Assembly: GCA_945923475.1 (NCBI GenBank) | Contig: CAMELE010000012.1 | Location: 1 to 52,189 of the forward strand | Length of the DNA: 52,189 nt | Source: an uncultured Mollicutes bacterium | Lineage (GTDB): Bacteria > Bacillota_I > Bacilli_A > Acholeplasmatales > Anaeroplasmataceae | Reading direction: 5' to 3' | Shown: in pieces, positions 1 through 52,189 of the stretch | How positions within the stretch are numbered: position 1 is the first letter of the stretch | Layout of the letters: each line of letters begins with the position of its first letter | The notes under the pieces: generated by a model | Database searches by the model: none | What the model was told of the DNA's origin: nothing | What the model saw: only the letters and a program-made list of their open reading frames with translations | Program-made: the position numbers and the translations under genes

Positions 1-175
1 AATCTAAAGATATATATTTAATGTCAATATCATTATAGAAATTAAAGCTTTCTCCAGAATACTCGTATTTTCCTTCTGTAAAAATAAATCTTTCTTCTTT
101 ATAGCAAGAAGTTAATACGAAGCTAAAAAGTAACACGCCCAATACTAAAAATAGTTTGCTAAATATCTTTATCAT
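1..175 (-). CDS. Lipoprotein, N-terminal part (runs off the window)
   Basis: Only the first 58 codons are present; the gene continues past the left edge. The protein opens with two lysines, then a hydrophobic stretch (about residues 8-22) ending in a lipobox L-T-S-C with the lipidated cysteine at residue 24. This is a type II signal peptide, so the mature protein should be anchored to the outer face of the membrane. The start is supported by an AAGGAG Shine-Dalgarno sequence 9 bases upstream of the ATG. The visible mature part (YKEERFIF...) is polar and I do not recognise a family, so the function is unknown. Confidence 0.75.
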   Translation of the reverse strand, partial: MIKIFSKLFLVLGVLLFSFVLTSCYKEERFIFTEGKYEYSGESFNFYNDIDIKYISLD

Positions 176-250
176 AAAACTCAACTCCTTTTTATATTGT
201 ATACAAAAAACTCCCTTTATTTTTCACCTAAAAAGAGTCTGTAATTAATA

Positions 251-534
251 TTATTTATCTCTTAGGTAATTTAAATCAAATGGATCTAAATGTCTTTCTA
301 AACGCTCAACGCTTTTTTTATGTTAGTCTTTCCTGTTTGTCTTACAATATCATAAAGAATAATAGAATTATGCTTTAAAATACATGTTGTTACATCAGTA
401 AAAAAATGTGTATCTACTCTACCTAATCCATTTATTAAATTCTTAATAAAATTTACAGTTTCATCTTTTAAATTATCATTTAAAGTGTTATTATTTTTCA
501 TAGAAAAGAACAGCGCTTGTATAATGTTTTTCAC
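251..534 (-). pseudogene. Transposase N-terminal remnant with a frameshift at an A7 tract
   Basis: A 78-codon frame (GTG start, no Shine-Dalgarno) stops at 298, but the next frame continues the protein sense as SVERLERHLDPFDLNYLRDK and stops at 251. The two frames join if one base is gained in the A7 run read on the minus strand (313-319). The joined pattern, ILYDIVRQTGKTNIKK followed by SVERLERHL, resembles the N-terminus of DDE transposases of the IS4-like group, where a similar 'ILSDIARALNE...KTIERLSRNL' block occurs. At about 94 residues it lacks any catalytic domain, so it is a decayed fragment. The family assignment is from memory of the pattern and is only moderately certain. Confidence 0.5.
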
Positions 535-583
535 AATTATATTATACCATTTTTAGGGTTCTTTTTAACTATTTATAAGCTAT

Positions 584-613
584 AAAATCTACGAATTTTA
601 CCTCGTAGATTTT
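584..613. terminator. Bidirectional intrinsic terminator downstream of murC
   Basis: An 11-bp perfect inverted repeat (AAAATCTACGA, 584-594, and its complement, 603-613) around an 8-base loop is followed by a run of T on the plus strand and by TTTTAT on the minus strand. It lies 80 bases beyond the murC stop and probably ends murC transcripts. Confidence 0.75.
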
Positions 614-692
614 TTTTATATCCTTATTTAATTTTGGAGAAATTCAAATTATTTGAAAGCGTCTGCTGAAAATTGTTTTCATAACCATTTCT

Positions 693-1937
693 TTATTTTT
701 TAGCTATAAAATAATCGAATTCTTTATAAATTATTCCTGCACCTGCAAATACAATTACTAAATTATTATTGGTTAATTCATTTTCGATAAATGATCTTTC
801 ATATTTTTTATATTTAAGATACCCATAAAATTCCTTTTCTTGCTTATTTTTACTCTCTCTTGCATAATAAATTGGGTATAAATATACCTTATCGAATTTA
901 GATAATGCCTCCTTATAATCCTTCTTAAAATATAAGCTTCTTGATAAGGTATGACCTTCAAATACAATTATTTTTTTATATAAAGGATATTTTGATGATA
1001 AATATTCATAAAGTGATTTTATTTGTGTAGGATGGTGAGCATAGTCGTTTATCAATATGTTATTTCCAATAATGTATTCATTTAATCTTCTATTAGGTTG
1101 CTTAAAGCCTTTTAGTCTTTGAATCATTTCATCTTCATTTCTACCTAAAATCAATCCTGTTAAAAAGGCTGCTAAAAAGTTATAAATATTATGCCTAGCG
1201 TAAAATGGAAATAAGAATTCCTTTTCCTTATCAAAATATTTTAGTTTAAGAATATATCCTTCATTAGTTTTAATTATAGTTTTACAATATAAGGTAGCGT
1301 CCTTGTTACTAAGGGAAAATGAATACTTATTTTTATGATTAATCGTCTTTAAAGCATTATCATCTAGATTGTAAATTAAAGTTTTTGCTTGACAAGACAT
1401 TTGATAGAATGCTTCTACATATTCATTTTTTGTTTTAAAAAAATCAATATGATCATAATCAACATTCAAAAGAACTAATACATCTGGATGATAATTCAAA
1501 AATGTATTTTTATATTCACAACCTTCATACACAAATTCTATCATATTAACATATTTAGCACTTCCATCACCTATTAAAGCAGATGATGCTAGTAAATGGG
1601 ATATTAATGCTGTTGTAAATGTTTTTCCATTACTACCAGAAACTTGAATTTTGGTCCCAAATTCTAATCTATCAATCATTTTAGGATATAGAAAATAATC
1701 AAGCTTTAGCATTTTTACTAAAGTTGCTTGATATGAATTAACAAAAGAATTACCTATTATATAGGTTCTATCATCTAAAGCTTTAAATTCCCTTATATCC
1801 TCAACATCTAAAGAACCGTGATATGCTTCTATAGCTTCTTTTGTATCACAGCCTTTGACATTATGTCCCATTTGAATTAATAATGATGCTAATGCACTTG
1901 TTCCCGACCCCAGTATTCCTATAATATAAAAAAGCAT
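693..1937 (-). CDS. murC: UDP-N-acetylmuramate--L-alanine ligase
   Basis: MurC adds the first amino acid (L-Ala) to UDP-MurNAc in cytoplasmic peptidoglycan precursor synthesis, using ATP. The 414-residue protein has the Mur-ligase order: an N-terminal nucleotide-sugar Rossmann domain (IIGILGSGTSALASLL), the central ATPase P-loop GSNGKTFTT near residue 100, the metal-ligand region with DYDHIDFF, and the C-terminal domain with the MurC hallmark NDYAHHPTQI. MurC usually has GTHGKTTTT, so the P-loop is slightly divergent, and the length is a little short for the family (about 430-490). The start has an AGGTGAT Shine-Dalgarno. It stands alone rather than in a division cluster. Its first ten codons and promoter are duplicated at 3630-3721. 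Confidence 0.85.
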   Translation of the reverse strand: MLFYIIGILGSGTSALASLLIQMGHNVKGCDTKEAIEAYHGSLDVEDIREFKALDDRTYIIGNSFVNSYQATLVKMLKLDYFLYPKMIDRLEFGTKIQVSGSNGKTFTTALISHLLASSALIGDGSAKYVNMIEFVYEGCEYKNTFLNYHPDVLVLLNVDYDHIDFFKTKNEYVEAFYQMSCQAKTLIYNLDDNALKTINHKNKYSFSLSNKDATLYCKTIIKTNEGYILKLKYFDKEKEFLFPFYARHNIYNFLAAFLTGLILGRNEDEMIQRLKGFKQPNRRLNEYIIGNNILINDYAHHPTQIKSLYEYLSSKYPLYKKIIVFEGHTLSRSLYFKKDYKEALSKFDKVYLYPIYYARESKNKQEKEFYGYLKYKKYERSFIENELTNNNLVIVFAGAGIIYKEFDYFIAKK

Positions 1938-2000
1938 AATATCACCTAAGTAATAGTATGCTTATATATAAAATGTTATTATTTAAATTTGACAATTTAT
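1909..2000. repeat. 92-bp direct repeat, copy 1 (murC 5' end and promoter)
   Basis: Positions 1909-2000 match 3630-3721 in the same orientation with 91 of 92 bases identical (t1967 versus a3688). The segment holds the first codons of murC, its ribosome binding site and its probable promoter. Together the copies bracket the DUF4143 ATPase cassette, so the insertion seems to have duplicated the recipient sequence. This copy is the one joined to the intact murC. Confidence 0.95.
1967..1995 (-). promoter_or_regulatory. Probable murC promoter
   Basis: On the minus strand TTGTCA (1990-1995) is followed after 17 bases by TTTATA (1967-1972). It lies about 30 bases upstream of the murC ATG. The single mismatch between the two repeat copies falls on the last base of this -10 box (TTTATA here, TTTATT in copy 2). 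Confidence 0.5.
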
Positions 2001-2174
2001 GCATAAATCTTCTTTTAGTATAATTGTAGAAACATTCACTTTATTATTTTGGTTTTGATTATATACTTATAATTTTCTTTTTCACTTTTTTAACATAAAT
2101 AGTTTTAACTTGTTATTTACTATTTAAAATTCATCATTATCTTCGTTGTATTATAATTTTCAGTGATTTTTTCT
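2001..2174. other. AT-rich spacer upstream of the ATPase cassette
   Basis: I see no convincing gene, hairpin or RNA here. It is very AT-rich and lies between the murC promoter repeat and the first operator of the ATPase gene; it is part of the inserted cassette. Confidence 0.4.
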
Positions 2175-2199
2175 TGGGTGAACCCATAAAATATCTTGT
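2175..2199 (+). promoter_or_regulatory. Upstream operator copy, TGGGTGAACCCA plus conserved tail
   Basis: TGGGT-GA-ACCCA is an inverted repeat followed by TAAAATATCTTGT. The whole 25-base unit recurs at 2260-2284 with one difference in the spacer (GA versus AA). This copy lies just upstream of the -35 box of the ATPase promoter, a position suited to a DNA-binding regulator. The regulator is not identified in this window. Confidence 0.6.
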
Positions 2200-2214
2200 T
2201 TCTTTAATCTTTTT

Positions 2215-2243
2215 TTGATTTATTACTATTTTTATAGTAGAAT
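2215..2243 (+). promoter_or_regulatory. Promoter of the DUF4143 ATPase gene
   Basis: TTGATT (2215-2220), 17 bases, then TAGAAT (2238-2243). Transcription would start near 2250, so the second palindrome falls in the early leader. Confidence 0.6.
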
Positions 2244-2257
2244 ATTATTGAATATTA

Positions 2258-2284
2258 TATGGGTAAACCCATAAAATATCTTGT
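2258..2284 (+). promoter_or_regulatory. Downstream operator copy, palindrome TATGGGTAAACCCATA
   Basis: The arms TATGGGT and ACCCATA are perfect around an AA spacer (2258-2273), followed by the same TAAAATATCTTGT tail as the upstream copy. The site lies just after the expected transcription start and before the GAGGTG ribosome binding site, so a bound repressor would block initiation or elongation. Confidence 0.65.
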
Positions 2285-2295
2285 GAGGTGTTAAA

Positions 2296-3591
2296 ATGAT
2301 TATAAAAAGAGACTTTTATTTAAACCAACTTATTAATTCCAAACATAATGGAATGATTAAAGTAATTACTGGAATAAGACGTTCAGGTAAATCATATCTT
2401 TTGTTTGAACTATTTAATGAGTATCTATTAAATAACAACGTTGATTCAAATCATATTATTAAGTTCGCATTCGATTCTCAAGATTACTTAGATTTAATAG
2501 GCGAAGATTTATTAGATTTGAACATTAAGAAAAGAAAAGTTGATCCTAAAAAGTTCAATAACTATATTAAAAGTAGAATCCTAGATAAAGATATGTATTA
2601 CATTCTTTTAGATGAAATTCAATTATTAGATAACTTTGAAGCTGTTTTAAACGGATATTTAAGAAAAGATAATTTAGATGTATATGTTACCGGAAGTAAT
2701 GCTAAATTCTTGTCTAAAGACATAATTACCGAATTTAGAGGTCGTGGTTGGCAGATTCACATTAATACACTGTCTTTTAAAGAATTCAAACAAGTGTTTG
2801 AAGGTTCGAATGATGAAGCATACAACGAATATGCTGTGTATGGTGGTCTTCCTAAATTATTTGAATTCAAAACAGAAGCTGATAAAGTAAAATATTTACA
2901 TAATATTTTTGAAGAAACATACCTTAAAGATATAATTGAAAGAAACAAAGTTATAAATGTCACAGAACTTGGCGAACTTCTAGATTTCTTATCTTCTTCT
3001 ATAGGTTCTCTTACTAATCCTACTAAGCTATCTAATACTTTTAATTCAGTTAAACACGTAAAGATTCACTCAGAAACAATTAAAAAATACATTGAATATT
3101 TCGCTGACTCATTTTTAATATCAACTCCTAAACGTTATGATATCATTGGTAAAGGTTATATAAATTCTCCACTTAAATACTACTTCTCTGATATTGGTTT
3201 ACGAAATGCAAGACTTAACTTTAGAGAATTAGAACTCCCTAGGATTATGGAAAACATTGTTTATAACGAACTAGTAATGAGAGGTTACAACGTAGATGTC
3301 GGTGTTGTTGAAATGTATGAACAAAACGCTAAAGGAAAGAGTGTTTTAAAGAAAACTGAAGTTGACTTTGTATGCAACCAAGCTGATAAAAGATATTACA
3401 TTCAAGTTGCTTACACAATAGATAGTGAAGATAAAATTAAACAAGAACAAAAATCTCTTCTTCATATTAACGATGCTTTTAAAAAGATTATTATTGTCAA
3501 AGACTCTATTAAACCACACTATAATAATTATGGTGTCTACATTATTGGCCTATATGACTTTTTACTTAATGAAAATATTTTGGACTTCTAA
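2296..3591 (+). CDS. AAA ATPase with C-terminal DUF4143 domain
   Basis: This 431-residue protein belongs to the large AAA_14 plus DUF4143 family, which is often patchily distributed and of unknown exact role. Visible features: Walker A GIRRSGKS (about residues 26-33), Walker B YYILLDEIQLL, a sensor/arginine segment VTGSNAKFLS...EFRGRG, then the DUF4143 part with YFSDIGLRN, MENIVYNELVMRGYNV and a nuclease-like K-T-E-V-D-F-V. Start: ATG preceded by GAGGTG. It is on the plus strand against its neighbours, has its own promoter, paired operators and terminator, and sits between 92-bp duplications, so it looks like an acquired self-contained cassette. The biological role is unknown. Confidence 0.88.
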   Translation: MIIKRDFYLNQLINSKHNGMIKVITGIRRSGKSYLLFELFNEYLLNNNVDSNHIIKFAFDSQDYLDLIGEDLLDLNIKKRKVDPKKFNNYIKSRILDKDMYYILLDEIQLLDNFEAVLNGYLRKDNLDVYVTGSNAKFLSKDIITEFRGRGWQIHINTLSFKEFKQVFEGSNDEAYNEYAVYGGLPKLFEFKTEADKVKYLHNIFEETYLKDIIERNKVINVTELGELLDFLSSSIGSLTNPTKLSNTFNSVKHVKIHSETIKKYIEYFADSFLISTPKRYDIIGKGYINSPLKYYFSDIGLRNARLNFRELELPRIMENIVYNELVMRGYNVDVGVVEMYEQNAKGKSVLKKTEVDFVCNQADKRYYIQVAYTIDSEDKIKQEQKSLLHINDAFKKIIIVKDSIKPHYNNYGVYIIGLYDFLLNENILDF

Positions 3592-3595
3592 TATT

Positions 3596-3622
3596 AATGT
3601 CTCTTAATTGAGACATTTTTTT
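3596..3622 (+). terminator. Intrinsic terminator of the ATPase gene
   Basis: The stem AATGTCTC (3596-3603) pairs with GAGACATT (3610-3617) across a 6-base loop and is followed by seven T. It starts 4 bases after the stop codon. Confidence 0.9.
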
Positions 3623-3629
3623 ACTTAAG

Positions 3630-3721
3630 CCCAGTATTCCTATAATATAAAAAAGCATAATATCACCTAAGTAATAGTATGCTTATAAATAAAATGTTAT
3701 TATTTAAATTTGACAATTTAT
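3630..3721. repeat. 92-bp direct repeat, copy 2 (murC 5' vestige)
   Basis: This is a second copy of 1909-2000, cut off inside murC after codon ten. Read on the minus strand from its ATG it encodes MLFYIIGILG and then runs into cassette sequence, stopping after about 30 codons, so it is a non-functional stub. It still carries the duplicated promoter and ribosome binding site. Confidence 0.95.
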
Positions 3722-3730
3722 TCTATCAAA

Positions 3731-4960
3731 TTATATTGCCCAAGTACCATCCTTAAATATTTGAACAGTCTTACCGTCATAAGTTTCAGCCACAATTGAT
3801 AAATCAGAAGATCCAATCATGAAATCGACATGAATCATTGATTTATTTAAATCAACTGCCGCAATCTCTTCATCAGTCATGTTTTCGTATCCTCTAATGC
3901 ATTCATTAAATGCACGACCAATAGCTAAATGGCAACATGCATTCTCATCATATAAAGTATTATAGAATAATAATCCAGTTTGATTAATTGGAGAATCAAA
4001 TGGTACAAGTGCAACCTCTCCAAGCATTGCAGCTCCCTCATCTGTTGAAATAAGCTTTTCAAGAACATCCTTATGCTCAGCATTTTTAGCAATAACCTCA
4101 ACAACCTTACCATTTTCAAATCTAAACGCAAAATTATCCACTAAAACTCCACGAACTGATAATGGCTTTGTAGCATATACAATACCATTTGCAGTTGTTT
4201 TATCTGGAGATGTAAAGCATTCCTCTGTAGGCATATTTGGATTATAATATACACCACTAAGTGTATATGCTCCACCAGCTTCAAATTTCATACATTCCTT
4301 AAGACCTACTGTAAAGTCTGTACCATTTGAAGAGTGATATGTTAATGTTTTAATTTTTAAATCATTTAGCTTTTGACTCTTTTGGGCCAAATTCTTATTA
4401 TGAGCGTCCCAGTTTGCAATTGGGTCTCCATTTACTCTTGTAACCTTTAATATCGCATCCCAAAGTGCATCTACTGCAGCTTTCTTGCTTAAATTAGGGA
4501 ATATCTTTTTAGCCCAAGCTACACCTGGAATACCAACAATTGTCCATTGATATTTATTATCCATAGCTTCTCTATATTTCATAAAAATAGGTCCTGTAGC
4601 CTTTTGACGCGCAAGCATTTTTTCCTGATTAATTCCATTTAATCCATCTGGATCCTCAGATAAAATATGAATCATTGCAGGAAGAACCTCAACTCTATGC
4701 TCTTGTTTAGCCTTAACCCACTCAGGAACTTCGCATAATGTTTTTACAGTTTGATACTTAAATGTCATTTTAGTAATATCCTGACAATCCCATTCAACTG
4801 TAACTCTTTTTGCTTTTGCTTTATATGCTTCTTCTACAACATATTTAACAAAATAAGCATCATCTACAGACGCATTGATTACTACCTCTTGTCCCTTTTG
4901 AACATTTGCGCCAATTCTAACAATTAGCTTTGCATAATTTCTTAATACTGTCTTATTCAT
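3731..4960 (-). CDS. Aminopeptidase, M29 family
   Basis: Cytosolic dinuclear metallo-aminopeptidase of the AmpS/PepS/aminopeptidase T family (M29), which releases N-terminal residues from peptides. The 409-residue length is normal. Candidate metal ligands of the family are visible: Glu in NMPTEE, Glu in LGEVALVP, His in CCHLAIGRAF, and His and Asp in MIHVDFMIGSSD. No signal peptide is present. The ATG has an AGAGG Shine-Dalgarno. It is a single gene between the ATPase cassette and rplS. The exact substrate preference cannot be read from the sequence. Confidence 0.9.
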   Translation of the reverse strand: MNKTVLRNYAKLIVRIGANVQKGQEVVINASVDDAYFVKYVVEEAYKAKAKRVTVEWDCQDITKMTFKYQTVKTLCEVPEWVKAKQEHRVEVLPAMIHILSEDPDGLNGINQEKMLARQKATGPIFMKYREAMDNKYQWTIVGIPGVAWAKKIFPNLSKKAAVDALWDAILKVTRVNGDPIANWDAHNKNLAQKSQKLNDLKIKTLTYHSSNGTDFTVGLKECMKFEAGGAYTLSGVYYNPNMPTEECFTSPDKTTANGIVYATKPLSVRGVLVDNFAFRFENGKVVEVIAKNAEHKDVLEKLISTDEGAAMLGEVALVPFDSPINQTGLLFYNTLYDENACCHLAIGRAFNECIRGYENMTDEEIAAVDLNKSMIHVDFMIGSSDLSIVAETYDGKTVQIFKDGTWAI

Positions 4961-5080
4961 TATAATCCTCTTTTCGTATTTATACTTATATGTAGATATT
5001 TTAACAAATAATATCTAATTAATACTATCATATCATATTTTTTCTAAAATTGATTACTAATAAATGAAACATTCTTATCA

Positions 5081-5110
5081 AAAAGAAAAAAGGCCAGGAA
5101 AACCTGACCT
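5081..5110 (-). terminator. Terminator of the rpsP-rplS operon
   Basis: On the minus strand AGGTCAGG pairs with CCTGGCCT (one G-T pair) around TTTT, followed by TTTTTCTTTT. It begins 13 bases after the rplS stop. Confidence 0.9.
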
Positions 5111-5122
5111 CTATGCACCTCA

Positions 5123-5476
5123 TTATCGACGCTCTTGAATACGAGCAGCCTTTGATGAAAGTGTACGAATGTAATGAAGCTTAGCTCTACGAACCTTACC
5201 AAGACGAACAACTTCGATCTTGTCAATGATTGGTGCATGTACAGGGAATGTACGTTCAACACCAATACCGTAAGAAATCTTACGAACTGTGAAAGTCTCA
5301 GAAATACCTCCACCTTGACGCTTAATTACTAAACCTTCGAATACTTGAATACGATGAGTATCACCTTCAACGATCTTAACGTATACCTTAACATTATCTC
5401 CTGGACGGAATTCAGGTACATCGTTCTTTAGGTATTGTGCAGTAATTTCTTGAATTAATGCTTGACCCTTTGCCAT
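5123..5476 (-). CDS. rplS: 50S ribosomal protein L19
   Basis: L19 sits at the 30S-50S interface near the aminoacyl-tRNA site. The 117-residue protein is full length, with the typical [16 protein letters not shown]-terminal SH3-like segment, [12 protein letters not shown], and [10 protein letters not shown] near the C-terminus. It is the last gene of the rpsP-khpA-(addBA)-rimM-trmD-rplS series, but it also has its own strong promoter and a leader of about 80 bases, so it can be expressed separately. An AAGGAG lies upstream of the ATG. Confidence 0.97.
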
Positions 5477-5592
5477 ATAATTTCACGCTCCTTATCACCC
5501 AAAATTCATAAATCTTAATCGATTCAGCGGAATATTGTGCCTTGACTATTTCTAGCCTTTGGTATTTTACCATTTATATATCTTGCTGTCAA
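5477..5592 (-). promoter_or_regulatory. rplS promoter and probable L19 leader
   Basis: TTGACA (5587-5592), a 17-base spacer and TAAAAT (5564-5569) form a near-consensus promoter. The transcript would have about 80 untranslated bases before rplS. Firmicutes rplS mRNAs are known to carry an autoregulatory L19 leader; the position and size fit, but I have not matched the consensus, so the leader call is inference while the promoter is seen directly. Confidence 0.65.
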
Positions 5593-5626
5593 CTAAATTT
5601 ACAAAAAAACTTTTTTATTTTATAAA

Positions 5627-6355
5627 TCACTCTATACCTTCTTCATCCTTTATTTCATCAAGAAGTTTATAATCATCTTTAGTTAGTGGATAGTTTGTTA
5701 ATAAGTCAGGTCTTCTTAAATAAGTTCTTCTTAAGGATTCCTTTTGGCGCCACTTAGCAATTTCTTTGTGATTACCATTTTGAAGCACAAACGGAACCTC
5801 AATACCATTATAAACAGCTGGTCTTGTATATTGAGGATACTCTAAAAGACCATTTGAATATGAGTCGCCTTCATGTGAATCCTTTAAAATAGCACCATCT
5901 AACAATCTAGTTATACTATCAGATATGACCATAGATGGTAATTCTCCTCCAGTAAGAACAAAGTCTCCAATAGATATTTCTTCATCCACAAAGCCTCTAA
6001 TTCTTTCATCAAACCCCTCATAATGTCCACAAACTAAAATCAAGTCTTCTGTCTTAGATAGTCTTATTGCATCACTTTGTTTAAAAGGATGACCTTGTGG
6101 AGTCATTAAGCAAATATGACTATTTTGTGATTTAACCGCATTTAAGCAACGATCCATTATATCACACTTTAGCACCATTCCTGCTCCTCCTCCATACGGA
6201 GTATCATCAACATGATGATGCTTGTCTAAAGAATATTCTCTTAAATCTACAATATTAAATTCAACTAAGCCCTTGTCAATTGTTCTTTTAATTATTGACT
6301 CAGATATAAAGCCATCAAACATATGAGGAAATAGAGTTACAATTGTAATCTTCAT
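5627..6355 (-). CDS. trmD: tRNA (guanine37-N1)-methyltransferase
   Basis: TrmD methylates G37 next to the anticodon using S-adenosylmethionine, preventing frameshifts. The 242-residue protein has the SPOUT trefoil-knot landmarks DDTPYGGGAGMV, LVCGHYEGFDERI and EISIGDFVLTGGE, followed by the C-terminal tRNA-binding domain. It starts within the stop codon of rimM (TAATG overlap), so the two are translationally coupled, as is usual in this operon. Confidence 0.97.
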   Translation of the reverse strand: MKITIVTLFPHMFDGFISESIIKRTIDKGLVEFNIVDLREYSLDKHHHVDDTPYGGGAGMVLKCDIMDRCLNAVKSQNSHICLMTPQGHPFKQSDAIRLSKTEDLILVCGHYEGFDERIRGFVDEEISIGDFVLTGGELPSMVISDSITRLLDGAILKDSHEGDSYSNGLLEYPQYTRPAVYNGIEVPFVLQNGNHKEIAKWRQKESLRRTYLRRPDLLTNYPLTKDDYKLLDEIKDEEGIE

Positions 6356-6858
6356 TAAAATAACCCCTCTATTTCTTTTACAATAATTCTTTTAGATGTA
6401 ACCTTACCAATAAACTCATTCCTAAAAGGAACAAGTGCATTCTTACCATCTGGCTTCTTTACAACAAGTAAATATCCTTGAGGAACCTCTCTAACATCTG
6501 TCACAACACCCTTAGAAATGTTTCTTTCATTTACAACCTCAAGTCCAATAAGCTCATGAAAATAATATTCACCATCATCAAGCTTTTCTTGTTGAAGAGA
6601 TGTTATAAACAACTCGTCACCCTTATATTTTTCAACTAAATTTATGTCCTCATATCCTTCAAATCTAACTAAAATATGAGGTGGATATTCACTTCGTTTA
6701 ATAACCTTTAACTCAATATATTCTCCTTTATGGAGAAGGTAAACTACATCACCCTTTTTAAAACGATCAAAATCAGATACAACCATTATCTTTAAATCGC
6801 CCTTTAATCCATGAGTATTTAATATCTTTCCAACTCGATAGTATTTTGTATCTTCCAT
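6355..6858 (-). CDS. rimM: 16S rRNA processing protein RimM
   Basis: RimM helps mature the 30S head around S19. The 167-residue protein has an N-terminal RimM beta-barrel (YRVGKILNTHGLKGDLKI) and a C-terminal PRC-barrel (YYFHELIGLEVV...GYLLVV). Both ends overlap by one base with neighbours (TAATG with addA upstream and with trmD downstream). The usual upstream neighbour is khpA; here addB and addA lie between. Confidence 0.95.
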   Translation of the reverse strand: MEDTKYYRVGKILNTHGLKGDLKIMVVSDFDRFKKGDVVYLLHKGEYIELKVIKRSEYPPHILVRFEGYEDINLVEKYKGDELFITSLQQEKLDDGEYYFHELIGLEVVNERNISKGVVTDVREVPQGYLLVVKKPDGKNALVPFRNEFIGKVTSKRIIVKEIEGLF

Positions 6859-9800
6859 TATTTAACCTCCACCTTGCGATATGTAGCATCGATTATTGAT
6901 AGCAAATAACAATCAATTGGTAAATCTGTTTTACTTCTAATAAATGAATAATATAGCCACAACTGTCTATCATACGCTTCATCATCAAAATTTTTAAGCT
7001 TATAATCGATTATTTCTACATGATCATTATAAACAACTAGCAAATCAATAATACCATGATATTCTGACAAATCAAGCATATATTTAAATTCATATTCGTG
7101 ATATGTTTTAGATTCACTTATATTTTTAAACAAATCAATATCTAATACTCTTTTAATAACTTCTTTGTCTGATTGCGATAAATTTAAAGACTCTAGTGAA
7201 TTATATGGATCTTTAAAATCTAGCATCTCAAGTATTTCATGGTATCTTGTACCACTTTCAAGCAAGTTTTGAGTTTTCTCATCAATAATATGTCCAATTC
7301 GCTTAGATATATGCCCCTCAGATACTAAATCTAAGTTGATGCTGTTATTCTCATATTTAATCTCATTATGAGACTCTAATTCTAGATTATACTTCTTTTG
7401 AGATATTTTTTTTACATCCAAATCTGAAAAATAATCTTCATTTAACTCAATCTTATTTTTAAATACTTTTGGTGTATGCTCTAAAATATAATCAAAGTAG
7501 TCTCCAAAGCATTTATGACTGCTTGGATCTTTTGCATCTGATATTTTATCTTTTGTCCTTATAAATATCATTTTCTCACGTGCTCTTGTTAGTGCAACAT
7601 AGAACAATCTTAAACGTTCAGATACTGTTTGGCGTGTCCACATATCATCATTCAAGGTTTTAACTATTGTAGGCTTAACACCATTTGCATAAACTGGGCA
7701 ATATATTCCATACTCACTATTAAGACCTACAGAGGATGAAATATTATCCTTATTATAATCGTGATTAAAATCAGCAAAATAACAAATAGGGAATTCTAAG
7801 CCCTTAGATTTATGAATATTCATCATACGAACACCATGATTTGATGAAACATCCAAGGCATATTTAATATCGTTATTTGACGAAATCATATCTGATAAAA
7901 ACTCAACACTTGAAGAAAAATCATATCCCATTTTAGCTAAATCAGTTAATTTACCTGCAAAAAATTCTACTTCATGAAGTGCTTCATCTACTCCATCTAA
8001 TTTAATTACATTTTTATAAAAGCCAAACTCATTTAAAGCGCGAATAAAAATATTCTTATTATCAGTTTTACCTACATCATATGATAATTCTCTTGCAATT
8101 TTAGATGCAACATTATCTAAATTATGAGCACTAACAATTTGTAATATTTCATCATCTGGCATTTCGTACAAAAATGATCGCAAAACGCTTGAAAGTGCAT
8201 GATAATAATCACTATTAAATTCCTTTAAATAATGATAATTAATTAGTTTTAAACAATTAATAGCTACCATTGATTGGTATGATTCCTTAATGTTTTGATC
8301 AGCATTAATCACAACAGGTATATGATAATACTCAAGTATTTGCTTGAATACCTGAAAATGATCCTGACGATCTAGAATAATACAAAAATCATCAAATGTA
8401 GCCTTCTTGAAGCACTTATTAGCCTTTGAATACACATCATATTTCCCAACCTTAGATAATATATCCTTTGCAATAATATAGCCCTCATAATAATCTATAT
8501 CCGCTGGTGCTGTCTTTGAATCATATGGATATGTTATAAAATCACAATTAAACCCTTTTTCTTCGCTACACTTCATATCATTATATAAAGTAAGACCAAA
8601 CTTCATTTGATGAGATTCCTTATAATCTGCATCTCCAACCTTACTTGTCATAAGTGAAGAAAACATCATATTTATATCATCTAATACTTCGCTTCTTGAT
8701 CTAAAATTTTGATTCATATCAATTAAGTATCCACATTCATCTTTGAATGAAGCTTTGCATGACGGATAATTATCCTTAGTAATTGCAATATATGATTCAT
8801 ATTTCTCCTTAAATATATTTGGATTAGCATTTCTAAATCTGTAAATTGATTGTTTAATATCTCCAACCATAAAACGATTATCATTTTTAAAATAGCTAAT
8901 AAATGATTCCTGAAGATCTGATGTATCTTGATATTCATCAATTAATATTTCTTTAAATTGATTTTTCATACTTAATGCAATATTTGGATTTTCCTTTACA
9001 AGCTTTATCGCAAGCTTTTGAATATCATTAAATTCATATATTCCATATTCATGCATGTACGCTTCAATTTGCATATAATAATCAATAAGAATTTCTTTAA
9101 ACAATGATATTGTATTATATGAACTTTTATATTCTTTAATACAATCATCCTCATTATCATATGAATAATATGAAGCTATATTCTTCATCTCTTCCTTACA
9201 CACTGCACGACAAACTGAAAAATCATCAGTATCACATTTCTGACTTTTTCTTGGTAAATCCATCTGTATGACCGATTTTACCTTATCATATTCATGAGTT
9301 GATAGCGAAGAAATTATTTCATCCACGATTTCAATCTTTTTTGGATCTCCCATTTGAGATTCTAATTGATTAAGATTATCTATTAAATGATTAACCATAT
9401 CATTTAAGAAATCAAAATACGCTTTTTTTAACTTATTACAAGAATCATCTGAAAAGAAATTATTATCATATTCTTTTAAATATGTAATCGAGTCTTCTTT
9501 TTTGTCAATAGAATTAATTAGTATTAAAAGCTTTTTTACAAGTTCATTATCCTTTTTATCCGTAAAGTGATTTAGATATTCTAATAATTTTGAATCTTTT
9601 TTTTCATATAGCTTATCTAAAATTGAATTTAATATTTCTATTTTTTTCATTCTCATAGATGAACTGTCGCATATACTTAGATTTGGGGAAATATTTAATG
9701 CATAGAAATACTTTTTACACATTGATAGGTTAAATGAATCAAACGTTGTAATATAAGCCTGTTCAAGTTCACTAATAGCATCTGGATTAGTCCCATCCTC

Positions 9801-10019
9801 CTCAAGCATTAATCTTACTCGAGCTTTCATTTCAGCAGCAGCGGCATTTGTAAATGTTAAAACTAAAAGGTTAGTTGGCTTAATATGCTTATTAACAATC
9901 AAATCTGTAACTCTAGATGTTAAAACCTGTGTCTTACCAGATCCTGCACCAGCGGATACAAGTACATCCTTATCAAACTGACCATATGCAGCTAGATATT
10001 GCATATCATTCATCGGCAT
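6858..10019 (-). CDS. addA: ATP-dependent helicase/nuclease AddA
   Basis: AddA is the UvrD-like helicase and nuclease subunit of AddAB, which processes double-strand breaks for RecA. Seen: Walker A SAGAGSGKTQVL near the N-terminus, Walker B ILIDEYQDTSD, the superfamily 1 motif GDIKQSIYRFR, MNIHKSKGLEFP, YVALTRAREKM, and a C-terminal PD-(D/E)XK nuclease with GIIDLLV...IIDYKLKN. I prefer the ATG at 10019 (MPMNDMQYL) because GGTGG sits 5 bases upstream; an in-frame ATG at 10031 has no room for a ribosome binding site. At about 1053 residues it is somewhat short for AddA (about 1200). It overlaps addB by 14 bases and touches rimM. Confidence 0.93.
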   Translation of the reverse strand: MPMNDMQYLAAYGQFDKDVLVSAGAGSGKTQVLTSRVTDLIVNKHIKPTNLLVLTFTNAAAAEMKARVRLMLEEDGTNPDAISELEQAYITTFDSFNLSMCKKYFYALNISPNLSICDSSSMRMKKIEILNSILDKLYEKKDSKLLEYLNHFTDKKDNELVKKLLILINSIDKKEDSITYLKEYDNNFFSDDSCNKLKKAYFDFLNDMVNHLIDNLNQLESQMGDPKKIEIVDEIISSLSTHEYDKVKSVIQMDLPRKSQKCDTDDFSVCRAVCKEEMKNIASYYSYDNEDDCIKEYKSSYNTISLFKEILIDYYMQIEAYMHEYGIYEFNDIQKLAIKLVKENPNIALSMKNQFKEILIDEYQDTSDLQESFISYFKNDNRFMVGDIKQSIYRFRNANPNIFKEKYESYIAITKDNYPSCKASFKDECGYLIDMNQNFRSRSEVLDDINMMFSSLMTSKVGDADYKESHQMKFGLTLYNDMKCSEEKGFNCDFITYPYDSKTAPADIDYYEGYIIAKDILSKVGKYDVYSKANKCFKKATFDDFCIILDRQDHFQVFKQILEYYHIPVVINADQNIKESYQSMVAINCLKLINYHYLKEFNSDYYHALSSVLRSFLYEMPDDEILQIVSAHNLDNVASKIARELSYDVGKTDNKNIFIRALNEFGFYKNVIKLDGVDEALHEVEFFAGKLTDLAKMGYDFSSSVEFLSDMISSNNDIKYALDVSSNHGVRMMNIHKSKGLEFPICYFADFNHDYNKDNISSSVGLNSEYGIYCPVYANGVKPTIVKTLNDDMWTRQTVSERLRLFYVALTRAREKMIFIRTKDKISDAKDPSSHKCFGDYFDYILEHTPKVFKNKIELNEDYFSDLDVKKISQKKYNLELESHNEIKYENNSINLDLVSEGHISKRIGHIIDEKTQNLLESGTRYHEILEMLDFKDPYNSLESLNLSQSDKEVIKRVLDIDLFKNISESKTYHEYEFKYMLDLSEYHGIIDLLVVYNDHVEIIDYKLKNFDDEAYDRQLWLYYSFIRSKTDLPIDCYLLSIIDATYRKVEVK

Positions 10020-12366
10020 TATTACCACCATCCTTCCATTTTTTTGAATCTAATTCAACTATATCTGTATATTTTTTGAAGCAGACATCTTTAAATCTAC
10101 AATAACCACAGCTAACATTATTTCCATCTATTCTTTTGACTGTTATATCAAATTTTCCATTAATTATTCCTTGATACGCTTCTTCTATTTTATCCTCTAC
10201 AATTGAGTAAAGTTTGTTCTCATCTATACAATCAAAAATTTTAGATCGAGCATCTGGTGCTCCACCCTTTTTAAGGTTATAATTTTTTAAATATACACCG
10301 CATGTATCATCAATAATAGATGCGTACTCTGGATTTGTATATCCTTCAAGTCTTAAATTTCTAGATATTTGTTCCTCTTCACTTCCTTCATCAATTTTAG
10401 GAATAGTGATATTGATTTTTTGAAGATAAAAACCAACCAAATGATAATCTTTAAAATCTGGATTATTTTTTAGTAAATAAATATATACTGGAAGCTGTAG
10501 ATTTTCTCCGTATTCAAGATTATCTAAAGATTCTTTGTCTTTACCTGTTTTATAATCAATAATTGCTATATATTTTGATTCCTCATTATACCAAAGCTTG
10601 TCTATAAAGCCTTTAAATATAAGATTACCATCATAAAGCTTAACATCAATCTTCTTCTCACAGCAAGTCTTATTCAAAATAGAATGTTCCTTATGCTCTT
10701 TTATTTTAGATATTACAAAGGATATATGATTTTTCATTTTATCAAAATAAAATAAATCCTTATTTGTAAAATCATAGTCTGGGTTATCATTAATTATATT
10801 TTGAAGTTCCTTTGATGCAGAAGATAAAAAGTCAAATTCATCTCCTTGATTTTCATAATCTTCTAAAATCGCATGAGCATATGTACCAAGCATTGCATCT
10901 AAGCTTGGAACAAACTCATCTATTTTAAGAACCTTTTTACAATAATATTGGAATGGACAACTAAAATAACTATGTAGGTCTGTATATGATAAATTAAGTG
11001 GCGTTTTAATAACCGATTTAATTACATTTTTATCTTTTCCATTATACTTATTATTAAACGTATTATACTCTAAAGATGAATAGTAATTATTGACTAATAC
11101 ATCATTTTTATCGTTGTATTTTATAAGGTTATCTAATGATTTAGCTAAATATAAATCATCCTCTTCTTTACTGTATCCTACCTTAAAATCATTTTCATGA
11201 TTGATTTCAACCATATTAAGTTCTTTTACAAGAGGAGATATTATTGCTGGCTTAAAACTATGCATTTTAGAGAATGTAATTGTTAAATTATGACATTGAT
11301 TTAAGGCACTAGTAATCTTTCCATGCTCTTCTTTATTTAAAAAAGCAGTAGTATCAATATTTAATTTTAAACAATCATCATCTGAGATAAATCTTTCATC
11401 CTTTAAAATAGGAAGAGCATTAATATCAAAATTTAATATAAATATATACTTATCCTTATAGGATGCTAAATCAGACATTTTAATAGTTTTTAACGAGCTA
11501 CTATAATTTACCTTTTCATAAGAGATATTACTTGTTAAAAATTTCCAATATGAAATAGTATTTGCTGGTTTATCCTTATATAGCTCATAATCATTAATAA
11601 TCTCTACTAATTTAGATAAAATATAATCATCTTTTCCCTTTAAGCATTCAATAACTACATTAAAATCAGTAGAATCACTTAGCATATCAATAAAGTCTTT
11701 ATACACCTTAGATGTGATTATTACATCATCACCTTTTATCTGTACAGGTATGCCATAGTTTTTTGCAATTCTATTTACAACAAAATAATAATCACTTGAT
11801 AAATTGCAAAGTAAAATATCATTAATAGAGATTCCTGATTTAACTAAATTCATAATTTGATTAAATGTGTAAGAAACTTCATTTTCAATGCTATTAAACA
11901 TATGACATTTATGGTGGATTAGCTCTAATGTACTTAACGGATAAATATAATCAATTAAATCATTATTTAAAAGTGATGAAACATAGCGTAGTTCTTGAGA
12001 ATCATTGTAATCAACAAATGTAAAATGCTTTGTATGACTTGCATATTTAAAAACATTATCAATAATTAAAAGATTATTTTTCTCTAGGTAATCATATATG
12101 TCATATAAAAACTTACCTTTATCTGATTCAAAAGAACCATTAGTCATCATTAAAGAGTCAATATATACCTTAGCAATTTCAGGTCTAACATTTAAATACT
12201 TAGAAATTTCTATAACAGCTCTTTTTTTAACATCAAATGTCAATTTGCGTTTAAGTTCAGAAAGTGTCATAAATGTATACGCAAAAAACGAATTGTTTTT
12301 ACTTAATTCTTCTAGTATGCGTTCTTTAGTTGTTGGTGGGCAAATAATATATCCTTCTTTATACAT
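10006..12366 (-). CDS. addB: ATP-dependent nuclease AddB/RexB-like subunit
   Basis: Partner of AddA. The C-terminal nuclease is clear (FKGFIDKLWYN...AIIDYKTGKDK), as are the four iron-sulfur cysteines in family spacing: one in SYFSCPFQYYC and three in CGYCRFKDVC (C-x2-C-x5-C). The protein is 786 residues, far shorter than Bacillus AddB (about 1160), and I find no Walker A in the N-terminal half, so it probably does not hydrolyse ATP and serves as nuclease and structural subunit. It ends in TGA inside the start region of addA. The ATG follows a GGAGGAT sequence. It lies between khpA and addA in the ribosomal operon. Confidence 0.9.
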   Translation of the reverse strand: MYKEGYIICPPTTKERILEELSKNNSFFAYTFMTLSELKRKLTFDVKKRAVIEISKYLNVRPEIAKVYIDSLMMTNGSFESDKGKFLYDIYDYLEKNNLLIIDNVFKYASHTKHFTFVDYNDSQELRYVSSLLNNDLIDYIYPLSTLELIHHKCHMFNSIENEVSYTFNQIMNLVKSGISINDILLCNLSSDYYFVVNRIAKNYGIPVQIKGDDVIITSKVYKDFIDMLSDSTDFNVVIECLKGKDDYILSKLVEIINDYELYKDKPANTISYWKFLTSNISYEKVNYSSSLKTIKMSDLASYKDKYIFILNFDINALPILKDERFISDDDCLKLNIDTTAFLNKEEHGKITSALNQCHNLTITFSKMHSFKPAIISPLVKELNMVEINHENDFKVGYSKEEDDLYLAKSLDNLIKYNDKNDVLVNNYYSSLEYNTFNNKYNGKDKNVIKSVIKTPLNLSYTDLHSYFSCPFQYYCKKVLKIDEFVPSLDAMLGTYAHAILEDYENQGDEFDFLSSASKELQNIINDNPDYDFTNKDLFYFDKMKNHISFVISKIKEHKEHSILNKTCCEKKIDVKLYDGNLIFKGFIDKLWYNEESKYIAIIDYKTGKDKESLDNLEYGENLQLPVYIYLLKNNPDFKDYHLVGFYLQKINITIPKIDEGSEEEQISRNLRLEGYTNPEYASIIDDTCGVYLKNYNLKKGGAPDARSKIFDCIDENKLYSIVEDKIEEAYQGIINGKFDITVKRIDGNNVSCGYCRFKDVCFKKYTDIVELDSKKWKDGGNNADE

Positions 12367-12457
12367 TTTTTATCCTCCATCCTTTAGATTTATTATACTT
12401 GTTTTAAGCTATAAAAACAAATTATATAGCAAAAAAAATTACCCTTTCGGATAATTT

Positions 12458-12703
12458 TTATTTTGCTTCTATATTAAGGCGAACTTTTACGCCTTCTTTT
12501 GTTGCTTTAGCATATAAAATAGTTCTTATAGCTTGAGCAATATGACCATTCTTTCCGATTACACGGCCAAGGTCAGCTTCATTAATTTTTGCTTCGAAAA
12601 CCTTCAAATCATCCTGGTCTCCTACAAATGTTACTTCTAAATCATTTGGAAATGATAGTAGAGGCTGGATAAGGTTTTGAATTAATACTTCAAAATTTTC
12701 CAC
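12458..12703 (-). CDS. khpA: KH-domain RNA-binding protein KhpA
   Basis: Small (81 residues) type II KH RNA-binding protein, the YlqC/KhpA family, which with KhpB affects cell division and wall synthesis in Gram-positives. The GXXG loop is seen in GRVIGKNGHIAQAIR. It lies 17 bases after rpsP, its conserved neighbour. Confidence 0.93.
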   Translation of the reverse strand: MENFEVLIQNLIQPLLSFPNDLEVTFVGDQDDLKVFEAKINEADLGRVIGKNGHIAQAIRTILYAKATKEGVKVRLNIEAK

Positions 12704-12720
12704 TTTGCCACCTCCACTAA

Positions 12721-12972
12721 TTACTTAGTAGACTTAGCATCTAGGCTTTTTAGAATGTTCTTTACAGTTTGAGTAGGTTGTGCACCATTGTTAATCCACT
12801 TGTTAGTAGCTTCTAAATTAACATTAACGATTGCTGGATTAGCAACTGGATTATATGTACCTAAAACCTCAAGAAACTTTCCATCACGTGGGCTTTTTGA
12901 ATCACTTGCAACAATACGATATTGAGGATTCTTGTGAGCTCCAAATCTTTGTAATCTAATTTTAACTGCCAT
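12721..12972 (-). CDS. rpsP: 30S ribosomal protein S16
   Basis: S16 is an early assembly protein of the 30S body. The 83-residue protein has the family start [21 protein letters not shown], the [14 protein letters not shown] segment and the typical [13 protein letters not shown] end. It is the first gene of the operon, with a good promoter about 40 bases upstream and an AGAAGGAGTG ribosome binding site. Confidence 0.97.
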
Positions 12973-13007
12973 AATATATTCACTCCTTCTATTTTTTTGA
13001 CATAGTG

Positions 13008-13035
13008 ATTATACCATATATTTTATACTTGTCAA
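13008..13035 (-). promoter_or_regulatory. Promoter of the rpsP operon
   Basis: TTGACA (13030-13035), a 16-base spacer and TATAAT (13008-13013): consensus boxes. It drives rpsP and probably khpA, addB, addA, rimM and trmD. Confidence 0.85.
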
Positions 13036-13086
13036 GTTTTTTTTCTTGACAGATGTTTTTTTTATTTGTATTCTACAGTTACATGC

Positions 13087-13128
13087 AAAAAGATGTGAAT
13101 TTATATAATTATTATAAACTCACATCTT
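13087..13128 (-). terminator. Terminator of the dehydrogenase gene
   Basis: AAGATGTGA and TCACATCTT form a 9-bp stem with further AT pairing inside; on the minus strand it ends in CTTTTTG. It separates the upstream gene from the rpsP promoter. Confidence 0.75.
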
Positions 13129-13155
13129 AGAAATTTAATTAGATATTATTTAATT

Positions 13156-14181
13156 TTAAACCATAAATGACATTGGGTAGCTTAGATAATCAATTTCATC
13201 TAACTCTTCACATGTAACAAAGCCTGTAGGAGCTTTTAAAAGTGATGGGATTCGGTTTACAATTGTTGCACACGTATGCTCAACAGTTGCTGGTTTTTCA
13301 ACCTTAAATTTAACATTTGGCTCACCTGTAATCTCCCAATCACATAAATCACCATCATCAGGTCCGTATACCTTACCAATTGTTTCTTCTTCAATAATTA
13401 TACCTTGATGTGTCTCAATTGTTACAACCGCAGACATTCCGATACATCTTCCAGCTTTTATTGTTTTTCCTAATGTTTGGCTATACAAATCCTTATCTAT
13501 TACATATGGAACGTTCTTTTGATCAATTGATTTAATTGTAAGACCAAGTTTAGATGCGATAGCTTCTGATGCATTCCATGCATATGAAGGTACTACTTCG
13601 GTTGGATGAGCAAGAGTCTTTTCAAATTCCTCTACAGTCAAATCACAACCATGAGCCTGTGCAAGGGCTAGTCCATAATCTTCTACATTATAGCTATATG
13701 ATCCTTTAAGCTTTATAATCTTATGGCATCCAGCACAAACCATGCCTACCATATTAATCCAGAAAATATCTTGCATACCAGAGCCAGTAATTGTGCATCC
13801 GTTCTCTTTTGCAAGAAGGTCAAGTTTGTTTGTCAACTCTGATGCTGTAGTCCATGGATAAATTGCTTCTTCGCATGTTGTAATAACATTAATACCTCTT
13901 GTTACACATTTTTCACACATTGGATAAATGTCGTTAATAAAGCTGAATAATGTTACCACAGCTACATCTGCATCACATGAATCTAATACCTTATCAGCAT
14001 CTGCAGAAATCAAAACTCCAGTCTTAACTCCTAGTTCTGCAAAATCACCAACATCTTGTCCTACAATATCAGGATTCACATCAATAGCACCGACAATTTC
14101 TGCTCCAGACTCATATAAATACCTTAAAATGTATTTTGACATCTTTCCGCATCCATATTGTACAACTTTAATTTTTCTCAT
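13156..14181 (-). CDS. 2,4-diaminopentanoate dehydrogenase-like NAD(P)-dependent oxidoreductase
   Basis: A Rossmann-fold dehydrogenase of about 341 residues ([18 protein letters not shown] at the N-terminus) resembling the DapB-like family that includes 2,4-diaminopentanoate dehydrogenase (Ord) of oxidative ornithine fermentation. That enzyme splits 2,4-diaminopentanoate to 2-amino-4-ketopentanoate and ammonia. The segments [17 protein letters not shown] and [11 protein letters not shown] are of the type seen in that family. None of the other ornithine-pathway genes is nearby, so the substrate is uncertain. The ATG at 14181 is preferred: GGGGTGAT lies 6 bases upstream, whereas the GTG at 14190 is inside that sequence. 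It has its own promoter and terminator. Confidence 0.75.
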
Positions 14182-14244
14182 TAAAATCACCCCGCCTGTT
14201 TAAATATTTAATTGTACTTTTAATCGAAAGTTCTTTACGATATT

Positions 14245-14273
14245 ATTTTAGCATTTTTTACAAATAATAACAA
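14245..14273 (-). promoter_or_regulatory. Promoter of the dehydrogenase gene
   Basis: TTGTTA (14268-14273), 17 bases, TAAAAT (14245-14250), about 65 bases upstream of the ATG. Apart from this and the terminator at 14419, the 14191-14476 gap shows nothing I recognise. Confidence 0.6.
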
Positions 14274-14418
14274 GAATTTGTAAATTTTAATATTACATTA
14301 AATTCTTAGTAAATAGATAGTTTGTATAGTGTGGGATCAAAAGCGTCTTTAATGCTAACACTTAATGATACACACTTGAAACCATTTATTGAAGAATAGA
14401 TCAATGTATATTCTTAAT

Positions 14419-14456
14419 ATAAAAAAGATGCATAAGACCTCAGTCCTATACATCTT
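14419..14456 (-). terminator. Terminator of the fatty-acid operon
   Basis: On the minus strand AAGATGTATAGGAC pairs with GTCTTATGCATCTT (two wobble pairs) around TGAG, followed by TTTTAT. It lies 20 bases after the thioesterase stop and marks the end of the long operon that starts at 25308. Confidence 0.9.
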
Positions 14457-14476
14457 GATGTGAAGCTTGTAATGTT

Positions 14477-15211
14477 TTATCTCTTATAAGTCATTAATGC
14501 TCTTGTAATCTCATTGTCTCCTCTTTTTATCAAAAAAGCGATTTGATTATCATTAATTTCTTTCTTGTATATTCTTACTACCTCATCTTCAAAAGCTTCA
14601 TGTATGTAAGATATTTCTATATCTGTTACCATTACACTTCGATAAAAGCTTACAGGCATACTATTTATTAAAAATTTAATATAGCTTACATTATTGACAT
14701 GACCAGAATAATCAATTTCTGTTGGACGCATTTTCTCTTCATATACAAAATCAAGCTCAGAAAATTGAATTGTATTTCTCTTGGCATTTTCCTTATAACG
14801 ACAAGGTGCAGTATCCATATCTGCTGGATATCCAATGTCTTCTAGTTTTTTAACAATTCTAGTATTTATGTCTACTGGGCATATTTCTGATTTACAATAA
14901 AACAATTCTTCATCATTGTGGGTAAAGCCTGTTTCCATTTCGAATAGATATGAGCTCTTTTTAGTTGTATATGATAAAGCCTCAATTTCTTCATTAAAAT
15001 TAGGTAATCTATTAAAATGAAGCTTATGCTTAAGCACTACTAAAACTGCATTATTTCTATTACAAATAACTGAGTTATCAAAGCTATATTTTGAGAAAAA
15101 TTCAGTAACCATATTTTGAGTTATATAGCACGCATTTATAATTCCTAAGCGCAAATTAAAATCAACACTTGAGAAATCAATCTTATATTTTTCTTTATGC
15201 TCGTATTTCAT
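14477..15211 (-). CDS. Acyl-ACP thioesterase
   Basis: Acyl-ACP thioesterase of the plant FatA/bacterial type (PF01643), which releases free fatty acids from ACP. It is a double hot-dog protein of 244 residues: first half with NMVTEFFSKYSF...LHFNRLPNFNEEIEALSYT, second half with the motif EIDYSGHVNNVSYIKF that carries the family Asp and His-Asn-Asn. The ATG at 15211 follows AGGGTGAT by 5 bases; a TTG one codon earlier is less likely. As the last gene of the operon it suggests that products leave the cluster as free acids. Confidence 0.88.
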   Translation of the reverse strand: MKYEHKEKYKIDFSSVDFNLRLGIINACYITQNMVTEFFSKYSFDNSVICNRNNAVLVVLKHKLHFNRLPNFNEEIEALSYTTKKSSYLFEMETGFTHNDEELFYCKSEICPVDINTRIVKKLEDIGYPADMDTAPCRYKENAKRNTIQFSELDFVYEEKMRPTEIDYSGHVNNVSYIKFLINSMPVSFYRSVMVTDIEISYIHEAFEDEVVRIYKKEINDNQIAFLIKRGDNEITRALMTYKR

Positions 15212-15222
15212 CAAAAATCACC

Positions 15223-15924
15223 CTAATCTAAAAGTGCACCCTTTATATCAATTTCATCACTTTTTATCGTAATTGACTCATTTAAGTTTGTTGCAAACAA
15301 ATACCCTTCATCCGTTATAGCTTTAGTAGTATAAATCATATCATGATATTTTATTCTCCGATTAAGTATAATGCTATATTCCTGATATTGCTGAATAATC
15401 GTGTCCCATGATTCATTTAATAACTTTTCATAATTATTAAGAATTGCATCTATCATTTTATCATTTGATACCTTAGCATATTCAAGAACTCCCGCACCAT
15501 CAAAATCAATATGTGGATTCATATTTAAGCCAATTCCCACAATTGAGCATTCATATTTTGATGAGTATTCATCCTCTATTAAAATTCCAGCCAGTTTTTT
15601 TGAATCAATATATACATCATTAGGCCATTTTATACCCGCATTAATGCCAAAGTTTTTTAATGCAAGTATAATAGCAAGTGGTGCAATTATCTGATTCTTA
15701 TGGGATTTTTTAAATAAAATAGACATGATTACATCATCTTTAGATTCCCATACTCGATTGTAGCGACCTCGCCCCTTAGTTTGACGTTTCGCGACTAAGC
15801 AATCCATATCACTAAAATATTGATAATTTTCTTTGAAAAAATCATTAGTTGATCCTATTTCATCAACCCTATACATTCTAAAGTTGTTATTAAAGGAGTA
15901 ATTATCTAATCGAATATTATCCAT
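15223..15924 (-). CDS. birA: Biotin--[acetyl-CoA carboxylase] ligase
   Basis: Attaches biotin to the biotin carboxyl carrier protein through biotinyl-AMP. The 233-residue protein has the adenylate/biotin motif KRQTKGRGRYNRVWES and GIKWPNDVYIDSKKLAGILIE. It lacks the N-terminal helix-turn-helix of bifunctional BirA, so it should not act as a repressor. Its substrate accB is in the same operon. Start ATG immediately follows the fabD stop. Confidence 0.93.
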   Translation of the reverse strand: MDNIRLDNYSFNNNFRMYRVDEIGSTNDFFKENYQYFSDMDCLVAKRQTKGRGRYNRVWESKDDVIMSILFKKSHKNQIIAPLAIILALKNFGINAGIKWPNDVYIDSKKLAGILIEDEYSSKYECSIVGIGLNMNPHIDFDGAGVLEYAKVSNDKMIDAILNNYEKLLNESWDTIIQQYQEYSIILNRRIKYHDMIYTTKAITDEGYLFATNLNESITIKSDEIDIKGALLD

Positions 15925-15925
15925 T

Positions 15926-16831
15926 TTACTTTTTTAAAGCTTCAAAACAAGCCTTTAATCCTTCAACATTTGAAACATTGTAAACAGCTACATCCTTAGA
16001 TGTTTTCTTGATAAAGCTTGATAAGGTAGCACCAGGTCCTATTTCCACAAACGTATCTACACCTTGAGCTATCATATAGCGGATAGAGTCTTCAAAATAT
16101 ACACTATGACAAATCTGTTGTTGCAAGATATCATTTAGATTTTCATTCATTTCTTTACCACTAACGTTATAAACAATCTTATACGCAGGCTTATTTGGTG
16201 TATATTTATCAAGTTCAGCACGTAGTTCAACTGAAGCTTCATTTAAAAGTGATGAGTGGAAAGCTCCTGATACATTTAATGGTAATGCCCTTCTTGCACC
16301 TGCAGCCAATAGTTTAGGGCATGCTTCATCGATAGCCTCTGCTTGACCAGTTATAACGATTTGGCCAGGGCAGTTATAGTTTGCAATTTCGCATACACCA
16401 TTAACATCCTTGATTGTATTTAAGATAATCTCGCGGTCAAGACCAATAATTGCGGCCATCTTTGTTGTACCAAGTGGTAATGCATTTTGCATAATATTAC
16501 CACGCTTAGTAATAATTTTAATTGCATCCTCTATTGACCAAACATTAGCAAATGCCAAAGCACTATATTCACCAAGTGATAGACCACAAGCATATTCTGG
16601 TTCAATTCCGTTATCCTTTAAAACACTTGCAATTGCATATGAAGTAAGTAGCATAGCCTTTTGTGCATATGCAGTTTGGTTTAAAACTCCGGCTTTATCC
16701 TCGAAGCAAAGCTCTTTAATTTCATCGAATTTATCATACAAAGCCGCTACTGATGGATATGCATCATAAAAGTCCTTCCCCATTCCAACTGCTTGAGCAC
16801 CTTGGCCAGCAAAACAAAATCCAATTTTCAT
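15926..16831 (-). CDS. fabD: Malonyl CoA-acyl carrier protein transacylase
   Basis: Transfers malonyl from CoA to ACP. About 301 residues, with FCFAGQGAQAVGMG, the serine nucleophile elbow GLSLGEYSAL, Arg in KRGNIMQ, catalytic His in SGAFHSSLL, and VEIGPGATL. The ATG at 16831 (MKIGFCF) is preferred over that at 16843: GGAAG lies 5 bases upstream, whereas the upstream ATG abuts its AAAGGG. Confidence 0.95.
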   Translation of the reverse strand: MKIGFCFAGQGAQAVGMGKDFYDAYPSVAALYDKFDEIKELCFEDKAGVLNQTAYAQKAMLLTSYAIASVLKDNGIEPEYACGLSLGEYSALAFANVWSIEDAIKIITKRGNIMQNALPLGTTKMAAIIGLDREIILNTIKDVNGVCEIANYNCPGQIVITGQAEAIDEACPKLLAAGARRALPLNVSGAFHSSLLNEASVELRAELDKYTPNKPAYKIVYNVSGKEMNENLNDILQQQICHSVYFEDSIRYMIAQGVDTFVEIGPGATLSSFIKKTSKDVAVYNVSNVEGLKACFEALKK

Positions 16832-16847
16832 TTTTTCTTCCATCCCT

Positions 16848-17762
16848 TTAACTAATTTTACGATATTTTTGATATCTACGCTCTAATAATTCGTCTGTTG
16901 AAGAGGCAGATAATTCATTCAATTTATTAATAAGACTTGATTTTAAATTGCTAACAAAATCATCTGAAAGATATTTAATTCCTCCAAGAGGCTCTTTGAT
17001 AATTTCATCAACAATACCATATTCTTGCAAGTCCTTACTAGTCATCTTCATCATTTCAGCTGCATCCTCAACACTTACAGTGTCTTTAAATAAGATAGAT
17101 GCGAAGCCTTCTGGTGATAATACTGAATAAACAGCATTTTCAAACATATAAATGTAATCAGAAACTGTAAGTGCTAGCGCACCACCTGATCCACCCTCTG
17201 ATAATACAATCGCAATTACTGGAACCTTAAGCTGCGAAAACTCCATAAGATTTCTTGCGATTGCACGTGCTTGACCACGTTCCTCAGCTCCACGACCTGG
17301 ATAAGCTCCTGATGTATCTACTATCGTAATAATAGGTCTATTAAACTTTTCGGCTTCATGAGCTAATCTTAAAGCCTTTCGAAAGCCCTCTGGTGAAGTC
17401 ATACCAAAGTTACGCTTGATACTTTCACTAATGTTAGTTCCCTTAGCTTGAGCAATAACTGTAACTGGCATATCACCTAACATTCCAATACCTGCAATGA
17501 TACTTTGATCATCTGCATAATATTGATCACCATGTAGCTCATAAAAATCCGTAATTAACTTATTAATAAGCATTTTTGCTTTAACTCTTTTTGCACTTCT
17601 AGCAATTGATACGCGATCCCATGCAGATAGATTCTTATATGTTTCTTCCTTTAATGCGTGTAGTTCAGAAGATACAACCCTAAATTCCATTGAATTTGGA
17701 TCAAGGCTTAACAAACGAGCTTCTAGCTCTTCAATTTGACGTTCATTCTTTTCTAATATCAT
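16848..17762 (-). CDS. accA: Acetyl-CoA carboxylase carboxyltransferase subunit alpha
   Basis: Alpha half of the carboxyltransferase that moves CO2 from carboxybiotin to acetyl-CoA to form malonyl-CoA. The 304-residue protein has a coiled N-terminus (LEKNERQIEELEARLLSL) and the crotonase-fold motifs IITIVDTSGAYPGRGAEERGQ and VLSEGGSGGALAL. It lies one base from accD, as expected for the two halves of one enzyme. Confidence 0.96.
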   Translation of the reverse strand: MILEKNERQIEELEARLLSLDPNSMEFRVVSSELHALKEETYKNLSAWDRVSIARSAKRVKAKMLINKLITDFYELHGDQYYADDQSIIAGIGMLGDMPVTVIAQAKGTNISESIKRNFGMTSPEGFRKALRLAHEAEKFNRPIITIVDTSGAYPGRGAEERGQARAIARNLMEFSQLKVPVIAIVLSEGGSGGALALTVSDYIYMFENAVYSVLSPEGFASILFKDTVSVEDAAEMMKMTSKDLQEYGIVDEIIKEPLGGIKYLSDDFVSNLKSSLINKLNELSASSTDELLERRYQKYRKIS

Positions 17763-17763
17763 A

Positions 17764-18642
17764 TTATCTATAATTATGAAGTCTTAAAAGCTTACTTAAG
17801 GTAGACTTCATATCCTTTCTTTCTACAATATTATCAATATATCCTTTTTCAAGTAGGAATTCTGATGTTTGGAATTCCTTTGGTAAAACTTCCTTAATTG
17901 TTTTTTCAATTACACGCTTTCCTGCAAAGCCTATTAATGTTTTAGGCTCTGCCAAAGTAATATCTGCAAGGGAAGCAAATGAAGCACTTACTCCACCTGT
18001 AGTAGGGTCAGTTAAAACTGCAATATATAATTCTTTTTCGCATAGTTTTGCGACTGCTTGAGATGTTTTAGCCATTTGGAATAAAGAGATAATTCCCTCT
18101 TGCATACGGGCTCCTCCTGAGCAAGTAAACATGATAACAGGTAAATGCTCCTTTAAACCAAGCTCGCATAAAGATGCAATCTTCTCACCACATACGCTAC
18201 CCATTGATCCCATAATAAAATGACTATCCATGACACCAACGAGTGCTCTAATCCCATCAATTTTACCATCAACTGTAATAATTGATTCATCGATTTGAGT
18301 TTCAGCCTGTGCTTTGTTTAGCTTATCCTTATATCCTGGGAAATCAAGATGACGCTCTTTTATATCATAAAATAATTCTGTATACCCCTCGTCCATAATC
18401 ATGCTAAGTCTTTCCTTTGCGTATAGCCTTGCATTATAACCACAAGAAGGGCAAACCTTAAAAGCGTTGATGTAATCCTCTTTAAAAAGATTTTTACCAC
18501 AGCTTGGACATTTACACATTAAATCCTCAGGAATTTCTTTTGGAGAATCATTATCATCTTTTTTTCTTAAATTTAATTCTTCAAGTAATGAGTTAAATTC
18601 ATTAATTTCTTCTTTTCGCTTATTGAATACGTTGTTTTGCAT
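17764..18642 (-). CDS. accD: Acetyl-CoA carboxylase carboxyltransferase subunit beta
   Basis: Beta half of the carboxyltransferase. The four-cysteine zinc ribbon is intact (CPSCGK...CPSCGYN), followed by the crotonase domain with IMFTCSGGARMQEGI and LTDPTTGGVSASFA. The ATG at 18642 is preferred: AAAGGAG lies 10 bases upstream, while the ATG at 18651 is only one base from it. The gene overlaps the end of accC by about 23 bases in another frame, so the two are translationally linked. Confidence 0.95.
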   Translation of the reverse strand: MQNNVFNKRKEEINEFNSLLEELNLRKKDDNDSPKEIPEDLMCKCPSCGKNLFKEDYINAFKVCPSCGYNARLYAKERLSMIMDEGYTELFYDIKERHLDFPGYKDKLNKAQAETQIDESIITVDGKIDGIRALVGVMDSHFIMGSMGSVCGEKIASLCELGLKEHLPVIMFTCSGGARMQEGIISLFQMAKTSQAVAKLCEKELYIAVLTDPTTGGVSASFASLADITLAEPKTLIGFAGKRVIEKTIKEVLPKEFQTSEFLLEKGYIDNIVERKDMKSTLSKLLRLHNYR

Positions 18643-19990
18643 TTTGCTCATACTCCTTTAAAAATTCCTCACAGAAGCCTGTGTCATAATATCCCAATAT
18701 AAATGTTGGATGATGTAATAAAACATAATGAAATTCTGTTGTTGTTTTTACACCTTCAATAATTAATTCCTCAAGTGCAGCACGCATCTTACGAATACAT
18801 TCAAGTCTTGTTGGCGCAAATACAATTAGCTTCATAATCATTGAATCATAATATGGTGGAATTTCATATCCAGCATAAACTGCTGTATCTACTCTAACGC
18901 CCTTACCTCCTGGAATATGTAAGAAGGTAATTTTACCAGGGTCAGGTCTAAAATCATTTTTCATATCCTCTGCATTGATACGGCATTCCATAGCACATCC
19001 AAGGATTTGGACATCCTCCTGCTTGTATGGAAGCTGAAGACCATATGCTGTTTTAATCATAGTTTTAACAATATCAACATTACAAATTGATTCTGTTACT
19101 GAATGCTCAACCTGAATACGAGTGTTCATTTCAATGAAATAGAAGTTTTCGTCCTTATCAACTAAAAATTCAATTGTACCTACAGAATCGTAATTTACAT
19201 ACTTACATGCTTTTACAGCAGCCTCATGAAGTCCTTCTCGTAATTCCTTTGAAATACATTGACATGGAGCCTCCTCTAGCATTTTTTGCTTACGACGCTG
19301 AAGTGAACAGTTTCTTTCATATAGATGAATACAATTACCATGCTTATCGCACATCATTTGAACCTCGATGTGACGAGGATTAACAATAAATTTTTCTACG
19401 TAAAGCTCATCATTAGCAAAGAACTTTTTAGCCTCTTCCTTAGCCTCAGTATATAATGGAGCAAATTCAGCATCAGATGCTACCATTCTAATACCTTTTC
19501 CTCCACCACCGGCTGAAGCCTTAATTAAAACCGGATATCCGATTTCTCTTGCAATTTGATTTCCTTCCTCAAGTGATACAGCACGATATGAACCAGGAAC
19601 AATAGGAACTCCCGCTTCCTTCATTATTTTAATGGCCTCTGATTTATTACCCATTAATTCCATAACGTGAGGATTAGGTCCAATCCATTTAATTCCACAT
19701 CTTTCGACCATTGAGGCAAAGATTGGATTTTCAGATAAGAATCCAAATCCAGGGTGGATAGCATCACAACCAGTAAGACAAGCAATACTTAAAATGTTTT
19801 CCATATTTAAGTATGAATCACTACATGAAGCACCACCTACACAATAAGCTTCGTTTGCTAGTTCACGGTGAAGAGCATTTTGATCGGCAGTAGAGTAAAT
19901 TGCAACTGTTTTTATTCCCATTTCCTTACAAGCACGAATAATTCTTACTGCAATTTCTCCACGATTTGCAATTAGTATTTTTTTAAACAT
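18620..19990 (-). CDS. accC: Acetyl-CoA carboxylase biotin carboxylase subunit
   Basis: ATP-grasp enzyme that carboxylates biotin on AccB. The 456-residue protein has KILIANRGEIAVRIIRAC, the glycine-rich ATP lid KASAGGGGKGIRMV, the carboxylase motif RRKQKMLEEAP and EMNTRIQVEHSVTE. It begins 3 bases after accB. Confidence 0.97.
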   Translation of the reverse strand: MFKKILIANRGEIAVRIIRACKEMGIKTVAIYSTADQNALHRELANEAYCVGGASCSDSYLNMENILSIACLTGCDAIHPGFGFLSENPIFASMVERCGIKWIGPNPHVMELMGNKSEAIKIMKEAGVPIVPGSYRAVSLEEGNQIAREIGYPVLIKASAGGGGKGIRMVASDAEFAPLYTEAKEEAKKFFANDELYVEKFIVNPRHIEVQMMCDKHGNCIHLYERNCSLQRRKQKMLEEAPCQCISKELREGLHEAAVKACKYVNYDSVGTIEFLVDKDENFYFIEMNTRIQVEHSVTESICNVDIVKTMIKTAYGLQLPYKQEDVQILGCAMECRINAEDMKNDFRPDPGKITFLHIPGGKGVRVDTAVYAGYEIPPYYDSMIMKLIVFAPTRLECIRKMRAALEELIIEGVKTTTEFHYVLLHHPTFILGYYDTGFCEEFLKEYEQNAKQRIQ

Positions 19991-19992
19991 AA

Positions 19993-20415
19993 TTACTCAC
20001 CTATCGCAAATAGCTTTGTACCAAATTCAACCATTTGGCCTTCCTTAACTAATACTTCCTTAACTATACCATCAACTGGTGCTGTAATTTCATTCATTAC
20101 CTTCATAGCTTCAACAATACACATTTTATCACCCTTTGACACTCTTTGACCAACCTCTACAAAAGGCTTAGCCTCTTGAGATGGTGATTGATGGAATGTA
20201 CCAACAAGTGGTGCTGTAACAAATGTAAGATCCGCCTCATCAGCAGTTTCGCCTGAATCAGCGCCTGTTGTTACATTTAAAGCTTGAGGAACTACATTTA
20301 CAACTTGAGTTGCCTTTTCTAATTTAATCTTTATATTATCAATCTCTAAATCAATTGTACTAACACTTGATTTTTCAAACATTTTAATTATTTTTTCTAC
20401 ATCTTCTAATTTCAT
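19993..20415 (-). CDS. accB: Biotin carboxyl carrier protein of acetyl-CoA carboxylase
   Basis: Carries biotin between AccC and AccA/AccD. The 140-residue protein has an N-terminal helix, a linker rich in Ala, Glu and Thr, and a C-terminal biotinyl domain with the biotinylated lysine in VEAMKVMNEI. The substrate of the BirA encoded in the same operon. Confidence 0.96.
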   Translation of the reverse strand: MKLEDVEKIIKMFEKSSVSTIDLEIDNIKIKLEKATQVVNVVPQALNVTTGADSGETADEADLTFVTAPLVGTFHQSPSQEAKPFVEVGQRVSKGDKMCIVEAMKVMNEITAPVDGIVKEVLVKEGQMVEFGTKLFAIGE

Positions 20416-20430
20416 TTTATTAACTCCTAA

Positions 20431-20661
20431 CTATTTTTGAATTTTTGACTCAACAAGCTTACAAACATCATCAACTGTTTTTAAAGCTGTCATTTCTTCC
20501 CATTCAACCTTTATGTCAAACGTTGTTTCTAATGATAAAATTAACTCAACAGCATATAATGAATCGATGCGAAGATCCTCTTTAAGTCTCGCGTCTTTTG
20601 TAACACTTTCATAATCAACATTAGCTGTTTCTACAAGCATATCTCTAATTTTTTCAAACAT
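20431..20661 (-). CDS. Acyl carrier protein 1
   Basis: A 76-residue acyl carrier protein; the phosphopantetheine serine is in LRIDSLYAVELIL. It sits next to accB in the supply half of the operon. It differs clearly from ACP2 at the operon head (DSLYAVEL versus DSIDSIEL), so the two probably have different partners. It is the more likely general fatty-acid ACP, though its DSLYAV is not the textbook DSLDTV. Confidence 0.92.
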   Translation of the reverse strand: MFEKIRDMLVETANVDYESVTKDARLKEDLRIDSLYAVELILSLETTFDIKVEWEEMTALKTVDDVCKLVESKIQK

Positions 20662-20672
20662 AAAATAGCCTC

Positions 20673-21410
20673 CTATTTACCATTACGCTCTTGTTCCCAA
20701 AATTTATTTAATAAAACCTTATATGCCCCTTCTGAGAATGGTGGCTTTTTCAAATTACTTATTTCTTCATCTGTTAAACTACCATTTTTCCCAAATGAAA
20801 CACCAGCTTCATAAAACTTTTGTAAGAAGCGTTCTTGTCTATCTTCCATCTTAAGCTCAATTAATGTCTTAAGCTGTGGGCAAAGAATTGCAGTATAATG
20901 ACCCTTTCCACATATTGCATCATATTGAGTGACAAGTGAATCGAATACATTATCAGCAGCTGTATATGCACAGCTTGCAATAATAATGAACTTCTTATCG
21001 CCCATTTCAAAACGATGACCATGGAATGAAGCTCCATCAACTGGAGCCTTTTGTCCTTCATATGTTGACATAAAAGGCATCATTCTATCTGTAAATACTT
21101 TCATCGTGCCAGGCATTCCAAAGAAATACAAGGGATATGATTCAATAAATACATCACATTCCATTATTTTTTCTTTTATCATATTAGCATCGTCATTTTT
21201 AATGACACATTCGCCAGGAGTTTTTCCCCAACAAGACAAGCATCCCAAGCATGGTTTAATATTTAAACTATTTATCCAAATGTATTCAACACAAGCCCCT
21301 GTTTCTTGTGCAAGTCCATCAACAAATGCCTTTGTAGCAGTTAATGTTGATGAATGTTCCCCTTTAGGACTACCATTTAAAACTAATATTTTTTTGATTT
21401 TAGAAGGCAT
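20673..21410 (-). CDS. NADPH-dependent FMN reductase/flavodoxin-fold oxidoreductase
   Basis: A 245-residue flavodoxin-fold protein with the FMN phosphate loop LVLNGSPKGEHSST and the pattern ESYPLYFFGMPGTMKVFTDRMMPF of the NADPH-dependent FMN reductase group. Cysteines in CLGCLSCWGKTPGEC are like those of iron-sulfur flavoproteins. It starts on the stop codon of fabZ (TAATG), so it is an integral part of the operon. Its role is unknown. Since no FabI, FabK, FabL or FabV is encoded in this cluster, a part in enoyl reduction or in modifying the product is conceivable, but that is inference from position only. Confidence 0.8.
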   Translation of the reverse strand: MPSKIKKILVLNGSPKGEHSSTLTATKAFVDGLAQETGACVEYIWINSLNIKPCLGCLSCWGKTPGECVIKNDDANMIKEKIMECDVFIESYPLYFFGMPGTMKVFTDRMMPFMSTYEGQKAPVDGASFHGHRFEMGDKKFIIIASCAYTAADNVFDSLVTQYDAICGKGHYTAILCPQLKTLIELKMEDRQERFLQKFYEAGVSFGKNGSLTDEEISNLKKPPFSEGAYKVLLNKFWEQERNGK

Positions 21411-21862
21411 TACTCTTCACTTCCATAAATGGTAGATTTTTCCACCATTGTGAATGTCATTGAACCCTTTGAGTAAATTTTATCTTCAACCTTAACTACA
21501 GCATCAAACGAAGTTAAAGGTCCAGCACTTCTTGTTTTAGTAACTGTAATATCAAGCTGATATCCAGGTATTACTGGCTTAATAAATTTGAAATTATCAA
21601 CCTTAAGTAATACATATATTTTATCTGGATCTGTGCCATCATCTTCCATTACTAATGAGCATAGCTGTGCGCATGCTTCTACGATTAATACACCAGGCAT
21701 TATAGGTGCATCAGGAAAATGTCCCATAAAATATGGTTCATTTACTGATACAGACTTAATACCTCTTGCGCTTACGTTTGGTTCAAGTTCAATAACTCTT
21801 TCTATCATTTGAAAAGGGGGACGTTGTTTAATTCTTTTGTTAATATCATTGATATTCATCAT
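21410..21862 (-). CDS. fabZ: 3-hydroxyacyl-ACP dehydratase
   Basis: Hot-dog dehydratase that forms trans-2-enoyl-ACP. The 150-residue protein has the FabZ active-site segment GHFPDAPIMPGVLIVEA, with catalytic His and Glu present. It overlaps fabG by 4 bases. Confidence 0.95.
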   Translation of the reverse strand: MMNINDINKRIKQRPPFQMIERVIELEPNVSARGIKSVSVNEPYFMGHFPDAPIMPGVLIVEACAQLCSLVMEDDGTDPDKIYVLLKVDNFKFIKPVIPGYQLDITVTKTRSAGPLTSFDAVVKVEDKIYSKGSMTFTMVEKSTIYGSEE

Positions 21863-22590
21863 AGTGATAGTCCTCCATCAATTGTGATTGTTTGACCAGT
21901 AATGTATTTAGACTCTTCTGAAGCTAAGAAGCTTACAAGTGCCGCAACATCTTCACCCTTACCTAAGGTATGCATAGGAATAGCCTTTAGATATTCCTCC
22001 TTCTTTTCCTCAGGAATTGCGTCAAGCATTTCTGTTTGAATAAATCCTGGAGCTATAGCATTAACTCTAATACCATATGCTGATAATTCCTTAGCCATAG
22101 TTTGAGTCATTGAGTTTACAGCACCCTTTGTTGCACCATAAACGCTTTGGCCTGGAAGTGAGAACTTACCAGCAACTGATGACATATTGATTATTACACC
22201 AGATTTTTTTCTAAACATTTTAAGTGCTACTTGTTGAGCACAATAGAAATATCCCTTAACATTTAGTTCAAAACAATCATCTAATGACTTTTGAGACATC
22301 ATTAATAAGAATTCATCACGAACAATACCAGCGTTATTTACAAGCACATCGATTGTTCCATATTCCTTAAATACATCTCTTACCATCGCTTTTACTTCAT
22401 CAAGCTTAGACACATCAGCCTTATAAATCATTCCAGAACCACCCTCTGCAATGATTTGAGCTAAAGTATCTTCAGCTGGACCATTTGAATGACTATAATT
22501 TACAACTACAGTGTAGCCATCCTTAGCAAGACGTAATGCACAAGCACGTCCAATACCTCTAGAGGCACCTGTTACAATTGCAACCTTCAT
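21859..22590 (-). CDS. fabG: 3-oxoacyl-ACP reductase
   Basis: Short-chain dehydrogenase that reduces 3-ketoacyl-ACP with NADPH. The 243-residue protein has the cofactor motif VTGASRGIGRA, NNAG (LVNNAGIV), the catalytic Ser and YxxxK (MSSVAGKF...SVYGATKGAV), and the end TGQTITIDGGLSL. The ATG has a TAGGTGA ribosome binding site. Confidence 0.96.
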   Translation of the reverse strand: MKVAIVTGASRGIGRACALRLAKDGYTVVVNYSHSNGPAEDTLAQIIAEGGSGMIYKADVSKLDEVKAMVRDVFKEYGTIDVLVNNAGIVRDEFLLMMSQKSLDDCFELNVKGYFYCAQQVALKMFRKKSGVIINMSSVAGKFSLPGQSVYGATKGAVNSMTQTMAKELSAYGIRVNAIAPGFIQTEMLDAIPEEKKEEYLKAIPMHTLGKGEDVAALVSFLASEESKYITGQTITIDGGLSL

Positions 22591-22599
22591 TTATTTCAC

Positions 22600-24990
22600 C
22601 TACTTTTTTAATACTACTGCACAGTATGATCCACCAGAACCATAGGCAATAACTAATACATTTTCAAGTTTAGCTGAATCAATGCTAACATTTTCTATCT
22701 TATCAAGACTAATAGCATATCCATTTTCTTTCTTGATATCTCCTGATAGCATCATTGCAGAATGAGCACAAGCTAGAGCAGCTGATGCAGCTCTACCTTC
22801 ACCAGTTCTTTCCTTAACACTAAATACAGGAATATTTACTAAATTTTCTTTAAATACACGTCTTAAGCTTTGAAGCTCTTCATTGTCTACAATATGGTTA
22901 CCATTTGCGAATCCAGAAATACAAGATATATCCTCAGGCTTAAGATTAGCGTCTGCTAAAGCCTCTAAAATAGCCTTGTCTAAAGCCTCTGAAGAACCTT
23001 CAAGAGTTCCAAACTTAACATTTTGATGAGTCATACCATAACCAACTACTTGACAATACTTCTTAGCATTACGAGCATTTGCAGATGATGCTGATTCACA
23101 AACGATAGTTGTAGAACCATCAGCAAGTACAAAGCCTTTAGCATTATCATATGGTTTAATTACAGAATCAGATACATAATTAAGCTTTGAATATAATTCA
23201 GAAATAATCTCAATATTTTCATCAGTACCACAAGCAAGAACAACTTCCTCTTGACCTTGCTCAATAATATTCTTAGCATATGCAACTGATGCTAAACCAG
23301 ATTGAGCACCATTTGTGATTGTAACATTATATCCCTTAATACCTGAGCAAATTGATAAATATCCACCTGCAGCGTTATATACTGTATTAGGGAAGTTAAA
23401 TGCAGATCCAGCCGCATTACCCTTTTCAGCAATATTCTCTTCAAATAAGCAGCCCATTCCTAAAGCTCCTTCTGAAGTACCTACTACTATACCAACCTTT
23501 GTGGCATTTTCATCATTTAATTCATAGCCAGCATTCTTAAGTGCAGCCATACCAGATACAGCTTGAAGCTTAGAGAAGTTATCAAGCTTACGGTAGAAAG
23601 CCATCTTCAATCCATTTTCATCAAAATCAGGCTTATCAACTACTGAATTAACACAAGATGAACTAACAGTTTCATTAGCTTCTACCTTGCTAATATAGTT
23701 TTCAACTCCATTTCCAAGAGGAGAAACAATACCGAAACCAGTAATATATACAGGCTCCTTAGCCTCAGGTAATACTACATTACCCTTGTCCTTTGAAAAT
23801 ACGATACTAGCATTATTTCCACCAAACGCAAATGAGTTAGACATAACTGTCTTTAATTCCTTCTTGCGACTCTTATTAGGAACAAAATCAATCTTACCAG
23901 CCTTTTCCTTTAAAGCTTCTAGATCTTCATCTGAATAGCCTAAAGTTGCAGGGATAACATTTTGGGTTAAAGCCTTAATTGCAAATACAGCCTCAATAGC
24001 TCCTGCAGCACCTAAACAGTGACCAACCATTGGCTTTGTTGATGATACACTTAAATTATCATTAATTGGATCAAAAATTGTATGAAGTGATAGGAATTCA
24101 GCATTATCATTTTTAGCTGTACCAGTACCATGAGCATTAATATAACCAATTTCAGAACCATCAATTCCTGAATTCTTTAAAGCCCAACGAATCGCATTCA
24201 TTTGACCTTCTCCATCTTCTCTTGGAGCAGTGATATGGTGAGCATCACTAGATACACCAGAACCTAAAACCTCACAATACATTTTAGCACCACGAGCCTT
24301 AGCATGCTCATATGACTCAACAATTACAATACCTGAACCTTCACCAAGAGTAATACCTGTACAATGGTTGAATGATGAACAAGGATTTGAATCAAGTGCA
24401 TGTAAAGCAAGGAATCCTGCATATGGAACTGAAGCAAATGCATCAGCACCACCAGCAACTACAACATCAGCCTTGCCAGCACGAATCAAATCACAAGCAT
24501 AAGCAATTGAAATAGTACCTGCAGCACATGCATTAGCAATATTTGTAACACATCCACCAGCATTTAAATCACCAGCAACCTGAGAAGCAATTGCAGAAAT
24601 TGGCATCTTCTTTACATCAGAAGCATCTCTTCCATTTTTATAGTAGTGTTCGATTGATACAACACCACCAACACAAGAACCAATAATAACACTTACTCTT
24701 GTGTCTCCACCAAAATCACCTAAACCAGCATCAGATACAGCTTCTCTTGCAGCCTTGATACATAATTTAGATACACGATCAAGATCATCACCCTTTGATT
24801 CAATGTTCTTTAAATCAGAAGGTACTTCTGCAGCAAGCTTAGCATAGCAATCAGTTGTATCTACGCTTTTAGTTTCTTTAATCCCTGATACAGAGTTAAT
24901 CGCATTTGTAAAGCATTCTTCTACATTATTTCCAATTGCACTGATCATACCAAGACCAGTTACAACGCATCTATTTTTATCGTTTGTCAT
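22600..24990 (-). CDS. Tandem ketosynthase: active FabF domain fused to an inactive KS (chain-length-factor-like) domain
   Basis: The protein (796 residues from the preferred ATG at 24990, which has AAAGGA upstream) holds two FabF-like thiolase folds in tandem. Domain 1 (about 5-400) is a complete ketosynthase: Cys155 in NACAAGT, His287 in NAHGTGT, Lys319 and His324 in STKPMVGHCLGAAG. Domain 2 (about 410-796) aligns throughout, but the nucleophile is Gln563 (NGAQSGLAS; codon at 23302-23304), the first His is Phe694 and the second is Glu731, with the Lys kept. It therefore cannot condense. Gln in place of Cys is the signature of chain-length factors and of decarboxylating KSQ domains. The fusion probably forms an internal pseudo-heterodimer. 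It sits between ACP2 and fabG. Ordinary FabF is about 410 residues. Confidence 0.93.
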   Translation of the reverse strand: MTNDKNRCVVTGLGMISAIGNNVEECFTNAINSVSGIKETKSVDTTDCYAKLAAEVPSDLKNIESKGDDLDRVSKLCIKAAREAVSDAGLGDFGGDTRVSVIIGSCVGGVVSIEHYYKNGRDASDVKKMPISAIASQVAGDLNAGGCVTNIANACAAGTISIAYACDLIRAGKADVVVAGGADAFASVPYAGFLALHALDSNPCSSFNHCTGITLGEGSGIVIVESYEHAKARGAKMYCEVLGSGVSSDAHHITAPREDGEGQMNAIRWALKNSGIDGSEIGYINAHGTGTAKNDNAEFLSLHTIFDPINDNLSVSSTKPMVGHCLGAAGAIEAVFAIKALTQNVIPATLGYSDEDLEALKEKAGKIDFVPNKSRKKELKTVMSNSFAFGGNNASIVFSKDKGNVVLPEAKEPVYITGFGIVSPLGNGVENYISKVEANETVSSSCVNSVVDKPDFDENGLKMAFYRKLDNFSKLQAVSGMAALKNAGYELNDENATKVGIVVGTSEGALGMGCLFEENIAEKGNAAGSAFNFPNTVYNAAGGYLSICSGIKGYNVTITNGAQSGLASVAYAKNIIEQGQEEVVLACGTDENIEIISELYSKLNYVSDSVIKPYDNAKGFVLADGSTTIVCESASSANARNAKKYCQVVGYGMTHQNVKFGTLEGSSEALDKAILEALADANLKPEDISCISGFANGNHIVDNEELQSLRRVFKENLVNIPVFSVKERTGEGRAASAALACAHSAMMLSGDIKKENGYAISLDKIENVSIDSAKLENVLVIAYGSGGSYCAVVLKK

Positions 24991-25031
24991 TTTTATTAAT
25001 CCTTTCATTTTAAAATATAAATAATTTAAAA

Positions 25032-25057
25032 ATGGTTGCAAGATAATTTGCAACCAT
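25032..25057 (-). terminator. Terminator-like hairpin between ACP2 and the ketosynthase fusion
   Basis: On the minus strand ATGGTTGCAA and TTGCAACCAT form a perfect 10-bp stem around a 6-base loop, followed by TTTTTAAATTATTTAT. It lies 8 bases after the ACP2 stop. It should end a share of transcripts there, making ACP2 more abundant than the downstream enzymes, or protect the 3' end of a short ACP2 mRNA. Confidence 0.8.
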
Positions 25058-25065
25058 CTTATTCA

Positions 25066-25308
25066 TTACATATTAGATACAATATAAGCAGCTAATGTAT
25101 TGATGTTTTGGAAATTTTCCTTAGCAACACCAGACATTGAAACACCAAAAGTTTCATCAATGTAAGTAATCAATTCGATTGAATCGATTGAATCAAGTCC
25201 AATACCATCACCAAATAGCATTGTATCGAATTCTAATTCTGATTCATCAACACCAAGGTTGTTTACAAAAAATTCCTTTAATTTTTCCTTAATTTCTAAT
25301 TCTGTCAT
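25066..25308 (-). CDS. Acyl carrier protein 2
   Basis: An 80-residue acyl carrier protein with the phosphopantetheine serine in GIGLDSIDSIELI. The preceding LFGDGIGLDSID segment is of the kind found in ACPs dedicated to aryl-polyene and related KS/CLF systems more than in housekeeping AcpP. It is the first gene of the operon, next to the tandem ketosynthase, which suggests they work together. The ribosome binding site is AAAGGAGA. Confidence 0.9.
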   Translation of the reverse strand: MTELEIKEKLKEFFVNNLGVDESELEFDTMLFGDGIGLDSIDSIELITYIDETFGVSMSGVAKENFQNINTLAAYIVSNM

Positions 25309-25345
25309 AATAAAAATTTCTCCTTTAATATATTCTTTTTTTATA

Positions 25346-25375
25346 ATTAAATGACTTTGTCACTCTAATTATCAA
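25346..25375 (-). promoter_or_regulatory. Promoter and operator of the fatty-acid operon
   Basis: On the minus strand TTGATA (25370-25375), an 18-base spacer and TTTAAT (25346-25351). The perfect palindrome TGACAAAGTCA (25352-25362) fills the part of the spacer touching the -10 box, the classic place for a repressor. The divergent TetR gene is the obvious candidate. The opposite strand has a TATAAT at 25416-25421 that may serve tetR. Confidence 0.65.
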
Positions 25376-25446
25376 CTTTATTTTTTCATTTATTCTCTTT
25401 TCTAATTTTTTATTATATAATAAATATACAAATTAGGAGGAGTTTT

Positions 25447-25989
25447 ATGAGCAATATAACCGGTTTACAAAAAGCAAACGCCGCTTCTAATAAAATCACG
25501 AAAGATTCTATTAAGGAAGCATTTCTAGTTTTACTTGTTAAAAAAGATATCAGTAAAATTACAGTTACCGAAATTGTTTCCAAGGCTGGTGTATCTAGAA
25601 CTGCATTTTATAAAAATTATAAAACTAAAGAAGATATACTACACGATATCGTCGGTCCCTTTTTACAGGCTATTGATAATAAGCTTGCAAGAAAAGGCTC
25701 AACAAGTCTTTATGAGTGGTTTTTAATCTTCTTTTTAGAGGTTAAAAAGAACTCACGCGTATTCTCCTCTATTGCTCCCGCTTTAATCGAAAATGTTCTT
25801 TTAAAGCTTAAGAGTAAAAATGAAAATTTACACAATGAATACCAACGTAACATTTTTGAAAGTTCTATTGGCTATGTTATCTATGCATGGCTAAGCAATC
25901 CAAAAGAAACTCCTGAAGAAATAGCTACGCTTTGTAGCAAAATCTACATAGGGTTTGATGAGATTTTTTCCTTTTTAAAAAAGGAATAG
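25447..25989 (+). CDS. TetR/AcrR family transcriptional regulator
   Basis: A 180-residue regulator with an N-terminal TetR helix-turn-helix (IKEAFLVLLVKKDISKITVTEIVSKAGVSRTAFYKNYKTKEDIL, about residues 20-65; conserved VSRTAFYKNYKTKEDIL at its end) and a helical ligand/dimer domain. It is divergent from the fatty-acid operon with 138 bases between, which holds the TGACAAAGTCA palindrome. By position it is likely to control that operon in response to an acyl ligand; this is inference. The ATG has a strong AGGAGG ribosome binding site. Confidence 0.9.
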   Translation: MSNITGLQKANAASNKITKDSIKEAFLVLLVKKDISKITVTEIVSKAGVSRTAFYKNYKTKEDILHDIVGPFLQAIDNKLARKGSTSLYEWFLIFFLEVKKNSRVFSSIAPALIENVLLKLKSKNENLHNEYQRNIFESSIGYVIYAWLSNPKETPEEIATLCSKIYIGFDEIFSFLKKE

Positions 25990-26011
25990 CCTAGCAAATG
26001 TATAATTCACA

Positions 26012-26140
26012 TTACATTGCTGTTAGCATTTTATCATTTATTGCAGTACCATTCAACCTTTTACATTTCAGAGTGAACACTTTGTCAGCATTTGTAAACT
26101 CTGGCATTTGTATAAAATTAATATAAAAGAAAGTATCCAT
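26012..26140 (-). CDS. Possible 42-residue small protein
   Basis: An open frame of 42 codons in the otherwise empty stretch between tetR and aguB. It reads MDTFFYINFIQMPEFTNADK then a basic segment KCKRLNGTAINDK and ends in LTAM. The amino-acid make-up looks more protein-like than random AT-rich DNA, but there is no Shine-Dalgarno before the ATG, and its start lies inside the hairpin at 26130-26176. It could be a small gene or the tail of a decayed one. I do not recognise it. The rest of 25990-26358 holds only hairpins. Confidence 0.25.
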   Translation of the reverse strand: MDTFFYINFIQMPEFTNADKVFTLKCKRLNGTAINDKMLTAM

Positions 26141-26176
26141 TTAATAAATAATTCACATTATTTAACAGGATACTTT
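26130..26176. terminator. Hairpin, possible terminator of tetR
   Basis: AAAGTATCC (26130-26138) pairs with GGATACTTT (26168-26176), followed by TAATGTT; the loop is long (29 bases). It lies 140 bases after tetR, so assignment is uncertain. Confidence 0.4.
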
Positions 26177-26306
26177 TAATGTTATTCTTATCTATTTTGT
26201 ATTGATTCGCTCTTTATTTCAACTTTATTACACCATATATCCAAAACATTAAAATTTTTACATGGCATTATTCACTCATTAAAATATAAGCTATATACCA
26301 AAATAT

Positions 26307-26343
26307 AAAAAAAGGTTAATATTTACAAAAAGTTTCATTAACC
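26307..26343 (-). terminator. Terminator of the speA-aguA-aguB operon
   Basis: GGTTAAT and ATTAACC pair around a 16-base loop; on the minus strand they are followed by TTTTTTT. It lies 15 bases beyond the aguB stop. The other side also has a T run, so it can work in both directions. Confidence 0.75.
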
Positions 26344-26358
26344 ATTTTTTTATCTAAA

Positions 26359-27234
26359 TCATTTATTATTTTTTGGCTTATAAGCTAAATGATTAATAGC
26401 TTCATATAAATCTGGTCTTCTATCTCTAAAAATCCCCCAGCTATAACGTTTCTTATTGCTATAATCTAAGTCTAACTCCTCAATAATAAAGCCTTCTTCA
26501 GTTCTTGACATTTCCTTAAGCTTATCACCCTCGCATGATGCAATAAATGAAGACCCATAGAATGTCATACTTGAATTATCTTCTTTTTCCTCACCTATTC
26601 TATTGGCAGCTACAACGGGAATAATATTTGCAGCGGCATGCCCCTTCATTACATTTTGCCAGTGATTCTTAGAATCAATTGGTAAAACTGGCTCTGAGCC
26701 AATTGCAGTTGGATACAAGATAATCTCTGCTCCCATAAGCGTTAGGCATCTTGCAAGTTCAGAGAACCATTGATCCCAGCATATTCCTATTCCTACCTTA
26801 CCGAACTTTGTATCATAAACCTTAAATCCCGTATCACCAGGAGAAAAATAGAACTTTTCTTCATAGCATTCACCTGTTGGAATATGGCTTTTACGATATA
26901 ATCCTAAATCTGTACCATCCGCGTCAAACACAACAAGTGAATTAAAATATGAATTGCCTGCTCGTTCAAAGAATGAAATTGGTAAAACAACGCCAAGCTC
27001 TCGAGCAAGGCTTTGAAATGTTTTTAGCAATTGAGAATTTTCATATTCCTCTGCCAAACTAAAATAATCATATTTTTCCTTTTGACAAAAATATGGGGTT
27101 TTAAATAATTCAGGTAACAAGATAATATTTGCACCTTTTGCTGCAGCATCTCTAACATAAGAGATAGCCTTTGATATATTCTTTTCAATGTCCCATGACA
27201 TAGACATTTGAACTGCAGACACCTTAATCTTCAT
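26359..27234 (-). CDS. aguB: N-carbamoylputrescine amidase
   Basis: Nitrilase-fold hydrolase that converts N-carbamoylputrescine to putrescine, CO2 and ammonia. The Glu-Lys-Cys triad is visible in LLPELFKTPYF, YRKSHIPTG and GIGICWDQWF. The length of 291 is typical. It overlaps aguA by 11 bases, and aguA overlaps speA, forming a complete agmatine route. Confidence 0.95.
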   Translation of the reverse strand: MKIKVSAVQMSMSWDIEKNISKAISYVRDAAAKGANIILLPELFKTPYFCQKEKYDYFSLAEEYENSQLLKTFQSLARELGVVLPISFFERAGNSYFNSLVVFDADGTDLGLYRKSHIPTGECYEEKFYFSPGDTGFKVYDTKFGKVGIGICWDQWFSELARCLTLMGAEIILYPTAIGSEPVLPIDSKNHWQNVMKGHAAANIIPVVAANRIGEEKEDNSSMTFYGSSFIASCEGDKLKEMSRTEEGFIIEELDLDYSNKKRYSWGIFRDRRPDLYEAINHLAYKPKNNK

Positions 27235-28321
27235 TTTTTACGACTCCTTCTGGAATTTGCATTGTAACGCAATGAATGTTACCACCAGCAACTAATATAT
27301 GTCTTGAATTAATTGGATAAATTGTTTTATCAGGATAGATTTGCTTAAATAATCTAATTGCAGACTTGTCCTCCTCAACTCCAAATTGTGGTACAAGTAC
27401 AAATTTCTCTCCCTGATAGAAATTAACATATGATGCAGCTAGTCTATCTCCTTCTTTTCTTGGTTTTGCGCCAGGAGCTTGACTTATTTTACTAGCTTCC
27501 TCTTTTGTTAATGTTAAATATGGTGTAGGAAGCTTACTCATAATTACATAAAATGGTAATTTACCAAGAACCTCTAAGCCCTCATAAGAGTATTGATGTT
27601 GTAAATCTTGTTCATCAAGTGTATTCGCAAGTAATATTGTTTGTTCATCTAAGAAGCAAGCAAAATTATCGATATGCTCATTTGTCTCATCATTTACAAT
27701 TCCGTGTGGCAGCCAAACAATATGACGCATGCCTAAATAATCCTTCAATGTAACCTCAATACCCTGTTTTGAAAGATATGGATTTCTACCCCTACTAAGT
27801 AAGCAAGCCTCTGTTGTCATTAATACTCTTTGTCCGTTAGTATGAATACTTCCACCCTCGAGGATAAAATCCTTTCTACTATAATAATCGACACCTAAGA
27901 AATCAGCTAATCTTGCTCCAAGAGAGTTATCATCCTCATAATCATCATAAAGTCCATCAACGCTTCCACCCCAGGCATTAAAGCCAAAATCAACAGCTCT
28001 GACGTCACCCTCATTATTTGTTACAAATATTAACGTATTATCTCTAGCCCATGAATCATTGTATGGAAGCCTTAATATCTCTACGTTTTCAATTTTAAAA
28101 GCCTCAATATCCTCTTCTTTAATCTTAGGATTGATAACTAAAATAACTCTTTCATATAAAGATATAGCCTTAACTATTTCTAAAAATTCAGGCATTGCAT
28201 CCTTTCCACCATTTTCCCAGGTATCCTCGCGATAAGGTAAAAGCACAATAGTACCACTATGCTTTTCCCACTCTGCAGGCATAGTAAAGCCATCTTTTAA
28301 AGGTGTGTTTTTTAGTCTCAT
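27224..28321 (-). CDS. aguA: Agmatine deiminase
   Basis: Guanidino-group hydrolase that turns agmatine into N-carbamoylputrescine and ammonia. The 365-residue protein has the family start MPAEWEKHSGTIVLLPYRED, NDSWARDN, the histidine motif ILEGGSIHTNG and the catalytic cysteine in VAGGNIHCVTMQ. The ATG at 28321 has AAGGAGG 10 bases upstream; the TTG at 28330 would lie too close. It overlaps the neighbour on the downstream side. Confidence 0.96.
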   Translation of the reverse strand: MRLKNTPLKDGFTMPAEWEKHSGTIVLLPYREDTWENGGKDAMPEFLEIVKAISLYERVILVINPKIKEEDIEAFKIENVEILRLPYNDSWARDNTLIFVTNNEGDVRAVDFGFNAWGGSVDGLYDDYEDDNSLGARLADFLGVDYYSRKDFILEGGSIHTNGQRVLMTTEACLLSRGRNPYLSKQGIEVTLKDYLGMRHIVWLPHGIVNDETNEHIDNFACFLDEQTILLANTLDEQDLQHQYSYEGLEVLGKLPFYVIMSKLPTPYLTLTKEEASKISQAPGAKPRKEGDRLAASYVNFYQGEKFVLVPQFGVEEDKSAIRLFKQIYPDKTIYPINSRHILVAGGNIHCVTMQIPEGVVKNED

Positions 28322-28326
28322 AAAAA

Positions 28327-29778
28327 TCAATCCTCCTTAACAACACTCACAGTCCCATCTTGATATTTTGATAATACAGTCGCTCCTGTTTGCTTGTATT
28401 TTAAGATTCTCTCAATTATAGCATCATTAAATATTTCTCCCGGAATAATTAAAGGAATTCCTGGAGGATAAACCATAATTGATTCTTTAGATATATATCC
28501 TTTAGCCTCAGTTAGTTTTATTCTTTGTGAATCTAATTGATAAGCCTCTCTTGGTGAGAGCCTTGATTGAGGGAAGTTTTGATCATAATGATATTTCGGA
28601 TATTTTATATCTTCCTTATAATATTTATCAGAAATATCCTTAAGAGCCCAAATTAAATGGTCTATATGACTCTTCTTTGAGCCAATAGCAATTATACCTA
28701 ATAAAGTATAAGCCTCGGCTAATTCCATTTGAATTTGATACTCATCTCTTAGCATATTATATAATTCAAATCCTGTTAAATTAATATTATCAAGCTCTAT
28801 TACAAGTTTTGTGTCATCATAGTCAAAAACCTGATGTTTTAAGAAATGCTCTCTTCCGCACGCTTTAAAGCCTGGAATTCTATCAATTTCCTTACGAGCA
28901 TAATTTGCTAAATTAACAGTGTCATTTAATTGAACCTGTCCAGCTGTAGCCATATATTTTCTAGCCGCATCAAGTGATGCCATCAAAAGCGCTGATGGAG
29001 ATGTAGTATTAATCATGGCCAATGCTTCCTTAATTTCATCACGAGAAACTCTATCACCCTTTTTAAGCAAAACACTTGCTTGAGTCAAAGCTCCAAGTGT
29101 TTTATGAAGTGAAACCGCACTTAAATCTGCTCCACACTCCATAGCGCTATATGGACCATAATAATTAAAGCCAAAATGAGCTCCATGGGCTTCATCTACA
29201 ATAACAATCATATTATTTGCGTGAGCTATTGCCACTATCTTTTTAAGATCTGCTACAGCTCCAAAATAGGTCGGATTTATAACAAAAACTGCTTTAGCAT
29301 CAGGATTTGCCGTAATAGCCTCTTCATATGAAGCTACACTTGGTTGATTAGCTATTTCTAGCTCTAAATCAAGTTCTGGCATTACGAATATAGGCGTAGC
29401 ACCTGATAAAATTAATGCATTGATAACTGATTTATGACAGTTCCTTGGCAATATTATTTTATCATGTCTTCCCGTTGTTGACAATATAGAAGCCAAAATA
29501 CCAGATGTAGTACCATTAATTAAGAAATACGCCTCATCAGCATTATAAGCCTGTGCCATTAGGGCCTGTGCCTCTTTAATAACTCCATTTGGATGGTTTA
29601 AATTGTCCATCCCTCTTGGCGCGTTTACATCACATTGATAAACCCTATTACCAACTAATGCTTTAAAATCATTTTTTACATTACCCATATGGTGTCCAGG
29701 AACATCAAAGGGAGATATACCTTCTTTTATATAGCTTTTTAATGCGTCTAAATAAGGAGTTTTATTTTGTTCGTCCAT
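28327..29778 (-). CDS. speA: Arginine decarboxylase (Orn/Lys/Arg decarboxylase, aspartate-aminotransferase fold)
   Basis: PLP enzyme that makes agmatine from arginine. The 483-residue protein is like Bacillus SpeA in length, with IVIVDEAHGAHFGF, the Schiff-base lysine in VSLHKTLGALTQASV and the C-terminal IMVYPPGIPLIIPGE. Next to aguA and aguB it is best read as arginine rather than lysine or ornithine decarboxylase. The ATG has TGAGGTATTTG upstream. An IS1182-type element is inserted only 25 bases upstream, so the original promoter is separated from the gene. Confidence 0.92.
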   Translation of the reverse strand: MDEQNKTPYLDALKSYIKEGISPFDVPGHHMGNVKNDFKALVGNRVYQCDVNAPRGMDNLNHPNGVIKEAQALMAQAYNADEAYFLINGTTSGILASILSTTGRHDKIILPRNCHKSVINALILSGATPIFVMPELDLELEIANQPSVASYEEAITANPDAKAVFVINPTYFGAVADLKKIVAIAHANNMIVIVDEAHGAHFGFNYYGPYSAMECGADLSAVSLHKTLGALTQASVLLKKGDRVSRDEIKEALAMINTTSPSALLMASLDAARKYMATAGQVQLNDTVNLANYARKEIDRIPGFKACGREHFLKHQVFDYDDTKLVIELDNINLTGFELYNMLRDEYQIQMELAEAYTLLGIIAIGSKKSHIDHLIWALKDISDKYYKEDIKYPKYHYDQNFPQSRLSPREAYQLDSQRIKLTEAKGYISKESIMVYPPGIPLIIPGEIFNDAIIERILKYKQTGATVLSKYQDGTVSVVKED

Positions 29779-29883
29779 TCAAATACCTCACACAACAAAA
29801 AAAGGGGCTGTAAAAAAACCTAGGTTTTGAAAAAAAACAAATTTAGTACTTTACAGTCCTTTTTTTGTCTATAAAAGTAAAAA

Positions 29884-29910
29884 ACGCTCGGGGAATCGAA
29901 CCCGGAGCCG
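29884..29910. other. tRNA T-arm-like hairpin in the IS leader
   Basis: Read on the minus strand this contains GGGTTCGATTCCCC, a full T-stem/T-loop consensus, and the arms GCTC...GAGC extend the stem. It lies inside the IS between the left terminal repeat and the transposase start. No matching acceptor, D or anticodon arm can be folded around it, so it is not a tRNA gene. It may be a captured tRNA end or a regulatory hairpin. Confidence 0.5.
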
Positions 29911-29949
29911 TCTTTATGGTAAAATATTGTTGGACTACAAACATTTTAC

Positions 29950-31623
29950 ATGGGATATTATACCATAAGAAAAACATTTTTTGTAGACTGCTACACTAGT
30001 AATGTGGAGCAATCACAAAAAATAGACAAATTTTTAGCATTATTAGATAGATCAGGAGCTTGTGATTTACTTAATAGCTTACTGAAAGAAAAACAAAAAA
30101 ATGATACTGATAAAGGAGGAAGACCATCACATAACCCATACAATATGTTAGCATTAATTTTGTTTAATTTTAGTTTTGGGAAAGGTACACTAAGAGACAT
30201 TGAAGACAGCTGTAGATTTGATTTACGTTGTATTTATATTATGCAAGAAGAAAGGCCTAGTCATATGACTTTAGGTAATTTTATAAATGATTATATATTA
30301 CCTAATGCAGGCAAGTTCTTTTCATTAATTACAAAGGCCATTTTTGATGAATGTAATTTAAAAATGGATAAAATGTATCTAGATGGATCTAAGTTTGAAG
30401 CTAACGCAAACAAATATAAATTTGTATGGAAACCAACGAAATTTCATTTAAAACTTTGTGATAAAGTAAGAGATTTATTATTTGAATATAATTTAATTAG
30501 AGGATTACCTAAAACAGGTATGATAAGTTCTCAGGAAATAGCTAATAAATTACTTGAATTAAATGACATTTTAAAAAACTTGGATTTAACAAATAAAACA
30601 AGCAAAAAACATATTAAAAATTACGACTTATTAGTTGAATATTTACAAAAGAGTTTAGAATATGAGGAGAAAGAGAGGATTTGTGGTCCAAACAGAAACT
30701 CTTATTATAAAACTGATAATGACGCGACAGCAATGTGTTTGAAAGAAGATTATTATTCTGGTTTAGGTAGTAATATGCATGCAGGGTATAACACACAAAT
30801 AAGTGTTATAAACGGATTGGTTTCTGCATATTTAGTAACTCAATCTAGAAATGATATAGATGATTTTACACTTTTATTAGATAAACATTACGAATTTTAC
30901 CATTCTTATCCTAAATCTTTATGTGCTGATGCAGGATATGGTTCTTATGAAAATTATAAATATTTAGACGTTCATAATATTAAAAATTTCGTAAAATACT
31001 TCACATGGCAAGGCAATGTATCCGGACAAAACCCTAGTCAATATAGACTTGATACAAATAATGAAACAATAATATGTTTAAATGGAAATATTGGATATAA
31101 ATGTGATGATGTTACTTGGCATCATAAAAAAGCTAATTCAATATTCTATAAAATTGAAGGATGTAATAATTGTATGTTTTCATTGTTTTGTAAAAGATTT
31201 ATGAAAAATAAAGATGAAAATTTTAAAATATTTGAAGTAACATTACAACTTCAAAAATACATTCAAGAAGCCGAGGATAATCTTCTATCAATTGAAGGGA
31301 TAGAGATGAGAGTTAATCGTTCTTCTCAGGTAGAAGGGGCATTCGGTGTTATTAAACAAGATTTTCAATATGAGCGTTTTAGAAGACGCTCATTACCAAA
31401 AGTTTCATTAGAATTTATGTTGGTATGTTTAGGATATAACATTAGAAAATTATTTAAATATTATGATGGGAACGCTAAATTTGATTATTGGAAGGTTCCC
31501 AAAAATATTACACCCGAAAAATTTAAGAAACCTAGTGCTAAAAGATTATCAAAAAAAGCTTCTAAAATTAAACAAAAGTCTGTTAATCAAGAAGCTAAAG
31601 ATAATTATAAATATGCAAAATAA
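29950..31623 (+). CDS. IS1182-family transposase
   Basis: DDE transposase of 557 residues. Seen: the N-terminal GGRPSHNPYNMLALILF block, the first Asp in MYLDGSKFEANANKYKFVW, a second Asp in LCADAGYGSYENY, a cysteine cluster CNNCMFSLFC, and the Glu in SSQVEGAFGVIKQDF. All family motifs are in frame and undamaged, so it is probably active. There is no clear Shine-Dalgarno before the ATG; a hairpin (GTAAAAT...ATTTTAC, about 29919-29948) lies directly upstream and may limit translation. Confidence 0.93.
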   Translation: MGYYTIRKTFFVDCYTSNVEQSQKIDKFLALLDRSGACDLLNSLLKEKQKNDTDKGGRPSHNPYNMLALILFNFSFGKGTLRDIEDSCRFDLRCIYIMQEERPSHMTLGNFINDYILPNAGKFFSLITKAIFDECNLKMDKMYLDGSKFEANANKYKFVWKPTKFHLKLCDKVRDLLFEYNLIRGLPKTGMISSQEIANKLLELNDILKNLDLTNKTSKKHIKNYDLLVEYLQKSLEYEEKERICGPNRNSYYKTDNDATAMCLKEDYYSGLGSNMHAGYNTQISVINGLVSAYLVTQSRNDIDDFTLLLDKHYEFYHSYPKSLCADAGYGSYENYKYLDVHNIKNFVKYFTWQGNVSGQNPSQYRLDTNNETIICLNGNIGYKCDDVTWHHKKANSIFYKIEGCNNCMFSLFCKRFMKNKDENFKIFEVTLQLQKYIQEAEDNLLSIEGIEMRVNRSSQVEGAFGVIKQDFQYERFRRRSLPKVSLEFMLVCLGYNIRKLFKYYDGNAKFDYWKVPKNITPEKFKKPSAKRLSKKASKIKQKSVNQEAKDNYKYAK

Positions 31624-31771
31624 AAAGGCTGCAAAACCTAGAATTTGATTTTTTTTAAAATCTAGGTTTTTTTACAGCCCCCTTTGTTTTCTTATTTTCT
31701 ATTTTTTATTAAGCATCTTTGCTTTACCGGATGTATTATATCACTATCTAACAATATTTCAATAATAATTT

Positions 31772-32068
31772 TTAAAAAATTGTTTTTTCTAATACATCAT
31801 CTATTTTTGGCTGATCCTTATATGTCCAATGCTTGATATATCTTTCATCACATGTATATATACATAGTTCCTCATTTTCATGCAAAGGTAAATACTTAGA
31901 TATAACCTCTTTTACCGATTCTTTATCCTCTAAAACCTCATAACCAACAGGTGTAACCTTCAATCTATCATCAACCGCTACAACATCATTAATTAAAAAA
32001 TAATATGTTTTACTAGCATCCTTAATTGGTTTATTCGTTTTAGTATTAATAATTGGCGCAACTGCCAT
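31772..32068 (-). CDS. Hypothetical protein, 98 residues
   Basis: I do not recognise a family. The protein is soluble, with no signal peptide or membrane segment, and is mixed alpha/beta by eye (TYYFLINDVVAVDDRLKVT; EELCIYTCDERYIKHW). The ATG has a strong AGAGGGTGAT ribosome binding site, so it is likely real. It is downstream of the broken acetyltransferase and just right of the IS element; before the insertion it would have been directly upstream of speA. Confidence 0.7.
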   Translation of the reverse strand: MAVAPIINTKTNKPIKDASKTYYFLINDVVAVDDRLKVTPVGYEVLEDKESVKEVISKYLPLHENEELCIYTCDERYIKHWTYKDQPKIDDVLEKTIF

Positions 32069-32090
32069 TTAAATCACCCTCTTACAGCTA

Positions 32091-32652
32091 TTATTTTACC
32101 ATATTTTGATTGTTTTTTAATAAAGACATGAAACTATCCTTTATTTCACCCATTCTTGTTTCAAATTTAATTAATTTATAATGCTTAAAGCCACATTTTT
32201 CTTGAACACGCCAAGATTGGTTGTTCGTAGTAAAATGGCCACACATTAAAAAATCTAGTTTTAATTCGTTAAAGCAATAATTAATCACCGCATTAACTGC
32301 CTCTGGCATTATTCCCTTTCCCCCAATAATCTTTAGATAATACATATCCTATTTCTCTTCCGTTTAATTCCTCAAATTCAGGAAATACTTTTTAATTATA
32401 TTCTTCAATTCCTAAAGATCCGATAACTTTATTATTATATACTATTGCAAATGTTTTTTTACCGTTAATGAATATATCTAGTATTTCCTTTGTTTTTTCT
32501 TTTGTTTCATGGAAGTGCCACCCTGCCATTTCACCAACACCAGGTACAGATGCATATTCATAAAAATCATCTAAATCATCTTCCTTCCATTCTCTTAAGA
32601 TTAATCTTTTTGTAGTTAATACTACACCAGTAATATCTATATATGTATTCAT
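32091..32652 (-). pseudogene. GNAT-family N-acetyltransferase (RimJ/RimL type), doubly broken
   Basis: The first 86 codons (TKRLILREWKEDDLDDFYEYA) end at a TAA at 32392-32394, but the same frame continues KVFPEFEELNGREIGYVLSK with obvious acetyltransferase sense. A second lesion follows: in a G5 run (DYW then GKG) one extra base moves the rest, GIMPEAVNAVINYC...NNQSWRVQEKCGF, into another frame. Removing one G and reading through the TAA restores a full protein of about 185 residues with the acetyl-CoA-binding region. The start has a good GGGAGAT ribosome binding site, so decay looks recent. One lesion might be an assembly error; two make a true pseudogene likely. Confidence 0.85.
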
Positions 32653-32667
32653 ATTATTATCTCCCTC

Positions 32668-33828
32668 TTATTTTACAATTAATTCTACATCACTATTTTC
32701 TATTGTCTCAAAATTATTTGTATTATTTATTTTTTCAAATTTTTTATTTAAAATATCTACTCTCTTAGTAAAATTATCCGTTGAGTTATGTAAAGCTGAT
32801 ATATTTTTCGAAATTGATTGCCAATCATCTTTAAATTTTACAAAATCCTTACTTAATAGCTTTATCTGTTCTGAAATAATTTCAACGTTTTCAGCTCGAT
32901 TATAATTAATTTTTATAATATTAATATTAGCTAAAATAGGCTGAAGCGTTGATGGAGATGATATAACAACATTCTTTTCTCTTGCAAATTCAACAAGTTC
33001 ATATAGCTCACCATTTATATAGCCAAAAATAGCATCACTAGGCACAAACATAATTGCATATGGTGCCGTTTCATCTTTTACTATATATTTATTTGCAACA
33101 TCAGTTATATGCTTTTTTACTGCATTATAAAAGCCCTTAATATATGTATCATCATTGTGATTTTCCATTATTTTTTTATAATCAGCGTAAGGAAACTTTG
33201 AATCTATACATAAAAGCTTATAAGGCTGTGGTAAAAATATGACGCTATCAGGTATAACATCATTCCCACCCTTTAAATGGTACTGTGTTGCATAAACGCC
33301 TTCCTTTGCATCCCCAAACACACTAAACAAAATCGAATTTAGCGTATACTCTCCATACTTTCCTCTATTTTGGTTATTTTCTAATACGTTTTTCAAGGAT
33401 ACTACATCATTTGATAATTTATTAATATTAGCCTGTGCTTCATCTATTTTAGTTAATCTTTCGATAAGCGCTGCATATATTTCACCTGTTTTAGAAATAT
33501 TTGATGTTAGGCTTTTGGAAACATTCTCGTTCATAGAAACAAGCTTCATATCGAGTTTATTATTTAGAACATCCATTCTTCCATCTAAACGATTATTAAT
33601 TGATTTTTCTAATTCTGAAAACTTTTGAGCCTGAAAGTTATTATTTTCTTTTTCATGCTCTAAAAGAGCCACCATACCTTTTGTCATAGTAAGATCTATC
33701 TGGTTTTTCAAATTATTCTCAAGCTTAGTCAAATCGACATCTATTCTTTGCTCACGCGGCTTTGCTAAAACTAAATATAGAATTAATAATACAATAACTA
33801 CCAATAAGCCTATAATTACATACTCCAT
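32668..33828 (-). CDS. rmuC: DNA recombination protein RmuC
   Basis: RmuC-family protein, linked to limiting inverted-repeat recombination. It has one N-terminal membrane helix (about residues 3-23), a long coiled coil (about 30-140) and a nuclease-like C-terminal domain with NRGKYGEYTLNSIL, LCIDSKFPYADY and YAIMFVPSDAIFGYI. The length of 386 is in range. The ATG at 33828 has AAGGAGGAG 9 bases upstream; a GTG lies one codon earlier. It is separated from serS by a terminator and a candidate small RNA. Confidence 0.92.
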   Translation of the reverse strand: MEYVIIGLLVVIVLLILYLVLAKPREQRIDVDLTKLENNLKNQIDLTMTKGMVALLEHEKENNNFQAQKFSELEKSINNRLDGRMDVLNNKLDMKLVSMNENVSKSLTSNISKTGEIYAALIERLTKIDEAQANINKLSNDVVSLKNVLENNQNRGKYGEYTLNSILFSVFGDAKEGVYATQYHLKGGNDVIPDSVIFLPQPYKLLCIDSKFPYADYKKIMENHNDDTYIKGFYNAVKKHITDVANKYIVKDETAPYAIMFVPSDAIFGYINGELYELVEFAREKNVVISSPSTLQPILANINIIKINYNRAENVEIISEQIKLLSKDFVKFKDDWQSISKNISALHNSTDNFTKRVDILNKKFEKINNTNNFETIENSDVELIVK

Positions 33829-33874
33829 CACTACTACTCCTCCTTAAATCTATAGTTTTATATTATCATATACA

Positions 33875-33908
33875 AACAAAAAATCCTAGGAAAAAGTCCT
33901 AGGATTTT
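33875..33908. terminator. Strong terminator at the 3' end of the candidate small RNA
   Basis: AAATCCTAGG (33881-33890) and CCTAGGATTT (33898-33907) form a perfect 10-bp stem, with T6 after it on the minus strand and TTTTAG on the plus strand. It lies 50 bases upstream of rmuC, so rmuC needs a promoter between. Confidence 0.9.
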
Positions 33909-34085
33909 AGCAAATTCATACTAGCCCGAATGAAAAGATTCATTTTGTTTATTGGGAGAGAGTTATGTGTGTTGTGTATGAATTGAGTTTTGTGGGCTAG
34001 TAGAAATTAACCTCCTTTCCGTATTTAAAATTTAAAAGTATTAATTTATTAATTTTAGTTTGTCTTACCTTGAAGACATCTATAG
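33880..34085 (-). ncRNA. Candidate structured small RNA, C-rich, between serS and rmuC
   Basis: No gene fits this stretch. Read on the minus strand it has a possible -10 TATACT near 34085, a small hairpin GTCTT-CAAGGT-AAGAC, an unused AAAGGAGG with no start codon behind it, then two long helices that cross: ACTAGCCC (34001-33994) with GGGCTAGT (33927-33920), and AATTCATAC (33984-33976) with GTATGAATT (33921-33913). They overlap by two bases, so they form a pseudoknot or two alternative folds. The enclosed loop is unstructured, with CTCTCTCCC complementary to Shine-Dalgarno sequences. A strong terminator closes it. A trans-acting regulatory RNA is the best reading; it is not a family I recognise. 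Confidence 0.45.
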
Positions 34086-34150
34086 TATACAAAATGCAAA
34101 ACGTAGAAATATAGTAAAAAAATGTGAAATTATGGTTTTTACGAAAAATG

Positions 34151-34177
34151 TTGGCACACATTTTTACCGAGTGCCAA
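34151..34177. promoter_or_regulatory. CIRCE-like inverted repeat
   Basis: On the minus strand TTGGCACTC-N9-GTGTGCCAA, compared with the HrcA operator TTAGCACTC-N9-GAGTGCTAA: same 9-9-9 layout and same core, with one internal mismatch. It lies between the serS terminator and the candidate small RNA, and no chaperone gene is near. Because a T-rich stretch follows it, it could also be only a second terminator hairpin. Confidence 0.4.
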
Positions 34178-34210
34178 AAAAATAAATGGCCTATTTTTTA
34201 TAGACCATTT
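34174..34210 (-). terminator. Terminator of serS
   Basis: On the minus strand AAATGGTCTAT pairs with ATAGGCCATTT around a 5-base loop and is followed by ATTTTTTT. It begins just after the serS stop. Confidence 0.85.
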
Positions 34211-34214
34211 TTGA

Positions 34215-35501
34215 CTATTTCTTTGGAACAATTTTTGTAACTCCACCCATATAAGGCTGTAAAGCTTTAGGGATATTAATTGATCCATCCTCGTTATAAT
34301 TATTCTCAATAACTCCAATTAAGCCTCTAGGAGTTGCAAGAACTGTATTATTTAATGTGTGAACTAAATAAGTGCCATTTTCGCCCTTTGTACGAATTTG
34401 TAATCTACGTGCTTGTGCATCACCAAGAGTAGAGCAAGAGCCAACCTCAAAGTATTTTTGTTGACGTGGAGACCATGCCTCAACATCACAGCTTTTTACC
34501 TTAAGATCTGCTAAATCTCCTGTACAGCATTCAAGAGTACGAACTGGCACATCAAGACTTCTAAAGAATTCTACTGTATAACTCCACATTTTGTTATACC
34601 AATCCATAGATTCCTCAGGCTTACAAAGTACAACCATTTCCTGTTTTTCAAATTGGTGTACACGGTAAATTCCTCTTTCCTCAATACCATGAGCTCCTAC
34701 TTCTTTTCTAAAGCAAGGTGAATAGCTTGTTAATGTAATAGGTAATTCAGATTCCTTAACAATTTGATTTTTAAATCGTCCAATCATTGAATGCTCAGAT
34801 GTACCAATTAGGTATAAATCCTCACCTTCGATTTTATACATCATGTTTTCCATTTCAGCAAAAGACATAACACCTTGTACAACATCACCATGAATCATAA
34901 ATGGTGGAATACAATATGTAAAACCCTTTTCAATCATAAAATCACGAGCATATGATAGCATGGCTGAATGCATACGAGCAATATCTCCTAATAAATAATA
35001 GAATCCATTACCGCTAGTTCTACCAGATGCATCCTTATCAAGTCCATTGAATCTAGCAATTATATCAGCGTGATATGGAATCTCATATGCAGGTACAACT
35101 GGATCACCATACCTCTTGATTTCAACATTCTCACTATCATCCTTACCAACTGGTACTGACTCATCAACAATTTGTGGAATAACCATCATTATCTTTTGAA
35201 GCTTTTCTGATTTTTCATTAATTTGAGGCTCAAGCTCTGCAATTCTTTCGTTGTTTTTAGAAACTATAGCCTTAATTTCATTAGCCTTTTCAATTTCCTT
35301 ATCTTTCATAAAAGCACCAATTTGCTTAGAAAGATCATTTCTTGATGCACGTAAAGCTTCACATTCTTGTTTGCTTGCTCTTATTTCTTTATCAAGCTCA
35401 ATTGCCTCATCAACAAGAGGTAATTTTTCGTTTTGAAATTTTTTCTTAATATTGTTTTTTACAATCTCTGGGTTTTCCCTTACGAATTTAATATCTAGCA
35501 T
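34215..35501 (-). CDS. serS: Serine--tRNA ligase
   Basis: Class II synthetase charging tRNA-Ser. The 428-residue protein has the N-terminal helical tRNA-binding arm (about residues 1-110, rich in Glu and Lys), then the catalytic core with motif 2 FRKEVGAHGIEERGIYRVHQF and motif 3 near the end (NNTVLATPRGLIGVIENN). The ribosome binding site is AAGGAGGAG. A T-box leader lies directly upstream. Confidence 0.97.
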   Translation of the reverse strand: MLDIKFVRENPEIVKNNIKKKFQNEKLPLVDEAIELDKEIRASKQECEALRASRNDLSKQIGAFMKDKEIEKANEIKAIVSKNNERIAELEPQINEKSEKLQKIMMVIPQIVDESVPVGKDDSENVEIKRYGDPVVPAYEIPYHADIIARFNGLDKDASGRTSGNGFYYLLGDIARMHSAMLSYARDFMIEKGFTYCIPPFMIHGDVVQGVMSFAEMENMMYKIEGEDLYLIGTSEHSMIGRFKNQIVKESELPITLTSYSPCFRKEVGAHGIEERGIYRVHQFEKQEMVVLCKPEESMDWYNKMWSYTVEFFRSLDVPVRTLECCTGDLADLKVKSCDVEAWSPRQQKYFEVGSCSTLGDAQARRLQIRTKGENGTYLVHTLNNTVLATPRGLIGVIENNYNEDGSINIPKALQPYMGGVTKIVPKK

Positions 35502-35520
35502 TTTGTTCTCCTCCTTAAAA

Positions 35521-35758
35521 ATAAAAAAGTCCCTAGAATAAATCTAAGGACGAATTATCGCGGTGCCACCTTAATTCTAGGACAAGCCTAGCTCTTTATA
35601 CCTTTAACGCAGGCATACGTTTATCTCAAAGGTAGATTCACATCAGATATATATCTATTTTCACCAACCATAGACTCTCTAAAATATAGTCTTTGATGCT
35701 ACTATTCCTTATCATCGATATTCAACCATAATTATATCTTTTTTTTAAGCTTTGTCAA
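35521..35758 (-). promoter_or_regulatory. T-box riboswitch with promoter, serine-type, controlling serS
   Basis: Promoter TTGACA (35753-35758), 16 bases, TATAAT (35731-35736). The leader contains the T-box sequence AAGGTGGCACCGCG (35559-35572), then a terminator stem GTCCTTAGA with TCTAGGGAC (35529-35551) and T6. The stem I region holds GTGAATCTACC (35631-35641), where the likely specifier is UCU (35634-35636), a serine codon. Uncharged tRNA-Ser would stabilise the antiterminator and switch serS on. Confidence 0.92.
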
Positions 35759-35765
35759 TTAGGAA

Positions 35766-37277
35766 TTAATTTGAATTTGGGTATTTACGATGAAATTCTT
35801 TTCCAACTTCCTTTAATAATGCCTCAGATGATGTATTATTTAATACATTGGTAGAAGCATTTTTAACCTTACCACATGCCTCAACATTTGTTATTGATAA
35901 ATCACAAGAAGCTAGAAAATAATCATCATATTCGTGAGTACCAACCCCAACAATTTTATCAAATTTAGTCTTTAAATTAGCAATGCAATCAAGTTTTAAT
36001 ACATTTGCTGAATAAATTTTTAGATAGCTATAGCCAGCATAATCTTCTTTACCTTCTTTTTCGTAGCAGTCATATTCCGCTAAATAAAGTTTGTTAGCAA
36101 ATGGAGTTTTCAGAATTTCCTCCTTAAGTCTCTGATTAAGTTCCTTAGTTTCAACACACACGTAGTAGCATACATCCTTAGAACGAGGAGCTTCCCCTGG
36201 AATATAACAGCTATATGCACTATTTTTTCTGTTTTTAGCGTATACAGCCTCTGCTTCACTACCAATATGCTCATTATATGTGTATAAAACATTATCATCA
36301 ATAATATTAATAAATGGTGATACCCCATGCTCTTCAAATATTGCTTTTAAACGAACAACACACTCAATATCAATATTTTGAACATATGAATACTCAAATG
36401 TATTTAAATCGTACATAGCTGCTCCAGATAAACAAATAACTGGATTTTTGGGCTTTGCAGAACCAATCATTTTTAGCATAACTACAGGTGATCTTGTTGT
36501 AAAATATGTTACATTAGCTCCAGAATTCATTAACGAATTAACCTTAAATGCATTATATCCGTTAACCTCATCATTGTCCTTTTTATATATTCCATCCATC
36601 CCAATCACAAATAACGTATTTTTATTCTTATGTCTAGGTAAATGAAAAAAATTAACCATTAAAGCTACTAATATACCAATTATTGTAGATAAAATACGAT
36701 TTGGGCCATAAATTATTGGATTAGTACCAAGACTTGTCATAACAGCAGTTAATGTAAGTACCGCAATAAACGAACACTGTGGTCTTTTTATAGCATTACA
36801 AATCCAAATAACTGCAACAACGGAAAGCGATGAAACAATAACAGGCGCAATAAATGATAAAACAAAGCTTAAATTAACATCTTGGCTAGTAAATTCATCA
36901 GAGCCTAAAAAACCCGTCCCAAACAACCCATTTAAATCCATTGTAGGATTACCTGTAGCAGATATATGCTGAAATGGCCATTCAAGCCTAAATACATACT
37001 GATAAATTATAATTACAAATAAACCAAATAAACCACCAATAATTGATGCAGATAAACGAAGCTTAGCTTGAGCTAAGGATTTTTCTTTATCAACAGAAAC
37101 AGAATAAGCAGTTGCTAGACACGCAAAAAATGGTGTATAAATTTGAGTTGCAATCTTAAAGCTCTTAACCCAATCCGTATTAAATGCAAATGCAATTACT
37201 AAAATTAAAAAATATATCATAAGACATATAAAAACAGAAATTGCTGTTTTTATATTACGCATACCAATCTTTACCAT
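35766..37277 (-). CDS. ArAE/FUSC-like membrane protein fused to a degenerate Cof-type HAD domain
   Basis: From the preferred ATG at 37277 (AGGAG 7 bases upstream) the protein has 503 residues. Residues 1-205 hold about six membrane helices in the style of the aromatic acid exporter (ArAE/FUSC) family, ending FFHLPRHKNK. Residues about 208-503 follow the Cof-type HAD phosphatase plan: LFVIGMDGIYKKDN (motif I), TYFTTRSP (motif II), NPVICLSGAAMYD, and a late VGVGTHEYDD (motif IV). The nucleophile Asp of motif I is Gly and the usual GDxxND is GTHEYDD, so phosphatase activity is probably lost. The domain may sense or bind a ligand for the membrane part. Function is unknown. Confidence 0.7.
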   Translation of the reverse strand: MVKIGMRNIKTAISVFICLMIYFLILVIAFAFNTDWVKSFKIATQIYTPFFACLATAYSVSVDKEKSLAQAKLRLSASIIGGLFGLFVIIIYQYVFRLEWPFQHISATGNPTMDLNGLFGTGFLGSDEFTSQDVNLSFVLSFIAPVIVSSLSVVAVIWICNAIKRPQCSFIAVLTLTAVMTSLGTNPIIYGPNRILSTIIGILVALMVNFFHLPRHKNKNTLFVIGMDGIYKKDNDEVNGYNAFKVNSLMNSGANVTYFTTRSPVVMLKMIGSAKPKNPVICLSGAAMYDLNTFEYSYVQNIDIECVVRLKAIFEEHGVSPFINIIDDNVLYTYNEHIGSEAEAVYAKNRKNSAYSCYIPGEAPRSKDVCYYVCVETKELNQRLKEEILKTPFANKLYLAEYDCYEKEGKEDYAGYSYLKIYSANVLKLDCIANLKTKFDKIVGVGTHEYDDYFLASCDLSITNVEACGKVKNASTNVLNNTSSEALLKEVGKEFHRKYPNSN

Positions 37278-37343
37278 ACTTCTACTCCTAAAACAAATTG
37301 ACAATTTATTATACAACAATTTATTTCTTAATTAAATATCTAT

Positions 37344-37366
37344 GCAAAAAAAAGGCCGAAGCCTTT
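37344..37366 (-). terminator. Terminator of the Lrp-family gene
   Basis: AAAGGC-TTCG-GCCTTT on the minus strand (stem with a stable tetraloop), followed by a T run. It directly follows the stop codon. Confidence 0.9.
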
Positions 37367-37367
37367 C

Positions 37368-37835
37368 TTATTCTAGTGGAATTGCAGTTGTATTCTTATC
37401 AACACCAACAACCATGTTAGTTTCAACATTACTTACAGCATCTATTGCTAGCAAGCTATCTACAACGAAATCGCGATAGTATTGCAAATCCTTAGCTACA
37501 ATTTTTAATAAAAATGCACCATCACCTGTGATTGTATAGCATTCTACAACTTGACTGATTTGTTTTATAGTTTTTACAAAGTTAGACGATGTTTCTCTAT
37601 TTAAAGGATTTAGGTTAACCTTTGCAAATGCAGTAACCTCATAGCCCATTTTCTTTTCATCTACAATAATTGTGGTTTTAGCAATAATTCCTTTTTCCTT
37701 CAAATTCTTTGTTCTTAATAGACATGATGATTGAGCAAGGCCAATACGCTTTGCCAGTTCTAGATTTGAAATTGAGCCATCCTCTTGAAGTATTTCCAAA
37801 ATCTTACGATCATAACTATCTAGCTTTTGTCCCAT
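37368..37835 (-). CDS. Lrp/AsnC family transcriptional regulator
   Basis: A 155-residue regulator: N-terminal winged helix (LDSYDRKILEILQEDGSISN, ELAKRIGLAQSSCLLRTKNL) and a C-terminal RAM ligand-binding/oligomer domain (VECYTITGDGAFLLKIVAKD). Such proteins sense amino acids and often regulate a neighbour. The neighbouring membrane/HAD fusion lies 50 bases downstream but beyond the terminator; a link is possible but not shown. Confidence 0.92.
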   Translation of the reverse strand: MGQKLDSYDRKILEILQEDGSISNLELAKRIGLAQSSCLLRTKNLKEKGIIAKTTIIVDEKKMGYEVTAFAKVNLNPLNRETSSNFVKTIKQISQVVECYTITGDGAFLLKIVAKDLQYYRDFVVDSLLAIDAVSNVETNMVVGVDKNTTAIPLE

Positions 37836-37985
37836 TTTATCACTCCATTCAAATATTTACGATAAATATTTTATCAAATTATTTAAAGAATGTAAATAGT
37901 TTTTTTAAATATAATTCAAAAAAATAACGTATATACGAAATTTTATCCATATTAGAGTATTTTTTTGCAAATATTTTATATTTTA

Positions 37986-38678
37986 TTACATTTTTTCAAA
38001 ATAATAGTAATCCATATCTCTGTTTACAACTTCCTTTAATATCTTAAAGAAGCTAGTAAAGCTTCTTACAGTTGCAATCGATTTAATATTGGGATTTGAA
38101 ACATATTCGCCTAAGACATCTTTTAAATTATCCTCGTCACCAAGTTTAAAAATATGAAGACCTATTTGATGATTGTTAAAAGAATCTCTTACTGACAATA
38201 CACGATATTCCTCTACCGCAATTGAATCAATTGAAATCCGAATTTGGCCAAAATGACGCATCATATATTCATACTCGAGCTCAATATTCTTCTTATAATC
38301 TGTATCTAACATTTTTTGATATTTATCATGAATAATATCAATATTCCTATCGGAAATATCTATTCCAAAATATGCTAGGTAATCACAAATTTCATCACGA
38401 GATTTATGCTTCATTTTTAAAATATAAATCAAAGCCAATACCTTTGCTGAATAGGTGTAGCCTTTAACACATAGCTTAGATGCTGTTTGTGATGTATATA
38501 TAACACTGTTGTCGATACAATCATCGTTTCTACAGCTATAGCCTAAATTTTTAACTCTAAAATAGTCACCAGTTGAAAACTGAATTACCTTATTTGATAC
38601 CGTATAACGATACTTTAGTTTTGATCCACAAAGTGGACATACTGTAAATTCAGGCTTATAAATCTTTGTACGTTCCAT
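37986..38678 (-). CDS. Zinc-ribbon transposase-like protein, truncated or domesticated
   Basis: From the ATG at 38678 (AGGAAGTGAT upstream) the protein has 230 residues. It begins with a four-cysteine zinc ribbon (CPLCGSKLKYRY...SCRNDDC), then a helical region (SRDEICDYLAYFGIDISDRNI) and a strand-rich region (RISIDSIAVEEYRVLSVRDSF) that looks like the start of a DDE-type catalytic fold. Related transposase-like proteins are, as I recall them, about twice as long; this one ends after one putative catalytic segment. It is thus a fragment or a small co-opted DNA-binding protein. It lies between the Lrp and LRAT genes with its own ribosome binding site. Confidence 0.5.
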   Translation of the reverse strand: MERTKIYKPEFTVCPLCGSKLKYRYTVSNKVIQFSTGDYFRVKNLGYSCRNDDCIDNSVIYTSQTASKLCVKGYTYSAKVLALIYILKMKHKSRDEICDYLAYFGIDISDRNIDIIHDKYQKMLDTDYKKNIELEYEYMMRHFGQIRISIDSIAVEEYRVLSVRDSFNNHQIGLHIFKLGDEDNLKDVLGEYVSNPNIKSIATVRSFTSFFKILKEVVNRDMDYYYFEKM

Positions 38679-38720
38679 GCTATCACTTCCTAGAGCCTTG
38701 ACTATTATAGACAAAAAAAT

Positions 38721-38740
38721 AAAAAGTCGCAAGACTTTTT
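38721..38740 (-). terminator. Terminator of the DUF4097-LRAT pair
   Basis: AAAAAGTC and GACTTTTT pair around a 4-base loop, with TATTTTTTT following on the minus strand. It lies 49 bases after the LRAT gene. Confidence 0.8.
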
Positions 38741-38788
38741 TATTTTCTTTTCAAACTTATTTATTAAAACATTGTTATACTATACAGT

Positions 38789-39202
38789 TTATCGCGAAAA
38801 TATTTTTGAAAGAACATCCATAACATTATTTACTTGTTGAGAAACAGCCTCACCAAATGCACATTCATTAGAAAAATGCTCACAATTATTAGTTATAATA
38901 TTATAACCCTTTCTACCTAAATTAGCATAGGCATAATTAACTATTTCTTGAGGACTTCGTAATTTATCCTTTTCCTCATCCGTATAGGTTCTTACCTCTA
39001 ACTCTCCATCCTTAAGAAATGTTTTTAAATCCGTTACTACAACTTCAGCAGTATCAGGATCTGTTTCATGCCCTGGTACTAGGGATGCGAAATGAATTAC
39101 ATGCTCATCATCTACATATATACCGTGATGACTATATAATCCTCTATTAACTCTAATTTGACAGCCATATGATGGCTTTATTTTTTCATACATTTTTACC
39201 AC
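38789..39202 (-). CDS. LRAT-domain (NlpC/P60-like) protein
   Basis: A 137-residue protein of the lecithin:retinol acyltransferase-like fold. The catalytic His is in SHHGIYVDDEHVIHF and the Cys in the hallmark NNCEHFSNEC. Bacterial members are thiol acyltransferases, hydrolases or proteases of uncertain substrate. There is no signal peptide, so it acts in the cytoplasm. It begins one base after the DUF4097-type gene, so the two form an operon. Confidence 0.8.
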   Translation of the reverse strand: MVKMYEKIKPSYGCQIRVNRGLYSHHGIYVDDEHVIHFASLVPGHETDPDTAEVVVTDLKTFLKDGELEVRTYTDEEKDKLRSPQEIVNYAYANLGRKGYNIITNNCEHFSNECAFGEAVSQQVNNVMDVLSKIFSR

Positions 39203-39817
39203 CTAATTTGATTCATTATTGTTTGTAACAACATCTATATCGCCCGATAAGCAATTAAAGCTAGAATCAATGTAGTTTGAATTCTCAACAACAATATCTC
39301 CAGATACATTATCAACCTTTAAAAAGCCAATTTTACAACGGTTAAACGCAATATCACCTGACACTGATCTAGCACATAGCTTGGCATCAGCCTCTGTGTT
39401 TTCAAATATGATGTTGCCAGATACACTTGAGGCTATTATTTCATTAGCGTTAAAGCTTGCAATTTTTAGATCACCCGATATATTATTCATCAATGCCTTG
39501 TTAAAAATCATACCATCTGGAATAAAAATTGTAATTTCTCCTCTTTTTATACCTAATCGATTATTTTTTTTAACCGTTTTTAATCTAAAAATGCCTTCTT
39601 CATTTATAAGTTCATAAAAGTCTTTTTTTGTTTGAAAGAATTTAACATCAATATCCGGAAGTTTTGATGATACAATACTTACATTATCTATAGCTACATC
39701 AACCTCAATTTCTTTATTTTTTTCTAGAAATTTATCATTAACAATGCTTGGATTAATATCCTTTAGCTCGCTAGCATATGATGCAGCATTATCTAATTTT
39801 AATTTACCCTGTGCCAT
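39203..39817 (-). CDS. DUF4097-type beta-repeat protein
   Basis: The 204-residue protein has repeats of the form SGD/SGN at about 18-residue spacing (NNISGDLKIASF, SSVSGNIIFENT, RSVSGDIAFNRC, DNVSGDIVVEN, NCLSGDIDVV), the single-sheet beta pattern of DUF4097 'putative adhesin' proteins. Unlike many members it has no membrane segment or signal peptide, so it appears to be cytoplasmic. Function is unknown; it is co-transcribed with the LRAT-domain gene. Confidence 0.75.
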   Translation of the reverse strand: MAQGKLKLDNAASYASELKDINPSIVNDKFLEKNKEIEVDVAIDNVSIVSSKLPDIDVKFFQTKKDFYELINEEGIFRLKTVKKNNRLGIKRGEITIFIPDGMIFNKALMNNISGDLKIASFNANEIIASSVSGNIIFENTEADAKLCARSVSGDIAFNRCKIGFLKVDNVSGDIVVENSNYIDSSFNCLSGDIDVVTNNNESN

Positions 39818-39896
39818 AGATATCTCCTTTTATTTTCAATTCCTTTTTCTTTAATTCCATTATATAATTGATGCATCTATTATGCAAATATTTTTT

Positions 39897-41126
39897 CTAT
39901 TCAAATTTTATATCTACACCTATATTTTTTAATTTAAACTCTAAATTCTCATATCCTCTTTTAGCTATTTCACCATCTAATATAACTGTAGTACCTTTTG
40001 CAAACAAGCTAGCTATAATGACTGCAAATACTCCTCTTAAATCAAATCCCTTTACTACAGCACCCTCCAATTCAGAGGGAGATATATATAAAAAATCATC
40101 CACCTTTCTTATATTCGCATTCATCATAAGAAATGCTTTAGCATATGCAAACCTATTAAGATAAATATTATCTTTAATTACTGTTGTTGTGCTTGCATAT
40201 AAGGCAAGTGCTGCAATTAGAGGCTGACAATCCGTAGGGAATCCTGGATACGAGGAAGCATACACTCTTGTTCCATATAATGGAGTTTTTTTTGCAATAA
40301 GCTTGTGTCTTCTTACCTTAATTTTGCCTCCCATTTCCCGAAGCTGCTTTATCACCTGTGTCATATGCTCGTTTGGACTATTCTTTATAGTCAGACTTTT
40401 AGATAAAAGACCAATCATTAAATATGAGGCCGCCTCAATCCGATCATAAACATTATCATAGACTACATATCGTTTTAATTTTGATTTGGATGCAATAAGT
40501 AAATAATCCTTCATTTCATAAATCTTATATCCTATTTTCCTTAAGAATCTAATAACCTCTTTTACCTCTGGTTCTAAAGCAAAGTAGTATATCTTTACGA
40601 CTCTATTTAAATATCCCGCTAAAAATAATGCATTTATTGTAGCTCCAACACTTCTTGTTTTAAAATAAACATCATGTGGATAATCAGATATTTTTTCTCC
40701 TTCAATTAAACCGTTTGTCGTGATTCTATAGCCAAGAGAGGTAAATGCCATGTAGTGAAAATCAAGTCCTCTTCCCCCTAAATCACATCCTCCAGGATAT
40801 GACATTTGAAATTTATTAAAAAGTGCAAGCATTACTCCCATCAAATATGATGAGGCTCTTATTTTAGTTACATTTTTTATAGCAAGGCTTTTGTAGCATA
40901 TATTTCTAGAATCGATTTTAAGTCGATTATTATTAAAAGCTATTTTCACGTTTAAAGACTTGATTATTTCAAGAAGCACAAAAACATCATCAATTCTTGG
41001 CACATTTCTTATTACTACTACACCCTTTGTTAGTAATGCACCACAGATTAATGGTAACGCCGTATTCTTTGATCCGCTTACTCTAATCTTACCACCAATT
41101 CTATTACCACCATTTATCCTAATCAC
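39897..41126 (-). CDS. murA: UDP-N-acetylglucosamine 1-carboxyvinyltransferase
   Basis: Catalyses the first committed step of peptidoglycan synthesis, adding phosphoenolpyruvate to UDP-GlcNAc. The 409-residue EPSP-synthase-fold protein has RVSGSKNTALPLI (active-site Lys-Asn), the loop YPGGCDLGGRGLD with the fosfomycin-target Cys, and YPGFPTDCQPLIAAL with the catalytic Asp. It starts at GTG with GGTGAT just upstream, which suggests modest expression. With murC in the window it shows a peptidoglycan-making cell. It is somewhat divergent (Lys-rich), possibly the second of two MurA paralogues common in Firmicutes. Confidence 0.9.
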   Translation of the reverse strand: MIRINGGNRIGGKIRVSGSKNTALPLICGALLTKGVVVIRNVPRIDDVFVLLEIIKSLNVKIAFNNNRLKIDSRNICYKSLAIKNVTKIRASSYLMGVMLALFNKFQMSYPGGCDLGGRGLDFHYMAFTSLGYRITTNGLIEGEKISDYPHDVYFKTRSVGATINALFLAGYLNRVVKIYYFALEPEVKEVIRFLRKIGYKIYEMKDYLLIASKSKLKRYVVYDNVYDRIEAASYLMIGLLSKSLTIKNSPNEHMTQVIKQLREMGGKIKVRRHKLIAKKTPLYGTRVYASSYPGFPTDCQPLIAALALYASTTTVIKDNIYLNRFAYAKAFLMMNANIRKVDDFLYISPSELEGAVVKGFDLRGVFAVIIASLFAKGTTVILDGEIAKRGYENLEFKLKNIGVDIKFE

Positions 41127-41173
41127 ACTATCACCAATAAAAGTATAGCAGGTAACAAATAAAAAAAATGTAA

Positions 41174-41199
41174 AAAGAAAAGCCTTATATTAATAAAGC
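41174..41199 (-). terminator. Terminator of glnA
   Basis: On the minus strand GCTTTAT pairs with ATAAGGC around TTAA, followed by TTTTCTTTTT, about 25 bases after the glnA stop. Confidence 0.75.
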
Positions 41200-41225
41200 A
41201 TTTCTATTTAAAATCCTATTAAATT

Positions 41226-42578
41226 CTAGTATTTTGTGAGGTATCTATTAATTTCCCACTCAGATACGTGAGTACGATATTCATCCCACTCAAGCGTTTT
41301 AGCCTCAATAAGTTTTTCAGTAATATGGGTTCCTAAAGCATTTTTGATTAATTCATCATTCTTGAAGCATTCAATAGCCTCATGTAGGTCAGCAGGAAGA
41401 GCCTTGATACCTAAATTTTCTCTTTCGGCCTGATTCTTCTTAAATAGATTTGTTCGAACTGGTTCAATTGAAGGACAATTTCCATCAATACCATCAAGAC
41501 CTGCTGATAGTAAAACAGCACATGCTAAATAAGGGTTAGCAGCTACGTCTACACTTCTTACCTCAGCACGTGTTCTATTTCCACGAGCTGCAGGAATACG
41601 AATCATTGTTGAACGATTTGAATCTGACCAAGCAATATAGCAAGGTGCTTCATAGCCTGGAACGATTCTTTTATAGGAATTGACAATTGGATTAGTAACT
41701 AATGCAAAGCCTCTTGCATGAGATAGAATACCATCAATCCACTTTCTACAAACGTCAGATAAGCCATTTTCAGAATTCTTGTCATAGAAAACATTTTTAC
41801 CTTCTGTATCTGTTAAAGATGTATTGCAGTGCATACCTGAACCATTAATTCCAAAAATTGGTTTAGGCATAAATGTCGCGTGTAATCCATGTCTTTTAGC
41901 AATATTTTTTACAACAAGTTTAAACGTTTGAACCTTATCACAAGCCTCAAGAGCATTGTCAAACTTAAAGTCAATTTCATGTTGGCCATTTGAAACTTCA
42001 TGGTGAGCGGCTTCTACTGTAAAGCCAATCTTTTGAAGTTCAAGAACAATATCACGACGGCAATCCTCTGCACAGTCAATTGGTGAAACATCGAAATAAC
42101 CACCATTATCATTGAAATCTAATGTTGGACGACCATCCTTCATCTTAAATAAGAAAAACTCTGGTTCAACTCCAACATTGAACTTTGCAAAGCCCTTTTT
42201 ATGCATTTTTTCAAGAGCTCTTTTTAAAATTCCTCTTGGATCTCCTGGGAAAGGCTCTTTGCCTGTAGGTGAAGTATGTGATACTTGGTATACGTCACAA
42301 ATAAAACGTGCAACCTTACCATATGATGTATCCTCCCAGCTTGAAACTAAGAAGGTATTTAAATCTGGTACTAAGAACATATCAGCTTCTTCTGTACGAA
42401 CAAAACCTTCAACCGAAGAGCCATCAAACATAATTTCATTGTTTAATGCATCCTCAAGCCTATGTGCTGGAATTTCAACGTTCTTCATTTGACCTTCCAT
42501 ATCCGTAAATTGCATACGAATATATTTAATATTTTCCTCCTCACATATTTTTTTAATGTCTTCTTTTGTGTAACCCAT
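41226..42578 (-). CDS. glnA: Glutamine synthetase type I (GSI-alpha)
   Basis: Makes glutamine from glutamate, ammonia and ATP. The 450-residue protein matches the GSI-alpha type: [39 protein letters not shown], the metal/ATP segment [13 protein letters not shown], and [18 protein letters not shown]. The adenylylation-type insertion of GSI-beta is absent, so control is by feedback and by the leader. The ATG has GGAGG upstream. The ANTAR gene and an attenuator lie directly upstream. Confidence 0.97.
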
Positions 42579-42604
42579 TTTTTATTCCTCCATTGTAGCA
42601 CGAC

Positions 42605-42712
42605 GTAAAAAAGGATACAAAAAAATATTTTGCATCCTTGCAGTTTATAATTATATTCCTAAAGCGCCATTGCTTATACTATTAGTTTATGAAAATTTGC
42701 CATATTTGTCAA
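42605..42712 (-). promoter_or_regulatory. glnA promoter and ANTAR-controlled attenuator leader
   Basis: Promoter TTGACA (42707-42712), 17 bases, TAAACT (42684-42689). In the RNA, hairpin P1 is AAGC-AATGGC-GCTT (42675-42662) and hairpin P2 is TGC-AAGGAT-GCA (42642-42631). Both have six-base loops with A at position 1 and G at position 4, the signature of ANTAR protein sites. P2 overlaps the 5' arm of an intrinsic terminator, AAGGATGCAAAA with TTTTGTATCCTT then T4 (42639-42605). P2 and the terminator are mutually exclusive, so binding of the ANTAR protein would allow glnA transcription. Confidence 0.85.
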
Positions 42713-42803
42713 ATATTAAAACATTATTCTTCGGTCAAACTATTTTTTTAATTATTTAATTGTTTTTACTTAATTTTCTAAACTTAAATCTTCTTTTTCT
42801 TTA

Positions 42804-43355
42804 TTAATTTAGGCTTTCTAAAATTTTTTTAGAGGCCATAAGCTTTGTTATTCTATTTTTCATGGAATAATCTAAGATATATTTATAGCTATCTTCCTCT
42901 GACATACCTTTTTTCATCAAAGCTATTTTGGCTTTTTTTACCATTTTATCCTCTTCAATTTTTTCCTTGTACTCTATAATTTGATGATTTTTTTTAACAA
43001 TAATATCATTTAATCTAATAGCCAAGCTTAATAGCCCATTTAACATTTCCGTTTTCTTAGCATCAAGAAGAATAAAATTTGGTAAGCTTAGATAGTTGTA
43101 ATATGGACCAGTTTCTATTTGTCTATTTAAGACTGCAACTATAACATCCTCTTTTATTACTAAATCAAGATAATGATAAGCATCCTTTAAGATTCTTGAG
43201 TCTATAACGACTGCCTTTGGTTGGTATCTATTTTCAATAATTATATAATCACATAAGTCTAAAGTGCATGGGATTACCTCATAGTTTTCTATTAATTCTC
43301 TTTTTAATTGATTTGATAAAATTTCATCATTAGTATATAAAACAACCCTTTTCAT
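42804..43355 (-). CDS. ANTAR-domain RNA-binding antiterminator (nitrogen regulator)
   Basis: A 183-residue protein with an N-terminal receiver-like domain (VVLYTNDEILSNQLKREL; AVVIDSRIL), a linking coiled coil (about 115-140) and a C-terminal ANTAR domain (KKAKIALMKKGMSEEDSYKY then LDYSMKNRITKLMASKKIL). ANTAR proteins bind paired hexaloop hairpins and prevent termination; such hairpins are seen in the glnA leader just downstream. Similar ANTAR genes (NitR-like) adjoin glnA in clostridia. The receiver lacks an obvious full acidic pocket, so the signal may not be phosphorylation. It starts two bases after the glyA stop, with GAGG inside the glyA end, so it is coupled to glyA. Confidence 0.88.
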   Translation of the reverse strand: MKRVVLYTNDEILSNQLKRELIENYEVIPCTLDLCDYIIIENRYQPKAVVIDSRILKDAYHYLDLVIKEDVIVAVLNRQIETGPYYNYLSLPNFILLDAKKTEMLNGLLSLAIRLNDIIVKKNHQIIEYKEKIEEDKMVKKAKIALMKKGMSEEDSYKYILDYSMKNRITKLMASKKILESLN

Positions 43356-43356
43356 T

Positions 43357-44592
43357 TTACCTCACAACCTGGCAGTGCTTACTCATTAAATTTAAAACCT
43401 TATTCTTAACATTATCTATTTCTTTATCCTTTGATCTTAATGCTAAATCAATTAAATCTGCAACCTCACAAAAATCAGCTTCTACAAAGCCTCTTGTTGT
43501 CATAGCAGCAGTTCCAACTCTTATTCCAGATGTAATTTGAGGTGATAGTGTTTCTCCTGGAATTGTGTTTTTGTTTACTGTTATATTTACAAGACCTAGC
43601 TTAGCTTCAGCATCACGACCAGTAATGCCGACGCTTTGAAGCACATCAATTAAAATCAAATGATTATCAGTACCATCAGATACAAGCTTATAGCCTAGCT
43701 CCTTTAGTCTTTTAGCAAATGCATAAGAATTCTTAATTATTTGATTTGCATATTCTTTAAACTCTAATGATAATGCTTCCTTAAAAGCCACTGCCTTAGC
43801 CGCAATTACATGCATTAGAGGGCCTCCTTGACATCCAGGGAAAACAGCAGAATTTATTTTTTTATAAATTTCATAGTCGTTTGTTAATATAACGCCACCA
43901 CGTGGTCCTCTTAATGTTTTATGAGTTGTTGTTGTAACAACATGGGCATAATCACAAGGATTTTGATGCAGACCTGCGGCTACAAGCCCGGCAATATGAG
44001 CCATATCTACCATTAAATATGCTCCTACCTCATCAGCTATTTCTCTAAATCTTTTGAAATCAATCTTTCTTGGATAAGCTGAAGCTCCTGCAACAATTAG
44101 CTTAGGCTTTACCTCTTTAGCTATTTTTGACACTTCCTCATAATCAATTATTCCAGTAGTCGGATTTACTCCATATGAATAAAATGTATAATCAATTCCA
44201 GAAAAGCTTTTTGGATGGCCATGAGTTAAATGTCCTCCATCTGATAAGTTCATACCAAGAACCTTATCTCCCTTATTTAAAAGGGCAAAGTATGCGGCCA
44301 TATTTGCCTGAGAGCCCGAATGAGGCTGAACATTTGAATATTTAACATTAAATAATTGTCTTACTCTTTTATTTGCTAAATCCTCAACCTCATCAATATA
44401 ATCACAGCCACCATAGTAACGATGACGACTATATCCTTCAGCATACTTATTGGTTAAGATTGATCCCTGAGCCTCTAATACAGCCTGTGAGACAAAATTT
44501 TCAGATGCGATTAGTTCAATATGCGTTTCTTCTCTTTTAAGCTCTTTATTAATAGCCTCAAATATTTCTAAATCTTCCTCTTTTAATTTCAT
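43357..44592 (-). CDS. glyA: Serine hydroxymethyltransferase
   Basis: PLP enzyme that interconverts serine and glycine and supplies one-carbon units to tetrahydrofolate. The 411-residue protein has [34 protein letters not shown], the Schiff-base Lys in [14 protein letters not shown], and [15 protein letters not shown]. It has its own promoter and shares its transcript with the ANTAR gene, linking one-carbon and nitrogen metabolism. Confidence 0.97.
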
Positions 44593-44632
44593 TCTAATCC
44601 CTCAATTCAAAATATATTCATCGATTTAATTC

Positions 44633-44662
44633 ATTATACTTCTTAATAATCTAATAATTCAA
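44633..44662 (-). promoter_or_regulatory. glyA promoter
   Basis: TTGAAT (44657-44662), 18 bases, TATAAT (44633-44638), about 40 bases upstream of the glyA ATG. Confidence 0.7.
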
Positions 44663-44718
44663 TCGTTTTTTAAAATTAAAAATAAAATAAAGAATTTTTG
44701 TAAAATAATTTATATTTA

Positions 44719-44742
44719 AAGGTTATTCTCTTTAAAATAACC
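44719..44742. terminator. Hairpin beside the IS30 relic
   Basis: AGGTTATT and AATAACCT form an 8-bp stem around an 8-base loop. T-runs are poor, so it may be a terminator remnant or part of an old insertion-sequence end. Confidence 0.4.
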
Positions 44743-44746
44743 TAGA

Positions 44747-44926
44747 ATGATAAGACGCTATTATCCTAACGGTACTGATTTTACTACTATGACCAACAAA
44801 GAATTACAGTCAACAATTAATAGAATTAATAATTATCCTCGAAAACAATTCTCATTTGAAACTTTAGTTTCTTTATTTATGAAAGAATTAACAAAATTAA
44901 ATATCTCTAATCAATTAACTATATAA
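44747..44926 (+). pseudogene. IS30-family transposase, C-terminal relic
   Basis: A 59-codon frame reads IRRYYPNGTDFTTMTNKELQ followed by INRINNYPRKQFSFETLVSLF. This is the C-terminal end of IS30-type transposases (pattern R-R-x-x-P-K-G-T-D-F ... N-x-x-P-R-K), here with no catalytic core upstream. The gene was cut down to its last part. Its place at the edge of the Rhs island fits mobile-element traffic there. Confidence 0.8.
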
Positions 44927-44929
44927 AAA

Positions 44930-44958
44930 ACACATAAAACTTTCTATGTTTCATGTGT
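44930..44958 (-). terminator. Terminator downstream of the Rhs orphan module
   Basis: ACACATAAAAC (44930-44940) pairs with GTTTCATGTGT (44948-44958) with one wobble pair; on the minus strand a T run follows. It ends the transcript of the 156-residue membrane protein. Confidence 0.85.
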
Positions 44959-44979
44959 CATAATAATCAAGCCTATTTG

Positions 44980-45450
44980 TTATTTTAAACTTTTAATATA
45001 ACTCACATATTCTTTAATACTAACAAAACTAGATATATCATAATCCTTCTTTTTCCCATTAATACATATATATTTCATACATATATATCCTCGATACTTG
45101 TTACTTTTAAACACAATTTTCTTACAGTTATAATATGATTTTCTCAACTTAAAACCCATTAAATTCTCATATTTTACAACATTTTCATATTGTAAGAGTT
45201 TAATAATGAATTCTTTATATATATTATTTTTTCCAAATAAATAATAAAAAAAATACTCAAATCTTTCTAATGAATAAAAGATATTATATTGACTCCACAT
45301 GAAAAGCCAAATAATACCAAGAATTGATAATAAACCCCAGTAATATTTAGTAAATATAAACAATAATGGAGTTACAATAAGTAACAAATATATCAAGATA
45401 ATGATTACAATTCTTTCTATTGGAGTAGTATAAAATTCACCTTTTCTCAA
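44980..45450 (-). CDS. Small membrane protein, putative immunity protein of the orphan Rhs tip
   Basis: A 156-residue protein with two membrane helices near the N-terminus (about residues 13-33 and 36-55) and a basic cytoplasmic tail (CKKIVFKSNKYRGYICMKYI). I do not recognise a family. It lies 57 bases after the orphan toxin tip, on the same strand, the place where cognate immunity genes sit in Rhs systems; the assignment rests on that position only. A membrane immunity protein would suggest a toxin that acts on the membrane or is met there. Confidence 0.5.
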   Translation of the reverse strand: MRKGEFYTTPIERIVIIILIYLLLIVTPLLFIFTKYYWGLLSILGIIWLFMWSQYNIFYSLERFEYFFYYLFGKNNIYKEFIIKLLQYENVVKYENLMGFKLRKSYYNCKKIVFKSNKYRGYICMKYICINGKKKDYDISSFVSIKEYVSYIKSLK

Positions 45451-45506
45451 ATATTTTTTTCATGATTTCTATTATGTATGTATTCATATTTTGTCATAAA
45501 TTCTCC

Positions 45507-46103
45507 TTAGAATGAACCTAACACTATCGATAAAGTATTGGATGAAATACTTGAGCTAGTGTATGCTGAAATCATTTTAGAAGCCCACGTGTTTGTCTTA
45601 ATTGCTTTAACAAAGGCTTCAGTACTTTTTCCGTTTTTATTAAGGCTATATTTCATGCCTAGTTTTTTCAACATATCTCTATTAGTATGTGCATTAGATG
45701 TTAACTTGCCAATTTGGATTTTATTGCTTATAAAATTAGAAAGCCCAGATGCTAATTCTCCAACAACAAATGAAGTTCCAATAGACAACAATGTACTTCC
45801 TAACCCGTTTTCTTGCAAATCTCCAGACGACCAAGAATCTGCTAATCCGACTGCAACTGCAAAGGCTCCTCTCATTAACATATTTCCACCTAATGCGCCA
45901 AATGTTCCTGATATACCAGCGCCAAGATAGTCTTTCCAATCATGATCCATTCCGTTTCCATCTAAAGCATCCTCAACAACTTCAAATACTAATGACAAGC
46001 CAATCCCAATTAGTAATCCTAAAATCGTAAAACAACCCGTCGGATCCATATACATCACAGGATTGTTATTACAGTAAGCAAATAGACTAAAGCCTAGTTC
46101 AGT
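45507..46103 (-). pseudogene. Orphan (displaced) Rhs C-terminal toxin tip
   Basis: The open frame runs from 46103 (after a TAA) and begins with the last part of an Rhs core, SLFAYCNNNPVMYMDPTG, then a variable tip of about 175 residues. The tip has a Gly/Ala-rich hydrophobic part (ILGLLIGIGLSLVFEVV; GAGISGTFGALGGN) and a C-terminal region of unknown toxin type (NRDMLKKLGMKYSLNKNGKS). It lacks the Rhs shell and a ribosome binding site (the annotated-style start, GTG at 46058, is inside the core motif), so it is probably silent. The 37 bases 46050-46086 are identical to the same place in the main rhs gene, allowing recombination to swap tips. Confidence 0.8.
46050..46086. repeat. 37-bp Rhs core repeat, orphan copy
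   Basis: Identical to 47212-47248 in the same orientation. It encodes LFAYCNNNPVMY, the border between conserved Rhs core and variable tip. Homologous recombination here would replace the main tip by the orphan tip and delete about 1.16 kb, including the present immunity gene. Confidence 0.95.
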
Positions 46104-46136
46104 TTATAATTTAAATCATTATAATGTTTTTTTCAA

Positions 46137-46712
46137 TTATGCTCCTTCAACTTTAGTGAATGATGTAACACTTTGAATCGGTTTTCCATTAGCAGTAAAA
46201 GGCTTGGCATATATTCTTTGAACAACCTTATCCCTTTCTTGATTAAATAAATACTCTTTATAAGAGCTTATTTCATTTTTAAGAATAGTCCCAGACTCAA
46301 CAAATCTTATTAAGTCATCCTTTTCGTATTCTATCCATCCAACAATTTCAAGACAATTTTTCCTTGTTGTATACCAAACAACCTCTATGTGACGCTCATA
46401 ATAGTAGTAAAAAATGTAATTTAGATATTTTTTACCAACATCTCTTTTCGTTAAAAGAAGCTTGCCTTCATCATCAAAATAATGTACAAAGTCCTGTTTC
46501 TTATCATTTTTCGTTACTTTTCCTTTAAAGATGAAATATTTAGTTAATTTTGGATGCGGATAACACATACCATACAAAGAGCCTTTTTTCGATTTTGCCA
46601 TAATTACCTTATGACATTTATTTACTATATCATCACAATCATTCATACAGTCAATATGCCTATTTTTTATATTTTCGAGTGTATTAAAGATATCCATAGT
46701 ATTTTCAAACAT
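46137..46712 (-). CDS. Putative immunity protein of the main Rhs toxin
   Basis: A 191-residue soluble protein, starting 4 bases after the rhs stop. Features: a Cys/His-rich N-terminus (IDCMNDCDDIVNKCHKV), aromatic beta segments (YFIFKGKVTKNDKKQDFVHYF; YIFYYYYERHIEVVWYTT) and no signal peptide. I do not recognise a family. Tight spacing and position directly behind the toxin tip are the reasons to call it immunity. Confidence 0.6.
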   Translation of the reverse strand: MFENTMDIFNTLENIKNRHIDCMNDCDDIVNKCHKVIMAKSKKGSLYGMCYPHPKLTKYFIFKGKVTKNDKKQDFVHYFDDEGKLLLTKRDVGKKYLNYIFYYYYERHIEVVWYTTRKNCLEIVGWIEYEKDDLIRFVESGTILKNEISSYKEYLFNQERDKVVQRIYAKPFTANGKPIQSVTSFTKVEGA

Positions 46713-46716
46713 AAAA

Positions 46717-49700
46717 CTATAAGCCTCCTAAAATTCTTTTATAAATTTCCAGCAATTTTTCTACTCCATCAGGCCCATTTATAATATCAGCCGTCCCAAT
46801 ACTAAAATTTAAAATTCCATAATATACATTTGTATGAAGTACTCTATGGTAACCTCTATTTACAGCCACAATATTTATTTCATCATTTATATCAATGTTT
46901 GATTTTTTTAATATAAATCTAGCAAAGTGAGCTCTAAAATCCCTTTTGGCAACAATATGGTGAAACTCTTTTGAATCATACATTCTTTTTTGAGATATAC
47001 TAGCCACATATGTTGCAATCATATCTTGCAAATAATCTACATATGAATCTGTAACTATATCTATAGATTGACCAATACCATTACCTAATGATTCTATACT
47101 ATTTTTAATTGAATTGCTTCCTACCGCAGTACCTAATGCCATACCTGCATATGCTAGCAATCCTAGCATAATCAAACCTATACCTATCGCAAAATGCCCG
47201 TCTCCATCAGAATACATCACAGGATTGTTATTACAGTAAGCAAATAGATTTGCACATCCAACATTTTCAATATCTAAATATTGAGCACTATCATAAATCA
47301 ACCATCTACGCCATTTAGGAACATAGAATCTTGATTTACAGTAATACATATCTACATCATAATCATAATAATATCCTTTATATCTTATTGGATTATAAAT
47401 ACCCTGACTTAATGTTACATTTCCATAATTATCATAATAGATTTCTGTTCCAAAATTACCATATGCATCACAGCTATATTTTACTACAAGCCTACCATTT
47501 ATGTCTACTAATCCTAAAATATTTTGCATAAAATCTTTTACATAAAAGTATTTAATATTATTATCCTGAATAAATCCATATACTTGTCCATTTTCATCAT
47601 ATAAATAATCATTTCTATGATATGGTGTAATCTCAGTAATTAATCTATCACCATCATAATAGTAATTAGTTACTTCCTCATATGAATCTCTATCATCGCT
47701 ATACCAATACCCTACTACTTTTTTAATAATCAATCCTTGATCATCATATGTATAATCTACAGTCTTTTGTTCATCAATATCCATCTCTTCAGATAAAGAT
47801 ACTAATCTTCTTCCTTCAAATTGATATTCAATTCCTTTATATAATCTAGGCTTAAAGTTATCTATTGATGAATAATATATTTTATCTCCATTAACAGTAT
47901 CTAATCTATCCTTAATGGTACTATCATATGTAAATGTAGTATTACCTGCAGTTAAGATATTACCATTATTATCATATGTATAATTAGTATCATCTTCTTT
48001 GGTTAAGAAGCCTCTATAATCATATTCATATGTATGTGAACCAAAAGTATTATCTGCCACACTTGTAACTCTTCCTTCTACATCTGTTTCATAATTTCTA
48101 TTAACCAAAGAATTACCATACTTAATAGCTTCTTTCTTTACTTGGGAAGATATATATTTAGTATCATTCCTTGTTTTATACTCATATGTGTTTGAAAGAA
48201 TACTACTTCCACACCTATGAACATCAACTTTCTTAAGCATTCCAAGCTCGTCATACTCTGCTGTTTTAGAATAATCCTTTAGTTCTTCTGCTAATAAAGC
48301 TAATGTTGATTCTTCACAATATGCATTTCTTACTGCTAGCATTTCTATTTGACCAAGTAGAGGATATGAAGTTTGAAATGATCCAAGATAAGACATATTC
48401 TCTTGTTGTTCCAAACATCTTCCTATCTCTGTCTTTCCTAGCCCAAATCCATCTTGACCATATAAATATTTTGTATAAATATTTGCTGCTGCATCATCTG
48501 CTTTTACAAAAACTCTAAATACAAGTTCTGGATTACCATATGAATCAGAACTTAACGTATATCTATATGAAAATGCAATTGTATACCATTTATCATTCAA
48601 ACATTTTAATCTTGTATTATATTCTACTAATAAGTATTTCATTATTAGTTCATCGTTATTATTTCTATAGAATTTAAAATTATAGCCATTTTCATCTTCT
48701 GATTCTAAAATATATTGTTGATTATTTTTTCCATCGAAATAAGCTCTTAACATAATTGTTCCATCACCAATAAGTCCAAAATTATATGCCAAATCATTAC
48801 CATCTGCTACATAACAATAATGTTTAATATCTTTGTTAAAATTAAATGTCCTATCTTTATCAAGTGATGTTTTGTTACGAACAGAGAAAGAAACTGGTTT
48901 CTTACCCGTAAGAGATGTAACACTATTTTGAAGAGGATAAATTTCAAAATTATTTAGTATATTTTGATTAGTCGTATGTAAATTTGTAGTGCTAAAATCA
49001 ACTGTTCTTATTTCATCTGTCACAAATTCATTATCAATTAAATAATCTTTAGTTAATCGATAATAATCTTGTATTTCATCCATAAAAAGATCTGTCCTTT
49101 TTCCAATCATTAGCGCTGTAATATCAGCATTTAATGGATTTGAAATACCAGAATCATTTATTAAATATCCAATATGGAATTCTGCATTTAGCTTTTTTAC
49201 TTCAACATCTAATCTAGGATCTACCTTTTGATATACCTTTGTACGACAATTTAAAGTTAATTCATACTCACATACATTTGAATAACCGAGTCCATCATCT
49301 CTATTCATCCAATTTAGATTAAAGAAATTCCATTTATTAAGTGAAATAGCATAATCTGATACAAGTGGCTCATATCTATTACCATCTGCGTCTTTTAATT
49401 CAAGATGTAGCTTATCATCAGTGCCAATATATACTGCAACTAAGCTTTTGTTATACTTAGTACTAAACAAATATCTTTTTTCATTTGAGGATGTAGTAGG
49501 ATAAAACCAAAAACCAATTGATTCGCATGGCAATGGAAATTGTGAGTCACCTACAACATAGCACATTGGTTCATTTGTAGTTGCATATACACATGGAACG
49601 ATTCCTATTCTATGATACTCAGGCTTTGATTCTTCTAATTTTTCTTTAAAAATATTCCACGCTTTATATCCAGTATCTTTATTTCTTATTAATGTTGAAT

Positions 49701-52176
49701 CATTATTGAATAAGCCACATAAATATTTATTTTTCATATAAATAAAATTTTCTAATGCTTCTGGACAACTTCCTTTCGACCTCGAAATTGTATCATATGA
49801 CTGATACATCTTTTTTTGAGCTACTTCTTTTTTCTCCAAGTTAATGTTGCCCAAATTATCATACTGATATTCTATATTAAAATTATTATTATTAACTTTA
49901 GTTACATTTGAATCATTATTATATGTAAACTGTTTTAATATATTATTAGATTTATCTTTTATCCTTAATAATCTATTATTCTCATATTCATATTGAAATC
50001 TTAAAGATTCTACACCTGATTCATTTATATAATACACTTTAGTAATATTATAATCGTTATCATATTCAAAATGATATCCACCCGCAGTACCATTAATCTG
50101 CTTAACAATCACCTTATTATCCAAACTATATTCATAAAATACCACTCTTTTACCATTTGATGAAATAGATTCCAAATTACCATAATCATTATATGTAAAT
50201 TCATAAATATTACCATTTGGTAAAACTGCAGTTTTAATTCTTCTTTTGTTGTCATAAGTATAGTTAATATCAATCCTTTTTTCACCTTTTGTAAGAATTA
50301 TTTTAGTCAGGTCGTCATAATCATTATAAATATACGTAGAAGCCTCTGATAAAGCATTAAACACACTTCTTAATTTCCCAAAAGAGTCATATCCATATGT
50401 TATAGAATTATCCAACTCATCCTTAGTCTCTACAACTCGTCCTTCATTATAAGATGACTGTGTTTCGATTATTTTATCTTTAGATGGACTTGTTATTGTT
50501 GTTTTTGTCAAATTATTTTTTTGATAAGAACATTCAATTTTTGTACCATATGCTGCATTACCTTCAATAAGGTTTCCTTTATTATCATACTTAAAACCAC
50601 AAATAGCTGAATCTACCCCTACTACACCTGCTAACATGTTCGATTCATTATATGATGACTGAATAGAACCATAACCAGTCTCTTTTGATAAATTGTTTCC
50701 ATTTGCGTCATATTCATAAAAAGAACCAAAATCTTTTTTTATAACTTGAAGCCCACCTAGAATGATTGATGAATTCCCCTTTAAATTAATTTTTACAGTT
50801 ATTTTTTTATATGTTGATAAGGCCTTCACTCCTAATACAACTAAATCAAAATTATCATCAATCACTTCTTTTTTAAAGTGTTTCCTACATGTACTATCAG
50901 CTTCTAATACAACCTCAACATTTGATGTGTCTGTATATGGAGTTAATTGTTTACCAAATAATACTAGTGTAATGTTATCTGTTCCTAATCCATCCACATC
51001 AACACTATAGCTTAAGCTACCTGTTCCTGTTACTTTATATGCTTTATTACCTAAAACGTTATAGCATAACGTCGTTGACTGAATCGGATAATAAGTAACA
51101 TCTACATCTTTTACCTCAAAATAATTAATTCCTATTCCTGGAAATAGATTTTCTAATCTATTCTTAGTTGGAATTACGCTGCTTTGAGATAAAAGATGCT
51201 TGGTCTGCTTATCATATTCTGTTTTTATTATGTTTGCATCATCATCCATTTCATATAGTGGTAGGCCATTCGAATCAAAAAATACATACTTCTTTTTACC
51301 ATTCGGATCCGTAATTGTTGTTTTGTTTTGCTCATACGAAATTGATGTTGTATCCATTGCTTTATAAGTTCCATTTGAATCACAAACATAACTAGTAAAT
51401 GATGTTACTTTTCCATTTTGAATTGTGTATTCGATTTTATTTCCTCCTTTAACATCTTCTATTTGGATGCGCGTTTCACTAAATGATACTTTAACCTCAT
51501 AAAGCTTAATAAAACTTTCTGATGAACCAGTAATATTATTATTCTTTTTATATTCAATTGAACTTAAATATCCATTCATATAGAAAAACTCGCAAACGTA
51601 CAACTTCATATTATTATGGTAAAATTGACATTCCTTAACATAATTACCATCCATAATAAATTTTACATTATCACCAATAAAATTATTTATACTCTTTTCA
51701 TTCGTATTCATATTTATCATATAGTCACAATTATTTTTCATATAGATATATTCTGGGTATAATCCGCCATAAGTGTTATATACAACATGGTTATTGTACT
51801 TATCATAAAAATTAATGTAACTTTCCGAAGTTTCTTCATCTTGTGGAATAACATATCCTAAAGTCTCTGGATTCTTTGACTCATCTGCACTATACTCATC
51901 CTTAGATCCATCAGAATTTGTGATTGTATACTTGGTAGTTACCTCCATTTTTGAATAATAATTTAGTCGAATTCCTTTTCCAAAAATTCCATTTTCATTT
52001 CTATTTTGATAATTATAGATTAAACTAGGACTAATTGGTGATTCTTCTCCTACACTAAATAATGGTATTGTCATAATTATATTCGCATCATCCTTATTTA
52101 AATTTACACTAACATTTCCTGCATTACCTACAGATTGTGTTAATTGCTTCGTATATTGTTTTAAACCTCTATTCAT
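46717..52176 (-). CDS. Rhs-family polymorphic toxin with C-terminal HNH/AHH-type nuclease tip
   Basis: The protein has 1819 residues and no signal peptide. Order: an N-terminal domain (ITMTIPLFSVGEESPISPSLIYNY-like Rhs start), many YD repeats (YDSFGKLRSVFNALSEASTYIYN and similar), a middle region with two LamG/concanavalin-like modules (ESIGFWFYPTTSSNEKRYLF; TIMLRAYFDGKNNQQYILES), more YD repeats, and the Rhs core RYKGYYYDYDVDMYYCKSRF ending NLFAYCNNNPVMY. The usual DPTGH is SDGDGH. The tip has a hydrophobic segment (about 45 residues) and then FHHIVAKRDF...IDINDEINIV...HRVLHTNVYY, matching AHH/HNH nucleases, so DNA is the likely target. The ATG lies 13 bases from the window edge, so its ribosome binding site is only partly seen. 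Confidence 0.9.
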   Translation of the reverse strand: MNRGLKQYTKQLTQSVGNAGNVSVNLNKDDANIIMTIPLFSVGEESPISPSLIYNYQNRNENGIFGKGIRLNYYSKMEVTTKYTITNSDGSKDEYSADESKNPETLGYVIPQDEETSESYINFYDKYNNHVVYNTYGGLYPEYIYMKNNCDYMINMNTNEKSINNFIGDNVKFIMDGNYVKECQFYHNNMKLYVCEFFYMNGYLSSIEYKKNNNITGSSESFIKLYEVKVSFSETRIQIEDVKGGNKIEYTIQNGKVTSFTSYVCDSNGTYKAMDTTSISYEQNKTTITDPNGKKKYVFFDSNGLPLYEMDDDANIIKTEYDKQTKHLLSQSSVIPTKNRLENLFPGIGINYFEVKDVDVTYYPIQSTTLCYNVLGNKAYKVTGTGSLSYSVDVDGLGTDNITLVLFGKQLTPYTDTSNVEVVLEADSTCRKHFKKEVIDDNFDLVVLGVKALSTYKKITVKINLKGNSSIILGGLQVIKKDFGSFYEYDANGNNLSKETGYGSIQSSYNESNMLAGVVGVDSAICGFKYDNKGNLIEGNAAYGTKIECSYQKNNLTKTTITSPSKDKIIETQSSYNEGRVVETKDELDNSITYGYDSFGKLRSVFNALSEASTYIYNDYDDLTKIILTKGEKRIDINYTYDNKRRIKTAVLPNGNIYEFTYNDYGNLESISSNGKRVVFYEYSLDNKVIVKQINGTAGGYHFEYDNDYNITKVYYINESGVESLRFQYEYENNRLLRIKDKSNNILKQFTYNNDSNVTKVNNNNFNIEYQYDNLGNINLEKKEVAQKKMYQSYDTISRSKGSCPEALENFIYMKNKYLCGLFNNDSTLIRNKDTGYKAWNIFKEKLEESKPEYHRIGIVPCVYATTNEPMCYVVGDSQFPLPCESIGFWFYPTTSSNEKRYLFSTKYNKSLVAVYIGTDDKLHLELKDADGNRYEPLVSDYAISLNKWNFFNLNWMNRDDGLGYSNVCEYELTLNCRTKVYQKVDPRLDVEVKKLNAEFHIGYLINDSGISNPLNADITALMIGKRTDLFMDEIQDYYRLTKDYLIDNEFVTDEIRTVDFSTTNLHTTNQNILNNFEIYPLQNSVTSLTGKKPVSFSVRNKTSLDKDRTFNFNKDIKHYCYVADGNDLAYNFGLIGDGTIMLRAYFDGKNNQQYILESEDENGYNFKFYRNNNDELIMKYLLVEYNTRLKCLNDKWYTIAFSYRYTLSSDSYGNPELVFRVFVKADDAAANIYTKYLYGQDGFGLGKTEIGRCLEQQENMSYLGSFQTSYPLLGQIEMLAVRNAYCEESTLALLAEELKDYSKTAEYDELGMLKKVDVHRCGSSILSNTYEYKTRNDTKYISSQVKKEAIKYGNSLVNRNYETDVEGRVTSVADNTFGSHTYEYDYRGFLTKEDDTNYTYDNNGNILTAGNTTFTYDSTIKDRLDTVNGDKIYYSSIDNFKPRLYKGIEYQFEGRRLVSLSEEMDIDEQKTVDYTYDDQGLIIKKVVGYWYSDDRDSYEEVTNYYYDGDRLITEITPYHRNDYLYDENGQVYGFIQDNNIKYFYVKDFMQNILGLVDINGRLVVKYSCDAYGNFGTEIYYDNYGNVTLSQGIYNPIRYKGYYYDYDVDMYYCKSRFYVPKWRRWLIYDSAQYLDIENVGCANLFAYCNNNPVMYSDGDGHFAIGIGLIMLGLLAYAGMALGTAVGSNSIKNSIESLGNGIGQSIDIVTDSYVDYLQDMIATYVASISQKRMYDSKEFHHIVAKRDFRAHFARFILKKSNIDINDEINIVAVNRGYHRVLHTNVYYGILNFSIGTADIINGPDGVEKLLEIYKRILGGL
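47212..47248. repeat. 37-bp Rhs core repeat, main copy
   Basis: Identical to 46050-46086. It lies inside the main rhs gene at the core/tip border. Confidence 0.95.
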
Positions 52177-52189
52177 TTTTATTTTTCTC

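Follow-up and report, generated by a model that had tools for sequence, protein, structure and literature searches.

The order KS-CLF, i.e. an active ketosynthase (KS) followed by a chain-length factor (CLF), is known for PfaC of the PUFA synthases and for HglC-type secondary-lipid synthases (PMC3098273). The KS/CLFs of actinorhodin and tetracenomycin are known to prime themselves by decarboxylating malonyl; in acetate-primed KS/CLFs the first step is decarboxylation of malonyl held on the cysteine of the KS, and the KS/CLF channel, which forms where the two subunits meet, restricts how many extensions take place (PMC12664062). A KS with an inactive partner, together with KR, DH and free ACPs, has been described for aryl polyene (ApeO-ApeC), ishigamide (Iga11-Iga12) and cispentacin (AmcF-AmcG) synthesis (PMC8358021, PMC10698177). 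Acetyl-ACP is accepted as a starter by E. coli FabB and pneumococcal FabF (PMC8666670).

The window analysed here is the whole stretch of 52,189 nucleotides from an uncultured Mollicutes bacterium of the Anaeroplasmataceae. A single open frame of 796 residues on the minus strand (22600-24990) encodes a KS-CLF didomain fusion. Two N and two C stretches of the ketoacyl-synt families (Pfam) form two complete ketosynthase units, in agreement with the two full KS folds of the initial annotation. Domain 1 (D1) spans approximately residues 1-405 and Domain 2 (D2) residues 410-796, with 27% identity over 374 aligned residues. The features are as follows.

14477-15214, minus strand: acyl-ACP thioesterase (FatA-like)
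15223-15924, minus strand: BirA-like biotin ligase (named from sequence)
15926-16843, minus strand: FabD, malonyl-CoA:ACP transacylase
16848-17762, minus strand: AccA, carboxyltransferase alpha; the sole AccA found in the genome
17764-18651, minus strand: AccD, carboxyltransferase beta (named from sequence)
18620-19990, minus strand: AccC, biotin carboxylase (named from sequence)
19993-20415, minus strand: AccB, biotin carboxyl carrier protein (named from sequence; conserved in related operons)
20431-20661, minus strand: acyl carrier protein 2, 76 aa
20673-21410, minus strand: flavodoxin-fold flavoprotein with a CxxCxxCW...C motif, iron-sulfur flavoprotein-like
21410-21862, minus strand: FabZ-type dehydratase
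21859-22590, minus strand: FabG-type ketoreductase
22600-24990, minus strand: KS-CLF didomain fusion, 796 aa; ATG start at 24990, with an MTxxKNRC start conserved in relatives
22603-23766, minus strand: D2, chain-length-factor-like dead KS; Ala562 (nucleophile position) at 23305-23307, Gln563 at 23302-23304 and, at the other catalytic positions, Phe694 at 22909-22911, Lys726 at 22813-22815 and Glu731 at 22798-22800
23776-24990, minus strand: D1, active ketosynthase; Cys155 at 24526-24528, His287 at 24130-24132, Lys319 at 24034-24036 and His324 at 24019-24021
25066-25308, minus strand: acyl carrier protein 1, 80 aa, with GLDSIDSIEL, directly upstream of the fusion
25447-25989, plus strand: TetR-family regulator, divergent

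The two ACP genes of this operon were overlooked in the initial annotation. Of 28 related loci, 27 have a small ACP upstream of the fusion and the other (L027) is cut by its contig end; FabG, FabZ and the flavoprotein lie downstream in most of them. Two Treponema loci (L017 and L020) have the ACP and fusion without adjacent FabG or FabZ. The CxxCxxCW...C motif was invariant in all 25 flavoprotein sequences and is of the kind seen in iron-sulfur flavoproteins; on this sequence likeness the protein is a possible Fe-S flavoprotein and a candidate for an unrecognised enoyl reductase or an electron donor. Beyond the regulator, genes for a carbon-nitrogen hydrolase, an agmatine deiminase-like and an arginine/lysine decarboxylase-like protein (26359-29778, minus strand) likely form a putrescine pathway, and a transposase-like gene (29950-31623, plus strand) lies upstream of these polyamine genes.

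As PfaC and HglC-type synthases contain a covalent KS-CLF, the principle of the fusion is already known, and its initial description as an unfamiliar arrangement was too strong. PfaC (PDB 6riw) and the fusion both carry an active KS and then a dead KS/CLF on one polypeptide. PfaC, however, runs on into the dehydratase domains of a megasynthase, whereas the protein in the window ends after the CLF with no following DH or PfaA/B/D partners, and its ACP, KR, DH and MAT are discrete proteins. The actinorhodin-type KS-alpha/CLF is likewise a pair of active and inactive KSs but is encoded by two separate genes, and KS and partner are also unfused in ApeO-ApeC, Iga11-Iga12 and AmcF-AmcG. What is new is a KS-CLF didomain that stands alone within a dissociated type II operon, accompanied there by a dedicated ACP, KR, DH and Fe-S-type flavoprotein. 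Neither such a didomain in a dissociated synthase nor one as a cell's only detected condensing enzyme was found in a search of openly accessible papers, which also gave nothing relevant to PDB entry 9s5h or to Anaeroplasma fatty acid synthesis.

With a probability of about 0.72, the fusion is a KS-CLF that primes itself and both begins and extends the acyl chains of membrane lipids, the self-priming, the tunnel or chain-length role and the lipid product all being inferred. D1 would be the sole catalytic half, in which the Cys-His-Lys-His set catalyses decarboxylative Claisen condensation. The non-catalytic D2 would fill the place of the other subunit in a KS dimer; as in known CLFs, it would line the distal part of the acyl tunnel and thereby limit chain length. 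The didomain would act with the ACPs, FabG, FabZ and flavoprotein of the cassette and be supplied by the acetyl-CoA carboxylase (ACC) and FabD of the operon. Where FabH is missing, malonyl on Cys155 would most likely be decarboxylated to acetyl by the KS-CLF itself, as in the actinorhodin type. The products would most likely enter membrane lipids. Were this reading right, one group of bacteria from gut and rumen would make its primary membrane lipids with a polyketide-type KS-CLF pair, a dedicated dead domain would set the chain length and FabH would be unneeded.

The supply of starter units was considered across genomes, gene absences resting on family searches of draft genomes and MAGs. The initial annotation reported that fabH was lacking, which holds locally in the window; extension of this absence to the whole genome was rejected, as an ACP-FabH-FabK-FabG-FabF-FabZ operon with a normal FabF is present on a separate contig (C23). 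Coexistence of FabH and a normal FabF in this genome means that self-priming is not required there; wherever FabH and a separate FabF are found within the window's family, the two are present jointly (G000, G410, G398 and G420). Consequently, the idea that D2 explains a missing fabH does not apply to the window's genome, but it does fit eight genomes of a sister genus, Anaeroplasma (genus g2: G388, G072, G265, G402, G415, G399, G397 and G417; six of them at least 96% complete). In these eight the fusion was the only Ketoacyl-synt_C protein detected, and a family search did not find FabH. G388 corresponds to A. bactoclasticum, an assignment made because its coordinates are identical to those of the L011 genome. 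Among fusion-bearing Treponema, none of five genomes had a FabH match, and a separate FabF is present in the single genome inspected for it; another start route must therefore exist there. Since the only AccA of the window's genome lies in the window operon, the ACC encoded there probably feeds both the fusion cassette and the fatty acid synthase (FAS) operon on C23.

A possible, though unlikely, alternative is that the cassette is a highly reducing type II polyketide synthase (PKS)-like system that lacks an enoyl reductase and gives a polyene. The cassette resembles ApeO-ApeC, Iga11-Iga12 and AmcF-AmcG in combining a KS and inactive partner with KR, DH and ACPs; all elements of the highly reducing gene set are present, and a KS-CLF with KR, DH and two ACPs but no classical enoyl reductase is the gene set of aryl polyene and ishigamide synthesis. 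This reading is favoured by the complete separate FAS operon of the window's genome and by four cassette-bearing genomes of the sister genus (G265, G402, G415 and G399; 96-99% complete), in which no FabH, separate FabF, FabK or FabV was detected. FabI searches of Anaeroplasma genomes returned chiefly the cassette FabG, and no other FabI was found in these four. FabK was present in three of the eight fusion-only genomes and lay apart from other fab genes in both of those inspected. L120 and L121 are such orphan FabK genes, distant from other fab genes, in Anaeroplasma-genus genomes. Against a polyene product, the cassette KS is the only one detected in eight genomes, where membrane acyl chains would have to come from it or not be made at all. 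The flavoprotein, moreover, could be the missing reductase. The window operon also differs from highly reducing type II PKSs in having ACC and FabD and no aryl or amino-acid tailoring genes. In Treponema and some Clostridia a PlsC-type acyltransferase and a patatin lie beside the cassette, and PlsX lies beside the fusion in Lachnospira eligens; these neighbours suggest lipid as the destination of the chain and, with ACC and FabD, point to bulk lipid rather than a polyene.

D2 might instead be a mere relic that holds the dimer or serves regulation, with a D1-D1 homodimer acting as FabF, but this is improbable. D1 is FabF-like when taken alone, sharing the catalytic set and overall fold of FabF (KAS II), and the whole fusion exceeds the FabF equivalog cut-off of TIGR03150 (501 versus 493.75 bits), a score that sums both halves; D2 alone scored 162.6 bits, far below the cut-off. 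The FabF equivalog name is misleading for the fusion, which lies hidden under it in current databases. Unlike the fusion, FabF consists of two identical active subunits, and D1 forms a separate clade. In a careful maximum-likelihood tree of KS domains, with topologies compared by p-AU, D1 and D2 each formed one clade (support 100). D1 fell outside FabF and grouped (96/90) with the KS of an adjacent split KS/CLF pair of spirochaete locus L094. D2 grouped with the CLF of the same pair (94/92) and next with Streptomyces CLFs (86/61), an unstarred placement; because long branches come together there, the exact grouping is suggestive rather than proven. The affinity of D2, read with this caution, is thus to CLFs rather than to elongating FabF, and a topology placing D2 with FabF, i.e. 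inside the active FabF clades, was rejected (p-AU 0.012). An internal duplication of D1, which would place D1 and D2 in one clade, was disfavoured but borderline (p-AU 0.044). The simplest history suggested by the sequences is that an existing KS-CLF pair became fused.

The split genes of L094 (1495-3897) have 9s5h_B (457 bits, KS) and 9s5h_C (198 bits, CLF) as their closest solved relatives. The 9s5h/9s5i entry has two chains, of which chain C is a dead KS that lacks the Cys and has a Lys...Gly-Glu signature as in D2; both this entry and the L094 pair comprise two separate proteins, unlike the fusion.

Structure prediction also argued against a relic. An AlphaFold2 model of the fusion (26 relatives in the input) reached a pLDDT of 83.8 and a pTM of 0.91, and its top Foldseek match was the PfaC KS-CLF didomain 6riw (TM 0.78 of the whole query, 921 columns). 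Nearly all other matches listed were single KSs with a TM of ~0.45, so both halves superpose together, as in a KS dimer, and the single-chain model packs like the PfaC KS-CLF. The rmsd to 6riw was 7.4 A, with 17% sequence identity in the fold match, indicating that details differ between the two. Additionally, D2 retains a CLF-style signature of invariant Phe, Glu and Arg. The tree, the PfaC fold match and the pattern of residue loss support the original proposal that the protein is a KS-CLF fusion with a chain-length-factor-like D2.

Very unlikely is a KSQ-type loading function, in which Gln563 of D2 decarboxylates malonyl-ACP and hands the acetyl starter to D1. KSQ loading domains keep the catalytic His for malonyl decarboxylation. 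The active sites were compared in global D1-D2, E. coli FabF-D2 and 57-sequence MAFFT alignments, all of which paired the catalytic Cys with Ala562, the two His with Phe694 and Glu731 and the Lys with Lys726; a HMMER alignment to E. coli FabF gave the same pairing, with Cys opposite Ala562. An ungapped offset of 407, common to all four sites, gave a mean BLOSUM62 score of +1.59 per residue around the site, whereas the offset of 408 needed for Gln563 gave -0.30 and reduced identities from 15 to 6. Cys155, His287, Lys319 and His324 of D1 were invariant wherever read in a family alignment of 29 sequences, bearing out the active D1 site of the initial annotation. For D2, the substitution of both His by Phe694 and Glu731 and the retention of Lys726 had been read correctly, but the replacement of Cys by Gln563 was off by one residue, as Ala562 pairs with Cys155. 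A Gln adjoins the nucleophile position in all Bacillota and Mycoplasmatota copies and FabH was not found in the eight sister-genus genomes, both of which would suit a loading domain. Nevertheless, Gln563 stands one residue beyond the nucleophilic Cys position and is V, I or L in every Treponema copy, where position 562 is Pro, and for these reasons the KSQ idea fails. Phe694 and Glu731, which stand in for the catalytic His, were invariant wherever the residue was present. The KSQ decarboxylase identity of D2 was therefore rejected on its misplaced residue and lost His, and with it the earlier suggestion that D2 makes the acetyl starter.

Position 562 is A, S, P, N or T in relatives and Cys once, in A. 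bactoclasticum (L011), where both His are nevertheless lost. D2 thus has a KS fold from which the nucleophile and His have been lost (A, F and E at the three places); as judged from sequence, it is catalytically dead in every copy, but not through a KSQ substitution. Two CLFs compared with D2 have Gln in one case and Gly in the other at the nucleophile position, and both have Asp, Lys and Arg at the other places, where the fusion has Ala/Phe/Lys/Glu. Columns at least 95% conserved numbered 208 of 403 in D1 versus 85 of 381 in D2. For a self-priming KS-CLF, Gln563 would not be the decarboxylating residue and FabH-free starting would need no role for it.

A scan of genome contigs found the fusion at full length or nearly so in 28 related loci (L004-L031), with hosts among Anaeroplasma and other Acholeplasmatales, Treponema and Clostridia. 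An assembly join or a recent read-through of two tandem genes, for which nothing speaks except the tandem arrangement, was rejected and can be practically dismissed, as the identical join recurs in many independent assemblies and on the complete L. eligens megaplasmid. In L. eligens ATCC 27750 the gene lies on a 627-kb plasmid and is annotated just as a beta-ketoacyl synthase family protein; its D1 groups with the Treponema copies (93/94). The fusion was present in 4 of 392 genomes of the window's phylum, all four in the window's own family, and in 5 of 393 genomes of the Treponema phylum, where one genome has a more distant split pair. Such a scattered distribution over different phyla is suggestive of horizontal transfer. 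Ketosynthases are also matched by short, unannotated records of Listeria phages (e.g. OR848561.1), which probably stem from bacterial DNA present in the phage preparations.

Because the natural heterodimers of KS and CLF are difficult to express, a single-chain KS-CLF is a practical tool. The fusion is also carried on a megaplasmid of a human commensal (L. eligens). A stronger proposal, which is tentative and which we consider rather doubtful, is that in Anaeroplasma the KS-CLF is the cell's only condensing enzyme, priming from malonyl-ACP, elongating to a CLF-set length and taking over from both FabH and FabF/FabB, and that the Fe-S-type flavoprotein is a new enoyl reductase. If true, fatty acid synthases would have a third kind of organisation, namely a type II FAS that follows the KS-CLF logic of polyketide synthesis.
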